A stretch of DNA of 64,000 nt from Sphingomonas sanguinis (GTDB lineage: Bacteria > Pseudomonadota > Alphaproteobacteria > Sphingomonadales > Sphingomonadaceae): contig NZ_CP079203.1 of assembly GCF_019297835.1 (NCBI RefSeq), positions 903,001 through 967,000 on the forward strand, in the 5' to 3' direction. The notes beneath the pieces were generated by a model. The model made no database searches. It saw only the letters and a list, made by a program, of their open reading frames with translations, and was not told where the DNA came from. A program made the translations under genes and the position numbers. Positions 1 to 64,000 of the stretch are shown one piece after another. Each line of letters starts with the position of its first letter. Positions within the stretch are counted from its first letter, which is position 1.

Positions 1-261
1 CTCCAGTTCCAGTTCTACAAAGCGGCGTGCGATCAGGCCGGTTGGAAAGGGCCGCTCCACCGCTGCTCCTTCTATGGCAACAAGGAGGTCGGCAAGAAGC
101 TGAACGCGATGCTGGCGATGGGGCAGTCCAAGCCGTGGCCGGACGCGCTTCAGGTCTTCACCGGCAGCCGCGAAATGTCGGGCAAGGCGCTGGTGGAATA
201 TTTCGCCCCGCTCAAGGTCTGGCTCGACCAGCAGAACAAGGGCAAGCCGCAGGGCTGGTAA
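1..261 (+). CDS. M2 family metallopeptidase (ACE-like peptidyl-dipeptidase), C-terminal fragment
   Basis: Only the last 86 residues are inside the window; the frame is open from base 1 to a TAA at 259-261. The visible part matches the C-terminal end of the angiotensin-converting-enzyme family: a GPLHRC segment, then GNKEVGKKL, a QSKPWPDAL block, a TGSREMS segment, and a final YFAPLKVWLDQQN helix. In this family a zinc HExxH metallopeptidase removes dipeptides from the C-terminus of peptides, usually in the periplasm; the zinc site lies upstream and is not visible. The gene converges on asd, with a strong hairpin between them. Confidence 0.8.
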   Translation, partial: LQFQFYKAACDQAGWKGPLHRCSFYGNKEVGKKLNAMLAMGQSKPWPDALQVFTGSREMSGKALVEYFAPLKVWLDQQNKGKPQGW

Positions 262-268
262 GCTAATG

Positions 269-301
269 ATCCCTCCCCAAGCCCTGTGCCTGGGGAGGGA
301 T
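269..301. terminator. hairpin between convergent M2 peptidase and asd genes
   Basis: An 11-bp perfect inverted repeat (ATCCCTCCCCA at 269-279, TGGGGAGGGAT at 291-301) encloses an 11-nt loop. It lies 7 bp past the peptidase stop and 11 bp past the asd stop. No long T-run follows on either strand, so it could be a two-way terminator or a REP-type repeat. Confidence 0.5.
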
Positions 302-312
302 GCAATGGGGGC

Positions 313-1341
313 TTAGTCGCCCTTCTTCAGGTGGCGACGGCCGAGCAGCTCGGCGATCTGCACGGCATTGAGCGCCGCGCCCTTGCGGAGATTGTCCGAC
401 ACGCACCACAGCGACAGGCCGTTATCGACCGTCGAGTCCTCGCGGACGCGGCTGATGAAGGTCGCATAATCGCCGACGCACTCGACCGGGGTGACGTATC
501 CGCCGTCCTCGCGCTTGTCGATCAGCATGACGCCAGGCGCCTCGCGCAGGATGTCCTGGGCTTCCTGGGCCGAGATTTCGTCCTCGAACTCGATGTTCAG
601 CGCCTCGGAATGGCCGACGAAGACCGGCACGCGCACGCAGGTCGCCGTCACCTTGACCTTGGGATCGAGGATCTTCTTGGTCTCGGCGACCATCTTCCAC
701 TCTTCCTTGGTCGAGCCGTCGTCGAGGAAGCTGTCGATGTGCGGGATCACGTTGAACGCGATCTGCTTGGTGAACTTCTTCGGCTCGGCGGGATCGCCGA
801 CGAAGATGTTGCGGCTTTGCTCGAACAGCTCGTCCATGCCCGCCTTGCCCGCGCCCGACACCGACTGATAGGTCGCGACGACGACGCGCTTGATCTTCGC
901 CTTGTCATGCAGCGGCTTGAGCGCCACGACCATCTGCGCGGTCGAGCAATTGGGGTTGGCGATGATGTTCTTGGCGGTGTAGCCGTCGATCGCATCGGGG
1001 TTCACCTCCGGCACGATCAGCGGCACGTCCGGGTCCATGCGATAGAGCGACGAATTGTCGATCACGACGCAACCGGCGGCGGCGAATTTGGGCGCATAGA
1101 TTTTGGTCGCGTCCGAACCGATCGCGAACAGCGCCATGTCCCAGCCGGTGGGATCAAAATGCTCGATATTCTTGATGGTGAGCATCTTGCCCGTCTCACC
1201 ATATTCGATCTGGTCGCCCTGGCTGCGCGACGAGGCGACGACCGCCAGCTCGTCGATCGGAAATTCCCGCTCCGCCAGGATGTTGATCATTTCCCGGCCG
1301 ACATTGCCCGTCGCCCCGGCGACCACCACGCGATAACCCAT
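313..1341 (-). CDS. asd: aspartate-semialdehyde dehydrogenase
   Basis: The 342-residue protein reduces aspartyl-phosphate to aspartate semialdehyde with NADPH, the branch-point step toward lysine/diaminopimelate, threonine and methionine. The N-terminal Rossmann glycine motif GATGNVG is at residues 9-15 and the active-site NPNCST has the nucleophile at Cys132. The SVSGAGKAG segment and FVGHSEALN motif are also present, and the length is normal. The ATG at 1341 is preceded by a GGAGGG ribosome-binding site and starts directly with the Rossmann strand. lysA lies 123 bp upstream on the same strand, so the first committed enzyme and the last enzyme of lysine synthesis are neighbours. Confidence 0.95.
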   Translation of the reverse strand: MGYRVVVAGATGNVGREMINILAEREFPIDELAVVASSRSQGDQIEYGETGKMLTIKNIEHFDPTGWDMALFAIGSDATKIYAPKFAAAGCVVIDNSSLYRMDPDVPLIVPEVNPDAIDGYTAKNIIANPNCSTAQMVVALKPLHDKAKIKRVVVATYQSVSGAGKAGMDELFEQSRNIFVGDPAEPKKFTKQIAFNVIPHIDSFLDDGSTKEEWKMVAETKKILDPKVKVTATCVRVPVFVGHSEALNIEFEDEISAQEAQDILREAPGVMLIDKREDGGYVTPVECVGDYATFISRVREDSTVDNGLSLWCVSDNLRKGAALNAVQIAELLGRRHLKKGD

Positions 1342-1464
1342 TCAACCCTCCACTCGGAAGCGTGAGCCGGTAGCGTCATTGCGCGGACACGTCCACCAAC
1401 TTTGCGAAAAGTGCGCGTTTGGGCGGACCAAGCGGGGGTTTAGCGCACCACCACTGCCCCCTCC

Positions 1465-2751
1465 TCATGCCGCATGGTCGAGTGCGTGCGCCTCCAGCCA
1501 GTCGGGCACGACTTGCGGCCGGATCGCGGCTGCGTCGATGCGCGGCGCGATGACGGCATAGCGGTCGCCCTCGACCATCACCTCCGCCACCAGCGCCCGG
1601 CTGTTATAGCAGGACGCCATCGACGCGCCATACGCCCCGACATCGCGCAGGATGGCAAGGTCACCCTCCGTCACCCTGTCGATCAACCGCGCCTTGGCGA
1701 AGCGGTCGCTGCTCTCGCAGACCGGACCCACGACATGCGCCTGCATCGTCGCGCCGTTCGGGGTGACCGCTGCGAATTCGTGCCAGGCGTCGTAGAGCGC
1801 GGGCCGAGCGAGATCGTTCATGCCCGCATCGATGACGACGAACGGGCATTCCTCGCCCGGCTTGACCCAGAGGACGCGGGTTAGCAGCACTCCGGCATGG
1901 GCGGCGATATAGCGCCCCGGCTCGACCATCAGCGTCACGTCCCAGTCCTGTGTCACCCTCGCCACCATCGCGCCGTAAGCTGCCACATCGCCGTCCGGGC
2001 CGTCGCGGTAATCGACGCCCAGCCCGCCGCCCAGATCGACATGGGTGATCCGATGCCCCCGCGCCCGCAGCGCCGCGACCAGCTCGCCGATCCGGCGATA
2101 GGCGGCCTCCAGCGGGGCGAGGTCCATGATCTGGCTGCCGATATGCACCGCGATACCGTGCAGGGTCAGGCCGCGGCGCCGCGCCAGCCGGTCGTAGATG
2201 CCGATCGCATCGGCCAGCGGCACGCCGAACTTGCTGTCGCTGGTGCCGGTCGTGATCTTGGCATGGGTGCCTGCATCGACATTCGGATTGATCCGTAGCA
2301 GCGCGGTCGCGCCCAGCCCCAGCCGGACGGCGGTCGCCGCCAGCACTTCACCCTCGTGCTCGCCCTCCAGGTTGATATGGCCGACCCCGGCCCGCAGCGC
2401 CTGCGCCAATTCCTCCGGCGTTTTGCCGACGCCTGAATAGACGATGCTGCTGGCATCCATGCCCGCCGCCAGCGCAGCGGTCAGCTCGCCACCCGAGACG
2501 ATATCGGCGCCGAAGCGTTCGTCACGCAGGACCGACAGAACGGCGAGCGACGGGTTGGCCTTGACCGCGAAGGCCAGCGATAGGCGCGGGATCGGCGACA
2601 GCGCCGCGCGAAAACGCCGCGCCGCCGCACGCAGGCTGCTCGCCGAATAGACATAGGTCGGCGTACCGACGCCTTGCGCGATCCGGCTCAGCGGAACGCC
2701 CTCGGCATGGAGCACCTCGCCACGAAGCGCAAAGCCCGTGTCCCGGCTCAT
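1465..2751 (-). CDS. lysA: diaminopimelate decarboxylase
   Basis: This 428-residue PLP enzyme decarboxylates meso-diaminopimelate to lysine. The alanine-racemase-type barrel carries FAVKAN, where the Lys forms the PLP aldimine, near residue 64. The HIGSQI motif, the glycine-rich GGGLGVDY phosphate-binding segment and EPGRYI follow. The C-terminal beta domain has the CESSDRFAK segment, with the catalytic Cys, and YGASMASCYN. The ATG at 2751 overlaps the stop of the upstream 82-residue membrane gene as ATGA, so lysA ends a translationally coupled chain of four genes (3687 down to 1465). Confidence 0.95.
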   Translation of the reverse strand: MSRDTGFALRGEVLHAEGVPLSRIAQGVGTPTYVYSASSLRAAARRFRAALSPIPRLSLAFAVKANPSLAVLSVLRDERFGADIVSGGELTAALAAGMDASSIVYSGVGKTPEELAQALRAGVGHINLEGEHEGEVLAATAVRLGLGATALLRINPNVDAGTHAKITTGTSDSKFGVPLADAIGIYDRLARRRGLTLHGIAVHIGSQIMDLAPLEAAYRRIGELVAALRARGHRITHVDLGGGLGVDYRDGPDGDVAAYGAMVARVTQDWDVTLMVEPGRYIAAHAGVLLTRVLWVKPGEECPFVVIDAGMNDLARPALYDAWHEFAAVTPNGATMQAHVVGPVCESSDRFAKARLIDRVTEGDLAILRDVGAYGASMASCYNSRALVAEVMVEGDRYAVIAPRIDAAAIRPQVVPDWLEAHALDHAA

Positions 2752-2996
2752 GACCGCCGCCCCCGGCGCACCCGCGCGGCGTGGATGGCCTCAGCCGTAT
2801 GATAGTGCCCGCGACGTTCGGCCCGGAGCGCCTGGATCATGTGCTTGCCGTTCAGCATCAGCACGACGCCGCCCAGCGCCACGAAGAACCAGAACAGCGC
2901 CAGCAGCGACTCCGACGGCCCGCTCAGCGTCGCCACCACCGCGCCCAGTGTCATCATGCCACCCAGCGACCGCCAGGCCATGTCCCGCCCGCTCAT
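2748..2996 (-). CDS. small two-helix membrane protein, unknown function
   Basis: The 82-residue protein begins MSGRDMAWRS and has two hydrophobic stretches (about residues 11-24 and 28-45). A basic tail follows (RAERRGHYHTAEAIHAARVRRGRRS after residue 57), suggesting an inner-membrane protein with a cytoplasmic C-terminus. The frame is open further upstream, but the ATG at 2996 overlaps the stop of the preceding gene as ATGA, and hydrophobic protein-like sequence only begins there. Its own stop overlaps the lysA start in the same way. I do not recognise a family; the coupling suggests co-expression with lysA. Confidence 0.7.
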   Translation of the reverse strand: MSGRDMAWRSLGGMMTLGAVVATLSGPSESLLALFWFFVALGGVVLMLNGKHMIQALRAERRGHYHTAEAIHAARVRRGRRS

Positions 2997-3421
2997 GCCG
3001 CCATCTCCTCCACCGGATCGCCGATCACGCAGGTCGCGGCGGCGCGCATCCGGGTGCCGCACCGATGACAGATCAGAATATCGGCCGGAAACTCGGATTC
3101 CTCGGCCAGCGCGTCGGCCGGATCGCCGCGCTCGAACACCAGCCCCATTGCGGCATGGCGATGCCGCCGGGCTGCGGCCCGCGCCCGGCCGATCAGCGCG
3201 GGCGAGCCGCCCAGCCCCCGCCCCTCGATCGCAGTGAAGCCCATCGTCCGCGCCTGTTCGGCAACCGCGATCAGGAAGCCGCCCGCGCCGCAATCGACAT
3301 CGACGATCCGCACCGCGCAGCGATGCCGCTCGCGCAAGGAACCCAGCGCCGCCTTGACGGCGGGCCAGCGGGGGTCGTGACGGTGCCTGTTATGGCTATG
3401 CATGACCTGGCCTCCCCTCAC
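2993..3421 (-). CDS. small class I SAM-methyltransferase-like protein
   Basis: The 142-residue protein has a motif-I-like glycine loop, VDVDCGAGGF, at about residues 41-50. An IEGRGLGGSPALIGRARAAA segment that fits motif II and the following helix comes at about 65-84. This is the first half of a Rossmann methyltransferase fold, but the chain is far too short for a full one. The C-terminal part carries two widely spaced Cys with a CHRC pair, which could bind metal. It is coupled by ATGA overlaps to the genes on both sides. Substrate unknown; it may be a degenerate or accessory domain. Confidence 0.65.
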   Translation of the reverse strand: MRGGQVMHSHNRHRHDPRWPAVKAALGSLRERHRCAVRIVDVDCGAGGFLIAVAEQARTMGFTAIEGRGLGGSPALIGRARAAARRHRHAAMGLVFERGDPADALAEESEFPADILICHRCGTRMRAAATCVIGDPVEEMAA

Positions 3422-3687
3422 GCCGCACGCGACAGCGCAGGAGCATCGGTCGCCACCGGATCGAACGACACCAGCGGGGTCAGCGCCTTTTCCGCGACCG
3501 CGACGCTGGCATGATAGATTTCGGCTTCCTCGACCGCATAGCGCATCGCCGCGCCCCGCGAAATGAATCGCCCCTCCAACTGCCCCGCGCTATCCTGCAC
3601 CAGCCAGTGACCCGCCCGGTCCTGTCCGACATAGATGAACGGCGATTGGCCGTCGGGTTCGTTGGGAAAATCGGTACGCATGGACAC
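3418..3687 (-). CDS. conserved-looking 89-residue hypothetical protein
   Basis: A small soluble protein with a FIYVGQDRAGHWLVQDS strand region and an AAMRYAVEEAE helix. This resembles small beta-strand/helix proteins that read as 'effector or DUF2188-like' domains, but I do not identify the family. It is the first gene of a four-gene coupled chain ending in lysA; its stop overlaps the next start as ATGA. Two ATGs lie two codons apart and the first (3687) is used here. A 39-bp element repeated 345 bp away lies 69-107 bp upstream and may be its regulatory region. Confidence 0.65.
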   Translation of the reverse strand: MSMRTDFPNEPDGQSPFIYVGQDRAGHWLVQDSAGQLEGRFISRGAAMRYAVEEAEIYHASVAVAEKALTPLVSFDPVATDAPALSRAA

Positions 3688-3755
3688 TTGATACCTTTGC
3701 CGATCGGGCGTTCGGTCGCCCGCCCCGATCAGCTACGCCTGCCCCCATAGGGTTT

Positions 3756-3794
3756 CGAGAGCGATTTCCGGCTATCGCATAGCGGCGGCATAAT
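3756..3794 (-). promoter_or_regulatory. 39-bp repeated upstream element, copy A
   Basis: This segment matches 4101-4139 at 34 of 39 positions in the same orientation. On the minus strand both copies share GAAATCGCTCTCG followed within a few bases by CTATG. Copy A lies upstream of the 89-residue gene that begins the lysA chain. The position fits a shared promoter or operator. Confidence 0.5.
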
Positions 3795-3799
3795 GTCGG

Positions 3800-4051
3800 T
3801 CATATCCGGCGCCAGCGGGCGCTGACCTGCACCTCGTCGAAGACGTGCTCACCCAGTATCGCCAGCGCGCTCCCCAGGCTGGCGCAGAGAAAACCGGCCG
3901 TCGCGAGCGCATAGCCCACCAGCCCGGCGCGGCCGCCATGGCCCGCCGTGACGATCAGATGCACGATCGCCCGCCAGGCGAGCACGCAGAGCCCCACGCC
4001 CAGAAACCGCAGCGCCAAGCCGTGCGGCCATGTCATGCTCCGTGCCGCCAT
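3800..4051 (-). CDS. small membrane protein, unknown function
   Basis: The 83-residue protein has hydrophobic segments around residues 13-34 and 43-65 and a short charged C-terminus (FDEVQVSARWRRI). The ATG at 4051 is chosen over an in-frame start at 4093 because a strong GGAGGAGG sits 5 bases before it and the sequence before it is not protein-like. It stands alone between the MgtC gene and the lysA chain on the same strand. A copy of the 39-bp element lies 50-88 bp upstream. No family recognised. Confidence 0.65.
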   Translation of the reverse strand: MAARSMTWPHGLALRFLGVGLCVLAWRAIVHLIVTAGHGGRAGLVGYALATAGFLCASLGSALAILGEHVFDEVQVSARWRRI

Positions 4052-4100
4052 ATCGCCTCCTCCAATCGGTCGGCGGCTAATCGCGGTGCGCATAGCAATG

Positions 4101-4139
4101 CGAGAGCGATTTCAGGCTTTCGCATTGCGCTGGCATAAT
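4101..4139 (-). promoter_or_regulatory. 39-bp repeated upstream element, copy B
   Basis: Partner of 3756-3794 (34 of 39 identical). This copy also forms a 9-bp inverted repeat, GCAATGCGA / TCGCATTGC, across a 16-nt spacer (4096-4129). It lies just upstream of the 83-residue membrane gene on the minus strand. Confidence 0.5.
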
Positions 4140-4184
4140 CTTCCGGATTGGGACCGCCCGGCGTGTGGGGCGGCGCATCCGGCC

Positions 4185-4901
4185 TCAATCGTGCGTGCTG
4201 GCGGCCCAGGTGGCGTGGGCGATACCGTGCACGCTCTGGAAATGATCGGTGATCCGGTCGAGTTCGCCCGCCTCGACGATGGTGCTGGTCAGGGTCGCGG
4301 CGACCGTCACCTGATCCTCGCCCAGTTCCTCCGTCTCCAGCTCGGCGACGGGCAGTCCGGCACGCTCCAGATGCTCGACCAGCATGTCGCCGACCGGCCC
4401 GGCCTGCGCGGCGCTGGTGGTCAGGCTGACCGAATAGGTCGCCTCGACATGGCGTCCCTCGACCGGAATCCGGTTGATCGCATCGACCAGCGGACGCAGC
4501 GCGGTATTGGCGAGCAGCACCACGCCGGTCAGCAGCACGGCTTCGGCCACCATGTCGCTGCCCGCGATCGCGCCGACCGCCGCCGAACACCACAGGGTCG
4601 CCGCAGTGTTCAGTCCGCGAACGTTCATTCCCTCCTTCATGATGACGCCCGCGCCCAGGAAACCGATGCCCGAAACGACATAGGCGATGATGCGGATCGA
4701 CTCGACGTCGCCGCCCAGTCGCTGCCCCAGATCGACAAAGGCGGCCGCGCCGATCGCGACCAGCGCATTGGTGCGCAGCCCCGCCGTGCGCTGGCGGTAC
4801 TGCCGCTCGGCCCCGATCAACGTCCCCAGCACGAACGCGGTCAGATAGCTGACCAGCGTGTCGAGGAGCGGCCAGAGGTGAAAGGTCTTCAGGAATGCCA
4901 T
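4185..4901 (-). CDS. MgtC/SapB family membrane protein
   Basis: The 238-residue protein has the MgtC N-terminal membrane domain. It starts with LGTLIGAERQYRQRTAGLRTN (the conserved G-x-x-x-G-x-E-R-Q motif at about residues 26-34). The GIGFLGAGVIMKEG segment (about 78-91) and VRGLNTAATLW follow. The last 90 residues form a soluble ACT-like domain, as in longer MgtC proteins. Members act in the inner membrane and are linked to growth at low magnesium and to ATP synthase or K+ homeostasis in some bacteria; the role here is not shown. The next gene downstream is separated by the 39-bp element. Confidence 0.88.
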   Translation of the reverse strand: MAFLKTFHLWPLLDTLVSYLTAFVLGTLIGAERQYRQRTAGLRTNALVAIGAAAFVDLGQRLGGDVESIRIIAYVVSGIGFLGAGVIMKEGMNVRGLNTAATLWCSAAVGAIAGSDMVAEAVLLTGVVLLANTALRPLVDAINRIPVEGRHVEATYSVSLTTSAAQAGPVGDMLVEHLERAGLPVAELETEELGEDQVTVAATLTSTIVEAGELDRITDHFQSVHGIAHATWAASTHD

Positions 4902-4915
4902 GGGTGCTTACCTAA

Positions 4916-5030
4916 ATCCTCCCCTGCAAGGGGAGGTGGCAGGGCGAAGTCCTGACGGAGGGGTGTCACCATCAGCGGGGACACCCCTCCACCAGCTTCG
5001 CTGGTCCCCCTCCCCTTACAGGGGAGGAAT
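4916..5030. repeat. intergenic palindromic repeat (CCTCCCCT...AGGGGAGG type)
   Basis: Nested inverted repeats fill the gap between the MgtC start and the peptidase stop. CCTCCCCTGCAAGGGGAGG forms one hairpin, CCTCCCCTTACAGGGGAGG the outer partner, and ACGGAGGGGTGTC pairs with GACACCCCTCC in the middle. The structure looks like a REP/MITE-type intergenic element, with no coding potential. Confidence 0.7.
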
Positions 5031-5037
5031 GACGGGA

Positions 5038-7296
5038 TCATTTCTTGGTCGGCTTGTCCTTCACCGTCCGATCCAGGAAGTTCAGGATCGTGTGCCACAG
5101 ATGCTGCGACACGCCCGGTCCGCCGACGCGGTGGGTCTGGCCGGGATAGAGCATCATTTCGAACGGCGTGTCGGTTTTCTGCATCTCGGCGGCGAAGGCC
5201 GTCGCGTTGTCGAGGAAGACGTTGTCGTCGGCCATGCCGTGGATCAGCATCAGCGGATCGCGGATCTTGGCCGCATCGGTAATCGCCTGCGATGTCGCAT
5301 AGCTTTGCGGGTCGGTACGCGGATCGCCCAGATAACGCTCGGTATAATGCGTATCGTAGAGCTGCCAGTCGGTGACCGGCGCGCCCGAGACGGCAGCGGC
5401 ATACACGCCCGGCGTCTTTTCCAGCATCTTGATCGACATATAGCCGCCATACGACCAGCCATAGGTCGCGATCTTGGTCGGATCGACGAAGGGCAGGCTC
5501 TTCAGATAGTTTGCGCCAGCCAGCTGGTCGGCGACCTCGACCGTGCCCATCGCGTGATAGATGGCGTCCTCGAACGCCTTGCCACGATTATACGAGCCGC
5601 GATTGTCGATCTGGAAGAAGATCCAGCCCTGATCGACCAGATATTGCGGCAGCGCGCCCTGCCAGCCGCGCGTGACCTGCTGGCCGGTGCCAGGCCCGCC
5701 ATAATGCTGGAAGAAGACGGGGTAGCGCTTGCCGGGCACCAGCTTGGGCGTAATCATCTCCCAATACAGCGTCGTGCCGTCGTCGGCCTTGATCGTGCCG
5801 AACTTCGTCTCGCGATGGCTGGCGAGATACGGCGCGTACGGATGGCCCGCCCGAATCGCATTCTCGTTGATCCAGTTCAGCCGCTTGCCTGTCGTATCCG
5901 CCAGATAGATCTGGGTCGGCTGACTCGGGCTGGAGCGCGAGACGATGAAGCGGCTGGCCGAGGAGTCCATCGACGCGCTGTTGGTATAGCCGCGCTCGGT
6001 CAGGCGGGTGATGACGTTCGGCTGGGCGATATCGACCGCGTAGAGATGCTGTTCGAGCACATCGTCCTTCAGCCCGGTGAAGTAGAGCCGCCCCTTCGCC
6101 TCGTCGACGCCGACCAGATTGGTGACGACCCATGGCCCCTTGGTCAGTTGCGTCCACTGGCCATTGGCGAAGCGATAGAGATGGCCGTAACCGTCGCGCT
6201 CCGACCGCCAGATCAGGCTGCCGTCCTTCATCGGGCGATAGGCGTCCGACAGGTTCAGCCAGCTGCGGTCGCCGGAGCGTTCGGTGAATAGCACGGTCGA
6301 CTTGCCGGTCTTCGGATCGACGCGCAGCATGTCGAGCGTCTTCTGGTCGCGGCTCTCGCGCTGGACCAGCATCGCCGAGCCGTCGGGCGTCCAGTCGACG
6401 CGCGCCAGATAGATGTCCGGATTGGTGCCCAGGTCGACCTTCACCCGGCCCGACCCGTCCGCCTTCATGACGTACAGGTCGACCAGCGCATTGGGCGTAC
6501 CCGCCGCCGGATAGCGCTGTTCATAGACCTTGGTGCCCGCCGCACCGATCGCCGCGCGGACGGCGACCTTGACGGGCGCGTCGTCGAACCGCTCGACCGC
6601 GATATAGCGTTCGTCCGGGCTCCACCAGTAACCGGTAAAGCGATGCATTTCCTCCTGCGCGACGAACTCGGCCTCGCCGAAATGCACGGTGCCGCCGCCT
6701 TCCTTGGTCAAGGCACGCGCCTCGCCACCGGCCAAGGGCATCGCCCACAAATTCTGGTCGCGTACGAAGCTGACATAGCCGCCCTTGGGGCTGACGATCG
6801 GGTTCAGCTCGCCGCCGGGGGTGTTGGTCAGGCGACGGACCTGTCCGTCCAGGCTGGCGAGGTAGAGATCGCCGTCGAGCGGCACCAAGATCGACTTGCC
6901 GTCGGGCGCCCAGTCATAGGCGACGATGCCCTTCGACCCGCCGATGCGTGCGCGTTCGCGCTGCATCTTCTCGACCTCGGACAGTTCCGCACCCGAGCCG
7001 ACCTTCTTGGAGTCGACGAGCATCCGTTCCTCGCCGCTGCGCGTATCGCGCGCCCAGAGGTCGAGGCGCTCACGCTCGTCGGCACGCGGACGCAGCGAGG
7101 TCAGCAGCGTGCCGTTGGGTGAGAGGCGAAGACCACGCGGCTGCGATCCCGAAAGATCCGGGCTGCCGAAGACGCGATCGAGCGTCAGCTCCCCCGCCTT
7201 GGCGGGCGTCTCAGCGGCCATGGCCGACGCTCCCATCCCGCCCATGATCGACACGCCGACCGAAGCCAGCGCCAGACCCAGCACCCATTTGCGCAT
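5038..7296 (-). CDS. secreted S9B dipeptidyl-peptidase IV-like serine peptidase
   Basis: The 752-residue protein has a signal peptide (residues 1-28, cut near AMA-AE), a beta-propeller N-terminal region and an alpha/beta-hydrolase domain. The catalytic residues are Ser615 in GWSYGGYM, Asp690 in GMADDNVF and His722 in GQTHRV. The pair Glu215-Glu216 in FVAQEEMHRF corresponds to the Glu motif that holds the substrate N-terminus in dipeptidyl peptidase IV. It probably releases X-Pro or X-Ala dipeptides in the periplasm. The gene is divergent from the 216-residue hypothetical gene, with an 11-bp inverted repeat between them. Confidence 0.92.
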   Translation of the reverse strand: MRKWVLGLALASVGVSIMGGMGASAMAAETPAKAGELTLDRVFGSPDLSGSQPRGLRLSPNGTLLTSLRPRADERERLDLWARDTRSGEERMLVDSKKVGSGAELSEVEKMQRERARIGGSKGIVAYDWAPDGKSILVPLDGDLYLASLDGQVRRLTNTPGGELNPIVSPKGGYVSFVRDQNLWAMPLAGGEARALTKEGGGTVHFGEAEFVAQEEMHRFTGYWWSPDERYIAVERFDDAPVKVAVRAAIGAAGTKVYEQRYPAAGTPNALVDLYVMKADGSGRVKVDLGTNPDIYLARVDWTPDGSAMLVQRESRDQKTLDMLRVDPKTGKSTVLFTERSGDRSWLNLSDAYRPMKDGSLIWRSERDGYGHLYRFANGQWTQLTKGPWVVTNLVGVDEAKGRLYFTGLKDDVLEQHLYAVDIAQPNVITRLTERGYTNSASMDSSASRFIVSRSSPSQPTQIYLADTTGKRLNWINENAIRAGHPYAPYLASHRETKFGTIKADDGTTLYWEMITPKLVPGKRYPVFFQHYGGPGTGQQVTRGWQGALPQYLVDQGWIFFQIDNRGSYNRGKAFEDAIYHAMGTVEVADQLAGANYLKSLPFVDPTKIATYGWSYGGYMSIKMLEKTPGVYAAAVSGAPVTDWQLYDTHYTERYLGDPRTDPQSYATSQAITDAAKIRDPLMLIHGMADDNVFLDNATAFAAEMQKTDTPFEMMLYPGQTHRVGGPGVSQHLWHTILNFLDRTVKDKPTKK

Positions 7297-7435
7297 TCAT
7301 ACCACTCCAAACCTTGGCCGTTGCCGGGTTCACGCCCGGCCTATGGCAGGCGTTATCGCGGGGGCGTCGCGATCCCGCAAGCGCGATCGACCGAGGCGTT
7401 TTCAGGACGCAATTTCGAATCGTAACGCAGGCGTT

Positions 7436-7470
7436 TCGGATTTCGTAAACTTCGCATTAACGAAATCCGA
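7436..7470. promoter_or_regulatory. 11-bp inverted repeat in divergent promoter region
   Basis: TCGGATTTCGT (7436-7446) is perfectly mirrored at 7460-7470 across a 13-nt spacer. It lies in the 248-bp gap between two divergent genes (starts at 7296 and 7545). It is AT-richer than its surroundings, has no T-tract, and reads as a possible operator. Confidence 0.45.
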
Positions 7471-7544
7471 TTAGGGCAGTCTTTCGGGTGCGGTGGCCGA
7501 ACGACGGTTCTGCCGCCCGCGCCTGGCCCATTATCGGAACGGAC

Positions 7545-8195
7545 ATGGCGACGAGTACCGCTTTGGATTTTCAGGACGATCGACGGGGCGACATTCGTGC
7601 GATCCTGGCGCGATGGGGCAGCGCCGGGCATCCGCATGTTCAAGCGTTGCTGATGCCGCAAGTCCTGCTGCACGATCTGACCGATGCCGTTCATGCGGTT
7701 TGTGCGGTGCATGGCAACCATCCCTGCATGATCGATTATGCCATGGCGCGCGGTGTCCAGATGGACACGCTGCCCTGGCTGATCCGGTCGTCCAACGCCT
7801 TTTCCTTCGAGCGTGCCTTCCTTGCCAACCTGACCTCGGCGGCGGGGCCGCTGCCCTCCACTCCCGGCCAGGCGCAGACCGATGCCGCGCTGACCCAGCT
7901 TCGCCATACGCTGGAAATGCTGGCCAATTCGGACCGGCGGGGATGCTCGACCGGTGCGGTATCGGCGCTGATTCTCGACTGGCGCTCGATCCGGCAGGTG
8001 CTGGACCAGGCGGCGAACCGTTTCGGGCTGTTGCCCATTCCCGGCCACATGCCCGAGCCGCTGGAGGACGAGGAGGATGACGAATCGAGCATCGGGCTGG
8101 CGCGGGCGCGCGGGTTCGGTGCGACGCAGTTGCTCGTCCAGCATCGCGGCCTGTGGGACCTGCTGGAGGCGCGTGCCAGCGCCCGGCGGGGCTGA
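7545..8195 (+). CDS. hypothetical protein of 216 residues (sphingomonad type)
   Basis: A soluble, mostly helical protein with an acidic run (PLEDEEDDESS) around residue 165. I see no catalytic motif, signal peptide or membrane segment. It may match a domain of unknown function conserved in sphingomonads, but I cannot name it securely. The frame is open from 7488, yet the sequence before the ATG at 7545 (MATSTALDFQ) is not convincing. Codon use and third-position GC match its neighbours, so the gene is judged real. Confidence 0.7.
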   Translation: MATSTALDFQDDRRGDIRAILARWGSAGHPHVQALLMPQVLLHDLTDAVHAVCAVHGNHPCMIDYAMARGVQMDTLPWLIRSSNAFSFERAFLANLTSAAGPLPSTPGQAQTDAALTQLRHTLEMLANSDRRGCSTGAVSALILDWRSIRQVLDQAANRFGLLPIPGHMPEPLEDEEDDESSIGLARARGFGATQLLVQHRGLWDLLEARASARRG

Positions 8196-8309
8196 CCATG
8201 GTCATGGGTCACTCGGCTGATCGCGTATCTGCCTCGCCCGAGCGCCCTACTATCCTGTTAACCATCTTGAACAGTTGGGTATTCACGCAATCCCGATAGC
8301 TTGAGCGGA

Positions 8310-8855
8310 ATGAGAGGCATGGTGTCCAAAGCTATAGCATCGCTCTGCGCCCTGACGGTCATCCCGGCGGCCGAGGCGCATTCGCTGCTCGACTATGTCG
8401 GGCAATGCGTGCCGTTCGCACGGCAAGCCTCGGGCATCGCGATCTATGGTGACGCCTGGACATGGTGGTCCAAGGCGGAAGGCAAATATCCCCGCGGACG
8501 CACCCCCCGTGTCGGCGCGGTCGTCGTGTTCGAGAAGACCAGCCGCCTGCCGCTGGGCCATGTCGCGGTGGTCAGCCGCGTGGTCGAGGATCGGGTGCTG
8601 ATGCTGACCCATGCCAACTGGTCGATCCAGAACGGCCAGCGCGGCCATGCCGAGCAGGACGTGACGCTGTTCGACGTCTCGCCGGGCAATGATTGGAGCG
8701 AAGTGAAGGTCTGGTTCCGCGACTCCGAAGGTCTGGGGAGCTCGACCTACCCCATTTACGGCTTCATCTATGGCAAGGGACGTGCCGCGCCCGAACTGAC
8801 CAGCGACAAGCCCGATTATGTCGGCGCGCTGATCGACGCCTATGTCGCGCGCTGA
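8310..8855 (+). CDS. secreted CHAP-domain amidase/peptidase
   Basis: The 181-residue protein has a signal peptide ending near AAEAHS. A CHAP (NlpC/P60-like) cysteine amidase/peptidase domain follows. The predicted nucleophile is the Cys in GQCVPFAR, the His is in LGHVAVV, and a HANW segment supplies the third polar residue. Such enzymes cleave peptidoglycan stem peptides or cross-links in the periplasm. Starts at 8301 (TTG), 8310 and 8319 (ATG) are all in frame; 8310 gives the most typical signal peptide. A small secreted protein gene follows 55 bp downstream. Confidence 0.85.
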   Translation: MRGMVSKAIASLCALTVIPAAEAHSLLDYVGQCVPFARQASGIAIYGDAWTWWSKAEGKYPRGRTPRVGAVVVFEKTSRLPLGHVAVVSRVVEDRVLMLTHANWSIQNGQRGHAEQDVTLFDVSPGNDWSEVKVWFRDSEGLGSSTYPIYGFIYGKGRAAPELTSDKPDYVGALIDAYVAR

Positions 8856-8910
8856 TGGACAGACGCAGGGTTTCTGACATAGACTGATCGCCTGTCACGG
8901 GAGACGATCG

Positions 8911-9156
8911 ATGATGTTGCTCGCGCTGCTGATGCTGTCCGCCGATCCGGGAACGCCGCCATCGACCATGCCCAGCATCGGCCAATTGCCCGAACGCTGC
9001 ATTAAGAAGGAAACGCGGGTGAGCCAGTCGGCCCCTTCTGTCGGCCTGCGGAAGCTGAACGAGATGCCGGACGCGGAGGCACAGTTCGCGGTGGTTCGTC
9101 AGATCGACGGCTGCCCTGTCGCCGCTATGGTCCGTACGAAAGCCAAGCGGCGCTGA
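8911..9156 (+). CDS. small secreted hypothetical protein
   Basis: The 81-residue product opens with a hydrophobic MMLLALLMLSA stretch, a short export-signal candidate. A Pro/Ser/Thr region follows, then a compact part with two Cys (residue 30 in ERCIKK and residue 70 in DGCPVAA) that could form a disulfide. No family recognised. A CGGGAGACG before the ATG at 8911 can serve as a ribosome-binding site. It may be co-transcribed with the CHAP gene. Confidence 0.6.
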   Translation: MMLLALLMLSADPGTPPSTMPSIGQLPERCIKKETRVSQSAPSVGLRKLNEMPDAEAQFAVVRQIDGCPVAAMVRTKAKRR

Positions 9157-9178
9157 TCCAGCCCTCTTTACCGACCAC

Positions 9179-9273
9179 CATCCCGGCGAAAGCCGGGATT
9201 AAGTTGGGTCAACGCTGGTAAATCTCGCCAATCGGGCCGTAACTGGACCCCGGCCTTCGCCGGAGTGGAGCGT
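9179..9273. repeat. intergenic palindromic repeat (CCCGGCGAAAGCCGGG type)
   Basis: ATCCCGGCGAAAGCCGGGAT is a near-perfect hairpin, and a second arm, ACCCCGGCCTTCGCCGG, lies about 70 bp on. A related unit occurs at 12270-12372. It fills the gap between convergent genes and may double as a terminator. Confidence 0.7.
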
Positions 9274-9322
9274 CAGGAGGGGGTCGGCTTGCAAGCCACC
9301 TACTCCGGCAAGCTCAAAACGG

Positions 9323-10417
9323 TCACCCCGCCGCAGGCCGGTGGATCACGCCGCCGGTCATCGCCTGCGGCACGCCGGTCGTGCCCGGAAAGCTGATCGC
9401 CCGCTTCCCCAGCCGCCGCACCGCCATATAGGCGAACCCCTGCGCCTCTAGCGCATCGCCGTCCCAGCCGAGCGCATCGGTCGGCTCGGGGCTAAGCCCC
9501 GTCTCCGCCGCGATCATCGCCAGCATCGTGGCATTATGCCGCCCGCCGCCCGCAACGAGCAATTGCCGGGGCCGCTCGGGCAGGTGGTCGAACGCCCGCG
9601 CCACGGTCTGCGCGGTGAACGCGGTCAACGTCGCCGCCCCGTCCGCTGCCGACAGCCCCCGCGCGGGCTGGATCGTAAAGTCGTTGCGGTCGAGCGACTT
9701 GGGCGGCACGAGGTCGAACCAGCCATTGTCCATCATCGTGTCGAGCACCGTCGGCTCGACTCGACCGCTCGCCGCCAGCGCACCGTTGGCATCGTAACGC
9801 TGGCCGGTTTCCGCTTCCATCCAGCTGTCGATCAGGCCGTTGGCGGGTCCGGTATCGAAGGCGACCAGCGCGCCGTCGCGGCCGATCCATGTAATGTTAG
9901 CAACGCCCCCCAGGTTCAGGATCGCGACCGGCTTCTCTAGATCGGCGGCGAGCGCGGCGTGATAGACGGGGATCAAGGGCGCGCCCTGCCCGCCCGCCGC
10001 GACATCGGCCGAGCGGAAATCGGACACGGTGACGATCCCGGTCGCATCCGCCAGCGCCTGTCCATCACCGATCTGCCAGGTCCAGCCGCGATCGGGGCGA
10101 TGCGCGACCGTCTGGCCGTGAAAGCCGATCACGTCGACCGCCCCGGCCTCGACGCCCGCATCGCGCAGCAGCTTCTGCACCACCATCGCATGGGTGCGCA
10201 CGATCAGGTCGCCCGCCGCGACGATGGGCGGACTGGCACGCGGCCGGTCGAAGGTCAGCGCGAGCGCCGTCGCCTCGGCCAGTTCGGCGTGGGCGGAGTC
10301 CGAATAAGGCTCGGTACGAAAGGCCAGGGCACGGACCAGCGCCTCGCCATCGGTTTCGATCAGCGCCGCGTCCACGCCGTCCAGCGACGTTCCCGACATC
10401 AATCCGATCGCCAGCAT
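9323..10417 (-). CDS. anmK: anhydro-N-acetylmuramic acid kinase
   Basis: The 364-residue protein phosphorylates and opens 1,6-anhydro-N-acetylmuramic acid to MurNAc-6-phosphate in peptidoglycan recycling. The signature [11 protein letters not shown] is at residues 7-17. [11 protein letters not shown] and the [13 protein letters not shown]-site segment follow, then [11 protein letters not shown]. The C-terminal [11 protein letters not shown] completes the ASKHA-type fold. The length is typical. It is divergent from rimO with about 120 bp between the starts. Confidence 0.95.
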
Positions 10418-10535
10418 CGCGCCCTATCCTCTCGCTTCCGTGCCCATCCTTGCCGGGATCGCGCGCGCCTGTCGACCGGACTTCGCGCACCATCTGGAAA
10501 AGCGTCGCGTTTTGGCCTATGTGCGCGCGTATCCC

Positions 10536-11876
10536 ATGGCAACCAAACTCCCTACTCCGCCGCGTGTCGGCATGGTCTCGCTCGGCTGTCCCAAGAATCT
10601 GGTCGACAGCGAACGCATCCTGACCCAGCTGCGCGCCGACGGCTATCAGATGTCGCCCGACTATGCCGGGGCCGATGTCGTGCTGGTCAACACCTGCGGC
10701 TTTCTCGACTCCGCCAAGGAGGAGAGCCTGGAGGCGATCGGCGAGGCGATCAAAGAGAATGGCCGCGTCATCGTGACCGGCTGCATGGGCAAGGAAGCCG
10801 AGGCGATCCGTACCCGCTTCCCGGACGTGCTCGCGATCACCGGCGCGCATGAATATGAACAGGTGGTCGAGGCCGTGCACGCCGCCGCGCCCGCGAACCT
10901 GTCGCCCTATATCGACCTGATTCCCGATGCGGGCCTGAAGCTGACCCCGCGTCATTACAGCTATCTGAAGATTTCGGAGGGCTGCAACCACCGGTGCAGC
11001 TTCTGCATCATCCCCAGCTTGCGCGGCGATCTGGTCAGCCGCCGCCCCGACGCGATCCTGCGCGAGGCGGAAAAGCTGGTCGCGGCGGGCACGCGTGAGC
11101 TGCTGGTCATCAGCCAGGACACCTCGGCCTACGGCATCGACATCCGCAAGGAACCCCGGATGTGGAAGGGGCAGGAGGTCGTGCCGCACATGACCGACCT
11201 CGCGCGCGAACTCGGCAAGATCGCGCCATGGGTACGCCTGCACTATGTCTATCCCTATCCGCATGTGGATCAGGTGATCCCGCTGATGGCGGAAGGCTTG
11301 GTGCTGCCCTATCTGGACATCCCGTTCCAGCATGCCGCGCCCTCTGTGCTCAAGCGCATGAAGCGTCCCGGCAACGACGCCAAGGTGCTGCAGCGCATCC
11401 ATCAGTGGCGCGACATCTGCCCCGACATCGCCATCCGCTCGACCTTCGTCGTCGGCTTCCCCGGCGAGACGGAGGAGGATTTCGAATATCTGCTCGACTG
11501 GCTGGATGAAGCCCAGCTCGACCGCGTCGGTGCCTTCCGCTTCGAGCCGGTCGAGGGTGCCTCTGCCAACGCCCTGCCTGATCACGTCCCTGAAGAGGTG
11601 AAGGAAGAGCGTTACGCGCGGATCATGGAAAAGACCGCCGCCATCTCGGCTGCCAAGCTCGCCGCCAAGGTCGGCCGCACCCTGCCCGTCATCATCGACG
11701 CGGTCGATGAGGAAGGCGGCGCGACTGGTCGCTCTCAGGCGGATGCGCCGGAGATCGACGGCGAAGTCTTCCTGCGCGACGCCGGGCATCTGTCGGTCGG
11801 CGACATCGTGAAGGTCGCAATCGAGGATGCCGACGACCACGACCTGTACGGCGCTCCCGTCACAGGAAACGGATAA
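10536..11876 (+). CDS. rimO: ribosomal protein S12 methylthiotransferase
   Basis: A radical-SAM enzyme that adds a methylthio group to Asp88/89 of ribosomal protein S12. The N-terminal MTTase domain has Cys18, Cys54 and Cys83 for the auxiliary cluster. The radical-SAM cluster motif is Cys150-x3-Cys154-x2-Cys157 (CNHRCSFC), and a C-terminal TRAM domain ends the protein. The ATG at 10536 (MATKLPTPP) gives 446 residues, the normal length; the open frame upstream lacks homology. The last 17 bp overlap the convergent MAPEG gene. Confidence 0.95.
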
Positions 11877-12249
11877 GCATCATCACCAGGCCGACCATCG
11901 ACACCAGATAGGCCAGCGACCGCACATAGCGGACGCCGAAGATGTAGAGCGGCACATAGGCGACCCGCGCGAGGAACCACACCCACGCGCCGGTCGCCGC
12001 GATCCCACCGCTTTGCCCCTTGACCGCCAGCCCTAGCGCCAATGCGATAAAGATCGGCCAGGTCTCGCGAAAATTGGCCGAGGCGCGTTCGGCCCGTCCG
12101 GCATAGCGCCCCAACGGCGCAGGCGTGCCGTCGCGTGGGCCCGCGTTCCAGCCGATGCCCCGGTCCAAAGTCGCCAGTTGCGATTGCAGCGCGATGTGGA
12201 TGAACAAGAGAATGATCGACCAGCCGAGGATGGTCAGTTCGGTGGTCAT
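11860..12249 (-). CDS. MAPEG family membrane protein
   Basis: The 129-residue protein has four predicted transmembrane helices and the MAPEG pattern: a short N-terminal helix, then [16 protein letters not shown] (Arg-x3-Asn-x2-Glu, about residues 54-69). A final helix pair carries [17 protein letters not shown]. Eukaryotic members are membrane glutathione transferases or eicosanoid synthases; the bacterial substrate is unknown. It converges on rimO and overlaps its last 17 bp. Confidence 0.85.
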
Positions 12250-12269
12250 TCCGGTTCCCCCCTTATGAT

Positions 12270-12562
12270 ACCACCCCGGCGAAGGCCAGGGTCCAGATGC
12301 ACGCCGCCCAAGGCACGCGATACCCTGTCCAACGCAAGGCGCCGCAACTGGACCCCGGCCTTCGCCGGGGTGACGCGGAAATTTATGCCCCCCTCCCTTC
12401 AGCCTGAGCGTAGTCGAAGGCCAAGGGCAACGCTCTCCACGCGCCTCCGACCACGCTCGACGAAAGGTGTAGCGTGGGCTTCGACTTCGCTCAGCCTGAA
12501 CGGAGGGGGGTGCTGGGACCAGTATCCCAACAGCCGTTCAGGCTGAGCGAAGTCGAAGCCTA
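12270..12562. repeat. compound intergenic repeat region, two palindrome families
   Basis: This 370-bp gap between divergent genes (12250-12619) is mostly repeats. At 12270-12372 a CCCCGGCGAAGGCC unit pairs with GGCCTTCGCCGGGG. At 12399-12422, 12478-12502 and 12535-12560 there are three copies of the TTCAGCCTGAGCGAAGTCGAAG unit, the middle one inverted. No protein-like frame is seen. The serine hydrolase promoter must lie within or just after the repeats. Confidence 0.75.
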
Positions 12563-12619
12563 AGCCCCACACCACCACCCCCGTTGCGCCGCCACCGCAA
12601 ACCTGCTTCGTTGGCGCGC

Positions 12620-14020
12620 ATGAGATACCCCACCCTGCTGGCGGCGATCGCGTTCATCGCCCCCGCCCCGCTGCTCGCCCAGGCCCTGACCCCGGCGGAA
12701 ACCCAGAAGATCGATGCGCTGGTGACGAAGACGCTGGCCGATACCGGCGTTCCCTCCGCCTCGATCGCGGTGGTGCGCGGCGGCAGGATCGTGCTCGCCA
12801 AGGCCTATGGCAAGCAATTCGAGGGGCAGACCGGCCCCGCCGATCCCAAGCTCCCCTATCAGATCGCCTCGGTGTCGAAGCAGTTCACCGCTACCGCCGT
12901 CCAGTTGCTGGCGGACGACGGCAAGCTCTCGCTGGACGACACGGTGTCCAAATATGTGCCGGGCATCACGGACGGCGACACGATCACCATCCGCCAGCTG
13001 CTGAGCCACACTTCGGGCCTGCGCGACTATTGGCCGCAGGACTACAGCTTCAAGGCGATGGCGACGCCGACCACGCCGCAGGGCATCGTCGACCGCTGGG
13101 CCAAGGCGCCGCTCGACTTCCGGCCCGGCACGCAATGGCAATATTCCAACACCGGTTATGTCGTCGCGGGCATGATCGTCGAGAAGGTGTCGGGCCAGCC
13201 TCTCCTTCAATTTCTTCAGACCCGCGTCTTCCAGCCGCTGGGCATTCGCGCGCTGGATCAGGACAAGGCGGTCGGTCCGGGCTTCCCACAGGGCTATCTG
13301 CGCCATGCGCTCGGCCCCGTCCGGGTCGAGACGCCCGCCGCCCCCGGCTGGCTCTATGCGGCGGGCGAGCTGTCCATGTCGCCCCAGGACCTTGCCAAAT
13401 GGGACGTGGCGCGGATGAACCGCACGCTGCTGCCCGCAAAGGACTGGGCGGAGCAGGAAAATCCCGTCAAGCTGGCCGACGGCTCGAACACCGATTACGG
13501 GCTGGGCGTGGGCGTCGGCACCGCCGATGGCCGCCGCTTCGTCGAGCATAGCGGCGAAGCGGTCGGCTTCCTGACCGAGAATATCGTCTATCCCGACGAC
13601 AAGGCCGCCGTGGTGGTCGCGGTCAACGCGTGGTTCGCCGACGCGCAGAGCCGGATCGCCAAGGGCATTTCCGACATCGTCCTGCCCGCGCCCCAGGCCA
13701 ATGCGGAGGACGCCGCCGCGCTCGACCGGACCAAGCGGGTGTACGCACAGCTACAGGCGGGCCAACTCGACCGTGCGCTGCTGACCGAGGATGCGGCCTA
13801 TTATTTCATGCCGACGACGCTGGCCGATTATCGGACCAGCCTGTCGCCCCTGGGGGCGCCGACCAAGATCGAACAGGCGGGGCGCACGCGCCTGCGCGGT
13901 GGGTTCGTCAACCGCTCCTACCGCGTAACCTATCCCAACCGAACGCTGCGGATCAGCACCTATGCCGAGCCGGGTGCGAACGGAAAGATCGAACAATTCC
14001 TCGTGAGCCCCGCCGAATGA
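12620..14020 (+). CDS. secreted serine hydrolase, beta-lactamase/class C-like family (S12)
   Basis: The 466-residue protein has a signal peptide (MRYPTLLAAIAFIAPAPLLAQ). The penicillin-binding-like domain has the nucleophile in SVSK (about residue 85) and YSN as the second motif (about residue 175); an HSGEAVGF segment stands for the third. A C-terminal domain of about 110 residues follows. Family members are D-aminopeptidases, esterases or beta-lactamase relatives; resistance should not be assumed. The ATG at 12620 is preferred to 12584 because it starts the signal peptide. Its stop overlaps the next start as ATGA. Confidence 0.88.
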   Translation: MRYPTLLAAIAFIAPAPLLAQALTPAETQKIDALVTKTLADTGVPSASIAVVRGGRIVLAKAYGKQFEGQTGPADPKLPYQIASVSKQFTATAVQLLADDGKLSLDDTVSKYVPGITDGDTITIRQLLSHTSGLRDYWPQDYSFKAMATPTTPQGIVDRWAKAPLDFRPGTQWQYSNTGYVVAGMIVEKVSGQPLLQFLQTRVFQPLGIRALDQDKAVGPGFPQGYLRHALGPVRVETPAAPGWLYAAGELSMSPQDLAKWDVARMNRTLLPAKDWAEQENPVKLADGSNTDYGLGVGVGTADGRRFVEHSGEAVGFLTENIVYPDDKAAVVVAVNAWFADAQSRIAKGISDIVLPAPQANAEDAAALDRTKRVYAQLQAGQLDRALLTEDAAYYFMPTTLADYRTSLSPLGAPTKIEQAGRTRLRGGFVNRSYRVTYPNRTLRISTYAEPGANGKIEQFLVSPAE

Positions 14021-15396
14021 CCGACTTCGCCCCCCTGCTCCAGCCCGATCGCGGCCAGCCCGCCCGGACGATCACCCTGCTGACCGCCGAGGGCTTCGCC
14101 GACTGGCTCGCGCGCCAGCCCGTCGCCACTCGCACGCTGGCGACGGCGCAGCGTTTCGCCGCCAAGCCCGATACGCATCTGCTCGTACCCCATGATGGCG
14201 AGGTGGCGGTGGTCGCGGGGGTCGCAAAGGCAACCGGGCCGTGGGCGCTGGCTAAGCTGGCCGAAGCGCTGCCCGATGGCCAGTATCGGCTCGACGACGC
14301 GGAGGTCGGTGCGAACGCGCTGGGCTGGCTGCTCGGCCAGTATCGCTTCACCCGTTATCGCAAGGGCGATGACAACGGCCCTCGCGTGCTACTTACCCGC
14401 GATGTCGCGCACCGGGACGAGGTGATCCGCCTCGCCGCCGCAACCGCTCAGGTCCGCGATCTGGTCAATACGGGTGCTGGCGATCTCGGCCCGGCCGAGC
14501 TGGAGGAGGAGGCGGAAGCGCTGGCCCGCATCCATCACGCGCAGCTCATGGTAACGAGCGGCGAGACGCTGGCCCGCGACTATCCCATGATCCATGCGGT
14601 CGGTCAGGCCGCGACCCGCGAGCGCAGCCCCCGGCTGATCGAGCTGCTCTGGGGCGATCCCGCCCATCCGCGCATCGCGATCGTCGGCAAGGGCGTGTGT
14701 TTCGACACCGGCGGGCTGGACATCAAGCCCTCGGCCGGAATGCGGTTGATGAAGAAGGACATGGGCGGCGCGGCGCACGCACTGGCGCTGGCGAGCCTGG
14801 TCATGGCGGCGCGGTTGCCCGTGCGGCTTCACCTGCTCATCCCGGCGGTCGAGAATGCCGTGTCGGGCGCGTCCTTCCGCCCCGGCGATGTGCTGAAGAC
14901 GCGCAAGGGCCTGACGGTCGAGAACACCAATACCGACGCCGAGGGCCGGTTGATCCTGGGTGACGCGTTGACCCGCGCGGGGGAGGAGAAGCCCGAACTG
15001 ATCCTCGACTTCGCGACGCTGACCGGCGCGGCGCGCGTGGCGCTCGGCCCCGACCTGCCGCCGCTGTTCACCGATGACGAGGCGCTAGCGGCGGACCTGC
15101 TGACGGCGGCGGCGGCCGAGGACGACCCCGTGTGGCGGATGCCGCTATGGGACGGTTACGACGACATGCTGAAGTCCGACATCGCCGACATGGTCAATGC
15201 GCCGGATGGCGGCTTTGCCGGGGCGATCACGGCAGCGCTGTTCCTGCGACGCTTCGTGCCCAAGGGCACGGCCTGGGCGCATCTGGACGTCTTTGCATGG
15301 CGGCCCTCGGGCAAGCCGGGGCGACCCAAGGGGGGCGATGCCTATGCCCTGCGTGCGGCGTATCGGATGTTGAAGGGGCGGTATTCGGGGGCTTGA
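14017..15396 (+). CDS. M17 leucyl aminopeptidase family protein
   Basis: The 459-residue protein has the M17 metal and active-site motifs: VGKGVCFDTGGLDIKP (metal-binding Lys and Asp), MKKDMGGAA, and the family signature NTDAEGRL. It probably removes N-terminal residues from cytoplasmic peptides using two divalent metals. The start at 14017 overlaps the stop of the serine hydrolase as ATGA, so the two peptidase-like proteins are coupled, though one is exported and one is not. A repeat region follows the stop. Confidence 0.92.
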   Translation: MTDFAPLLQPDRGQPARTITLLTAEGFADWLARQPVATRTLATAQRFAAKPDTHLLVPHDGEVAVVAGVAKATGPWALAKLAEALPDGQYRLDDAEVGANALGWLLGQYRFTRYRKGDDNGPRVLLTRDVAHRDEVIRLAAATAQVRDLVNTGAGDLGPAELEEEAEALARIHHAQLMVTSGETLARDYPMIHAVGQAATRERSPRLIELLWGDPAHPRIAIVGKGVCFDTGGLDIKPSAGMRLMKKDMGGAAHALALASLVMAARLPVRLHLLIPAVENAVSGASFRPGDVLKTRKGLTVENTNTDAEGRLILGDALTRAGEEKPELILDFATLTGAARVALGPDLPPLFTDDEALAADLLTAAAAEDDPVWRMPLWDGYDDMLKSDIADMVNAPDGGFAGAITAALFLRRFVPKGTAWAHLDVFAWRPSGKPGRPKGGDAYALRAAYRMLKGRYSGA

Positions 15397-15414
15397 GGCG
15401 AGGTTCGGGGCGTG

Positions 15415-15552
15415 CGCTTCGACTTCGCTCAGCGTGAACGGTTGTGGGGTTTAGACCAACAACCCAACCTCCGTTCAGCCTGAGCCCTTCGGCTGGCTGG
15501 CAAGCCAGCCGCTCAGGATAAACTTCGGCGCTACGCGCCGAAGTCGAAGGCC
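15415..15552. repeat. intergenic palindromic repeat (TTCAGCCTGAGC type) with nested hairpins
   Basis: The unit CTTCGACTTCGCTCAG at 15417 pairs with an inverted copy broken by two inserted hairpins: GGCTGGCTGGCAAGCCAGCC and CTTCGGCGCTACGCGCCGAAG. It fills the space between the convergent aminopeptidase and tpiA genes. Confidence 0.7.
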
Positions 15553-15568
15553 ACGCCACCAACAGCCA

Positions 15569-16315
15569 TTATAATCCCGCCGCCGCCTGGATGATCGGCA
15601 CGAACTTCGCCGCCGTCAGGCTGGCCCCACCGACCAGCGCGCCGTCGACATTCTCGACCGCCAGCAGCACGGCCGCGTTCTCGCCCGTCACCGAGCCGCC
15701 GTACAAAATCCGTACCCCATCCGCCGCATCGCCGATCAGCATCCGCAGCTTGGCGCGCGCGATCGCGTGGATGCTGGCGATCTCGTCCACCGTCGGCGTC
15801 CGCCCCGTCCCGATCGCCCAGCGCGGTTCATAGGCCAGCGTGAACCAGCTGCCGTCCGCATTGTCGGGCACCGACTTCTCGATCTGCGCCTGCACCACCC
15901 GTTCCGCGCGCCCCGCATTGCGCTCCGCCTCGGTCTCGCCGCAGCATAGGATGACGTTCAGCCCCTGGCGATGCGCCGCCGCCGCCTTGGCCCAGGCGTC
16001 CTGGCTGGTCTCCCCCTGATCGGCCCGGCGTTCGGAATGGCCGACGATGGTGAAGCTCGCCCCCGCTTCCTTCACCATGCCAGCCGAGACACAGCCGGTA
16101 TGCGCCCCCGAATCGCGCTCATGCACATCCTCCGCTCCGATGGCGAGGCCGGGCGCGCGGTCGGCGGCGGGGGCGATCAGGGTAAAGGGCACCGCGACCG
16201 CCACATCGACGTTCGGCGCAGCCTTGGCAGCCTTTGCGATGGCGTCCAGCTCAGCCAGCGCCGCGCGCGAGCCGTTCATCTTCCAGTTGCCCGCCACCAA
16301 TTTGCGCCGTGCCAT
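15569..16315 (-). CDS. tpiA: triose-phosphate isomerase
   Basis: The 248-residue TIM barrel interconverts dihydroxyacetone phosphate and glyceraldehyde 3-phosphate. The substrate Lys is in GNWKMNG (residues 10-13 region), the catalytic His in VGHSERR (about residue 93), and the catalytic Glu in AYEPRWAIGTG (about residue 163). The phosphate-binding YGGSVTGENA and GALVGGASL end the barrel. It is divergent from the PpiD-like gene, with about 135 bp between the starts. Confidence 0.95.
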   Translation of the reverse strand: MARRKLVAGNWKMNGSRAALAELDAIAKAAKAAPNVDVAVAVPFTLIAPAADRAPGLAIGAEDVHERDSGAHTGCVSAGMVKEAGASFTIVGHSERRADQGETSQDAWAKAAAAHRQGLNVILCCGETEAERNAGRAERVVQAQIEKSVPDNADGSWFTLAYEPRWAIGTGRTPTVDEIASIHAIARAKLRMLIGDAADGVRILYGGSVTGENAAVLLAVENVDGALVGGASLTAAKFVPIIQAAAGL

Positions 16316-16450
16316 ATGAGGCTCCCCGATTGAGTCGTATGTTATACGTGTTCAACACCGATAGCGGATCGTGGATTTCGCACAAGCTTGATGCCGAGCG
16401 ACCTCGCCCCTAAAGCGGGACACGTTTTTGTCTTTGCCGATCGGTCGTCC

Positions 16451-18397
16451 ATGCTCAGCTTCTTCCGCCGGATCATCAATTCCAAGGCCGGCGTCGTCGT
16501 CACCTTCATCGTGCTGGGCGTGATCGCGATCGCGTTCGCGGCCGGTGACGTCACCAACATCGCCGGTATGGCGGGCGGCCTGAACGGCTCCGACGTCGCC
16601 AAGGTCGGCAGCGCGAAGGTGACCGCCAACGACCTGCGCACCGCTGCCCAGAACGAGGTCGCGGCCTATCGCCAGGAACAGCCGGGCCTCGACATGGCGC
16701 AGTTCATCGCGGCGGGCGGGTTCGAGGGCGTGCTCCAGCGCGAGATCACCGGCCTGGCGCTCGAACAGTTCGGCAAGCAGCAGGGCATGGTCGTCTCGCG
16801 TCGTCTGGTCGATGGCCAGATCGCCTCGATCCCGGCATTTCGCGGCCCCAATGGCCAATTCGATCCGGCGCTTTACCAGCAGCTTCTGGCACAGCGGAAG
16901 ATGACCGACGCGCAGGTCCGCACCGATATCGAGCGTTCGACCTTCGCGCAGCAGCTGACCATCCCGACCATCGGCGCGACGCAGTTCGCGACCCAGATGG
17001 CGCTGCCCTATGCCTCGCTGCTCCTCGAAAAGCGGCAGGGTGAGGTCGGCTATATCCCGACGCGTCTGGTACCCGCAGGGGCCGCGCCGAGCGATGCCGA
17101 CATCCAGACCTTCTATAACCGCAACGTCCAGCGCTACACGCTGCCGGAGCGTCGTGTGGTCCGCTATGCGGTCGTCAATCCCGCCGCCGTCGCCGCCCAG
17201 TCGGTGCCGAGCGATGCGGAGATCGCGCGTTATTACCAGAGCAACCAGTCGCGCTATGCCGCCACGCAGAAGCGAGACGTGACCCAAGTCATCGTCGCCG
17301 ATCAGGCGGGTGCGAACGCGCTGGCGGCCAAGGCCAAGGGCGGCACTTCGCTGGCCGACGCCGCGCGCGCCGCTGGGCTTGAGGCTTCGGTGCAGAAGGG
17401 CGTCGTCAAGGCCGCCTATGCCGCGCAAAGCTCGGCCGCCGTTGCCGATGCCGTATTCGGCGCGGCGCAGGGCGCGGTCGTCGGCCCGGTTCGCGGGACG
17501 CTGGGCTTCGTCGTCGCCAAGGTCGATGCGATCACCCAGGTTCCCGGCAAGACGCTGATCCAGGCGCGCCCCGAAATCGTCGCCGAGCTGACCAAGCAGA
17601 AGCAGGCCGCAGCGCTCGGTGAAATGCGCAACGCCATCGAGGACTCGCTGTCGGGCAATGCCACCTTCGACGAGGTGGTCGCCGACCGCAAGCTGAAGGC
17701 GGAGACGACCCCGGCCGTCACCGCGCAAGGCGCCGCGCCCGACGCGCCCGCCTTCCAGCCGACGCCGGAACAGCGCGCGATGATCACCGCCGCCTTCACC
17801 GCCGAGCAGGGCGACGCGCCGCAGATCGTGCCGATCGGCCAGGATGGTGGCTTCGCCGTCGTCGGCATCGGCCAGATCCAGCGCTCCGCCCCGCGTCCGC
17901 TGGCGCAGGTCCGTAGCCAGGTCCTCGCTGACCTGACCGCCGACCGCGAACGTGCGGCCGCCCGCAAGCTCGCCAATGCCGTGCTCGCCAAGGTGAACAA
18001 GGGCATGCCGATGGCGCAGGCGCTGAAGGAAACCGGGCTGGCGGTGCCGCCGGTGCGTCCGATCGCCGCGTCGCGTCGCGATCTGGCCGCCGCGCAGAAC
18101 TCGCCCGCCGCCGCGCCGCTCGCGCTGCTGTTCTCGATGCCGCAGAACAAGGCCCGCACGCTGGCCGCGCCGCAGAACGAAGGTTGGTACATCATCCGCG
18201 TGACGAAGATCGAACCGGGCAACGCCACCGGCAACGACGCCGCGATCCGCGCCGCGCGCGCCGATATCGGTCGTCTGGTCGGCCGCGAATATGTCTCGGA
18301 ATTCGCGCGCGCGGTTCGCGACACCGTCGTCGTCAAGACCGATCCCAAGGCGATCGCCAAGACCCGCTCGGAGCTGCTGAACAATGGAGGCAACTGA
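16451..18397 (+). CDS. PpiD/SurA-like membrane-anchored peptidyl-prolyl isomerase chaperone
   Basis: The 648-residue protein has an N-terminal membrane anchor (about residues 14-35), a SurA-N-like chaperone region (residues 45-230) and a weakly conserved parvulin-type domain starting near QKRDVTQVIV. A second chaperone-like part follows. The architecture is that of PpiD, which helps outer-membrane proteins leave the Sec translocon on the periplasmic side. The ATG at 16451 begins MLSFFRRI, typical for the family; the upstream open frame is not protein-like. It overlaps trpE by 14 bp. Confidence 0.88.
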   Translation: MLSFFRRIINSKAGVVVTFIVLGVIAIAFAAGDVTNIAGMAGGLNGSDVAKVGSAKVTANDLRTAAQNEVAAYRQEQPGLDMAQFIAAGGFEGVLQREITGLALEQFGKQQGMVVSRRLVDGQIASIPAFRGPNGQFDPALYQQLLAQRKMTDAQVRTDIERSTFAQQLTIPTIGATQFATQMALPYASLLLEKRQGEVGYIPTRLVPAGAAPSDADIQTFYNRNVQRYTLPERRVVRYAVVNPAAVAAQSVPSDAEIARYYQSNQSRYAATQKRDVTQVIVADQAGANALAAKAKGGTSLADAARAAGLEASVQKGVVKAAYAAQSSAAVADAVFGAAQGAVVGPVRGTLGFVVAKVDAITQVPGKTLIQARPEIVAELTKQKQAAALGEMRNAIEDSLSGNATFDEVVADRKLKAETTPAVTAQGAAPDAPAFQPTPEQRAMITAAFTAEQGDAPQIVPIGQDGGFAVVGIGQIQRSAPRPLAQVRSQVLADLTADRERAAARKLANAVLAKVNKGMPMAQALKETGLAVPPVRPIAASRRDLAAAQNSPAAAPLALLFSMPQNKARTLAAPQNEGWYIIRVTKIEPGNATGNDAAIRAARADIGRLVGREYVSEFARAVRDTVVVKTDPKAIAKTRSELLNNGGN

Positions 18398-19889
18398 GCG
18401 CAACGCGGCTGAGCGGCTGGCGGACGGCCAGCCGCAGCTGATCTGGCGTCGGCAGATCGCCGACACCGAAACGCCGGTCGCCGCAGCCCTCAAGCTGATC
18501 GAGCCGGGTCGCGGCGACTTCCTGCTCGAGTCGGTCGAGGGCGGCGCAACGCGCGGGCGCTACAGCCTGATCGGCCTCGCCCCCGACCTCGTCTTCCGCG
18601 CCGAGGGTCATGCCGCCGCGATCAACCGCCATTGGGCAACCGATCGCGAGGCATTCAAGCCGTGCGACGCGCCGACGCTGGCGGCTCTGCGTACGCTGGT
18701 CGCGGAATGCCGGGCCGAAGTGCCCGAGGGGCTACCCTCGGTGCTGGCCTGCCTGGTCGGCTATTTCGGTTACGAGACGGTGGGGCTGGTCGAGACTTTG
18801 CCCCAGCCCGAGGTCGATCCGCTCGGTCTGCCCGACATGATCTTCGTGCGGCCGACCGTCATTCTGGTCTTCGACCGGCTGGCCGATGCACTCTATCTCG
18901 TCGCGCCGGTGTGGCCCGATGCGTCGCGCGATGCCGCGCGGATGATCGCGGACGCGGAGGAGCGGCTTGACGCCACCGCCGCGCGGCTGGCCGCCGCGAC
19001 CCTGCCCGCGCCCGCGCGTGCGGAATTGCCCGAACCCGCCTATGAGCCTGCGCTCGCCCCCGGTCGCTATGCCGAGATGGTCGCGCGGGCGAAGGATTAT
19101 ATCGTCGCAGGCGACATTTTTCAGGTTGTGCTGGCGCAGCGTTTCTCTGCACCCTTCACCCTTCCGCCATTCGAGCTGTATCGCAGTCTGCGGCGGATCA
19201 ACCCCTCGCCCTTCCTCTATCATCTCGACCTGCCGGGCTTTTCGCTGATCGGGTCGAGCCCGGAAATCCTAGTCCGCGTCCGCAACGACGAAGTGACGAT
19301 CCGCCCGATCGCGGGCACCCGTCCGCGCGGCAAGACCCGCGCGGAAGATGCCGCCAACCGCGACAGCCTGCTCGCCGACCCCAAGGAACGCGCCGAGCAT
19401 CTGATGCTGCTGGACCTCGGCCGCAACGATGTCGGCCGCGCCTCCTCGGCGGGCAGCGTGCGCGTGACCGACAGCTATACGGTCGAGTTCTACAGCCACG
19501 TCATGCACATCGTCTCCAACGTCGTCGGACGGCTGGGCGAGGACAAGGACGCGCTCGACGCGCTGTTCGCGGGCTTCCCGGCGGGCACGGTCAGCGGCGC
19601 GCCCAAGGTTCGTGCCTGCCAGATCATTGCCGAGCTGGAGCCGGAGCGGCGCGGTCCTTACGCGGGCGGCGTCGGCTATTTCTCGCCCGACGGCTCGATG
19701 GACTCGTGCATCGTGCTGCGGACGGCGGTGGTCAAGGACGGCACCATCCATGTCCAGGCGGGCGCGGGCATCGTTGCCGACAGCGACCCGGCCTATGAAC
19801 AGCGCGAGTGCGAGGCCAAGGCAGGCGCGATGCTCGCCGCCGCGCGCGACGCGGTGGCGCGGGCTGGCGAAGGTGGTTTCGGCCAATAG
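18384..19889 (+). CDS. trpE: anthranilate synthase component I
   Basis: The 501-residue protein makes anthranilate from chorismate using ammonia supplied by TrpG. The feedback-inhibition motif LLES is at residues 47-50 and indicates sensitivity to tryptophan. The chorismate-binding core includes the GDIFQVVLAQRF segment, PIAGTRPRG, LDLGRNDVGR and the FPAGTVSGAPK motif. The ATG at 18384 lies inside the last codons of the PpiD gene, with CGGAG about 10 bases before it. I see no leader peptide or attenuator, so expression is tied to the upstream gene. Confidence 0.95.
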   Translation: MEATERNAAERLADGQPQLIWRRQIADTETPVAAALKLIEPGRGDFLLESVEGGATRGRYSLIGLAPDLVFRAEGHAAAINRHWATDREAFKPCDAPTLAALRTLVAECRAEVPEGLPSVLACLVGYFGYETVGLVETLPQPEVDPLGLPDMIFVRPTVILVFDRLADALYLVAPVWPDASRDAARMIADAEERLDATAARLAAATLPAPARAELPEPAYEPALAPGRYAEMVARAKDYIVAGDIFQVVLAQRFSAPFTLPPFELYRSLRRINPSPFLYHLDLPGFSLIGSSPEILVRVRNDEVTIRPIAGTRPRGKTRAEDAANRDSLLADPKERAEHLMLLDLGRNDVGRASSAGSVRVTDSYTVEFYSHVMHIVSNVVGRLGEDKDALDALFAGFPAGTVSGAPKVRACQIIAELEPERRGPYAGGVGYFSPDGSMDSCIVLRTAVVKDGTIHVQAGAGIVADSDPAYEQRECEAKAGAMLAAARDAVARAGEGGFGQ

Positions 19890-19932
19890 ATTGAGGCCAG
19901 CTCGCCGCTATCGACGAGCATAACCACACACC

Positions 19933-20030
19933 CGTTCAGCCTGAGCGAAGTCGAAGGCCAACGGAAAATCCGAGCAACACATCCAGCGGCTCAGCCTCGG
20001 CGTGGCCTTCGACTTCGCTCAGGCGGAACG
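19933..20030. repeat. intergenic palindromic repeat (TTCAGCCTGAGCGAAGTC type)
   Basis: GTTCAGCCTGAGCGAAGTCG at 19934 is mirrored by an inverted copy ending at 20030, with a 45-bp spacer. It lies between convergent trpE and the 151-residue gene. Confidence 0.75.
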
Positions 20031-20100
20031 AAGGTTGGAGCTAAGGACATCCTCAGCCCTAAGTTTCGCGATAAGGAACGCGGGCAGGCAGTTCGCCCCC

Positions 20101-20556
20101 TTACTCCCCGTCAGCCGCAGGCGGAGTCGCCTCCGCCTTCCGCGCACGGCGGTCGGCCTGATATTGCTGGTTCCACATGATGCTGCATCCGCTCTGGCCA
20201 CCCGTGCCGACCGGCGAGCAGGTATCCGGAATGCCGCCCGCCACGCGGCCCACCTGATCGATCGTCGCGGCGCGGTTGACCCAGCTCTGGTTCTGCGCCG
20301 GGATCGGCTTGTCGTCGCGCAGGGCCTTGGGAATGCGATAGGGTTCGTCGTCGCGGCCGCAGACCACGATCTCGTCCGCCGTGCTCTCAGGGCATTTCTG
20401 ATTGCCGGTCAGCGTGACGTTGCGCACCCGCTTGGGCGGCTGTCCGGTGCTGGCCTGCGCCTCCTGGCCCGAGGTCGCCGATTGCTGGCCCGCCTGCTGG
20501 GCGAACACCGTACCGGGGGTCAGCAACAGGGCGGCGATCAGGGCGGCTCGAACCAT
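20101..20556 (-). CDS. secreted hypothetical protein of 151 residues
   Basis: A signal peptide ([20 protein letters not shown]) precedes a Gln/Ser/Ala-rich linker (residues 21-40) and a short folded part. The folded part has Cys in [28 protein letters not shown] and QSGCSIM: four cysteines, likely two disulfides in the periplasm. [11 protein letters not shown] pattern is common in sphingomonad hypothetical exported proteins, but the function is unknown. AAGGAG lies 11 bases before the ATG. It interrupts trpE and trpG on the opposite strand. Confidence 0.75.
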
Positions 20557-20766
20557 GGTGACGAAAACTCCTTATGGTCTGACAACGTCGGACGCCCCGC
20601 ATGGCTCCATGCTGAACGAAGCCCGGTTGCGGCCGATTTCCGGCGGAATTGCGGCGCTATGTCGCATCCTCCCGCGATACGCCAGCGTCGCAAGCCTGTC
20701 CCCGCCCGGCGCGGTCGGCTTCAACGGGGGCGTTGCACCGCCCGCGCGATCGGCTATGGCGGTGCC

Positions 20767-21381
20767 ATGATCCTGGTCGTCGACAATTACGACAGCTTCA
20801 CCTGGAACCTCGTCCATTATCTTCAGGAATTGGGCAGCGAGGTAGAGGTGGTCCGCAACGACGCGATCTCGGCGGGCCAAGCGCTCTCGTCGGGGGCGCA
20901 AGCCTTTCTCATCTCCCCCGGCCCCTGCACGCCGACCGAAGCGGGCGTCAGCCTGGACCTGGTCGCCGCCGCCGCCGATGCGGGTCGGCCGCTGCTGGGC
21001 GTGTGCCTGGGCCATCAGGCGATCGGCCAGCATTTCGGTGGCTTGGTCGAGCGTGGCGGGCTGATGCATGGCAAAACCTCGCCGGTGCTGCATGACGGGA
21101 CCGGGCTGTTCCGGGGGCTGCCATCGCCCTTCACCGCGACGCGATATCACTCGCTGATCGTCAACGACGTGCCGGACAGCCTGGTCGTCAATGCGCGCGC
21201 CGAGGATGGCACGGTAATGGGCTTCCGCCATGCGACGCTGCCAATCCACGGCGTCCAGTTCCACCCCGAAAGCATCGCCACCGAATATGGCCATGCGATG
21301 CTCGCCAATTTCCTGCGCGAAGCGGGCGTGGCGCATGAGCTGCCCGAGCGGCTTCGTCCGCCGGTCGAGGACGCGGCGTGA
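20767..21381 (+). CDS. trpG: anthranilate synthase component II (glutamine amidotransferase)
   Basis: The 204-residue class I glutamine amidotransferase passes ammonia to TrpE, or possibly to aminodeoxychorismate synthase for folate. The triad is Cys80 in [10 protein letters not shown], His166 and Glu168 in QFHPES. The oxyanion motif SPGPCTP is at residues 50-56. The ATG at 20767 begins [11 protein letters not shown], typical for the family; the open frame continues upstream without homology. The stop overlaps the trpD GTG start. Confidence 0.95.
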
Positions 21382-22373
21382 CGACCATCGCGCTCCTCCC
21401 CGATGCCGTAAGTCCTTTGTCGCGAGAGACGGCCGCCGCCGCCTTTGCCGACATATTGGACGGCCGGGCCGAGGATGAGGCGATCGCCGCCTTCCTGATC
21501 GGCCTGACCGAGCGCGGCGAAACCTCGATCGAAATTGCCGAAGCTGCGCGCGCCATGCGCCAGCGGCTGATCCCGATCGAAGCGCCAAAGGGCACGATCG
21601 ACGTCTGCGGTACCGGCGGCGACGGGCATCATACGCTCAACGTCTCGACCGCCGTGTCGCTGGTCGTCGCGGCGCTCGGCGTGCCGGTCGCCAAGCATGG
21701 CAATCGCGCCGCCTCGTCCAAGGCGGGCGCGGCCGACACGCTGGAAGTGCTCGGCCTCGATATGGAGCGCGCAGGCGCCGTCGCGCAGGCCAGCCTCAAT
21801 GATATCGGCATCGCCTTCCTGTTCGCCGCCAACCACCACCCGGCGATGGCGCGGATCACCCCGATCCGGCGCGCGATCGGGCGGCGGACGATCTTCAACC
21901 TGATGGGTCCGCTCGCCAATCCCGCGCATGTCGGGCGGCAGCTGATCGGCATCGCGCGTCCCGACTATGCGACCGTCTATGCCGAGGCGCTGGAGCAGCT
22001 GGGGGCCGAGGCGGCGCTGGTCGTGTCGGGCGAGGAAGGGCTGGACGAGCTGTCCGGTGCAGGCCCCAGCATCGCGGTCTCGGTCGGCGACATTACCGCC
22101 CCCGCTACCATTACCCCGGAGGATGCGGGCCTCCCCCGCCATCCCATCACCGCCATTCGTGGCGGCGACGCGCGGCACAATGCCGAGGCGCTTCGCCGTC
22201 TTCTCGCCGGGGAGCCGGGCGCGTATCGCGACGCGGTTCTCCTCAATGCCGCCGCCGCGCTGCTGGTCGCCGGGCATAGCACCGACCTGGCGCAAGGCGC
22301 GGTCGCCGCCGCCCGCGCCATCGACACCGGCGAGGCCGCGGCGCTTCTCGATCGATGGATTGCTTACCGATGA
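21378..22373 (+). CDS. trpD: anthranilate phosphoribosyltransferase
   Basis: The 331-residue protein joins anthranilate and PRPP to make phosphoribosyl-anthranilate. The PRPP-binding [15 protein letters not shown] is at about residues 76-90, the anthranilate-side [15 protein letters not shown] follows, then the second-metal region [11 protein letters not shown]. The GTG start overlaps the trpG stop (GTGA) and its own stop overlaps trpC (ATGA), so the chain is translationally coupled. Confidence 0.95.
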
Positions 22374-23146
22374 CGATGCTCGACCGCATCCTGGAAACCA
22401 AGCGCGCCGATGTCGCCGCGCGCAAGGCAACCATGTCGCACGCCGATCTGGACACCAAGATCGCCACCGTCTCCGCCCCGCGTGGCTTCCGCGCCGCGCT
22501 GGATGCCAAGACCGGCCATTCCCTGATCGCCGAGGTGAAGAAGGCCAGCCCGTCCAAGGGCCTGATCCGCGCCGATTTCGATCCCCCCGCCCATGCCCGC
22601 GCCTATCAGGCCGGGGGCGCCGCCTGCCTCTCGGTGCTCACCGACGAGCGCTGGTTCCAGGGGGCCGACATCTTCCTGGAACAGGCCCGCGATGCCGTAT
22701 CGATCCCGGTGCTGCGCAAGGACTTCATGGTCGATCCGTGGCAGGTACACGAGTCGCGCGCGCTGGGGGCGGATGCGATCCTCATCATCGTCGCCGCGCT
22801 CGACGACACCCAAATGCAGGAGATCGAGGCCGCCGCGATTGAATGCGGTATGGACGCGCTGGTCGAGGTCCACGATGCCGCCGAGATGGAGCGCGCCGCC
22901 CGGCTGAAGTCGCGGCTGATCGGGGTGAACAATCGCGATCTCAGGGACTTCACCGTCGATTTTCAGCGGACCTATGAGCTCGTGGCACACGCCCCCGCGG
23001 GCAGCACGTTCGTTGCCGAAAGCGGGCTGACCAGCCGCGAGGATCTGGACGCGATGGCTGCGCACGGCATCCATTGCTTCCTGGTTGGCGAAGCGCTGAT
23101 GCGCCAGCAAGACGTCGAGGCGGCGACCCGCGCGCTGATCGGATGA
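22370..23146 (+). CDS. trpC: indole-3-glycerol-phosphate synthase
   Basis: The 258-residue TIM-barrel enzyme closes the indole ring from CdRP. Motifs in order are the [10 protein letters not shown] loop (catalytic Lys), [25 protein letters not shown] (second catalytic Lys), [14 protein letters not shown] and the AESGL phosphate site. It is not fused to TrpF. The ATG at 22370 overlaps the trpD stop; an ATG two codons later is also possible. Confidence 0.95.
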
Positions 23147-23610
23147 CTGGCCTCACCCATCTCGACGAAGAAGGCTCGGCGCGCATGGTCGATGTCGGGG
23201 CCAAGGCGGTCACGGCGCGACAGGCGGTAGCACAGGGCCGCATTACCATGACGCGAGACGCCGCCGCCGCAATCCGCGCGGGCAGCGTCCAGAAGGGCGA
23301 TGTACTGGCGGTCGCGCGGGTGGCGGGCATCATGGCCGCCAAGAAGACCAGCGACCTCATTCCGCTCTGCCATCCCCTGCCGCTCAGCAAGGTCGAGATC
23401 GACCTGGCGCTGGACGAGGAAGGCGTGACCGCCACCGCCACCGCCGCCATGGCGGGTCAGACCGGTGTCGAGATGGAGGCGCTGACCGCCGTGTCGGTGA
23501 CGCTGTTGACCGTGTACGACATGGCAAAGGCCCTCGATAAGCGCATGACGATCGGCGATATTCGCCTGATCGCCAAGACCGGCGGCAAGTCGGGCGACTG
23601 GCACGCCTGA
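23143..23610 (+). CDS. moaC: cyclic pyranopterin monophosphate synthase
   Basis: The 155-residue protein converts the MoaA product to cPMP in molybdenum cofactor synthesis. The family motifs [10 protein letters not shown] (about residues 69-78) and [20 protein letters not shown] (about 107-126) with KTGGKSG at the end are all present, and the length is normal. The ATG overlaps the trpC stop as ATGA, so a cofactor gene is coupled to the trp genes. moeA follows 65-98 bp on. Confidence 0.95.
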
Positions 23611-23708
23611 CGCCTCCGATCGCGGGGGAACGGACGCTGCGGAAAAGCGTCCTTGGGCCAAAAGGAGCGACCGTCATTCTTCTCCCCGTCCCCGAAGCCC
23701 AGGCCCGA

Positions 23709-24851
23709 TTGCTCGCTTTGGCTAGCGAACGTCCCGTCGTCGAACTGCCCTTGCGCGAAGCCGCCGGACGCTGGGTCGCGCGTGACGTGACCGCCCGGCG
23801 AACCCAGCCCGCGCAGGACCTGTCGGCGATGGATGGCTATGCGATCCGCTTTCAGGATATGCCGGGGCCGTGGACCGTCATTGGCGAAAGCGCGGCGGGG
23901 CGGCCCTTTCCCGGTTCGGTCGAGCCCGGACAGGCCACGCGCATCTTTACCGGTGCGGCGCTTCCGGAAGGGACCGACACCGTCCTAATCCAGGAGGAAG
24001 CGGCGCGCGATGGCGCGGTTCTGACGCTGGCAGGCGAAGGCCCCCCCCATCAGGGCCGCAATGTCCGGCGGCGCGGGCTGGACTTTTCCGAAGGTGCGAC
24101 ACTGATCGCTGCTGGGCAGCGACTGACCCCGGCGCGCATCGCGGTGGCCGCGACTGGCGGTCACGCCGTCCTGCCCGTCCGACCGGCCGTTCGCGTCGCG
24201 ATCGCCGCAACTGGCGACGAACTGGTCCCGCCCGGTAGCACCGATCCTGCTGCCCTACCCGAATCGAACGGCGTCATGCTGGCGGCGATGCTGGCCGATC
24301 TGCCGGTCGAGATCATCGATCTGGGCATCCTGCCCGATGATCTGGGCAAGCTCCGCGACGCCTTTGCCTCGGTCGAGGCCGACCTGCTCGTCACTACCGG
24401 CGGCGCCTCGGTCGGGGATCATGATCTCGTCCAGCCCGCGCTCAAGGCGGCCGGGGGCAGCGTCGATTTCTGGCGCATCGCGCTTCGCCCCGGCAAGCCG
24501 ATGATGGCGGGACGGCTCGGCGAGACGGTGGTGCTCAGCCTGCCGGGCAATCCCGTCTCGGCCTTCGTCACCGCAACGCTGTTCGTGCGCCCCCTGATCG
24601 CGCATCTGGCAGGTGCGGCCGAGCCACTGCCCAGGCCCATCCCCGCCATACTGGGCGAGGATTTGCCCGCCAATGGCCCGCGCATCGACTATCTGCGCGC
24701 GGCGATGATCGACGGGCGGGTTCATGCGGCGGCCATCCAGGACAGCTCGATGCTGCTGACTTTGGCGCGTTCGACCTGCCTTATCATCCGCCCGCCACAC
24801 GCTCCCCCCGCCGCGACAGGCGACTCGGCGGAAATCCTGATGCTCGCTTGA
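23709..24851 (+). CDS. moeA: molybdopterin molybdenumtransferase
   Basis: MoeA inserts molybdate into adenylylated molybdopterin. Motifs include [10 protein letters not shown] (about residue 42), the [11 protein letters not shown] loop of the MoCF-binding domain, GKPMMAG and LPGNPVSAF, and a C-terminal beta-barrel. The first standard start is TTG at 23709, giving 380 residues. However, homologous-looking sequence (ILLPVPEAQAR) continues 11 codons upstream to an AAAGGAG site at 23661-23667 without any ATG, GTG or TTG; the true start may be the ATT at 23676. Confidence 0.92.
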
Positions 24852-24864
24852 CGCAAGCCAAAAC

Positions 24865-24890
24865 GTTCCATATAAGTTCCACGTCTGTTC
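24865..24890 (+). promoter_or_regulatory. triple LexA half-site array (SOS box)
   Basis: GTTC occurs at 24865-24868, 24876-24879 and 24887-24890, with exactly 7 bases in each gap. The alphaproteobacterial SOS box is GTTC-N7-GTTC, so two boxes share the middle half-site. It ends 16 bp before the lexA ATG, as expected for autoregulation. Confidence 0.85.
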
Positions 24891-24906
24891 TGGACGGAGG
24901 ATCGCG

Positions 24907-25587
24907 ATGCTCACCGCAAAGCAGCATGAGCTTGTCTGCTTCATCAACGACCGTTTGAAGGAAACCGGCGTCTCGCCCTCCTTCGAAGAGATGAAGGAGG
25001 CGCTGGACCTCAAGTCCAAGTCGGGCGTCCACCGCCTGATCTCCGCGCTGGAGGAACGCCACTTCATCCGCCGCCTGCCCAACCGCGCCCGCGCGCTGGA
25101 GGTGTTGCGGATGCCCGACCGGCCCGAGAAGCCTGCTGTGGCAGAACCCGCATCAGGCAATGTCCACACGCCCTCCGCACGTCCGGCGATTGAACCGGCC
25201 AATGACGTGGTCGAAATCCCGCTCCACGGCCGGATTGCCGCCGGTGTGCCGATCGAGGCGTTCGAAGGCAGCTCGATGCTTGCCGTCCCCGCCGCTCTGC
25301 TGGGTTCGGGCGAACATTATGCGCTCGAGGTGTCGGGCGATTCGATGGTCGAGGCAGGTATTCTTGACGGCGATTATGCGCTGATCCGCCGGACCGATGT
25401 GGCGCGCGACGGGCAGATCGTCGTCGCGCTGATCGACGATAGCGAGGCCACGCTAAAATATTTCCGGCGCGAAGGTTCGATGGTCCGCCTCGACCCCGCC
25501 AACCGGGCCTATGATCCGCAGCGTTACGCGCCCGCGCAGGTACGGGTGCAGGGCAAGCTCTCAGGCATTTTGCGCCGTTACGAGTGA
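24907..25587 (+). CDS. lexA: LexA SOS repressor
   Basis: The 226-residue protein has an N-terminal winged helix-turn-helix (residues 1-65) that binds SOS boxes and a C-terminal S24 self-cleaving domain. The cleavage bond is Ala112-Gly113 in RIAAGVP; the catalytic dyad is Ser146 in SGDSM and Lys184 in ATLKYF. The hinge (residues 70-100) is longer and more Pro/Ala-rich than in E. coli, as is usual in alphaproteobacteria. RecA filaments on damaged DNA trigger cleavage. A GGAGG precedes the ATG, and the operator lies directly upstream. It converges on comEC. Confidence 0.96.
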
Positions 25588-25621
25588 GGGCAACCCGGCA
25601 TCGATCCGCCATGGTGAGCCG

Positions 25622-25668
25622 AGCGAAGCAATCCCGGACGTTCTGATCCGCTTCTTAATTGCTTCGCT
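25622..25668. terminator. inverted repeat between convergent lexA and comEC
   Basis: AGCGAAGCAAT (25622-25632) is perfectly mirrored at 25658-25668 across a 25-nt spacer that contains TTCTTAA. It lies between two convergent stops. It could act as a two-way terminator or be another dispersed repeat. Confidence 0.45.
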
Positions 25669-25725
25669 TCGTTCGCGATGACGTTTTGGATGCCGCCAGA
25701 TGCATCCGCTTGTGAATGGCGAGGC

Positions 25726-27861
25726 TCATAGGCCTTTTGCGGGTTCCATGATCGACCATGGATGACGATCACCCGGCTGGCGCACCGTCCGCACCTCGGG
25801 CGGGTCGAGCCGGATCGAGACGCCACCCGTTCGCTTCAGAACGATAGTGTCCAGCTTCAACCAGCGCGGTCGACATGCACCCGGCAGACGACGATCGGCG
25901 ATCATGATGTCCACCCGCCCGCAAAGCGCGATCAACGCCTTCCACGGAACCGGATAGCCACTACGCGTCGCCGCGATCCGCCAGGATCGTCCACCGCGCC
26001 GCAGTTCGATCACGCACATGTCCCGCCCGCACCGCGCCGCAGGCTGATCGGCAAGCGCCAACGGCTCGGCATCGGTGCCACCAAGTTCGGACAGAGTGGT
26101 GCGCATATAGTCCCCCGCCCGGTCGCGAAGCAGCGCCATGCCCTGGCCCACCGCGATCCCGGCATGGCGACCGTCCCCGGTAACGATCAGGTCGGGCGCC
26201 CGCGCTACGATCATCATCGACACGCCCGCGACCAGCGCAGGCATTCCGAGCCATCGCCACCGGGTCCGCCAAAGCGCGATCCAAAGCCCTCCCGCAACGG
26301 CCAGCCCGAACGCCCATCCCGGCGCGACCGGCAGGGCGATCACCGATCCCGGCATGGTCGAGACGGCATGGGCGAGTTTCAGCAGCAAACCCAACGCCTG
26401 TTCCAGCAGCCACCAGAACGGGCCGCCCAGCCCCAGAGGCTCGAACAATAGCGCGATCATCTCCAGCGGCATGGCGACGAAGGTCGTCCACGGAATGGCG
26501 ACGATATTGGCCAAGGCGCCATAAAGCCCCGCCTTGTGGAAGTGATAGACCGCGATCGGCATCAGCGCCGCCTCGACCACCAGCCCGGTCAGCAACAACG
26601 CGCCCAGATGCCGCAAGGCCGCCCAGCGCCAGTCGGGATGCGGCCCCAGCCAGCGGTGGATGGCGGGGCTTTCGTGAAGCGCGACGATCGCCGTGATCGC
26701 GGCGAAGGAGAGTTGAAAGCTGGCGCCCACCAGCGCCTCAGGCCGGAAGATCAGCACGATCAGCGCCCCCGCCGCGACCAGCCGCAAGGTCATCGCCTCG
26801 CGCCCCATCGCCAGTGCCGCCAGAACGAGCATGGCCGCCACGCACGACCGTATCGTGGGGACCTCCGCCCCGGTCAGCCAGGTGTATCCGACCGCCGCGA
26901 CCGCACCCGCCGCTGCGCCCAGCAAGGGCAGTCGCACCCGCAACGCCAGCCAGGGCCAAAGCGCCAGCAGCCGGATCGTCAGCACCATTACGATCCCGAC
27001 GACGGCCGTTATGTGAAGTCCGCTGACCGACAAAAGATGCGCCAGCCCCGCGCGGCGCATCGCCTCCGCATCATCTTGCGCGATCGCGCCGACATCCCCG
27101 GTCGCCAGCGCCGCGGCGATCCCGCCTGCGCTGCCCGGAACCTGGGCGGTGATCCGCTGCGACAGGCGTTGGCGCAATCCGGGGCCTTGGTTGGCCGGGT
27201 GCAGCATCCGCACCGGCGCGGAGCCGCGTCCCGTGGCGCCGATCCCTTGAAACCAGGCCGCGCGCGCGAAATCATAGCCCCCCGGAGCGACCGGCCCGGC
27301 GGGCGGCATCAGTCTCGCCCGCAACCGGACCCGCGCGCCCGGCCCTAGCCCGACAGGCGCATCCTCCTGTGCCAGCGATACCCGGATACGCGGCGGCAGG
27401 CTCAAACGCCGCCCGCGCCCGTCCCGCGCCTCGATCGGACACAACATCGACCGGACGATTTGCCGTGCGGCAAGCGGCTCCGCCCTCTCCACCTCGGCGA
27501 CCATGTCCGCCATGACCGGCCGCGCTAGAACGGGTGCCCGCACCGACTCGGCGCGCGCCCAGGCCAGCAGCATGCCCGCCACGACGAGCATCGCCGCCAC
27601 CCCAGCGGCGCGCATCACCCGCCCGCCATCGCTCAGCGTCGCCGCCGCCAGCCCAACGCCCCCGGCCGCCAGCACCGCCGCGCCCCAGGCCCGTGGATCG
27701 GGCAACGCGAACCATGCCGCTATCCCCGCCCCCAGCATGACCGGCGTCCACAACGGAATCTGGTTCCGCTCGGCCTCCGCCCATTGCTCGGCCCGGCAAA
27801 GGCGCGGCATTTGGCGGCGCGGACGCATGGTGCTAGGGGCTGCGGCGGCTGACTGGGCCAT
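25726..27861 (-). CDS. comEC: ComEC/Rec2 family DNA-uptake channel protein
   Basis: The 711-residue inner-membrane protein has a DUF4131-like N-terminal soluble part, a competence domain with about 8-10 membrane helices, and a C-terminal remnant of the beta-lactamase-like domain. The [10 protein letters not shown] motif (about residues 275-284) and the [11 protein letters not shown] segment are hallmarks. ComEC moves single-stranded DNA into the cytoplasm in transformable bacteria; competence here is not shown. Divergent from gltX, with starts about 60 bp apart. Start choice is uncertain, as several in-frame ATGs lie in the first 20 codons. Confidence 0.88.
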
Positions 27862-27924
27862 CGGATCTTATGCTGGGAGTATGCGCGGTTGAGCGCAACA
27901 CATGATATCGCCACCGGATCGACC

Positions 27925-29325
27925 ATGAGCGGAGTCGTGACCCGTTTCGCGCCCTCGCCGACCGGATTCCTTCACATCGGCGGCGCGCGCACCGCGCTGT
28001 TCAACTGGCTGTTCGCCAAGGCGAATGGCGGCAAGTTCCTGCTGCGCATCGAGGATACCGATCGCGCCCGCTCGACCCAACCCGCGATCGACGCGATCCT
28101 GGACGGCATGCGCTGGCTGGGCCTGGACTGGGACGGCGACGCCGTGTTCCAGTTCGCCCGTGCCGACCGCCATGCCGATGTCGCCCGCGAGATGATGGAG
28201 CGGGGCCATGCCTATCGCTGCTACATGACGCAGGAAGAGATTGCTGCGCAGCGTGAAGCCGCACAGGCCGCCAAGCAGCCGCTGCGCATCCGCTCGCCCT
28301 GGCGCGAGGCCGATCCCGCCACCGCGCCGGAGGGACAGCCCTTCGTCGTCCGTCTGCGCGCGCCGCGGGAGGGGGCGGTGACGATCGAGGACCGCGTGCA
28401 GGGCAGCGTCACCGTGCAGAATGCCGAGCTGGACGATCTGGTCCTGCTCCGTTCGGACGGCACGCCGACCTATATGCTGGCGGTCGTGGTCGACGATCAC
28501 GATATGGGCGTGACCCATGTGATTCGCGGCGACGATCACCTCAACAACGCCTTCCGCCAATTGCCGATCTACAAGGCGATGGGCTGGGCCGAGCCGATCT
28601 ATGCGCATATTCCGCTGATCCACGGGTCGGACGGCGCCAAGCTGTCCAAGCGCCACGGCGCGGTCGGGATCGAGGCCTATCGCGACGAGATGGGCATCCT
28701 GCCCGAAGCGCTCGACAATTACCTCCTCCGCCTGGGCTGGGGCCACGGCGATGCCGAGATTATCGCTCGCGAGGATGCGGTGAGGTGGTTCGATCTCGCC
28801 GCGGTCGGCAAGGCACCGTCGCGTTTCGACCTGAAGAAGCTCGAAAACCTCAACGGTCATTACATCCGCGAGGCCGACGACGCGCGTCTGGCCGAACTGA
28901 CCGCCAAGCGGATGGGTGTCGAGGACGTCGCGCTGCTGACTGCCGCCATGCCCGCGCTGAAGCCGCGCGCGGCCAATTTGAACGAATTGGCCGATGGCGC
29001 GCGCTTCCTTTTCGCGACCCGTCCGTTGAGCCTGGACGACGCCGCCACCGGCCTGCTCGACGATAAGGCACGGGGCATTCTCTTTTCCGTTCACACCGCG
29101 CTTGACGCGGTGCACAACTGGGATACGGAGCTTTTGGAAGACGCGGTACGCAAGGTGGCCGAAGCCGAGAGCGTGAAGCTCGGTCAGGTCGCCCAGCCGC
29201 TCCGCGCTGCCTTGACCGGACGCAAGACGTCCCCGGGAATTTTCGACGTGCTCGTTTTGCTGGGCCGCGAGGAAAGCTTGGGGCGGATCGCGGACCAGAT
29301 GACCGCAGATAGGAAGGATCACTGA
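27925..29325 (+). CDS. gltX: glutamyl-tRNA synthetase
   Basis: A class I synthetase charging tRNA-Glu. The HIGH-type motif is in [17 protein letters not shown] (residues 7-23) and the KMSKS-type motif is KLSKRHG (about residue 238). The ATG at 27925 gives 466 residues and begins [12 protein letters not shown], normal for the family; a TTG at 27889 in the same frame would add 12 residues. gltA starts 2 bp after the stop, so the two genes form an operon. Confidence 0.95.
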
Positions 29326-29327
29326 GT

Positions 29328-30611
29328 ATGAGCGACACCGCGAAATTCGAAATCGGCGGCAAGGGCTTTGACTATCCGGTCATGTCCGGCTCGATCGGCC
29401 CGGACGTGGTCGACATCCGCAAGCTCTATGCCCAGACGGGTGCCTTCACCTATGATCCCGGCTTCACCTCGACCGCGTCGTGCCGGTCGGAGCTGACCTA
29501 TATCGACGGCGACGAAGGCGTTCTGCTCCACCGCGGCTATCCGATCGGCGAGCTGGCCGAGAATAGCAGCTTCATGGAGGTCGCCTACCTCCTGCTGAAC
29601 GGCGAACTGCCCAACCAGGGCGAGCTGTCGGAATTCACCACCACTATCACGCGTCACACGATGGTGCATGAGCAGCTGGCGGCGTTCTTCCGTGGCTTCC
29701 GCCGCGATGCACACCCAATGGCGATCATGTGCGGCGTCGTCGGTGCGCTGTCGGCCTTCTACCACGATTCGACCGACATCCATGATCCGGTGCAGCGCAC
29801 CATCGCGTCGCACCGCCTGATCGCCAAGATCCCGACGATCGCGGCGATGGCGTATAAGTACAGCGTGGGCCAGCCCTTCCTGTACCCGGACAACTCGCTG
29901 TCCTACACCGGCAACTTCCTGCGCATGACCTTCGGCGTTCCGGCCGAGCCGTATGAGGTGAACCCGGCCGTCGAAAAGGCGATGGACCGCATCTTCATCC
30001 TGCACGCCGATCACGAGCAGAACGCGTCGACCTCGACCGTGCGTCTGGCGGGTTCGTCGGGTGCGAACCCGTTCGCGTGCATCGCGGCGGGCATCGCCTG
30101 CCTCTGGGGTCCGGCGCATGGCGGCGCGAACGAAGCCGCGCTCAACATGCTGCGCGAGATCGGCACCCCCGAGCGCATCCCCGAGTTCATCGCGCGCGCC
30201 AAGGACAAGAACGACCCGTTCCGCCTGATGGGCTTCGGTCACCGCGTCTACAAGAACTACGACCCGCGCGCGACCGTGATGCAGAAGACCGTGCGCGAAG
30301 TGTTCGACGCGCTGAAGGTCAATGATCCGCTGTTCGAGACGGCGCTCCGCCTCGAAGAGATCGCGCTGAACGACGAATATTTCGTCGAGAAGAAGCTGTT
30401 CCCGAACGTCGACTTCTATTCGGGCGTCATCCTGTCAGCGATCGGCTTCCCGACCGAGATGTTCACCGTGCTGTTCGCCCTCGCCCGCACCGTCGGCTGG
30501 GTCGCGCAGTGGAACGAGATGATCACCGATCCCGACCAGAAGATCGGCCGCCCGCGTCAGCTCTACACCGGCCCGACGCAGCGTTCCTACGTTCCGGTCG
30601 AGAAGCGCTAA
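29328..30611 (+). CDS. gltA: citrate synthase
   Basis: The 427-residue type II (hexameric) citrate synthase condenses oxaloacetate and acetyl-CoA. The catalytic His, His and Asp lie in the [12 protein letters not shown] segment (about residue 227), the [11 protein letters not shown] segment (about residue 268), and the conserved C-terminal region after [14 protein letters not shown]. The N-terminal beta domain ([13 protein letters not shown]) is typical of NADH-regulated enzymes. The RBS overlaps the gltX stop. Confidence 0.96.
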
Positions 30612-30614
30612 GCC

Positions 30615-30824
30615 ATGAACCGGGTCCGACCGATCCTGATCGCCATCGGCGTCATGCTGGCGCTGACGGGGGGATTATGGATCGGTCAGGGCCTGGGGTA
30701 TATCCATTGGCCCGAACAGAGCTTCATGCTCGGTCAGGGCGAATGGGCCGATCGCGGCGCCTTTGTCGCGATCGCCGGACTGGCGCTGATCCTGGTCGCG
30801 CGGCGGCTGCCCCGGCGGCGCTGA
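30615..30824 (+). CDS. small two-helix membrane protein
   Basis: A 69-residue protein with hydrophobic helices at about residues 7-26 and 46-62, a short polar loop between, and an Arg-rich end (RRLPRRR). It starts 3 bp after gltA and is followed by a strong terminator, so it is the last gene of gltX-gltA. The function is unknown. Confidence 0.7.
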   Translation: MNRVRPILIAIGVMLALTGGLWIGQGLGYIHWPEQSFMLGQGEWADRGAFVAIAGLALILVARRLPRRR

Positions 30825-30846
30825 GCGTATCACCCGGGCGACAAAG

Positions 30847-30872
30847 AAAAGGCTCCCTCGGGAGCCTTTTTT
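30847..30872. terminator. intrinsic terminator, usable on both strands
   Basis: An 11-bp perfect stem, AAAAGGCTCCC / GGGAGCCTTTT, with a 2-nt central gap is followed by more T on the plus strand. The A-run at the other end gives a T-tract on the minus strand. It ends gltX-gltA from the left; the kinase-like gene stop lies 2 bp past it. Confidence 0.9.
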
Positions 30873-30873
30873 G

Positions 30874-32226
30874 TTAGCGGGAGCGCAGGCGGAAGTGGAA
30901 GGAAGCGCCCTCGCCGGGCACGCTTTCGACATACAGGTCGCCGCCCATCGCGCGCGCCAGACGCCGGGCGATATAGAGGCCCAGACCATTGCCGCCCGGC
31001 TCGCTGGGGTCGACCCGTTCGAACTTCTCGAAGATGCGGGTCTGGTCCTCGGGCGCGATGCCCTTGCCGTGATCGATGACGCTGACCAGCGCCCATTCCC
31101 CGTCGCGCTCCGCCGTCACCGTCACTCCGCCGCCGCGCGGGGAATAGCGGATCGCATTGCCGATCAGGTTGATGAGGATCTGGAGGCAGCGACCGAAATC
31201 GCCGATCGCGGGCATTCCCTCGTCCAGGCTGGGACGGCGGATCGTCACGCCGGCAGCATCCGCGCGAACCCCCAGCAACCCGGCGGCACGGCGGGCGACA
31301 TCGGCCAGGTCGATCGGCGTGGCGGCCAGCCGGAAATCGGGCTGTTCGATCGCCTGCAACTCGACCAGATTGTCGACCAGCCCGATCAGATGCCGCCCGG
31401 CATGGGCGATGTCATTGGCATATTCGGCATATTCCGCCGCGATCGGCCCGTCGCTGCGCGCCGCGATGCTGTCGGCATTGGCGACGATCCGGGCCAGCGG
31501 CGTACGCAGCGCACGGTCCAGCCCGGCGGTGAAGCTCTCGGTCAGCGGCGGTCCGCCAGGATGAAGCGCAAGGTCTTCATCCCCCTCGCCCGGTTCGTCG
31601 ATCAGATAGGTCGCGCCGACCAGCCCCGCGATACCCCCCGTACCGTCATGACGGATCGCCGCCGAAAGCCGCACCGGCGCATCGGTCGGCCGCAGGCGGG
31701 CACCCCGCCCGTCCAGCGGCGCGGCGCCTTCGAGCAGCGGCGTTCCCGTGTCGAAGGCGAACAGGGCATTGAGCGGCCGCCCGAGCATCGCCAGCGAATC
31801 GAAACCATGACGTAGCCCCGCCCCCGGTGAGACGAAGGTCAGGCGCAGCGCCGCATCGGTCTCCCAACGAAAATCCGCGCCGGTCGCGGCGTGATCGGGC
31901 GGGGTGGCGACGGGCTTCCAAGCGCTGCGGTCGCGCCAGCCGCTGACGCTCAGGCGGATCTGCCCGGTTTCGGGGCGCGCTTGCACCCACAATTCCAGAT
32001 CGCCTTCGTCATCGGCGACCACGACCTGCCGCGACACCGCGATGCCCAAGCGCCGCGCCAGCCGCGCGATCCGGGCGATTGGTGCGACGGCGATGCAGTC
32101 GCTGACCCCGCCCCCGGCGCGCATGTGAAGCAACTCGATGGGCGGATCGGCCGACAGGATGTGATCGCCCGCATCCAGAATCGCGCGTGCGACCATCGAT
32201 TCGCCGGGGCTATCCATCGAGGTCAT
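30874..32226 (-). CDS. histidine-kinase homologue lacking the phosphoacceptor histidine
   Basis: The 450-residue soluble protein has a divergent PAS-like N-terminal region (about 115-215), a HisKA-type segment (232-290) and a complete HATPase domain. The ATPase motifs are intact: the N box with Asn353 and Asn356, the G1 box DHGKGIA (from 385) and the G2 box GNGLGL (412-417). The H box should read SHELRTPL but is DRALRTPL (237-244), so Arg238 replaces His and Ala239 replaces the adjacent Glu. It may act as an ATP-binding pseudokinase or scaffold. The ATG at 32226 overlaps the upstream stop; the frame extends further but is not protein-like. Confidence 0.85.
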   Translation of the reverse strand: MTSMDSPGESMVARAILDAGDHILSADPPIELLHMRAGGGVSDCIAVAPIARIARLARRLGIAVSRQVVVADDEGDLELWVQARPETGQIRLSVSGWRDRSAWKPVATPPDHAATGADFRWETDAALRLTFVSPGAGLRHGFDSLAMLGRPLNALFAFDTGTPLLEGAAPLDGRGARLRPTDAPVRLSAAIRHDGTGGIAGLVGATYLIDEPGEGDEDLALHPGGPPLTESFTAGLDRALRTPLARIVANADSIAARSDGPIAAEYAEYANDIAHAGRHLIGLVDNLVELQAIEQPDFRLAATPIDLADVARRAAGLLGVRADAAGVTIRRPSLDEGMPAIGDFGRCLQILINLIGNAIRYSPRGGGVTVTAERDGEWALVSVIDHGKGIAPEDQTRIFEKFERVDPSEPGGNGLGLYIARRLARAMGGDLYVESVPGEGASFHFRLRSR

Positions 32227-33275
32227 CGACGGTCCGTCCCATCCAGCCGCTCGATCGCCGCACGAAACGGCGTGGGCAGCGTCAGAGATGCGATAGCCCG
32301 GCGCGCCTCTGTCGCGGGAATGGCCATGATCGCGTCCAGCGCCTCGGCAAAGTCGTCGACATCGCGCCGCCCATCCGCCTCGCACAGCGACAAGCCGATG
32401 CGCGCGATCGTCGGTCGCTCCTGCTCCAGCGCCCGCAACGCCAGCCACAGCCGGTCGCCTTCCGGCTCCAGCACGATCTCGCGCACCATGTCATGCTCCA
32501 GGCCGAGCGCATGGGTCAGCAGCGCCACGAACAGGCCCAGCTGCCGGTCGGACAGGCTTTCCAGCAACAGATCGGGCAGTTCGCCCGGTCGCGCATCGAT
32601 CGCGGCCGCAAGCCGCATCGTCGCCGCACCCGGCCGGTCGGCGTCATCCCGCACCGCCAGCATCCGCTCGACCGCCTGGCACAGCGCCCGGTCCCAGGCC
32701 GGATCGTCACCCTCCCGCAGCGCCGCCGCCACGGTCCAGGTCAGCCGATCGTACAGTCGCGTCGGCAGGCCCACAGTCTCCTCCGCCTCACGCGCTTGGC
32801 CCTCCGCCACCAGCACGGCGCGGGCGGCAGCGGCCACGATACGGTCGGGGGCTTCGGTCAACCGGACCAGCAGGCTAGGCGCATCGCCCGCCATGGATTC
32901 GATCGGCAACGCGCGGGCGATCAGGTGCAGTCGAACCTGCGCGACCAGTTCGTCGACCAGCTCCGGCTCGGCCAAAGCGTCCGCGCGGTAGAGCCGTCGC
33001 ACGACCTGATCGGGCCTGATGCTCCGGGCATCCTGCGGCATCGCACGCTCCGCCTGTTGCAGCAGGTCGCGCGCAATCGTCTCGACCAGCAGGTGCAGTC
33101 GCGTCGTAACCTCGAAACGTACCTGATCGGTCAGCCGCGATTCGGCATCCAGCCTCAGGTCCAGAACCGCGCCACGCCGCCGCTCCGCCGCACGTGCGCG
33201 CGCCGCGCTCACGCGGTCGGATAGCCGCGTGGCTTGCCATTCGGAGGCATGATCTGGGCACGGTTCGGCCGCCAT
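32223..33275 (-). CDS. DUF2336-like protein
   Basis: A 350-residue, nearly all-helical soluble protein. A long Arg-rich N-terminal helix (RLSDRVSAARARAAERRRG) leads into a repeated helical core with LLVRLTEAPDRIV and LLLESLSDRQLGLFVALL segments that resemble DUF2336, a domain seen in alphaproteobacterial regulatory proteins. The assignment is by pattern, not by a profile search. Its stop overlaps the start of the kinase homologue (ATGA), so the two are almost surely made together and may form one complex. Confidence 0.65.
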   Translation of the reverse strand: MAAEPCPDHASEWQATRLSDRVSAARARAAERRRGAVLDLRLDAESRLTDQVRFEVTTRLHLLVETIARDLLQQAERAMPQDARSIRPDQVVRRLYRADALAEPELVDELVAQVRLHLIARALPIESMAGDAPSLLVRLTEAPDRIVAAAARAVLVAEGQAREAEETVGLPTRLYDRLTWTVAAALREGDDPAWDRALCQAVERMLAVRDDADRPGAATMRLAAAIDARPGELPDLLLESLSDRQLGLFVALLTHALGLEHDMVREIVLEPEGDRLWLALRALEQERPTIARIGLSLCEADGRRDVDDFAEALDAIMAIPATEARRAIASLTLPTPFRAAIERLDGTDRR

Positions 33276-33310
33276 GCGGCAGCGCTAATCCCTTTGGTGT
33301 TAAAGCGACA

Positions 33311-34495
33311 CTAAACTTGAGCGCGCAATGTCTCGATTGCGGACGCCAAAGTGACGATCGCATAAACGCTTGCGAGCGCCAGACCCCAGGGGACGATGCC
33401 GAGGAGCGCGGTTGGGAAGAGCACTAGAAGATAAGCGGGTGGGCTGGCCCACCAGCGCCGCCGGAAGCGATACAGCCCGGCGCGCTCGGCCAAAATACCC
33501 AGAATAATCAGCATCAACGCCAGGACCGGCGCAATATCCTCACCCGAGACCCGAAAGTCCTGCCAGCCCAGCGCCGCCACCGTCAGACCGGCCAGCGCGG
33601 CGATCGCCGCCGACCCGGCACGCGCCGCGCCCTGCTCGTCGCGCAACCCCGCCAGCGTCTCGCCCAGCCCCAGCCCCAGCGTCCCCGCAATGGCGATCAA
33701 CAGGCCAAAGGCGGGCAGCCCGAACAGGATCAACACCAGGCCGAGCAACCCCAATCCGGCCCCCACGCCGCCCGCGACATGCGCCGGGACCGAGCGTTCG
33801 ACCAAACGCGGCAAAGCAAGTCGCGCGAGCGGTGCAAGAATGTAGCGATCGAACCAGCTGCGCCGCCCCGATACCAGTCGCGCGACCACCGCCCGCCCGC
33901 GCGCATCCAGCGCCTCGGCCCGGTGGACGATGCCGTGCCCGGCCTTTTCCGCATCGGCGGGCAACAGAATATGCGTCGCCCGCGCCTGTGCCGCCAGCCG
34001 CAACAGGGTCGATTGCAGATCGTAATCGCGGGGAAGCGCCGCCACCTCGGCGACCCGGCGCGGATCGAGCCGCGCGACGCCCGCCCAGGCCATCTGGCCA
34101 CCGACCCGCTCCAGCCCGGCTTCGGCCTCCGCCTCGGGCAACACGATCAGCGCGTCATGCCCGGTATCGCGCAGGACCAGCGCGATCGTGTCCTCGGTGG
34201 TGATGAGGCCATCGGCCAGGACCAGCAGCCGCGACAGGGGATGGAGCTTTTCCGATGCTTCCACCGCGCTGCGCACCGTGTCGACCACCACGCCGCGCTG
34301 CGCGATGCGAGCGATCGCGCCGAGCAGTTCCGGGGTCAGCCGAGCGACCACGATGATGATCTGCGCCGCCCCCGCCGCGATCAGCAGCCGCGCCTGATAT
34401 TCGATCAGGGTGACGCCCGCGAAAGGCAGGGTGGCCGTCAGCCGACCGGGGCGGTCGTCGGCGTCGTCAATCGCAAAGAGAAGACCGGAGAGCAT
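33311..34495 (-). CDS. nucleotidyltransferase-like N-terminus fused to a membrane domain
   Basis: The 394-residue protein has an N-terminal Rossmann-like region (residues 1-190) with FAGVTLIEYQARLLIAAGA, the helix pattern of sugar-nucleotide transferases. A bridging R-S-W-F-D-R-Y stretch and a hydrophobic C-terminal half (about 235-390, five or six helices) follow. This order recalls the bifunctional CTP:inositol-1-phosphate cytidylyltransferase/CDP-alcohol transferase. However, the CDP-alcohol motif (D-x2-DG-x2-AR-x8-G-x3-D-x3-D) is missing. It is probably a degenerate relative with another role; confidence in the link is low. Confidence 0.6.
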   Translation of the reverse strand: MLSGLLFAIDDADDRPGRLTATLPFAGVTLIEYQARLLIAAGAAQIIIVVARLTPELLGAIARIAQRGVVVDTVRSAVEASEKLHPLSRLLVLADGLITTEDTIALVLRDTGHDALIVLPEAEAEAGLERVGGQMAWAGVARLDPRRVAEVAALPRDYDLQSTLLRLAAQARATHILLPADAEKAGHGIVHRAEALDARGRAVVARLVSGRRSWFDRYILAPLARLALPRLVERSVPAHVAGGVGAGLGLLGLVLILFGLPAFGLLIAIAGTLGLGLGETLAGLRDEQGAARAGSAAIAALAGLTVAALGWQDFRVSGEDIAPVLALMLIILGILAERAGLYRFRRRWWASPPAYLLVLFPTALLGIVPWGLALASVYAIVTLASAIETLRAQV

Positions 34496-34547
34496 CGCGT
34501 GCTGTTAGGCGCTAGTCGCGCGCCATGCCAGCCCCGTCCCTGCGCGT

Positions 34548-34841
34548 TTAAAGACGCGCGACCTGATCCCCGATCCGGTCGAGCAGCTGGGGGTCCGGAG
34601 CATCGCGCTCGGCCGCCTGCGCCGCCAGGGTCATCAGCGGCAGCGCGTTGACGCTGGCCGCCAGCCCCTTCAGCCGCAGCGCCGCCTCGCGCCATTCGCG
34701 GGCGTCTCCGGCCATGTGCATGGCCTCCATCGCGCGGGTCACGCCCTCGACAAAGGCACGGCGAAGATCCTGAATAACGGCCGGTTCATCACCGGCTACC
34801 GCCGCCAGGGTAGAATCGATCGTTCCGTGCTCATAGGTCAT
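34548..34841 (-). CDS. Hpt-like domain protein lacking the phosphohistidine
   Basis: A 97-residue helical protein with the histidine-phosphotransfer pattern. The key motif H-x-L-K-G appears as L-R-L-K-G at residues 55-59 (AALRLKGLAASV), so the His is Leu55. Flanking helices (VIQDLRRAFVEGV and LMTLAAQAAE) match the Hpt four-helix bundle. It cannot carry phosphate on that position. A role as a decoy, a response-regulator binder or a plain structural bundle is possible. It is divergent from the coiled-coil gene, with starts about 100 bp apart. Confidence 0.65.
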   Translation of the reverse strand: MTYEHGTIDSTLAAVAGDEPAVIQDLRRAFVEGVTRAMEAMHMAGDAREWREAALRLKGLAASVNALPLMTLAAQAAERDAPDPQLLDRIGDQVARL

Positions 34842-34942
34842 TGCCGTCGCTTAAACCCGACCATGGCTGCACGGAATAGCGCAATTCGCTTTCTGCCGTC
34901 GGCAAACGTGATAAACCGGCCCATTGTGACACGGGGGCCAAG

Positions 34943-37261
34943 ATGATCGTCGATATGCGCGCAGAGCGGCAGGACAGGTCGGACATGCCGCACGCGGAGG
35001 CGGACATGCTCGACTATGCCCCCCTGCCCCCGGTCGAGGACACGCCCGCCACTTCGCCCGCAGCGCCCGGCCCCTGGCTGGAGGAAAGCGCGGTGCCGTT
35101 CCACGATCAGCCGCCCGCGCGCTGGCCGCTGATCGTCGCGATCCTGGTCTCGGTCCTGTGGGTCGCGGCCGTGCTGGGCTGGGGAATTTCCACCACTGCT
35201 TCGCTATCGGCCGCGACGTTCGCGCCGATGGGAACGCTGGCACTGGCCGGGCCGATGCTGGTCGCGATCCTCTGGCTGGTTGGACAGCGGAGCAGTCGTG
35301 CCGAGCAGCGCCGCTTCGCCCTGACCGCCCGCGACATGCGTGACGAAGCGGCGGCACTGGAACGCGCGGTCGCCGCGATCGGACAGGCACTGGCCGCCAA
35401 CCGCTCCGAATTGTCGGCACAGGCGATCGCACTGTCCGAAATGGCGCAGGCCGCCGAAACCCGCTTCAACACCATCGCCCGCGATCTGGCCGACGATATC
35501 CAGATGGTCGAGGCGCATGGCCGGACGCTCGCCGACATCGCTGGGACCAGCCAGGCGAGCCTGACCCAATTGCTCGATGCCCTGCCCCGCGCGGCCGAGG
35601 AGGTCGGCGAGGCGAGCGACCGGATGGCGGAAGCGGCGCGCTCGGCCGAAACCCATGCCGCCGCGCTCGACGCGCAGTTCGTCGCGCTCGGTCGGCGCGG
35701 GCAGGATGCCGATACCATCGCCAGCGGCGCGGCGCTTCGCCTCGCCACGCATATCGAACAGATGGAGGCGACCAGCCGCACCGCCAGCGAGCATCTGGAA
35801 AACGTCACCGCCAATGTCGCGACGACGATCGACGCGCTGCTCGATCGGACCGCCGAGGCGATCGACCAGTCGCGCAAGGGCATCGCCGCGCAGGGTGAGG
35901 CGATGCTAGCGATGGTCGCCGCAAATCAGGCGGCGCTCGACAGCGCCGCGCGCGACAGCGCCGATGCGCTCGCCGAACGGCTGACCCATGTCGATGGCGC
36001 GGTCGCCCGCCTGACCTCCGAACTGGAAGCACAGCGGGTCGCGGGCGAGACGATGATCGATACGCTCGATACCGAGCTGGAGCGGGTCGAGACGCGGATC
36101 GCGGTGCTCCATACCCAAGGCACCGAAAAGTCGCAGATGCTGGCCGCCTCGATCAGCGCGCTGGGCGGGTCGGCGGACGCGATGACCGGCGCGCTGGAGG
36201 CGGGCGAAACCATGGCCAACCGCGTCATCGGCACGACTGAGACGCTGCTGATCGCGCTCGATGCCGCCGCGCGCGAGATCGATGAGACGCTGCCCGAGGC
36301 GCTGGGCCGTCTCGACCAGCGGATGCATGCCAGCCATGAGGTCGTGGTCGAAACCAAGCCCGAACTGCTCGCGCTGGTCGCGGCGGCCGAGAGCACGCAT
36401 GAGGCGATCGAGGCGATTGCTGACGTCATCGCCGAACAGCGCCAGACGCTGGAGACGCTATCGGGTTCGCTGATCGAAACCCTGTCGACCGGTCGGGCCA
36501 AGGCCGATGCGCTGGGCATGATGGTCGAGGAGACGATCGAGCGCTCGCACCAGTTCGCCGACGAGGCCGCGCCGAAGCTGGTGGATGCGCTGCTCCGCGT
36601 CCGCGAAACCGCTGCGACAGCCGCTGAAAAGGCACGCGAGACGCTGGCCGATGTCATCCCCCAGGCCGCCAGCGCACTGGAAATCGCCAGCGCCGAGGCG
36701 ATGCGGCGCGCGACCGGCGACACCGTCGAACGGCAGGTCCACGCCATTGTCGACGCCACGCAGAGCGCGGTCGAGGCCGCGACCCGCGCGACCGAGCGTC
36801 TGGCGCGTCAGGCCGACATGATCGTCGAGAAGACCGCCATCGTCGAATCGCGGATCGAAGAAGCGCGCACCGAGCGCGAAGAGGCCGACCGCGACAATTT
36901 CGCCCGCCGTGCCTCGCTGCTGGTCGAATCGCTCAACTCCGCGTCGATCGACATCACCAAAATCTACGCGCCCGAAGTCACGGACAGCGCCTGGGCCGCC
37001 TATCTGAAGGGTGATCGCGGCGTCTTCACCCGGCGCGCGGTGCGTATCCTCGACTCGCATCAGGCGCGCGACATCGCCGATCTGTATGACGAGGATCCCA
37101 AGTTCCGCGACCATGTGAACCGCTATATCCATGATTTCGAGGCGATGCTGCGCGGCGTGCTCGCCCAGCGCGACGGATCGCCGCTGGGCGTGACGTTGCT
37201 GTCGTCGGACATGGGCAAGCTCTATGTGGCGCTCGCACAGGCGATCGAGCGGTTGCGGTAA
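34943..37261 (+). CDS. membrane-anchored long coiled-coil protein
   Basis: The 772-residue protein has an acidic, Pro-rich cytoplasmic start (1-58), two membrane helices (about 61-82 and 91-113), a long Ala/Glu/Arg-rich helical region (about 118-680), and a conserved-looking C-terminal domain (about 690-772: YAPEVTDSAWAAYLKGDRG...). Two helices plus a long cytoplasmic coiled coil is the plan of Caulobacter TipN, a polarity marker, but I cannot show homology. Chemoreceptor-like motifs (hairpin tip) are not seen. It is divergent from the Hpt-like gene. Confidence 0.75.
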   Translation: MIVDMRAERQDRSDMPHAEADMLDYAPLPPVEDTPATSPAAPGPWLEESAVPFHDQPPARWPLIVAILVSVLWVAAVLGWGISTTASLSAATFAPMGTLALAGPMLVAILWLVGQRSSRAEQRRFALTARDMRDEAAALERAVAAIGQALAANRSELSAQAIALSEMAQAAETRFNTIARDLADDIQMVEAHGRTLADIAGTSQASLTQLLDALPRAAEEVGEASDRMAEAARSAETHAAALDAQFVALGRRGQDADTIASGAALRLATHIEQMEATSRTASEHLENVTANVATTIDALLDRTAEAIDQSRKGIAAQGEAMLAMVAANQAALDSAARDSADALAERLTHVDGAVARLTSELEAQRVAGETMIDTLDTELERVETRIAVLHTQGTEKSQMLAASISALGGSADAMTGALEAGETMANRVIGTTETLLIALDAAAREIDETLPEALGRLDQRMHASHEVVVETKPELLALVAAAESTHEAIEAIADVIAEQRQTLETLSGSLIETLSTGRAKADALGMMVEETIERSHQFADEAAPKLVDALLRVRETAATAAEKARETLADVIPQAASALEIASAEAMRRATGDTVERQVHAIVDATQSAVEAATRATERLARQADMIVEKTAIVESRIEEARTEREEADRDNFARRASLLVESLNSASIDITKIYAPEVTDSAWAAYLKGDRGVFTRRAVRILDSHQARDIADLYDEDPKFRDHVNRYIHDFEAMLRGVLAQRDGSPLGVTLLSSDMGKLYVALAQAIERLR

Positions 37262-37268
37262 CTGGGCA

Positions 37269-37347
37269 ACTTCGACCTCGCTCAGTGCGAACGGAGGGCG
37301 GAAGCCATCACCTCCCACCGCCGTTCAGCCTGAGCGAAGTCGAAGGC
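37269..37347. repeat. intergenic palindromic repeat (TTCAGCCTGAGCGAAGTC type)
   Basis: CTTCGACCTCGCTCAG at 37270 faces CGTTCAGCCTGAGCGAAGTC at 37322. It lies between convergent coiled-coil and VOC genes, starting just 8 bp past the first stop. Confidence 0.7.
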
Positions 37348-37359
37348 CAAGGGCAACCC

Positions 37360-37743
37360 TCACCCGTTCAGCGCATAGACCCGCAACCGGTGCCCATCGG
37401 GATCAAGCGCGACGAAGCTCCGCCCGAACGGCCGATCCGTCGGCGGCATCAACATCGTCACACCCTGCGCCACCCAATCCGCATGGCAGAGATCCACCTC
37501 GTGATGTTCACGCTTGAAACCCAATTCGATGGAGCCCGTCTCCCCCTGCGCAGGCGGATCGATCACATCGCGACGCCACAGGCCCAGGGTCGTGCCCGAT
37601 CCCATCACGAACAGGGTGAAGGCGTCACCGGCATCGCCCGGCTCGCGCTGCAAAACGCCGCGGTAAAAGTCGGTGCTGGTCCCCATGTCGGCGACGTGCA
37701 GCAGGATCGTGGTGGTTGGACAGGTCATCAAATGCTCCTTCAT
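37360..37743 (-). CDS. VOC family (glyoxalase/bleomycin-resistance fold) protein
   Basis: The 127-residue protein shows paired beta-alpha-beta-beta-beta units: ILLHVADMGTSTDFYRGVL at the start and FGRSFVALDPDGHRLRVYAL at the end. The latter is the conserved D-P-D-G-H-x-L pattern of single-domain VOC proteins. Members bind metal or small ligands and range from glyoxalase to antibiotic-binding proteins; the ligand is unknown. A second Met five codons in is an alternative start. A WYL regulator lies directly upstream. Confidence 0.85.
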   Translation of the reverse strand: MKEHLMTCPTTTILLHVADMGTSTDFYRGVLQREPGDAGDAFTLFVMGSGTTLGLWRRDVIDPPAQGETGSIELGFKREHHEVDLCHADWVAQGVTMLMPPTDRPFGRSFVALDPDGHRLRVYALNG

Positions 37744-37759
37744 TCGAGAGGAGCACCGC

Positions 37760-38485
37760 CTATCCGACCGCCGCGTCAGTTTCCGTCAGCAGGAAACGCT
37801 CCTCGGGAATTCCCTCCGCCTCACGCCATTCACGGAGCATGACCGAGCGACGACGCGGATAACGCTCGGGCATGGTCCGGGCAGTGACGATCCGATCGAT
37901 GCGGAACGTCCGGTACGCATGGCGCAGCTCGCACCAACCCAACAGCACGTCCGCCCGGTCGAACAGAGCGATCGCCATCGGCCAGATAATCCGTTCGGAC
38001 GCCCGCCCTTCGGCATCGCGATACAGCAGCGACAGACGGCGCTCCGCTCGGATCGCGGCGCGTAGCGGTGCTGGGTCGACCACCGCTTCATAAGGTTCGG
38101 CACGCGAGGCGATAAAAAGCGCCGTGTCGCGCATCGCGTCGGCTTGCTCCGACGTCATCGCACGCATGATCCGGGCGGCGGCACTGCGCGCGGCCTGCCC
38201 CATCGCCGGGTCCGCCCGCTCGGCGACCCAGCGGGCGCCCAGGACCAGCGCCTCCACCTCCTCGATCGGGAAACGCATCGGCGGCAGCATGAAACCGGGT
38301 TTCAGGCGATAACCGACCCCCGCCCCACCCTCGACATCGGCGCCCATCGCCTGAAGCGTTGCAATATCGCGGTACAGGGTACGCAGCGAGATGCCGAGTT
38401 GCTCGGCCAGATGCCGCCCGGACACGACGCCGCTCTGACGGTGGAGCAGATGGAGAAGGTCGAACAGGCGGGACGCGCGCGCCAT
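37760..38485 (-). CDS. YafY-type transcriptional regulator (HTH + WYL)
   Basis: The 241-residue protein has an N-terminal DeoR/HTH_11 domain (residues 1-55: RLFDLLHLLHRQSGVVSG, then LGISLRTLYRDI). A WYL domain follows (about 135-205) with RAIRAERRLSLLYRD and WPMAIALFDRADVLLGWCELR. WYL domains bind ligands or nucleic acid and control activity. It may regulate the adjacent VOC gene, which starts 16 bp after its stop. Confidence 0.88.
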   Translation of the reverse strand: MARASRLFDLLHLLHRQSGVVSGRHLAEQLGISLRTLYRDIATLQAMGADVEGGAGVGYRLKPGFMLPPMRFPIEEVEALVLGARWVAERADPAMGQAARSAAARIMRAMTSEQADAMRDTALFIASRAEPYEAVVDPAPLRAAIRAERRLSLLYRDAEGRASERIIWPMAIALFDRADVLLGWCELRHAYRTFRIDRIVTARTMPERYPRRRSVMLREWREAEGIPEERFLLTETDAAVG

Positions 38486-38486
38486 G

Positions 38487-38762
38487 TCAGACGCCCCGGC
38501 TCAACCCGCTCCAGTCGAGCATATCGGCGGTGATCCAGCCATAAACATAGTTCAGGTAGAACAGGACGAACATCACCGTCGCGACGATCGTCGTGCGCAG
38601 GAAGAAGCGGCCGATCAGAAAGACATGCGGCGCGCTTTCGGCGGTGCCGGGGATGTGCTCGCCGCCCGCCTCGTGCGTGGTCCTGACCCCGAAGGGCAGG
38701 ACCAGGAACACGGCGAGGAACCAGAACAGGACGTAGATCGCGAGGGCCGACGTCCAGTGCAT
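38487..38762 (-). CDS. DUF1467 family membrane protein
   Basis: A 91-residue protein with two membrane helices (about 3-24 and 52-72), the PFGVRTTHEAGGEHIPGTAESAP loop and a WITADML end. This matches DUF1467, which in alphaproteobacteria usually lies near rnj. It starts 4 bp after the rnj stop. The role is unknown. Confidence 0.85.
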   Translation of the reverse strand: MHWTSALAIYVLFWFLAVFLVLPFGVRTTHEAGGEHIPGTAESAPHVFLIGRFFLRTTIVATVMFVLFYLNYVYGWITADMLDWSGLSRGV

Positions 38763-38766
38763 GGTC

Positions 38767-40401
38767 TTAGCCCTCGATCAGCAGGACATCGACGATCGGC
38801 TTCTTGCCGGTCCAGCGGGTCGCGACCTTGCGCACCGACAGGCGGATATCCTCGCGCAGCTTATCGGTGGCGCGGCGCGGACCATCGACCGCCTTGGCCG
38901 CCGCAGCGATCGCCTCGGCAATGAAGGCGTCACGCTCGTCCTCGACCGGCACGCCCTGAACACGGACCTGCGGGCTGCCGACCAGCCGTCCCTTGGCGAC
39001 CGCGACGCCGACCGAAATCTGGCCGTTGATCGCAAGCTTGCGCCGCTCGTTCATGGTCGAGCCGTCCGACGGCAGGATGACGTCGCCGTCCAGCACCAGG
39101 CGCCCGACCGGCGCGTTGCCGATCTTGGTCGCATTGCCCGGCAGCAGGCGGATCATGTCGCCGTCCGACTGAACGATGGTCTGCGGCACGCCCTGCGTGG
39201 TCGCGAAGCGGGCATGTTCCATCATGTGCCGCATCTCGCCATGCACCGGCATCAGCGTGCGCGGGCGCAGCCACTTGTACATCTGCGCCAGTTCGGGCTG
39301 GCCGGGATGGCCCGACACATGGACATGCGCCTGACGCTCGGTGACCATGCGGACGCCCTTGCCCGCCAAGATGTTCTGGATACGGCCGACCGCCGTCTCG
39401 TTGCCCGGAATCTGCCGCGCCGAGAAGATGACGGTGTCGCCGGTATCGAGCCGGATCGTGTGGCTGCCCTCGGCGATACGCGACAGCGCCGCGCGCGGCT
39501 CGCCCTGTCCGCCGGTGGCGACGATCAGCACGCGGTCCTTCGGCAGGCGCATTGCTGTCTCGGGATCGACGACCTCCGGGAAGCCCTTGAAGTAACCGCA
39601 GGCGCGGCCGACCTTCAGGATCCGGTCGAGCGAACGGCCGGTGACGCACAGCTTGCGCCCGGTTTCCTTCGCCACCTCGCCCAGCGTCACCAGACGCGCG
39701 GCGTTGGAGGCGAAGGTGGTGATGACCACCCGACCCTTGGCCTTGGCGACCGTCTCGGCGATGCCGGGGCGGACGCTGGCTTCCGAGCCCGAGGCTTCGG
39801 TGTTGAAGGCGTTGGTGGAGTCGCACACCAGCACGTCGACGCCCATGTCGCCGATCGACGAAAGCTGCGCCGGGCTGGCGGGCTTGCCGATGACGGGGGT
39901 CTGGTCGAGCTTCCAGTCGCCGGTATGGAACACGCGACCGACCGCCGTCTCGATCAGCAGCGCATTGGCCTCGGGGATCGAGTGCGACAGCGGCACGAAG
40001 GTGAAGTCGAACGGGCCGACCTCGAACGTCTTGCCCGTCTCCATCACGCGCAGCTTGACGCGGTTGGCGCTGCCTTCTTCCTCCAGCTTGCCGCGGACCA
40101 GCCCGGCGGTGAAGGCGGTGGCATAGATGGGCACGCCCAGATCTTCGGCCAGATAGGGCAGCGCGCCGATATGGTCCTCGTGACCATGGGTCAGCACGAT
40201 GCCGACCAAGTCATTCAGCCGGTCCTCGATGAAGCTCAGATCGGGCAGGATCACATCGATGCCGGGATAGGCCGGATCGGCGAAGGTGATGCCGCAATCG
40301 ACCATCACCCACTTACCTTCGGTGCCGTACAGGTTCACGTTCATGCCGATTTCGCCCGATCCACCGAGCGCGCAGAACAGCAATTCTTTCTTGGGAGTCA
40401 T
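38767..40401 (-). CDS. rnj: ribonuclease J
   Basis: The 544-residue beta-CASP metallo-lactamase ribonuclease has 5'-3' exonuclease and endonuclease activity on RNA. The zinc motif HGHEDHIGA is at about residue 73, followed by HTGDWKLD, VCDSTNA, the beta-CASP His in HVSGHP and the C-terminal LMPVHGE. It takes part in rRNA maturation and mRNA decay. The gene follows coaX after a 135-bp gap that holds a short CCCGCT/AGCGGG hairpin. Confidence 0.94.
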   Translation of the reverse strand: MTPKKELLFCALGGSGEIGMNVNLYGTEGKWVMVDCGITFADPAYPGIDVILPDLSFIEDRLNDLVGIVLTHGHEDHIGALPYLAEDLGVPIYATAFTAGLVRGKLEEEGSANRVKLRVMETGKTFEVGPFDFTFVPLSHSIPEANALLIETAVGRVFHTGDWKLDQTPVIGKPASPAQLSSIGDMGVDVLVCDSTNAFNTEASGSEASVRPGIAETVAKAKGRVVITTFASNAARLVTLGEVAKETGRKLCVTGRSLDRILKVGRACGYFKGFPEVVDPETAMRLPKDRVLIVATGGQGEPRAALSRIAEGSHTIRLDTGDTVIFSARQIPGNETAVGRIQNILAGKGVRMVTERQAHVHVSGHPGQPELAQMYKWLRPRTLMPVHGEMRHMMEHARFATTQGVPQTIVQSDGDMIRLLPGNATKIGNAPVGRLVLDGDVILPSDGSTMNERRKLAINGQISVGVAVAKGRLVGSPQVRVQGVPVEDERDAFIAEAIAAAAKAVDGPRRATDKLREDIRLSVRKVATRWTGKKPIVDVLLIEG

Positions 40402-40536
40402 TCACTTCCTGACAATGAACGCCCACCCCGCTGAAAGCGGGTCCGGGGCGATAGGGGTGCGCCGGTCAGGGCGCGGTCATTTTTTCGCGGCTCGTGCGCC
40501 CTGCGGCATCTCGCGGGCGGCACGGTCCGAAACTCG

Positions 40537-41316
40537 TCACCTGATATGGGCGCGTTCCCACAGGATCGCCAGCCCCTGAATGGTCAGGTCGGGTTCGATA
40601 TGATCGAAAACATCGGTGTGGGGCGACAAAAGCGCCGCCAGTCCGCCGGTTGCCAGCACCTTGACCGGCCGCCCGACCTCGGCCTTCAGCCGCGCCACCA
40701 GCCCCTCGATCATCGCGACATAGCCCCAGAAGATGCCGATATGCATCTGGTCGACCGTGTTGCGGCCGATCACGCTGCGGCTTTCCGGCGCCTCGATGGC
40801 GATACGCGGCAGCTTGGCCGCAGCGGTCACCAGCGCGTCAAGCGACAGGTTGATGCCGGGTGCGATGATCCCGCCCTTATACGCCCCGTGATAATCGCTG
40901 ATGTCGAGGGTGGTCGCCGTGCCGAAATCGATGGTGATCAGATCGCCGGGATAAAGCTCGTGCGCCGCGATCGTGTTGACCGCGCGGTCCGCGCCCAGCG
41001 AGGCGGGTTCGTCGACGTCGATCGCGATCCCCCATTCCACCGGCGCGCGGCCTGCGATCAGCGGCTCGACCTTGAAATATTTCTGCGCCAGCACCTGAAG
41101 ATTGTGGAGCGCACGCGGCACGACGGTGGCGATGATGACGCCGGTCACATCTTCGCGCGCATAGCCTTCCAGCGCCAGCAACTGGCTGAGCCATACCGCA
41201 TATTCGTCGCCGGTGCGGCGCGGATCGGTCGCGATGCGCCAACGCCCCTTGATCGTCCGCCCTTCGAGCAGCGCAAAGACCACGTTCGTGTTCCCGGCAT
41301 CGATCGCAAGCAGCAT
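40537..41316 (-). CDS. coaX: type III pantothenate kinase
   Basis: The 259-residue ASKHA-fold enzyme phosphorylates pantothenate, the first step of CoA synthesis. The phosphate-binding [10 protein letters not shown] is at residues 2-11, GADRAVN at about 107, and the [10 protein letters not shown] catalytic segment at about 128. Type III enzymes are not inhibited by CoA and need a monovalent cation. It starts 9 bp after birA, in the tail of the nuo operon. Confidence 0.94.
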
Positions 41317-41325
41317 GGGGGTCCT

Positions 41326-42042
41326 TCAGATCAGGAAGATATCGCCGGCATGGATGACATGGCCGGAGCCGTCCGCCAAGCCGAGCCTGAGAGCGCCGTC
41401 GCTCGCCAGGCCGTCAAAGCTTCCGGTCAGCGCCTGTCCGTCCGGCAGTTTGGCGGTGAGCGCGGTGCCGCGCGGATGCGCCTTGGCTTCCCAGCGCGCG
41501 ATGATTGAGGGAAGCCCTTGTTCACGCCAGATCGCGACCCAGCGGGTCATCGCATCGGCGAGCAGCGTCTGCATCGTCTGGGGCGAGACAGTGACGCCAT
41601 GATCGCCAAGCGCGGTCGTGGCGCGGTCGGATAGGTCCGGGGCCGACGCCAGGTTGATCCCCATGCCGATGACGACCGCATCACCCGTACGCTCCAACAA
41701 GATGCCCGACAATTTGGCACCGTCGATCAACAGATCGTTCGGCCATTTGAGCGCAAGTCGTGCGCCGATATCGGGAAGACAGGATCGAACCGCATCCTCG
41801 ATCGCCACGGCGGCGACCAGCGCCAGCGTCGCCGCCATCGGATCACCGGGGCGCAAACGGACCAGCGTCGATCCATAATAATTTCCGGAAGGGGATGACC
41901 ATTCCCGCCCCTGGCGTCCGCGCCCCGCCGTCTGGCGGTCGGCGCGGAGCCAGAGGCCGTCCCAATCGCCGTCTTCGCCGCCTGCCTCGGCAAGCTGGCG
42001 AAGATCGGCATTGGTCGATCCCGTTTCCGGGACGTGCAGCAA
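41326..42042 (-). CDS. birA: biotin--[acetyl-CoA-carboxylase] ligase
   Basis: The 238-residue protein activates biotin with ATP and attaches it to the carboxyl carrier protein. The catalytic GRGRQGREWSSPSG loop is at about residues 38-51, and KWPNDLLID holds the conserved Lys. There is no N-terminal helix-turn-helix, so it is a ligase only and not a repressor of bio genes. The start is TTG at 42042; nuoN ends 5 bp before. Confidence 0.92.
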   Translation of the reverse strand: MLHVPETGSTNADLRQLAEAGGEDGDWDGLWLRADRQTAGRGRQGREWSSPSGNYYGSTLVRLRPGDPMAATLALVAAVAIEDAVRSCLPDIGARLALKWPNDLLIDGAKLSGILLERTGDAVVIGMGINLASAPDLSDRATTALGDHGVTVSPQTMQTLLADAMTRWVAIWREQGLPSIIARWEAKAHPRGTALTAKLPDGQALTGSFDGLASDGALRLGLADGSGHVIHAGDIFLI

Positions 42043-42047
42043 TCGGC

Positions 42048-43511
42048 TCAGAACAGCGCCCGAGCGGCTGCCAGCGACCAGGCGCCCAGCAGCGGGATGG
42101 CCAGATAGCCGACCGGCGAGACGAACAGCGCCGACAGTGCGATCAGGCCATTCTCGACGGGCTGAACGTCGCTATTGGCCCAGGCACCGACGGGCTCATC
42201 GAAGAACATCGTCTTGATGATGCGCAGGTAGTAATAGGCACCGATCACCGAGGCGACGACGCCGATCACCGCCAGCGGGAACAGCCCCGCCGCAACCGCC
42301 GCATTGAATACCGCAAACTTGGCATAGAAGCCGAGCAGCGGCGGAATGCCCGCGACCGAGAACATAAAGAACGCCATCGCCCAGGCCAGCGCCGGACGCG
42401 TACGCGACAGGCCCGAAAGGCTGGCGATCGACTCGAGCGGATTGCCGTCCTCGTCGCGCATGCGGATGACGATCAGGAACGCACCCAGCGTCATGACGAC
42501 GTAGATGGTGAGGTAGGTCAGCACCGCCGCGACACCCTGCGCCGTTCCGGCCGCCAGACCGATCAGCGCGAAGCCGACATTGTTGATCGATGAATAGGCG
42601 AGCAGCCGCTTGATGTTGGTCTGCCCGATCGCCGCGACTGCGCCCAGGATGATCGACGCGAGCGCCGCGAAGGTCACGATCTGCTGCCACTGCTGCATCG
42701 CCGAGCCCATCGCTTCGACGGCGACGCGGATGGCCAGTGCCATTGCCGCGACCTTGGGGGCCGAGGCGAAGAAGGCCGTCACCGGGGTCGGCGCGCCTTC
42801 ATAGACGTCCGGCGTCCACATGTGGAACGGCACCGCCGACATCTTGAACGCCAGCCCGGCGAACACGAACACGAGGCCGAACATCAGGCCCAGCGAACGC
42901 GTACCGGCCGCGGCATCGCGACCATAGGCCAGGGCGATCTGCGCGAAGTCGGTCGAACCCGAGAAGCCGTAGACCAGCGAGATGCCGTAAAGCAGGATGC
43001 CCGAGGCCAATGCGCCGAGAACGAAATACTTCAGACCCGCTTCGGCCGAACGACCGTCGCGACGCATGAAGCTCGCCAGCACATAAGCCGACAGGCTCTG
43101 CAGTTCGAGACCGACATAGAGGGTCAGCAGATCGCCCGCCGACACCATCATGCCCATGCCGACCGAGGAGAGCAGCATGAGGATCGGATATTCGGGACGC
43201 AGATCCTCACCCGGCGAGCGAGCGAAGAAGCGCGGCGCCATGATGATCGCCACCGCAGTCGCCAGATAGATCAGGACCTTGGCGAAACCGGCAAAGGCGT
43301 CGGCGCGGTACAGACCGCCAAAGGCGAGCCCGCCCGTCGTCGCCGGACCGGCGAGCGCGACCATCGCCCCCGCCAGCACGAACACCGCCGCGATCGAGAT
43401 GCCGCGGGTGGCGTTCGTCCCGCCCCAGGCGGCGACGAGCATCAGCGCGATCGCGCCGAGGGTCAGCACCAGCTCGGGCAGGACCATCAAAAGGTTCAAC
43501 GAATAGCTCAT
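42048..43511 (-). CDS. nuoN: NADH-quinone oxidoreductase subunit N
   Basis: A 487-residue antiporter-like membrane subunit with about 14 helices. Family motifs include LLTLYVGLELQSLSAYVLA (the conserved Glu of TM5) and KMSAVPFHMWTPDVYEGAP (the conserved Lys of TM7), then RLLAYSSINNVGF. It provides one of the proton channels of complex I. Its ATG shares one base with the nuoM stop (TGATG). Confidence 0.95.
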   Translation of the reverse strand: MSYSLNLLMVLPELVLTLGAIALMLVAAWGGTNATRGISIAAVFVLAGAMVALAGPATTGGLAFGGLYRADAFAGFAKVLIYLATAVAIIMAPRFFARSPGEDLRPEYPILMLLSSVGMGMMVSAGDLLTLYVGLELQSLSAYVLASFMRRDGRSAEAGLKYFVLGALASGILLYGISLVYGFSGSTDFAQIALAYGRDAAAGTRSLGLMFGLVFVFAGLAFKMSAVPFHMWTPDVYEGAPTPVTAFFASAPKVAAMALAIRVAVEAMGSAMQQWQQIVTFAALASIILGAVAAIGQTNIKRLLAYSSINNVGFALIGLAAGTAQGVAAVLTYLTIYVVMTLGAFLIVIRMRDEDGNPLESIASLSGLSRTRPALAWAMAFFMFSVAGIPPLLGFYAKFAVFNAAVAAGLFPLAVIGVVASVIGAYYYLRIIKTMFFDEPVGAWANSDVQPVENGLIALSALFVSPVGYLAIPLLGAWSLAAARALF

Positions 43512-45064
43512 CAGTGCGCCTCCCCGTGCGCAGCTTGGTGCTCAGGGGCATGGGTGGTGGCGAGCGCAGGGTTACCGGCGGTCGGACGGCTGTCCGAACC
43601 GGGGTTCGCGCGGTCGATCCGCTGCAGCAGGACCGTGACGTCCTTGCGCATCGGCGCCAGGAAGCTCTCCGGATACACGCCCATCCACAAAGTCACCGCC
43701 GCGATCGGCGCAAGCAGCCACAGCTCGCGGCTCGACAGGTCCGGCATCGCTGCGACCTCATCCGACTTGATCTCGCCATAAGCGACCCGCCGATAGAGAT
43801 AGAGCATGTAAGCCGCACCCAGGATGATGCCGGTGGTGCAGAGCAGCGCGGTCCAGGTCGACACCTGATAGGTGCCCATCAGCGACAGGAACTCGGCAAC
43901 GAAGCCGCTGGTGCCCGGCAGACCGATCGATGCCATGGTGAAGAACAGGAACAGCACGGCATATTTCGGCATGTTGATCGACAGCCCGCCATAGCGCGCG
44001 ATCTCACGGGTGTGCAGCCGGTCGTAGATGACGCCGACGCACAGGAAGAGCGCGCCCGACACCAGACCGTGGCTGAGCATCATGATCATCGCGCCTTCGA
44101 TGCCCTGCTGGTTGAAGGCATAGAGGCCGATGGTCACGATCGCCATGTGCGCGACCGACGAATAGGCGATTAGCTTCTTCATGTCGGACTGCACCAGCGC
44201 GACCAGCGAGGCATAGATCACCGCCACCGCCGAGAGCGCGAAGATCAGCCAGGTCAGCTGCCCGCTCGCCTCCGGGAACATCGGCAGCAGGAAGCGCAGG
44301 AAGCCATAGCCGCCCAGCTTCAGCAGCACGCCCGCCAGAATGACCGAACCCGCCGTCGGCGCCTGCACGTGCGCGTCGGGAAGCCAGGTGTGGACCGGCC
44401 ACATCGGCATCTTGACCGCGAACGAGGCGAAGAAGGCGATCCACAGCCAGGTCTGGACCGAGGCCGGGAAGTCATAGGCAAGAAGCGCCGGGATCGAGGT
44501 CGTGCCCGCCGTGCGTGCCATATAGAGCATCGCGACGAACATGAGGAGCGAGCCGAGCAGCGTGTACAGGAAGAACTTGTACGACGCGTAGATGCGGTTC
44601 GCCCCGCCCCAGATGCCGATGATCAGATACATCGGGATCAGACCGGCTTCGAAGAAGACGTAGAAGAGGAACAGGTCCTGCGCCGCGAAGGTGCCGATCA
44701 TCAGCACTTCGGTGAACAGGAACAGGCCCATATATTCCGGGACGCGCTTGTCGATCGCACGCCAGCTGGCGCCGATGCAGATCGGCATCAGGAACACGCT
44801 GAGCATGATCAGCAGCAGCGCGAAACCGTCGATGCCGAGCGACCAGCCGAACGGGCCGAAAATGCCGGGGGCATGTTCGACGAACTGCCACTGCGCGCCG
44901 CCCACGTCGAACTGCGTCCAGAGCACGATGCCCAGGGCGAAGTCGATCAGCGTGGCGGCGAGCGCCAGCATGCGCGCGCCGTTTGCGGAGAGGAAAAGGC
45001 AGGCGATCGCGGCAATGGCCGGGACCGCCAGCATGACGGAGAGGATCGGGAAGCCCTGCATCAC
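43511..45064 (-). CDS. nuoM: NADH-quinone oxidoreductase subunit M
   Basis: A 517-residue antiporter-like subunit. LFYVFFEAGLIPMYLIIG carries the key Glu and KMPMWPVHTWLPDAH the key Lys; KKLIAYSSVAHM follows. The C-terminus is His/Ala-rich and soluble. A GTG (45064) and an ATG (45061) are adjacent; either could be the start. It ends overlapping nuoN. Confidence 0.95.
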   Translation of the reverse strand: MMQGFPILSVMLAVPAIAAIACLFLSANGARMLALAATLIDFALGIVLWTQFDVGGAQWQFVEHAPGIFGPFGWSLGIDGFALLLIMLSVFLMPICIGASWRAIDKRVPEYMGLFLFTEVLMIGTFAAQDLFLFYVFFEAGLIPMYLIIGIWGGANRIYASYKFFLYTLLGSLLMFVAMLYMARTAGTTSIPALLAYDFPASVQTWLWIAFFASFAVKMPMWPVHTWLPDAHVQAPTAGSVILAGVLLKLGGYGFLRFLLPMFPEASGQLTWLIFALSAVAVIYASLVALVQSDMKKLIAYSSVAHMAIVTIGLYAFNQQGIEGAMIMMLSHGLVSGALFLCVGVIYDRLHTREIARYGGLSINMPKYAVLFLFFTMASIGLPGTSGFVAEFLSLMGTYQVSTWTALLCTTGIILGAAYMLYLYRRVAYGEIKSDEVAAMPDLSSRELWLLAPIAAVTLWMGVYPESFLAPMRKDVTVLLQRIDRANPGSDSRPTAGNPALATTHAPEHQAAHGEAH

Positions 45065-45068
45065 GCGA

Positions 45069-47177
45069 TCAACCCAAAATGGCCCAGGTGACGGCCGCAG
45101 TCAGGCCGATCAACATGACGAAGGCATAGCTGTAGAGGTATCCCGTCTGGAAGCGCGCCGCACCCTTGCTGCCGAGCTGAACGAGCCAGGCGACACCATT
45201 GGGGCCGAAGCGGTCGATCGTCTTCTCGTCGCCACGGTGCCACAGGAACCGGCCGATCGCGAAGGCGGGGCGTACGAAGAGGAAATGGTAGATCTCGTCG
45301 AAATACCATTTGTTGAGGAGGAAGCGATACAGGATGCGGAACTGATCCGCGAACTTGGCCGGGAACTCCGGTGCACGGATATAGGTCAGATACGCGGTCA
45401 GCAGACCGAGCAGCATCACCACCGTCGCCGACAGCTTCACCCACACCGGCACGCCGTGCATCGAGTGCATCAGATGCTCGTTGAAGGCGATCGCACCTTT
45501 CCAATAGCTCTCGCCCGCTTCCGGCTCGATGAACCAGCCGTGGAAGACGAAGCCCGCCGCGATCGCGCCGATCGACAGGACGATCAGCGGGATCAGCATG
45601 ACCAGCGGGCTCTCATGCGGATGATAGCCCCCCGTGCCTTCCGGCACATCGGTGTGGCCCGCGTCATGCGTATGCGGCTCGTGACCGGCATCTTCCGAAT
45701 GCGCGTCGTTATGATGCGCATCGTGAGCGTGCCCATGAGCGTGGTCGTCATGGCCGTGGCCATGCGCGTCATGGATCGCGTGCTGGATATGCTCCGACCC
45801 GGTCCAGCGCGGCTTGCCCCAGAAAGTCAGGAACATCAGGCGCCACGAATAGAAGCTGGTCAGCAGCGCGGCGATCACGCCCGCCCAGAAGGCGAAGCCC
45901 GAACCACCGGCATAGGCGACTTCGATGATCGCGTCCTTCGAGTGGAAGCCCGCGAAACCGAACGCCATCGGATTGCCGAACAGAGCCGGGATACCGACGC
46001 CGGTGATCGCCAGCGTACCCATCATCATCGCCCAGAAGGTGAGCGGGATGTGGCGACGCAGACCGCCATAATAACGCATGTCCTGCTCATGGTGCATCGC
46101 ATGGATGACCGAGCCAGCACCCAGGAACAGCAGCGCCTTGAAGAAGGCGTGCGTGAACAGGTGGAACATCGCCGCGCCGTACGCGCCGACGCCGGCCGCG
46201 AAGAACATATAGCCGAGCTGCGAACAGGTCGAATAGGCGATGACGCGCTTGATGTCGGTCTGCACCGTGCCGACGGTCGCGGCGAAGAAGCAGGTACAGG
46301 CCCCGATCACGGTGATGACGCCCAGCGCGGTCGGCGAGGTTTCGAACATCGGCGACAGGCGGCACACCATGAACACGCCAGCAGTCACCATGGTCGCCGC
46401 GTGGATCAACGCCGACACCGGGGTCGGGCCTTCCATCGCGTCCGGCAGCCAGGTGTGGAGGCCGAGCTGCGCCGACTTGCCCATCGCGCCGACGAACAGC
46501 AGCAGGCAGAGCACGGTCATCGTGTCGAAACGATAGCCCAGGAAGCCGATGGTCGAGCCCGCCATGCCGGGGGCCGCCGCCAGGATCGCCGGAATCGAGA
46601 CGGTCCCGAACACCAGGAAGGTACCGAAGATACCGAGCATGAAGCCGAGGTCGCCGACGCGGTTGACGACGAACGCCTTGATCGCGGCCGCATTGGCCGA
46701 GGGCTTACGGAACCAGAAGCCGATCAGCAGGTAGGACGCGAGACCCACGCCTTCCCAGCCGAAGAACATCTGGACCAGATTGTCCGCCGTCACGAGCATC
46801 AGCATCGCGAAGGTGAAGAGGCAGAGATAGGCGAAGAAGCGCGGCTGATCCGGCTCCTCGCTCATATAGCCCCAGCTATAGAGGTGAACGAGCGCCGAGA
46901 CGCTGGTGATGACCACCAGCATGATCGCGGTCAGCGAGTCGACGCGCAGCGCCCAGTCGACCGACATGGTGCCGCTGGTAATCCAGTGGAGCACCGGCGT
47001 GACGGTCGCGCCATTGGCGCCCGACAGATAGCCGATGAAGATCGGCCATGAGAGGGCACAGGAAATGAACAGCGCGCCGGTCGTGACGACCTTGGCGGGC
47101 ACGTTCCCGATGGCCTTGTTGCCGAACCCCGCAATGGCGGCGGCCAGCAACGGCAGGAAGACGATAGCGAGGATCAA
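45069..47177 (-). CDS. nuoL: NADH-quinone oxidoreductase subunit L, with His-rich loop
   Basis: The 702-residue subunit has the antiporter core, with [16 protein letters not shown] and [21 protein letters not shown] motifs, and the long lateral helix region at the C-terminus. Between membrane helices, residues 461-524 form a loop with 19 His in 64 residues, alternating with Asp, Ala and Gly, which is much longer than the usual loop. The start is TTG. It follows nuoK by 5 bp. Confidence 0.95.
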
Positions 47178-47182
47178 CCCGA

Positions 47183-47491
47183 TTACCCCTTCATCCGGTT
47201 GACGTCGTCGACCGCGATGGTGCCGCGGCCACGGAAATAGATGACCAGGATCGCCAGACCGATCGCCGATTCACCGGCGGCCACGGTCAGCACGAACATG
47301 GCGAAGACCTGACCCACCAGATCCTGAAGCGCGGCCGAGAAGGCGACGAGGTTCAGGTTCACGGCGAGCAGGATGAGCTCAATCGCCATGAGGATGACGA
47401 TCAGGTTCTTCCGATTGAGGAAGATACCCAGCACCCCCATGGTGAACAGGATCGCTGCAACGACCAGATAATGGACGAGACCGATCGTCAC
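47183..47491 (-). CDS. nuoK: NADH-quinone oxidoreductase subunit K
   Basis: The 102-residue three-helix subunit carries the conserved membrane Glu residues in [16 protein letters not shown] (TM2) and [13 protein letters not shown] (TM3). These take part in proton transfer between the quinone end and the antiporters. The start is GTG at 47491, overlapping the nuoJ stop as GTGA. Confidence 0.96.
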
Positions 47492-48099
47492 AGTTCCACC
47501 CCCTGCCCGATGGGCTGATTGATGTTGCGGATCGCCTCATGCGGCTGACGCGCATTCTGCTTGGCGATGTTCTGCGGACGGATACCGCCCCGCTTGCGAT
47601 GCGTGAGCACGATCGCGCCGATCATCGCGACGAGCAGGACCAGGCCCGCACCCTCGAAGATGAACAGATAGCGCGTGTACAGCAGGTTGCCGATCGCCTG
47701 GATGTTGGACACCTCCGGGGCGATCGGGGCCGCACGGGCCGCCAGCTGCACGCCGCCGACGCTCCACGCCTGGAACGCGATGATGACCTCGGCCAGCAGG
47801 GCGACGGCGAGTGCCAGGCCCAGCGGCAGATAGCGCGCAAAGCCCGCCCGCATCGCCGCGACCTCGATATCGAGCATCATGACGACGAAGAGGAACAAGA
47901 CCGCGACCGCGCCCACATAGACGATGACGAGCAGCATCGCGATGAACTCGGCCCCGCACAGCACCATGAGGCCCGCGGCGTTGAAGAACGCCAGGATCAG
48001 CCACATGACCGAGTGCACCGGATTGCGCGACGCGATCGTGAGCCCTGCGGACACGATCACCACGGTCGCGAAAATATAGAAGGCGATAGCCTGTATCAC
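47488..48099 (-). CDS. nuoJ: NADH-quinone oxidoreductase subunit J
   Basis: The 203-residue subunit has five helices. The TM3 segment with [18 protein letters not shown] holds the conserved Tyr-Val-Gly-Ala stretch tied to the pi-bulge region. A charged C-terminal tail follows. The start is GTG at 48099. A 49-bp gap separates it from nuoI, the largest inside the operon. Confidence 0.95.
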
Positions 48100-48148
48100 T
48101 GCCTGTCAGGCCCCTTTTCTGTCCGACCCGAACCGTTGGTCGCGGGCT

Positions 48149-48634
48149 TTAACGGTACGGCGCATCGGCGGCAAGGTTCGCCGCGATCGCGCTTTCCCAG
48201 CGGTCACCGTTATCGAGCAACTTCGACTTGTCGTAGATCAGCTCTTCGCGGGTCTCGGTCGAAAATTCGAAGTTCGGACCCTCGACGATGGCATCCACAG
48301 GGCAAGCCTCCTGGCACAGCCCGCAATAGATGCACTTGGTCATGTCGATGTCGTAGCGCGTCGTGCGGCGGCTGCCGTCGTCGCGGGGTTCCGCCTCGAT
48401 CGTGATCGCCTGGGCGGGGCAGATCGCCTCGCACAGTTTGCACGCGATGCACCGCTCCTCGCCATTCGGATAGCGACGCAGCGCGTGCTCGCCCCGGAAG
48501 CGCGGAGAGATGGGGTTCTTCTCGAACGGATAGTTGATCGTCGCCTTCGGCTTGAAGAAGTAGCGAAGGGTCAGCGCATGGCCCTTCACGAACTCCCACA
48601 GCGTAAAAGCCTTGACGTACTGAGCGACGCTCAT
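48149..48634 (-). CDS. nuoI: NADH-quinone oxidoreductase subunit I (two 4Fe-4S clusters)
   Basis: The 161-residue ferredoxin-like subunit holds clusters N6a and N6b through [12 protein letters not shown] and [12 protein letters not shown]. An N-terminal amphipathic helix ([17 protein letters not shown]) rests on the membrane. The ATG at 48634 overlaps the nuoH stop; the frame is open further upstream, but only as nuoH antiphase sequence. Confidence 0.96.
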
Positions 48635-49686
48635 GCCGGAACTCCCACGCGCGCATACATCAGCACGCCAGACACCAAGAATACCCAGAACAGCGACACC
48701 GGCAGGAACACCTTCCAGCCCAGCCGCATCAGCTGGTCGTACCGGTAACGCGGTACGGTCGCCTTCACCCAGGAAAACACGAAGAAGAAGAAGCACATCT
48801 TCAGCAGCAGCCATACGATGCCCGGCACGACATAGAGCGGCGCCCAGTCGAACGGCGGCAGATAGCCACCCCAGAACAGGATCGCGTTCAGCGCGCACAT
48901 CAGGATGACGTTGGCGTATTCGCCCAGCCAGAACAGCGCGAACGACATCGAGCTGTATTCGGTCTGGTAACCCGCGACGAGCTCAGACTCCGCTTCGGTC
49001 AGATCGAACGGCGCGCGCTGCGTCTCGGCTAGCGCCGAGATGAAGAACATCACCGCCATCGGGAAAAGCAGCGGGTTGAGGAAGAAGCCGTTGACCGGAA
49101 TCCCCAGCACGCTCTTCTGCGCCTCGACAATGTCGGTCAGGTTGAAACTGCCCGACCACATCACAACCGAGATCAGGATGAAGCCGATCGCGACTTCATA
49201 AGACACCATCTGCGCGGCGGCACGAAGCGCCGAGTAGAAGGGATATTTCGAGTTCGACGCCCAGCCCGACAGGATCACGCCGTACACGCCAAGCGACGAG
49301 GCCGCGAGAACGTACAGCAGGCCGACATTGATGTTGGCGACGACCACGCCCGGCTGGAACGGCACCACCGCCCAGACGATCAGCGCGACCGTGAAGGTGA
49401 TGATCGGCGCCAGCAGGAACAGCCCGCGATTGGCGGCCGAGGGAACGATAGTTTCCTGAAGGAAGACCTTCAGACCGTCGGCGAAGGACTGGAGCAGACC
49501 GAAGGGGCCGACGACGTTCGGCCCCCGGCGCAGCGCCATCGCCGCCCAGATCTTGCGGTCAACATAGATGACCATCGCGACGGCCAGCATCAGCGGCAGC
49601 GCGATCGCCAGAATCCCGACCAAAGTCGCGATCGTCCAGGCCCAGCCATAAGGAAGGCCGAGCGTCGTGTTGAAAAACGCGGTCAC
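48631..49686 (-). CDS. nuoH: NADH-quinone oxidoreductase subunit H
   Basis: The 351-residue subunit has eight helices and forms part of the quinone chamber. The signature [23 protein letters not shown] is at residues 41-63; the [17 protein letters not shown] and [17 protein letters not shown] loops follow. The GTG start overlaps the nuoG stop as GTGA. Confidence 0.96.
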
Positions 49687-51701
49687 TCCGCTGCCTCCGC
49701 ATAGGTCTCACCATGGACCAGTTCGGCCGAGCAGCGCTGCATCGTCGGGCTGGCGCGGCAGATCGCGTTGGTGAGGTAGAAGTCCTTGATCGGGTAACCC
49801 TCCAGCGTGCCGGACGCGGTCGCGTTCAGCGACGGCGCGGCCCAGTCGAAGGTCACGAGGCCGACCTGGCCCAGCGCCGGAACCTCTGCGGTCATGGCGG
49901 CGCGCAGTTCGTCCAGCGTGTCGAACGGCAGGGTCTGGCCCAGCACTTCGGACAGCGCACGGAAGATCGTCCAGTCGTCGCGCGCGTCACCCGGTGCGAA
50001 CACCGCACGGTCGCCGCGCTGCACCCGGCCTTCCAGATTGACCCAGGTGCCCGACTTCTCGGCAAAGGTCGCGCCCGGCAGGATGACATCGGCGTGATGC
50101 GCACCCTTGTCGCCATGATGGCCGACGAACACCTTGAAGCTGCTGCCCAACTTGGCGAAGTCCACCTCGTCGGCGCCCAGGAAGAAGGCCAGCTTCGGCG
50201 CGGCCGAAACCACATCCGCGATGCCGCCCTTCTGCGCGTAACCGAGCATCAGGCCGCCCATGCGCGACGCCGCCATGTGCACGACGTTATAGCCGTTCCA
50301 CGCCGAACCGTCCTCCAGCGTCCGCACCAGATTGAACTGGTCGACCAGCTTCAGGCTCGCGCCATGCGCGCCCTTCAGCGCCGCGCCACCGACGATCACC
50401 ATCGGGCGGGCGGCCTTGCCGAACAGCTCCGTGACGGCTTCGGGCAGGTTGCCCAGCGCCGACAGGTCGGCGCCGAGCCACTCGACCTTGTAGGTCAGAT
50501 CGGTTTCGGGGCCGATGGCGAAGACCTTGGCGCCCTTCTTGATCGCCTTGCGGATGCGGGTGTTCACCAGCGGCGCTTCCCAGCGCAGATTGGTGCCGAT
50601 CAGCAGGATCGCATCGGCCTTCTCGACGCCCGCGATGGTCGTGTTGAAGTTGACCGCGGCCAGGCTGGAAACGTCATAGTCCATGCCGGTCTGACGGCCT
50701 TCGAGCAGGCTCGACCCCATCTTGGCGAGCAGCGCCTTGGCCGCGAACATCGTCTCGCAATCGACCAGGTCCCCTGCGATGGCGGCGACGCTCGAACCCG
50801 CGTTCACGTCACGGATCGCGGCGAAGGCCTCGTCCCAGGTGGCGGGAACCAGCTTGCCGTCGCGGCGGATGAACGGACGGTCGAGGCGACGACGGACCAG
50901 GCCGTCGATCGCGTGACGCGTCTTATCGCTCGCCCACTCCTCGTTCACCTCGTCGTTGATGCGCGGCACGCAGCGCAGCACCTGACGACCCCGGCTGTCG
51001 AGGCGGATATTGGTGCCGACCGCATCCATCACGTCGATGGCGAGCGTTTTCTTCAGCTCCCACGGACGCGCCTCGAACGCATAGGGCTTGGACGTCAGCG
51101 CGCCCACCGGGCACAGGTCGACGACATTGCCCGACAGCTCGCTCGACACGGCCTGTTCGAGGTACGAGGTGATCTGCATGTTCTCGCCGCGATAGATCGC
51201 GCCGATTTCCTCTACGCCTGCGACCTCTTCGGCGAAGCGGACGCAGCGGGTGCACTGGATGCAGCGGGTCATGACCGTCTTGACGATCGGACCCATGTAC
51301 TTCTCGGTGACGGCCCGCTTGTTCTCGTCATAGCGGCTATGGCCCTTGCCATAGGCCATGGACTGGTCCTGCAGGTCGCATTCGCCGCCCTGATCGCAGA
51401 TCGGGCAGTCCAGCGGATGGTTGATCAGCAGGAATTCCATCACGCCTTCGCGCGCGGCCTTCACCATCGGGGTGGTGGTGAAGATTTCCTGATTGTCCGC
51501 CGCCGGAAGCGCGCAAGACGCCTGCGGCTTGGGGGGGCCAGGCTTCACCTCGACCAGGCACATGCGGCAATTGCCCGCGATGGACAGCCGCTCATGATAG
51601 CAGAAGCGCGGGATTTCCTTGCCCGCAAGCTCGCAGGCCTGCAGCACGGTGGCGCCCTGCGGCACCTCGATCTCGACGCCGTCGACTTTGACCTTAGGCA
51701 T
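49683..51701 (-). CDS. nuoG: NADH-quinone oxidoreductase subunit G
   Basis: A 672-residue iron-sulfur subunit. The 2Fe-2S ferredoxin domain has [16 protein letters not shown]; the His-Cys cluster N5 is in [17 protein letters not shown]; clusters N4/N7-like sites follow in CIQCTRC and a later Cys in DLCPVGAL. A molybdopterin-oxidoreductase-like domain without cofactor makes up the rest. The ATG at 51701 shares a base with the nuoF stop (TAATG). Confidence 0.95.
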
Positions 51702-53011
51702 TATTCGGCAGCTTCCATCATCGGGGCGTTGCCGCCCGTCTCGCCTTTGCGTTCGCGAATGCGGCGTTCCATCTCCGGGCGGAAGTGGCGGATCAGGCCC
51801 TGGATCGGCCAGGCCGCCGCGTCGCCGAGCGCGCAGATGGTGTGGCCTTCGACCTGCTTCGTCACCTGGAACAGCGTGTCGATCTCGGCCACATCGGCAT
51901 CGCCGGTGCGCATCCGCTCCATCACGCGCCACATCCAGCCGGTGCCTTCACGGCACGGCGTGCACTGGCCGCAGCTCTCATGCTTGTAGAAATAGGACAG
52001 ACGGCTGATCGCGCGGACGATGTCGGTCGACTTGTCCATGACGATGACGGCCGCCGTGCCGAGACCCGACCCGACCGCCTTCAGGCCGTCGAAATCCATC
52101 GGCGCGTCCATGATCTCGGCGGCAGGCACCAACGGCACCGACGAACCGCCCGGGATCACCGCGAGCAGATTGTCCCAACCGCCACGGATGCCGCCGCAAT
52201 GCTTCTCGATCAGCTCGCGGAAGCTGATCGACATGCTTTCCTCGACCACGCAGGGGCGATCGACATGGCCGGAAATCTGGAAGAGCTTGGTGCCCTTGTT
52301 GTTCTCGCGCCCGAAGGAGGAGAACCACTCGGCCCCGCGACGCAGGATCGTCGGGGCGACCGCGATCGATTCCACGTTGTTGACCGTGGTCGGGCAGCCA
52401 TAGAGGCCCGCCCCCGCCGGGAAAGGCGGCTTCAGGCGCGGCTGGCCCTTCTTGCCCTCCAGGCTTTCGATCATCGCGGTCTCTTCGCCGCAGATATAGG
52501 CGCCCGCGCCACGATGGACGAAGACGTCGAAGTCGTAACCCGAGCCACAGGCATTCTTGCCCAGGAAGCCCCGGTCATAGGCTTCGGCGACCGCCGCGAA
52601 CAGCGTCTCCGCCTCACGGATATATTCGCCGCGAATATAGATATAGGCCGCCCGCGCGCGCATCGCGAAGCCCGCGACCAGCGCGCCCTCGATCAGCTTG
52701 TGCGGATCGTGGCGGATGATCTCGCGGTCCTTGCACGAACCCGGCTCGGATTCGTCGGCGTTGATGACCAGGAAGCTCGGCCGGTCGGGGCGCGGTTCCT
52801 TGGGCATGAAGCTCCACTTCATGCCGGTCGGGAAGCCCGCACCGCCGCGCCCACGCAGACCCGACGCCTTGATGACGTCGATGATCTTGTCCTGGCCCAG
52901 CTCCAGCAGCGCCTTGGTATTGTCCCAATCGCCGCGCTTCATCGCCGCGTCGACGTTCCACGGCTGATAGCCGTAGAGATTGGTGAAAATGCGGTCCTTG
53001 TCAGCGAGCAT
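51701..53011 (-). CDS. nuoF: NADH-quinone oxidoreductase subunit F (NADH/FMN site)
   Basis: The 436-residue flavoprotein binds NADH through [13 protein letters not shown] (about residues 58-70) and FMN through the [15 protein letters not shown] region. Cluster N3 is held by the [12 protein letters not shown] motif and a later Cys. The ATG at 53011 shares a base with the nuoE stop, and the sequence before it is antiphase nuoE. Confidence 0.96.
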
Positions 53012-53685
53012 TATGCGCCCCACTCCCCGCGATAGTCGTGATTGTCGCCGACCATGGCGGTCAGCGTGGTCGGACCGCCGATCGGCTCGACCGTGTGGCG
53101 ACCCGGCTCCTGCGTGCCGGTCTTGGGGCTCTCGCCCCGCGCCAGCGCTTCCAGGATCGTGACCGTGCGGTCGTAATCCAGATCCTCGAAATTGTCGTCG
53201 TTGATCTGGACCATCGGCGCCGAGGCGCAGTTGCCCATGCACTCGACCTCGGTCAGCGTGAACATGCCGTCGGGCGTGGTCTTGCCCTTGATCAGGCCCT
53301 TGTTCTTGCACGCCGCCAGCACGTCGTCCGACCCGCGCAACATGCACGGCGTCGTGCCGCACACCTGCACGTGGTAACGACCGACCGGCGCGAGGTTGAA
53401 CATCGTGTAGAAGGTCGCGACCTCATAGATGCGCATATAGGCGACACCCAGCTGGCGCGCGACGAACTCGATCACCGGAACCGGCAACCACCCTTGCGTC
53501 TGCGTCTCGGCACCGACCTGGCGCTGGGCCAGATCAAGGAACGGGATCGAACAGGACTGTTCGCGACCCTTGGGATAGCGCGCGAGGATCTCGTTCGCCT
53601 TCTTCTGGTTCTCGTCGGTCCAGGCGAAATTGCCCCAGCGGGCGCGGACTTCGGCCTCGTCGGGGATGTTGGGAGCGTCAGCCAT
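53011..53685 (-). CDS. nuoE: NADH-quinone oxidoreductase subunit E (2Fe-2S)
   Basis: The 224-residue thioredoxin-like subunit binds cluster N1a through [11 protein letters not shown] and CMGNCASAP. The N-terminal helical part has the [24 protein letters not shown] segment. The C-terminal tail is about 50 residues longer than in E. coli, as often in alphaproteobacteria. The ATG shares a base with the nuoD stop (TAATG). Confidence 0.96.
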
Positions 53686-54920
53686 TAGCGGTCACATTCA
53701 CCAAAAACGATGTCCATCGCGCCCAGGATCGCAGTCGTGTCCGCCAGCATATGGCCCTTGGACATGAATTCCATGGCCTGGAGATGGCTGAACGCAGTCG
53801 GGCGGATCTTGCAGCGATAGGGTTTGTTCGATCCGTCGGAAACGAGATACACGCCGAATTCGCCCTTGGGGCTTTCGGTCGCGACATACACCTCACCAGC
53901 GGGGACGTGATACCCTTCGGTATAGAGCTTGAAGTGGTGGATCAGCGCTTCCATCGAGCGCTTCATCTCACCGCGCTTGGGCGGCGTGACCTTGCGATCG
54001 GTCGCCATCACCGGACCTTCGGGCATCTGCGCCAGGCACTGCTTCATGATCCGGGCCGACTGGCGCACTTCCTCGACGCGCACCATGAACCGGTCATAGC
54101 AGTCGCCGCTGGTGCCCACCGGCACGTCGAAGTCCACCTTGTCATAGGCGTCATAGGGCTGCGACTTGCGCAGGTCCCACGGAATGCCCGAGCCACGGAT
54201 CATCGGGCCGGAGAAGCCCCACTTGATCGCGTCCTCGCGGTTCACCACCGCGATGTCGACATTGCGCTGCTTGAAGATGCGGTTGTTCGCCACCAGGCTG
54301 ATCGCGTCCTCGAACAGGCGCGGCAGACGGGTGTCGAGCCAGTCGGCGATATCGGTCAGCAGCTTGAGCGGCACATCCTGATGGACGCCGCCGACGCGGA
54401 AGTAATTCGCGTGCATGCGCGCGCCCGAGGCCCGCTCGTAGAAGTTCATGCAATCTTCGCGAATTTCGAACAGCCACAGATTCGGCGTCATCGCGCCGAC
54501 GTCCATGACGTGGCTGCCGATGTTGAGCATGTGGTTCGAGATACGCGTCAGCTCGGCGAAGAAGGTCCGCAGATACTGGGCGCGCAGCGGCACTTCGAGG
54601 TCGAGCAGCTTCTCGACCGCCAGCACGAAGCTATGCTCCATGCACATCGGCGAGCAATAGTCGAGCCGGTCGAAATAGGGCAGCGCCTGCGAATAGGTCT
54701 TGTATTCGATCAGCTTCTCGGTGCCGCGATGCAGCAGGCCGACATGCGGATCGACGCGCTCGACGATCTCGCCGTCCAGCTCCATGACGAGGCGAAGCAC
54801 CCCGTGCGCCGCCGGATGCTGCGGGCCGAAGTTGATCGTATAGTTCTGGATCGACACGTCGCCCGTGGTCGGGTCAACGGCGTCCGTCTTGTGGAGCAGT
54901 TCGTCGACGTAGTCGCTCAC
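53685..54920 (-). CDS. nuoD: NADH-quinone oxidoreductase subunit D
   Basis: A 411-residue subunit of the quinone-reducing module, related to the large subunit of NiFe hydrogenases. [16 protein letters not shown] is at residues 29-44 with the quinone-site His, and [16 protein letters not shown] follows. It is not fused to nuoC. The GTG start overlaps the nuoC stop as GTGA. Confidence 0.96.
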
Positions 54921-55753
54921 TGATTCTGTCCTCCGCCCTTGCCCGGCACGACGTCCGGGTCCTGGGGCTTACCTTCGGCCTTGTTGCCCGGATGCGGTTC
55001 GCCCGCGCCCGTCTGCTTGGGGCTTTCGGTGGTCTTCGCCTCGGGCGCGTTGGCGGCGACGGTCTTGTCCGGCGCGGCATCGGCCTTCTTCACCGCATCC
55101 GCACTGGCCGGGGTCTGCGCGCCCTTGCCCTGCGGCTGCGAGCCCTTCTCGTCGCCCGGAAGGACATATTCGGCACCTTCCCAAGGGCTCTGGAAGTCGA
55201 AATTGCGGAAGTCCTGCGCCAGCTTCACCGGCTCATAGACGACGCGCTTTTCCTCTTCCGAATAGCGCAGCTCGGTATAGCCGGTCAGCGGGAAGTCCTT
55301 GCGCAGCGGATGGCCACGGAAGCCATAGTCGGTCAGGATACGACGCAGGTCGCTATTGCCCGAGAACAGCACGCCGTACAGGTCGTAGACCTCACGCTCC
55401 AGCCAGCCCGCGACCGGCCACAGCCCCGTCACCGACGGAACCGGCTTGTCCTCGTCGGTCGAGACATGGACGTGCAGGCGGTGGTTGCGGGTCAGCGAGA
55501 GCAGGCAATAGACCACCTCGAAACGCTCGTCGCGCTCCGGATAGTCGACGCCCGCAATCTCCATCAGCTGCTGATATTCCAGCCCCTTGGTATCGCGCAG
55601 CGCGATCATCGCCGGGACCAGGTTCGCACGGTCGACGACCAGAGCGACCTCGCCGACATGCTCGCGCGCGTCGATCAGCCAGGGACCGAGCGCGGCGCGG
55701 GCCGCATCGATCACGCCGTCATTGGCGGCATAACGAGGAGCAGGCGCCCTCAC
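54917..55753 (-). CDS. nuoC: NADH-quinone oxidoreductase subunit C with a long disordered tail
   Basis: The 278-residue protein has the 30-kDa complex I subunit fold, ending with the signature [22 protein letters not shown] and the [16 protein letters not shown] motif. After about residue 200 it carries an extra 78-residue tail rich in Lys, Ala, Pro, Gly and Gln, with no predicted fold. Usual nuoC proteins end near residue 200-220. The GTG start at 55753 overlaps the nuoB stop. Confidence 0.94.
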
Positions 55754-56334
55754 CGTTCGATGCTCCCGGCGCGGCGGATCTTCCGCTGCAGCTGCATCAC
55801 GCCGTACAACAGCGCTTCGGCGGTCGGCGGGCAACCGGGGACATAGATGTCCACGGGCACGATCCGGTCACAGCCGCGCACCACCGAATAGCTGTAGTGA
55901 TAGTAGCCGCCGCCATTGGCGCAGCTGCCCATCGAGATGACGTATTTCGGGTTCGACATCTGGTCGTACACACGACGCAGCGCCGGAGCCATCTTGTTGC
56001 ACAGCGTGCCCGCGACGATCATCACGTCCGACTGGCGCGGCGACGCGCGCGGCGCGGCACCGAAGCGCTCCAGATCGTAACGCGGCATGTTCACGTGGAT
56101 CATCTCCACCGCGCAGCACGCCAGACCGAAGGTCATCCACCAGAGCGAGCCGGTGCGCGCCCATTGGAACAGCTCCTCGGTCGAGGTGACGAGGAAGCCC
56201 TTGTCGGTCAGCTCGCCGTTGAGCCCGTCGAAAAAGCCCTGATCGGGCTGAATGACGGCCTGGCCATCATGGGCGAGTCCGCCATGGGCCTGCGGCTTGA
56301 ACTCAACCGGACCGGAGTGAAGATTTACTCCCAA
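55750..56334 (-). CDS. nuoB: NADH-quinone oxidoreductase subunit B (cluster N2)
   Basis: The 194-residue subunit holds cluster N2 with the tandem Cys in [11 protein letters not shown], the Cys in [10 protein letters not shown] and the Cys in [15 protein letters not shown]. The start is TTG at 56334, which lies inside the last codons of nuoA (10-bp overlap). The upstream open frame is nuoA antiphase. Confidence 0.93.
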
Positions 56335-56699
56335 TCCAACGCTCCCTTCTTCCACGCATAGACGAGACCCAGCGCGAGCTCGCCGATGAAGATCATCATC
56401 GAAAACCAGGCGGTCCAGCCGAGGCTGAAGACACTGACCGCCCAGGGGTACAGAAACGCCGCTTCCAGATCGAAGATGATGAACAGGATGGCGACGAGGT
56501 AGAAACGCACGTCGAACTGGCTGCGCGGGTCTTCGAACGCGGGGAAGCCGCACTCATATTCGGACAGCTTCTGCTCGTTGGGCTTATGGGCGCCGGTCAG
56601 GCGCGCCACGAGCATCGGCAGAAACACGAAAGCCGTCGACAGAACCAGGGCAACGCCCAGGAACAGGAGGATCGGCAGATATTGCGACAGATCGACCAA
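56325..56699 (-). CDS. nuoA: NADH-quinone oxidoreductase subunit A
   Basis: The 124-residue three-helix subunit has the signature [40 protein letters not shown], with its Cys on the loop near the quinone site. It is the first gene of the operon; the start is TTG at 56699, preceded by GAGAG. The 194-bp gap upstream must hold the operon promoter. Confidence 0.93.
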
Positions 56700-56846
56700 G
56701 TTTTTCTCTCGCAGATGCGGAACTGGATGCGATGGCTTTAGGCCGATGGGTCGGCCGGAGCAAGCCAGCGAAGGCATGAGAATGAATCGCAAGTGAACGC
56801 CGCCACCCACCGTCATCCTCGGATTTTTACATGGCAATCCAGTGGC

Positions 56847-56879
56847 TTGAACGCAAGAGGCGAGCCCCCTTGCGTTCAA
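56847..56879. promoter_or_regulatory. 11-bp inverted repeat between suhB and nuoA
   Basis: TTGAACGCAAG (56847-56857) is perfectly mirrored at 56869-56879 with an 11-nt loop. It lies 15 bp after the suhB stop and about 150 bp before the nuoA start. No T-tract follows, so it could be a suhB terminator without a tail or an operator for the nuo operon. Confidence 0.45.
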
Positions 56880-56893
56880 ATCCCACCAAATTC

Positions 56894-57706
56894 TTAACGC
56901 AGCGCGTTGGCCAGCAGCTTGTGCAGCTTGGAATGCAGGCCCTCGTTCGCCGCCAGATACTCGCCACGGTCGAGCGACTTGTCGCTGCCGCGGAAATCGC
57001 TGACGAAACCGCCCGCTTCTCGCACCAGCAGCATGCCCGCCGCCGCGTCCCAGGGCTTCAGGCCCGACTCCCAGAAACCGTCGTAACGGCCTGCCGCGAC
57101 CCAGGCGAGGTCGAGCGCGGCCGAGCCGAAGCGGCGGATACCGGCGACCTGCGGGGCGATCGCACCGAAAATGCGGCTCCACTGGACGAAATCGCCATGA
57201 CCCAGGAACGGGATGCCGGTGGCGATCAGCGCCTCCGACAGGTCGCGACGCGACGACACGCGCAGGCGGCCGTCCTGCAACCAAGCGCCTCGGCCCTTTT
57301 CGGCCCAGAAGCTCTCATCGGTCAGCGGCTGATAGATCAGGCCGGTCGTCACTTCGCGCTTGCCGTTCGCCAGCGGCTCCTCGACCGCGATCGAGATGGC
57401 GAAGTGCGGAATGCCGTGCAGGAAGTTCGAGGTGCCGTCGAGCGGGTCGATGATGAAGCGCGGCTTGGACGGATCGCCCTTGATCTCGCCGCCCTCCTCC
57501 ATGAGGAAGTTCCAGTCGGGACGCGCCTTCTTCAGTTCCTCGAAGACGGTTTCCTCGGCGCGCTTGTCGGCCATCGACACGAAGTCGGCGGGACCCTTGC
57601 GGCTGACCTGGAGGTGCTGGACCTCGTTGAAGTCACGGCGCAGACGCGGGGCGGCCTTGCGCGCGGCGCGTTCCATGATGGTGAGAAGCCCGGAGTGCGA
57701 GGCCAT
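56894..57706 (-). CDS. suhB: inositol monophosphatase family protein (SuhB-like)
   Basis: A 270-residue Mg-dependent phosphatase. Metal motifs are MEEGGE (about residue 69), IDPLDGTSNFLHG (about 86-98) and the C-terminal WDAAAGMLLVREAGG (about 218-232). Substrates may be inositol-1-phosphate or related sugar phosphates; E. coli SuhB also helps ribosomal transcription. It is separate from efp by a terminator. Confidence 0.92.
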   Translation of the reverse strand: MASHSGLLTIMERAARKAAPRLRRDFNEVQHLQVSRKGPADFVSMADKRAEETVFEELKKARPDWNFLMEEGGEIKGDPSKPRFIIDPLDGTSNFLHGIPHFAISIAVEEPLANGKREVTTGLIYQPLTDESFWAEKGRGAWLQDGRLRVSSRRDLSEALIATGIPFLGHGDFVQWSRIFGAIAPQVAGIRRFGSAALDLAWVAAGRYDGFWESGLKPWDAAAGMLLVREAGGFVSDFRGSDKSLDRGEYLAANEGLHSKLHKLLANALR

Positions 57707-57753
57707 GATCGTCCTTTCGATCGCGCCGCTGCTTGCCCAGGGCGCTCCAATTG

Positions 57754-57779
57754 AAAAGGCCCGCCGCGAGCGACGGGCC
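57754..57779 (-). terminator. intrinsic terminator after efp
   Basis: On the minus strand the stem is GGCCCGTCG / CGGCGGGCC with one G-T wobble, followed by TTTTC. It lies 57 bp past the efp stop. Confidence 0.7.
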
Positions 57780-57783
57780 GGGA

Positions 57784-57828
57784 CGGCGGATGACGGGGTC
57801 GCGCTCAGGTCGCGCCGGTCATCCGCCG
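57784..57828. repeat. 11-bp inverted repeat after efp
   Basis: CGGCGGATGAC (57784-57794) is mirrored at 57818-57828 across a 23-nt spacer. It lies between the efp stop and its terminator and may form part of the transcript end. Confidence 0.45.
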
Positions 57829-57835
57829 ATCGTGC

Positions 57836-58399
57836 TTAGTCCGCGCGGCGGACGTAGGTCTGTTCGTACACGTCGACGACGATGCGCGTACCCGATGCGA
57901 TGTGCGGCGGCACCATCACGCGGACGCCATTGTCGAGAATGGCGGGCTTGTACGAGGACGAGGCGGTCTGCCCCTTTACCACCGCGTCGGCCTCGACGAT
58001 GGTGGCTTCGATCTGGTCGGGAAGCTGAACCGAGATCGGCTTTTCCTCGTGCAGTTCCATCACGACGTCCATGCCATCCTGCAGGAACGCGGCGGCGTCG
58101 CCCAGCAGGTCGCGCGGCAGCGTGATCTGCTCATAGCTTTCCTTGTCCATGAAGGTCAGGTCGTCGCCTTCCGCAAACAGGAACTGGAAGTCCTTGGTAT
58201 CCAGGCGGACGCGCTCGACCGTCTCGGCGGAGCGGAAGCGGACGTTCGTCTTGCGGCCGTCGATGAGGTTCTTCATCTCGACCTGCATATACGCACCGCC
58301 CTTGCCGGGCTGAGTGTGCTGAATCTTCACGGCGCGCCAGATGCCGCCTTCATACTCGATGATGTTGCCGGGACGAATGTCCACGCCGCTGATCTTCAT
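57836..58399 (-). CDS. efp: elongation factor P
   Basis: The 187-residue protein relieves ribosome stalling at polyproline runs. Three beta-barrel domains are visible: an N-terminal KOW-like domain with [10 protein letters not shown] (Lys33 is the usual site of modification) and two OB domains. A lysine at the tip implies modification by EpmA or a related enzyme, not seen in this window. It has a short upstream gap of 74 bp to the M23 gene. Confidence 0.95.
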
Positions 58400-58473
58400 G
58401 GGTCTTCAACCTGCTGGAAAGAGCGAAGGACACCGGCGCGAGAAACGCGGTCCGGCCTCCTGTGTCGGCCGCT

Positions 58474-59085
58474 TTAGCTCGAAGCGGTCTTTCCGGCAAG
58501 CAGCGGATAGGGATCGATCGGCTCGCCCTGATACCAGCTGTCCCCGGCGCGCATCCAGTTGACCGCGAAATGCAGATGCGTGTTGCCCGCCCCCGCATTG
58601 CCGCTGTCCCCGACATAACCGACGACCTGACCCTGGCGGACCTGCTGCCCCTCGGCCAGCCCAGGCGCATAGCCCTTCAGATGCGCGTAATAGAGCATCC
58701 ACCGTCGGTCGGACGAGCGGATATAGAGGGTGTGACCGCCGCGATCGCTGTCGAACAGCTTCTCGACCGTGCCGGACAGCGCGGCGACGACCGGCGTTCC
58801 GCCCGGCGCCATCAGGTCGAGCCCCTGATGCTTGCGCTGGCCACCTTCGCGCGGATCGCCCCAGTCGTGACGCAGCGAGGAGACCGGATAATTGGCGATC
58901 GGCATGGCGAGCGCTGCCGAACTGCCCGCCGCCGCCTGTTTGGCTGGAGCCGCCACATCGGGAACGACGACTTCGCCCGGTCCGAAGGACAGCATCGACA
59001 GGAAACCGCCGACCGCGATGACGATCAGCCCCAGCATCACCCAACCGAAACGCGACAGCGGCCCCCTGCCCCCGCCACGCCTCAT
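58474..59085 (-). CDS. membrane-anchored M23 family peptidase (LytM-like)
   Basis: The 203-residue protein has one N-terminal membrane helix (about 14-33) and a short linker. A LytM domain follows: the zinc ligands are His and Asp in KHQGLDLMAPGG (about residues 85-96) and the last His pair in NTHLHFAVNW (about 168-177). It acts in the periplasm on peptidoglycan peptides. All the catalytic residues look present, so it should be active. Its ATG overlaps the stop of the small ORF upstream (ATGA). Confidence 0.9.
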   Translation of the reverse strand: MRRGGGRGPLSRFGWVMLGLIVIAVGGFLSMLSFGPGEVVVPDVAAPAKQAAAGSSAALAMPIANYPVSSLRHDWGDPREGGQRKHQGLDLMAPGGTPVVAALSGTVEKLFDSDRGGHTLYIRSSDRRWMLYYAHLKGYAPGLAEGQQVRQGQVVGYVGDSGNAGAGNTHLHFAVNWMRAGDSWYQGEPIDPYPLLAGKTASS

Positions 59086-59222
59086 CGCGTCGTCACCGAC
59101 GGCGCGCCCACGGCGGCCTGTCGTGACAGATTGCCACGCAGCCCGGCCGATGTCGGATGGGTGCCGACCGCCACCAGCGCCATGGCCACGCCGCCGACAA
59201 GGGCGATTGCCAGTCTCTTCAC
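59082..59222 (-). CDS. 46-residue small exported-protein candidate coupled to the M23 gene
   Basis: A GTG at 59222 with GGAGC upstream opens a frame of 46 residues starting MKRLAIALVGGVAMALVAVG (initiator read as Met), a Sec-signal-like or membrane-helix stretch. A short basic tail follows. Its TGA overlaps the M23 ATG as ATGA, the same coupling used between real genes elsewhere here. No family is known for a peptide this short. Confidence 0.5.
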   Translation of the reverse strand: MKRLAIALVGGVAMALVAVGTHPTSAGLRGNLSRQAAVGAPSVTTR

Positions 59223-59312
59223 GCCCGCTCCTTAACCCGTGGATCGATCACCGGTTAAACGCGAAGCCCCGGCGCTTGTTTCCAAAGCGGAACGGATGTG
59301 CCGGGAAGATGC

Positions 59313-59996
59313 TCAGCCCAGCAGTTCGGCGAAGGCCTTGATCGCCGCCGTCTCGTCGCCGTTCCACACCGCGCCCGACACCGCCAGGAAGTCCGCCCCC
59401 GCCTTGACCAGCGGTGCGGCGTTGTCCGGGGTGATGCCGCCGATCGCGACACAGGGCAGCTCGAACAGGGCCGACCACCAGGACAGGACGACCGGCTCGG
59501 GCCGATGCTTGGTTTCCTTGGTCGCGGTCGGGTAGAAGGCACCGAACGCGACATAGTCTGCGCCCGCCTCGCCCGCTTCCATTGCGAGGTGACGGCTGTC
59601 GTGGCAGGTCACGCCGATCTGCACCGTGGGCCCGAGCACGTCGCGTGCCTCGCGGGCGTCGCCGTCTTCCTGCCCCAGATGCACACCGTCCGCGCCCAGC
59701 CGCTTGGCCAGGCTGATGCTGTCATTGACGATGAAGGCGACTTCGCGGTCGGCGCAGATACGCTGGAGCGGCTCGGCCAGCTTGGCGGCGGCGTGCTGGT
59801 CCATGTCCTTGACGCGGAACTGGAAGGCCGCGACCGGCCCGGCATCGAGCGCGCGCGCCAGACGGTCGGCGAAACCGCCGGTCACGTCGAGCGGCGAGAT
59901 CAGATAGAGCTGGCAGGGCGGGCGCCGCACGTCGCGGGTAAAGGCTGCCGCGAAATTGGGGTCAAGGGGGCCGAGGGGATCGTCATCAAGCGTCAT
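59313..59996 (-). CDS. thiE: thiamine-phosphate synthase-like protein
   Basis: The 227-residue TIM barrel joins HMP-PP and HET-P to thiamine phosphate. FQFRVKDMDQ stands for the usual QLR-K motif near residue 63, VNDSISLAKRLGADGVHLGQED is the core, and GAFYPTATK and AIGGITPDN line the phosphate site. The N-terminal 20 residues are extra. The ATG at 59996 follows GGGGAGGGG; the earlier in-frame start at 60032 is less likely. No TPP riboswitch is seen upstream. Confidence 0.88.
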   Translation of the reverse strand: MTLDDDPLGPLDPNFAAAFTRDVRRPPCQLYLISPLDVTGGFADRLARALDAGPVAAFQFRVKDMDQHAAAKLAEPLQRICADREVAFIVNDSISLAKRLGADGVHLGQEDGDAREARDVLGPTVQIGVTCHDSRHLAMEAGEAGADYVAFGAFYPTATKETKHRPEPVVLSWWSALFELPCVAIGGITPDNAAPLVKAGADFLAVSGAVWNGDETAAIKAFAELLG

Positions 59997-60054
59997 GGCC
60001 CCTCCCCTAGCGCCTGACGCGGCCTCCGTCACCTATGGCGAACGGATAAGGAAT

Positions 60055-60084
60055 GGGCGCCCCGGTTCCCCAACCGGAACGCCC
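60055..60084 (-). terminator. hairpin after the aldolase gene
   Basis: GGGCG...CGGTT pairs with AACCG...CGCCC across a short loop (60055-60084), 15 bp past the aldolase stop. The T-run after it is weak, so termination here is uncertain. Confidence 0.4.
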
Positions 60085-60099
60085 AACCCTAGCAAGAAC

Positions 60100-61011
60100 T
60101 TATTCTTCGTTCTTGTAGATCGCGATCAGCTTGTCGAGCATCGCCAGCGCCTCGTCACGCGGGCGCTGGAAGGTGTTGCGGCCGATGATCGAGCCGTTGC
60201 CGCCACCGTCGCGAATGTCGCGCGCGTCCTGATAGACGGCATCGGCCCCCTTGGCCGCACCGCCCGAAAAGACGACGATGCGGCGACCTGCAAAGCTCGA
60301 CTGCACCACATGGCGCACGCGGTCGGCCTGGTTCGACCAGTCGGTGCCTTCATAGACCTTCTTGGCCTCGGCCTGTTCGATATGGTCGCTGGGCAGCTTC
60401 ACCTTGATGATGTGCGCGCCGAGCAGCGCGGCCATGTGCGCGGCATAGGCGCCGACGTCGAGCGCCAGCTCGCCGTCCTTGGTCAGCTTGCCGCCGCGCG
60501 GATAGCTCCAGATGACGGTGGCGAGACCCGCCTCGCGTGCTTCAGCCGACAGGATCGCGATCTGGTCCATTGCGTCGAAAATGCCGTCCGAACCCGGATA
60601 GATGGTAAAGCCGATCGCCGCGCAGCCCAGCCGCACCGCATCGTGAACGCTGCCGGTCACGGCCTGGGTGATCGAGGTACCCCAGCTGTTCGAGCTGTTG
60701 ATCTTCAGGATGGTCGGGATCTGGCCCGCGAACGTGTCGGCACCGGCCTCCAGCATGCCCAGCGGCGCGGCATAGGCCGACAGCCCGGCATCGATCGCCA
60801 GCTGGAAATGGTAATGCGGGTCATAGGCGGGCGGATTGACCGCAAAGCTGCGCGCCGGGCCATGCTCGAACCCCTGGTCGACGGGCAGGATGATGACCTT
60901 GCCGGTGCCGCCCAGCTTGCCCTGCATCAGGATGCGGGCGAGGTTCGCCTTCACCGCGGCGGGCGTGCCTTCATATTTGTCGAGAATGGCCTTCACGGTC
61001 GGGGTCATCAT
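60100..61011 (-). CDS. class I fructose-bisphosphate aldolase
   Basis: The 303-residue barrel belongs to the DhnA/archaeal-type class I aldolases. VILPVDQGFEHGP is at about residues 39-52, and the Schiff-base Lys is in IIKVKLPSDH (Lys203 or Lys205). The C-terminal FSGGAAKGAD is the phosphate-binding strand, with NGSIIGRN. It is Zn-independent. The double ATG (61011/61008) follows GGAGAGAC. It splits fructose-1,6-bisphosphate upstream of the gap and pgk steps encoded nearby. Confidence 0.92.
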   Translation of the reverse strand: MMTPTVKAILDKYEGTPAAVKANLARILMQGKLGGTGKVIILPVDQGFEHGPARSFAVNPPAYDPHYHFQLAIDAGLSAYAAPLGMLEAGADTFAGQIPTILKINSSNSWGTSITQAVTGSVHDAVRLGCAAIGFTIYPGSDGIFDAMDQIAILSAEAREAGLATVIWSYPRGGKLTKDGELALDVGAYAAHMAALLGAHIIKVKLPSDHIEQAEAKKVYEGTDWSNQADRVRHVVQSSFAGRRIVVFSGGAAKGADAVYQDARDIRDGGGNGSIIGRNTFQRPRDEALAMLDKLIAIYKNEE

Positions 61012-61046
61012 GTCTCTCCAGATCAATACGGGTGTTCGATTGGGGT

Positions 61047-61373
61047 TCAGAGCATCAGCCAGCGGCGCAGCGCCTGGTCGACCTGCTCCATCCGGGTGGG
61101 CGAAGCATGGCCGATGACTTTGACGATATGATTGCGGGGGATGGACAGGATCTTGTCCACCTGCACCTCGCACTCGACCGTCAGGCCGGTATGCTCGCGC
61201 GGGGAAAAAGCGACACGGAACAACGCCTCGCCGCCGACGACCGAGGTCATCGGGCAGACGGTGATGGTGTTGTGCGTCTCGTTATACAGGTCCGACTGGA
61301 CCACGAGGAACGGGCGGTGGTCGCCCCCCTCCCCGTTCGTGGCCAGCACGATGGCGGCATGGGCGATCGTCAT
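61047..61373 (-). CDS. MazF/PemK-like toxin (type II toxin-antitoxin)
   Basis: The 108-residue protein has the MazF-type fold pattern: HRPFLVVQSDLYNETHNTITVCPMTS (the P-x-L-V-V-Q-x-D motif), a central strand pair and an IVKVIGHASPTRMEQVDQAL helix end. In this family the toxin cleaves mRNA in ribosome-independent fashion. Its start overlaps the stop of the RHH gene upstream (ATGA), the usual antitoxin-first order. Confidence 0.8.
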   Translation of the reverse strand: MTIAHAAIVLATNGEGGDHRPFLVVQSDLYNETHNTITVCPMTSVVGGEALFRVAFSPREHTGLTVECEVQVDKILSIPRNHIVKVIGHASPTRMEQVDQALRRWLML

Positions 61374-61600
61374 GCGTCACCCTCCTTGGCCAGCGCATTC
61401 CAGAAAGCGAAGTCCTCCGGCGTGTCGCGCTTCGACGCGCGGGTCGACTGGCGGCGTGCCTCACGGCGATAGGCTTCGTCGTGAAGGTCGACATAGCGAC
61501 GCACCGCTTCGCGCGCGATGTCGCTCTTGCTGCGCCCCTGCGTGCGCGCGACGGCGGCCAGCCGCTCTTCCAATTCGGTGTCGAGACGGACGCCGAGCAT
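61370..61600 (-). CDS. ribbon-helix-helix antitoxin (CopG/ParD type)
   Basis: The 76-residue protein starts with a LGVRLDTELEERLAAVARTQGRSKSDIAREAVRRYV ribbon-helix-helix (about residues 2-38). A charged tail (HDEAYRREARRQSTR... ) follows, likely to wrap the toxin. The ATG at 61600 with AAGGAAG upstream is preferred to two GTGs just before it. The direct repeat 14-30 bp upstream is the likely autoregulatory operator. Confidence 0.8.
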   Translation of the reverse strand: MLGVRLDTELEERLAAVARTQGRSKSDIAREAVRRYVDLHDEAYRREARRQSTRASKRDTPEDFAFWNALAKEGDA

Positions 61601-61613
61601 CACCACTTCCTTC

Positions 61614-61629
61614 GTTTAACGCGTTTAAC
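61614..61629. promoter_or_regulatory. candidate operator for the toxin-antitoxin pair
   Basis: GTTTAAC-GC-GTTTAAC, a direct repeat of 7 bases with a palindromic AACGCGTT centre, lies just before the antitoxin start. RHH antitoxins often bind such repeats to repress their own operon. Confidence 0.5.
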
Positions 61630-61684
61630 CTAGCAAGTCTGGCGCGGCGGATCAAGCGGCTGTCTGACCAATTGCGACGCCCAA

Positions 61685-61718
61685 GAAAAAACCCCGCCGC
61701 CCGGGTAGGCGACGGGGT
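61685..61718 (-). terminator. intrinsic terminator after pgk
   Basis: On the minus strand the stem ACCCCGTCGCC pairs with a GGCGGCGGGGT arm with one mismatch, and TTTTTTCTT follows. It is placed 27 bp past the pgk stop. Confidence 0.85.
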
Positions 61719-61744
61719 GATCGTCATGTCGAGTAAATCGACCG

Positions 61745-62944
61745 TCAGGCGGTCAGCGCGGCGACGCCGGGCAGGTCCTGCCCTTCCATCCATTCCAGGA
61801 ACGCGCCGCCCGCCGTCGAGACGAAGGTGAACTGCGTGCCCACGCCCGCCTGGTTGAGCGCGGCGACGGTATCGCCGCCGCCCGCGACCGAGACGAGGCT
61901 GCCGTCCTGGGTCAGCGCCGCCGCCGTCTTGGCCAGCGCGACGGTCGCCATGTCGAAAGGCGGCGTCTCGAACGCGCCCAGCGGACCGTTCCAGACCAGC
62001 GTACGACAGTTCTTCAGCACATCGCCCAGCGCCTCGACGGCATTGGGGCCGAGGTCGAGGATCATCTCGTCGGCGGCGACTTCATGGACGTTGACGGTGC
62101 GGGTGTCGGGGTTCGGCTTGAACTCCTTGGCGACCACGACGTCGTACGGCAGGTGGACCGTGCAGCCCGCCTTGTCAGCCGCTTCGAGGATTTCCTCGGC
62201 GGTGCCGGTCAGGTCATGTTCGCACAGCGACTTGCCCACATCGACCCCGCGCGCGGCGAGGAAGGTGTTGGCCATGCCGCCGCCGATGATGAGGTGATCG
62301 ACCTTGCCGACCAGATGCTTGAGGACGGCGAGCTTGGTCGAGACCTTGGCGCCGCCGACCACGGCCGCGACCGGATGCTCGGGATTGCCGAGCGCCTTTT
62401 CCAGCGCGTCGAGTTCGGCCTCCATCGCGCGACCCGCAAAGGCCGGAAGCTGGCGCGCCAGCCCCTCGGTCGAGACGTGCGCGCGGTGCGCGGCCGAAAA
62501 GGCGTCGTTGACGTACAGATCGCCGAGCTTGGCGATCTGCGCCGCCAGTTCGGGATCGTTCTTTTCCTCACCGGCATGGAAGCGGGTGTTTTCCAGGATC
62601 GCGATATCGCCCGGGTTCAGCGTCGCGACAGCGGCTTCCGCCGCCTCGCCCGCCACATCGTCGATGAAGCGGACCGGACGGCCCAGCACGTCGCTATACG
62701 GCTGGGTCAGCATCGCCAGCGAGAATTCGGGATTACGCTGCCCCTTGGGGCGGCCGAAATGGGCGAGGATCAGGACGATCGCGCCCTTGTCGGCCAGTTC
62801 GGTCACGGTCGCGATCGTCGCGCGCAGGCGGGTGTCGTCGGTGACGCGGCCATCGGCCATCGGCACGTTCAGATCCTCGCGGACCAGCACGCGCTTGCCT
62901 TGGACATCGCCCATATCGTCGAGCGTCTTGAAGGCCTTGGTCAT
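61745..62944 (-). CDS. pgk: phosphoglycerate kinase
   Basis: The 399-residue enzyme transfers phosphate from 1,3-bisphosphoglycerate to [19 protein letters not shown] is at about residues 17-32, HFGRPKG at about 62, [13 protein letters not shown] at about 151, the KVSTKLAVL segment at about 201 and the C-terminal GGGDTVAAL motif at about 354. The ATG overlaps the stop of the MOSC gene (ATGA). Confidence 0.96.
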
Positions 62945-63417
62945 GATTCCTCGATCCTGATGTTATCGCCGATACGGATCGTGCCCCCCTCGATCACGCG
63001 GGCGCACGCGCCGCCGCGCCAGTCGGGTCGAAGGGCCGCCTGCAATCCGTCGGCGATCGCGTCCATGCGGTGGCACGGATCGCATTCCACGGTGATTTCC
63101 AGAAGGACGGGTCCGATACGCAGCCGGGTGCCCGGAATCTGGGGAAGGTCGAAATCCTCGACCAGCAGGTTCGCACGGCGCTCCTGCCAGGGAATGGTGC
63201 GGTCGATCTCGGCCAGCGCGGCATCCCAGTCGGCCCGCTCGATCAGCGTCACCTGACGCTTGCCCCGACCGCCGGGCTTCACCCGCCCGCGACAATCGCC
63301 TTCCACGCCGCCCTCCAGGGTCACGATGGCGGTGTCGATCACCTCCATCGGCCCCTTCGGCACGGCATGGCGGGCGATGCCGGCCAGATGCCCGGTCATC
63401 GCCCGCCCGTCGGTCAT
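62941..63417 (-). CDS. MOSC domain protein
   Basis: The 158-residue protein has the MOSC (molybdenum cofactor sulfurase C-terminal) pattern: [21 protein letters not shown] (the G-V-x-G-D motif), [24 protein letters not shown] and the ECDPCHRMD segment with the conserved Cys. MOSC proteins bind molybdopterin or carry sulfur in YiiM-type reductases; a substrate is not evident. The ATG at 63417 shares a base with the gap stop (TAATG), and the stop overlaps pgk, so it is coupled on both sides. Confidence 0.85.
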
Positions 63418-64000
63418 TACAGGAACTTCGCCATCGCGGTCGCGGTGTCGACCATGCGGTTCGAAAAGCCCCATTCATTGTCGTACCAGGACACGACGCG
63501 CACCAGCTTGCCGTCGATCACCGCCGTCTCCAGGCTGTCGACGGTCGAGGACTGCGGCGAGTGCATCAGGTCGATCGAGACCAAAGGCTCGTCGGTATAG
63601 ACCAGAACGCCCTTCAGCGCCTCGCTCTCCGACGCGGCCTTCAGGATCGCGTTGACCTCTTCCTTGGTCGTGTCGCGCGCGGGCGTGAAGGTCAGGTCGA
63701 CCAAGCTGACGTCCGGGGTCGGCACGCGGATGGCCGAGCCGTCCAGCTTGCCCTTCAGTTCCGGCAGAACCTCGCCCACCGCGCGGGCGGCACCCGTGGT
63801 GGTCGGGATCATCGACATGGCGGCGGCGCGGGCGCGACGCAGGTCGGGATGGATCTGGTCGAGGATCTTCTGGTCGTTGGTATAAGCGTGGACCGTGGTC
63901 ATCAGGCCGCGCTCGATGCCGATCGCGTCGTTCAGCACCTTGGCGACCGGCGCCAGGCAGTTGGTGGTGCACGAGGCGTTCGACACGATGGTGTGGTCGG
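63417..64000 (-). CDS. gap: glyceraldehyde-3-phosphate dehydrogenase, C-terminal part
   Basis: About 194 residues are visible; the N-terminal NAD domain lies beyond the right edge. The catalytic [12 protein letters not shown] motif is near the edge, with its Cys as nucleophile. The [11 protein letters not shown] segment with the active-site His and [15 protein letters not shown] follow. [14 protein letters not shown] ends the protein. It feeds 1,3-bisphosphoglycerate to the pgk enzyme encoded downstream in the same operon. Confidence 0.95.

Follow-up and report, generated by a model that had tools for sequence, protein, structure and literature searches.

The window, a 64,000-nt stretch of the Sphingomonas sanguinis genome (GCF_019297835.1, contig NZ_CP079203.1, positions 903,001 to 967,000), carries a block of genes that encode a histidine-kinase homologue, a DUF2336-like protein, a membrane protein and a small Hpt-like protein, next to a divergently oriented gene for a coiled-coil protein (Table 1). 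The start of the kinase gene and the DUF2336-like gene overlap by 4 nt. The kinase matches the Pfam HisKA profile with 27.4 bits (cut-off 26.9) and HATPase_c with 99.4 bits, and the two domains are arranged in the order found in histidine kinases. At E<=0.1, HisKA is recognized in 30/31 and HATPase_c in 31/31 orthologs, while a PAS family is detected in only some of them (PAS_4 in 11/31, PAS_9 in 6/31). Public records that give the kinase a name mostly call it "sensor histidine kinase".

Table 1 Coordinates of the features of the block within the window
Feature	Positions	Strand	Remarks
Pseudo-histidine kinase, 450 aa (predicted)	30874..32226	(-)	PAS-like stretch in the N-terminal region, followed by DHp (HisKA) and CA (HATPase_c)
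Degenerate H box, L-D-R238-A239-L-R241-T-P-L	31495..31521	(-)	R238 codon 31513-31515; A239 codon 31510-31512
HATPase_c (CA)	30883..31191	(-)	Residues 346-448; N, G1 and G2 boxes intact
DUF2336-like protein, 350 aa	32223..33275	(-)	Pfam DUF2336 (PF10098) in orthologs
Membrane protein, nucleotidyltransferase and CDP-alcohol phosphotransferase fold (IPCT-DIPPS-like)	33311..34495	(-)	Catalytic motifs predicted lost
Hpt-like protein, 97 aa	34548..34841	(-)	Leu55 (codon 34677-34679) in the phospho-His place
TTAA upstream of Hpt-like gene	34851..34854	(-)	13 nt before the start codon in the window; a lead only
Coiled-coil protein, 772 aa	34943..37261	(+)	Divergent neighbour; synteny often kept

Lost catalytic residues and a conserved ATP site

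The preliminary description of this DNA had placed Arg238 and Ala239 where the phospho-acceptor His and the catalytic Glu are expected, and the open reading frame (32226..30874, reverse strand) indeed reads L-D-R-A-L-R-T-P-L at this point. To follow these positions through the family we used 70 same-genus rows, which come from 69/91 genomes (own genome included, one genome in two pieces), and 36 rows from other genera. The His column of the same-genus rows holds Arg in 33, Lys in 9, Gln in 8, Thr in 6, Ala in 5, Gly in 4, Ser in 3 and His and Glu in one each, and the Glu column holds Ala in 53, Ile in 7, Val and Leu in 4 each and Thr in 2. The other-genus rows show Pro (20), Arg, Gly and Ala (3 each), Glu and Ser (2 each) and His, Gln and Asp (1 each) in the former column, and Val (15), Ala (14), Ser (4), Thr (2) and Gly (1) in the latter. 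Thus, 104/106 rows lack the His; the two that have it (L022 and L124) lack the Glu. Neither an acidic residue (Glu or Asp) after the His position nor a Tyr at the His position occurs in any of the 106 rows.

A protein search in which 7992 candidates were scored found 308 proteins, and the best 120 of these, the window copy included, are the nearest relatives; those that carry a name are mostly Sphingomonas. In these best 120 of 308 the His column is Arg in 78 and Lys in 42, with Glu present in 0/120. Conservation of Arg or Lys, which had been proposed as a check, therefore holds among the closest relatives only; across the family this position varies freely, with Pro frequent, and we rejected Arg/Lys as the functional residue itself since the column varies in this way. 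A displaced His in the same helix, named beforehand as a sign against the pseudokinase assignment, is not kept in the genus, as columns 234 and 250 contain His in just 6/70 and 10/70 same-genus rows, respectively. Column 242, which we take to be the Thr/Asn position of the phosphatase motif, is free as well (G21, T13, A12 and others in the same-genus rows).

The surroundings of these columns are rigid. Leu240, Arg241, Leu244 and Ile247 are invariant in 70/70 same-genus rows, which argues that the DHp helix is constrained and the catalytic column is not; Arg241 is retained in 34/36 other-genus rows. The ATP-site residues of the window kinase are Asn353 and Asn357 of the N box, Asp385, Gly387 and Gly389 of G1 and Gly414 and Gly416 of G2. 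All seven are invariant in the 69/69 same-genus rows with letters there, in 36/36 other-genus rows and in 120/120 of the best of the 308 proteins, in agreement with the original reading that the N, G1 and G2 boxes are intact. The alignments indicate that the non-His H box is neither a sequencing error nor a local loss, and they support a pseudokinase that has retained its ATP site, a trait that appears fixed family-wide. With the His and the Glu of the H box lost across the family, neither autophosphorylation nor a normal phosphodonor role would be expected.

At E<=1e-45 the kinase has an ortholog in 91/91 same-genus genomes, own included, with matched stretches free of stops, and in 0/59 genomes of other genera. 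Partial copies are present in G085, where the kinase lies in three pieces, and in G088, where only the C-terminal half is found, and the gene appears split in L118. The 16 orthologs included in a tree of 38 kinase cores group as a single clade (100/100), whose nearest relative the tree does not resolve. The S. sanguinis genome itself contains 41 HisKA matches, and in 39 of them the His is present (36 recognized by pattern and 3 by eye); the two His-less proteins are the window kinase and a kinase with the H box MSYELRTPL at G000:C1:890623 (L179), some 12 kb ahead of the window. We call the latter DivL-like, assuming that the Tyr hallmark S-Y-E-L-R-T-P-L identifies it, and the presence of this Tyr-bearing gene elsewhere in the genome led us to reject the window kinase as the DivL ortholog.

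Companion genes of the kinase

The DUF2336 profile (PF10098) is common to 25/27 orthologs of the neighbouring protein at E<=0.1 (best 4.7e-15); the window copy itself gives no hmmscan match and, when the genome was searched, scored 22.5 bits where the cut-off is 34.6. A DUF2336 match accompanies the kinase in 69/76 kinase-bearing loci (69 among the 80 long loci). The seven others comprise six loci that have the kinase and no DUF2336 match (L054, L115, L118, L136, L137 and L139) and L075, which is cut by a contig end. The suggestion that this gene encodes a dedicated partner is thus borne out for its identity and its frequency, and fails as a strict rule: we rejected DUF2336 as an obligate partner given the six loci, and the DUF2336-like protein is a usual, not an obligatory, companion of the kinase. 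In other orders, a kinase-profile match lies within the 1.5 kb flanks of 5/30 DUF2336 loci, and 2 of these 5 kinases have an intact H box by pattern, the remaining 3 having none. In L151, from another order, a DUF2336 gene has as its neighbour a kinase whose H box is intact and of the G-P-I...Y type. An ancestral DUF2336-kinase pair with the His is only suggested. One locus, L028:1492-3942 (-), contains a single open frame across the DUF2336-like and kinase parts; this may be a sequencing error because the DUF2336 end is out of frame, and as 1/70 rows it was set aside as evidence of a fusion. We found no paper containing the name DUF2336, in a search outside of which most subscription journals lie.

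The product of 33311-34495 fits the two-domain IPCT-DIPPS-type fold. The CDP-alcohol phosphotransferase motif is DGxxAR(x8)G(x3)D(x3)D. The full motif occurs in 0/79 membrane-protein orthologs and its short DGxxAR start anywhere in 3/79, so that all 79 differ in this respect from the Archaeoglobus fulgidus IPCT-DIPPS enzyme (PDB 4mnd). At E<=1e-10, and counting by kinship label, the membrane protein is matched in 175/246 genomes of the order, which divide into 159/163 genomes within the family of S. sanguinis (this genome included) and 16 weaker cases in other families. From the 109 other-genus genomes with a match we took 40 loci, and in 36/40 the kinase adjoins the membrane protein or lies one gene off; L109, L113, L117 and L147 have the membrane protein and no kinase. 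We also examined 20 loci with homologues of the membrane protein in 11 genomes from other families of the order, and their 1.5 kb flanks were free of matches to kinase, Hpt and DUF2336. Two of these other-family homologues, L246 and L252, largely keep the CDP-alcohol motif by eye.

The Hpt profile is matched by 9/9 orthologs of the small protein at E<=0.1, the best of them with 3e-6; the window member scores 19.2 bits, short of the curated cut-off of 24.6. None of 38 rows (the window and 37 loci) has the phospho-His, and a further hit, in L118, has a gap there. The gene was scored as present when it matched the A6 profile of the family at E<=1e-4, a few loci being short at that end; it was found in 38/80 long loci (14/40 same-genus, 24/40 other-genus), and on this count we rejected it as a constant member of the block. 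Given this patchiness, persistence of the kinase needs no Hpt-like gene.

In 29/32 regions upstream of the Hpt-like gene, a TTAA precedes the start codon by 27-30 nt. TTAACC/GGTTAA is present in 15/32 of these regions compared to 3/27 upstream of gltA and 0/25 upstream of gltX, and a Markov expectation from 1000 replicates has a mean of 1.5 and a maximum of 8; the window itself lacks TTAACC. CtrA sites have the form TTAA-N7-TTAA, and the N7 spacing occurs in two regions and N8 in six. The upstream TTAA is a predicted, CtrA-like lead only, which does not demonstrate control by CtrA. The layout of the 772-aa coiled-coil protein is reminiscent of TipN, and inspection of its sequence by eye makes two membrane segments near the N terminus likely.

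Thus, the preliminary description missed what appear to be two further catalytically degenerate genes in the block, where the pseudo-kinase is joined by a probable pseudo-transferase and, at about every second locus, by a pseudo-Hpt. According to a published survey, 0.9% of HisKA domains and 0.9% of Hpt domains lack the His (PMC12632262). If pseudo-Hpt and pseudo-HisKA each have a frequency of about 1%, their chance co-occurrence seems unlikely on grounds of rarity.

Proposed role and alternatives

The pattern of loss and retention suggests that the kinase signals by binding and not by catalysis. We favor, at a probability of roughly 57%, a pseudo-histidine kinase that would act as a conformational switch driven by ATP and its PAS-like region and work by binding a receiver domain or another kinase. 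With the HisKA dimerization helices and an apparently complete ATP pocket kept, the N-terminal PAS-like region and ATP occupancy could switch the conformation of the dimer, which would most likely dock a receiver domain or another two-component kinase, by analogy to DivL and DivK~P. The site of action would probably be near the membrane, together with the co-encoded degenerate membrane protein, and the pseudo-Hpt, present at roughly every second locus, would be an accessory. A complex of the block products is inferred from synteny, which is incomplete.

DivL, a pseudo-histidine kinase of Caulobacter, is the closest parallel. As reported in PMC4211667, the DHp-CA core of DivL lacks both kinase and phosphatase activity and senses DivK~P through binding, and the interaction with DivK is disrupted by mutations in R553 and in further docking residues. 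The two proteins appear alike in the HisKA-type core, the replaced phospho-His and the retained DHp docking Arg, since by residue counting DivL R553 corresponds to R241 here. T557 and Y562 correspond to A245 and N250, and because these docking positions differ, DivK is an unlikely partner and another receiver or kinase a likelier one. Further differences are that DivL has Tyr at the His column, whereas the family of the window kinase accepts many residues there (Arg, Lys, Pro and others) and has lost the Glu as well, that DivL binds an ATP analogue weakly (PMC4211667) whereas the ATP motifs here look complete, and that the operons differ. PMC2877005 describes DivJ-PleC-DivK as degenerate or lost in Sphingomonadales and CckA-ChpT-CtrA as kept, which makes the latter a natural candidate for modulation.

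A broader scheme is tentative, and we consider it rather doubtful: a dead phosphorelay in which the kinase, the Hpt (where kept) and the membrane protein are all non-catalytic with folds kept, forming a nucleotide-gated membrane scaffold that might sequester or sense receivers of a CckA-ChpT-CtrA type relay, possibly under the control of CtrA. The plant pseudo-HPt AHP6 resembles the 97-aa protein in being Hpt-like without the phospho-His; the protein described here differs in being bacterial and co-encoded with a pseudo-kinase.

Among the alternatives, the one that survives best, though we regard it as unlikely, is an inhibitor of the RetS type. In this reading the window kinase would heterodimerize through the DHp helices with a second, intact histidine kinase and block or redirect it; RetS-type inhibitory hybrid kinases are likewise kinase homologues that work through protein-protein contact. 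The conserved DHp core and the RetS chains among the PDB sequence matches (6dk7) are compatible with such a role, but the block encodes no intact cognate kinase, and the best paralog across the whole core is only 38% identical.

It is considerably less probable that phosphotransfer has moved to another residue or takes place in trans, for example from the CA domain to the His of a partner. The complete ATP pocket, invariant in the rows checked, and His279 of the second DHp helix, invariant in 31 rows, would fit this; however, the catalytic Glu is missing in 106/106 rows and the obvious local acceptor, the Hpt-like protein, is without His in 38/38 rows and is often missing. An equivalent of His279 is also present (by eye) in the DUF2336-adjacent kinase of L151, and because that kinase has its H box intact, His279 is probably structural. 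Equally improbable is a decaying relic, a kinase drifting after loss of its pathway, which could be argued from the degeneration or loss of DivJ-PleC-DivK in Sphingomonadales (PMC2877005), from the absence of the kinase in 4/40 other-genus loci, the split-looking L118 and the partial copies in G085 and G088, and from the patchy Hpt-like gene, but which is at odds with the orthologs in 91/91 same-genus genomes (E<=1e-45, no stops within the matches) and with ATP-site residues that are invariant over many genera.

The binding-based reading concerns a protein whose pseudokinase nature, as judged from its sequence, is confirmed, and whose conservation is wider and company odder than the preliminary description could show. 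To our knowledge, few pseudo-histidine kinases besides DivL and RetS are understood. We found no publication that names this locus; most subscription journals lay outside the search, so that unpublished status is not established. Pseudo-histidine kinases are rare, at 0.9% of HisKA domains in the survey of PMC12632262, and the one described here appears to be fixed in a whole bacterial family, where its neighbours are a degenerate membrane enzyme and, at about half of the loci, a pseudo-Hpt. Such genes should not be counted among working two-component proteins, and the family offers a clean, genetically tractable case for the roles that kinase folds may have without catalysis.
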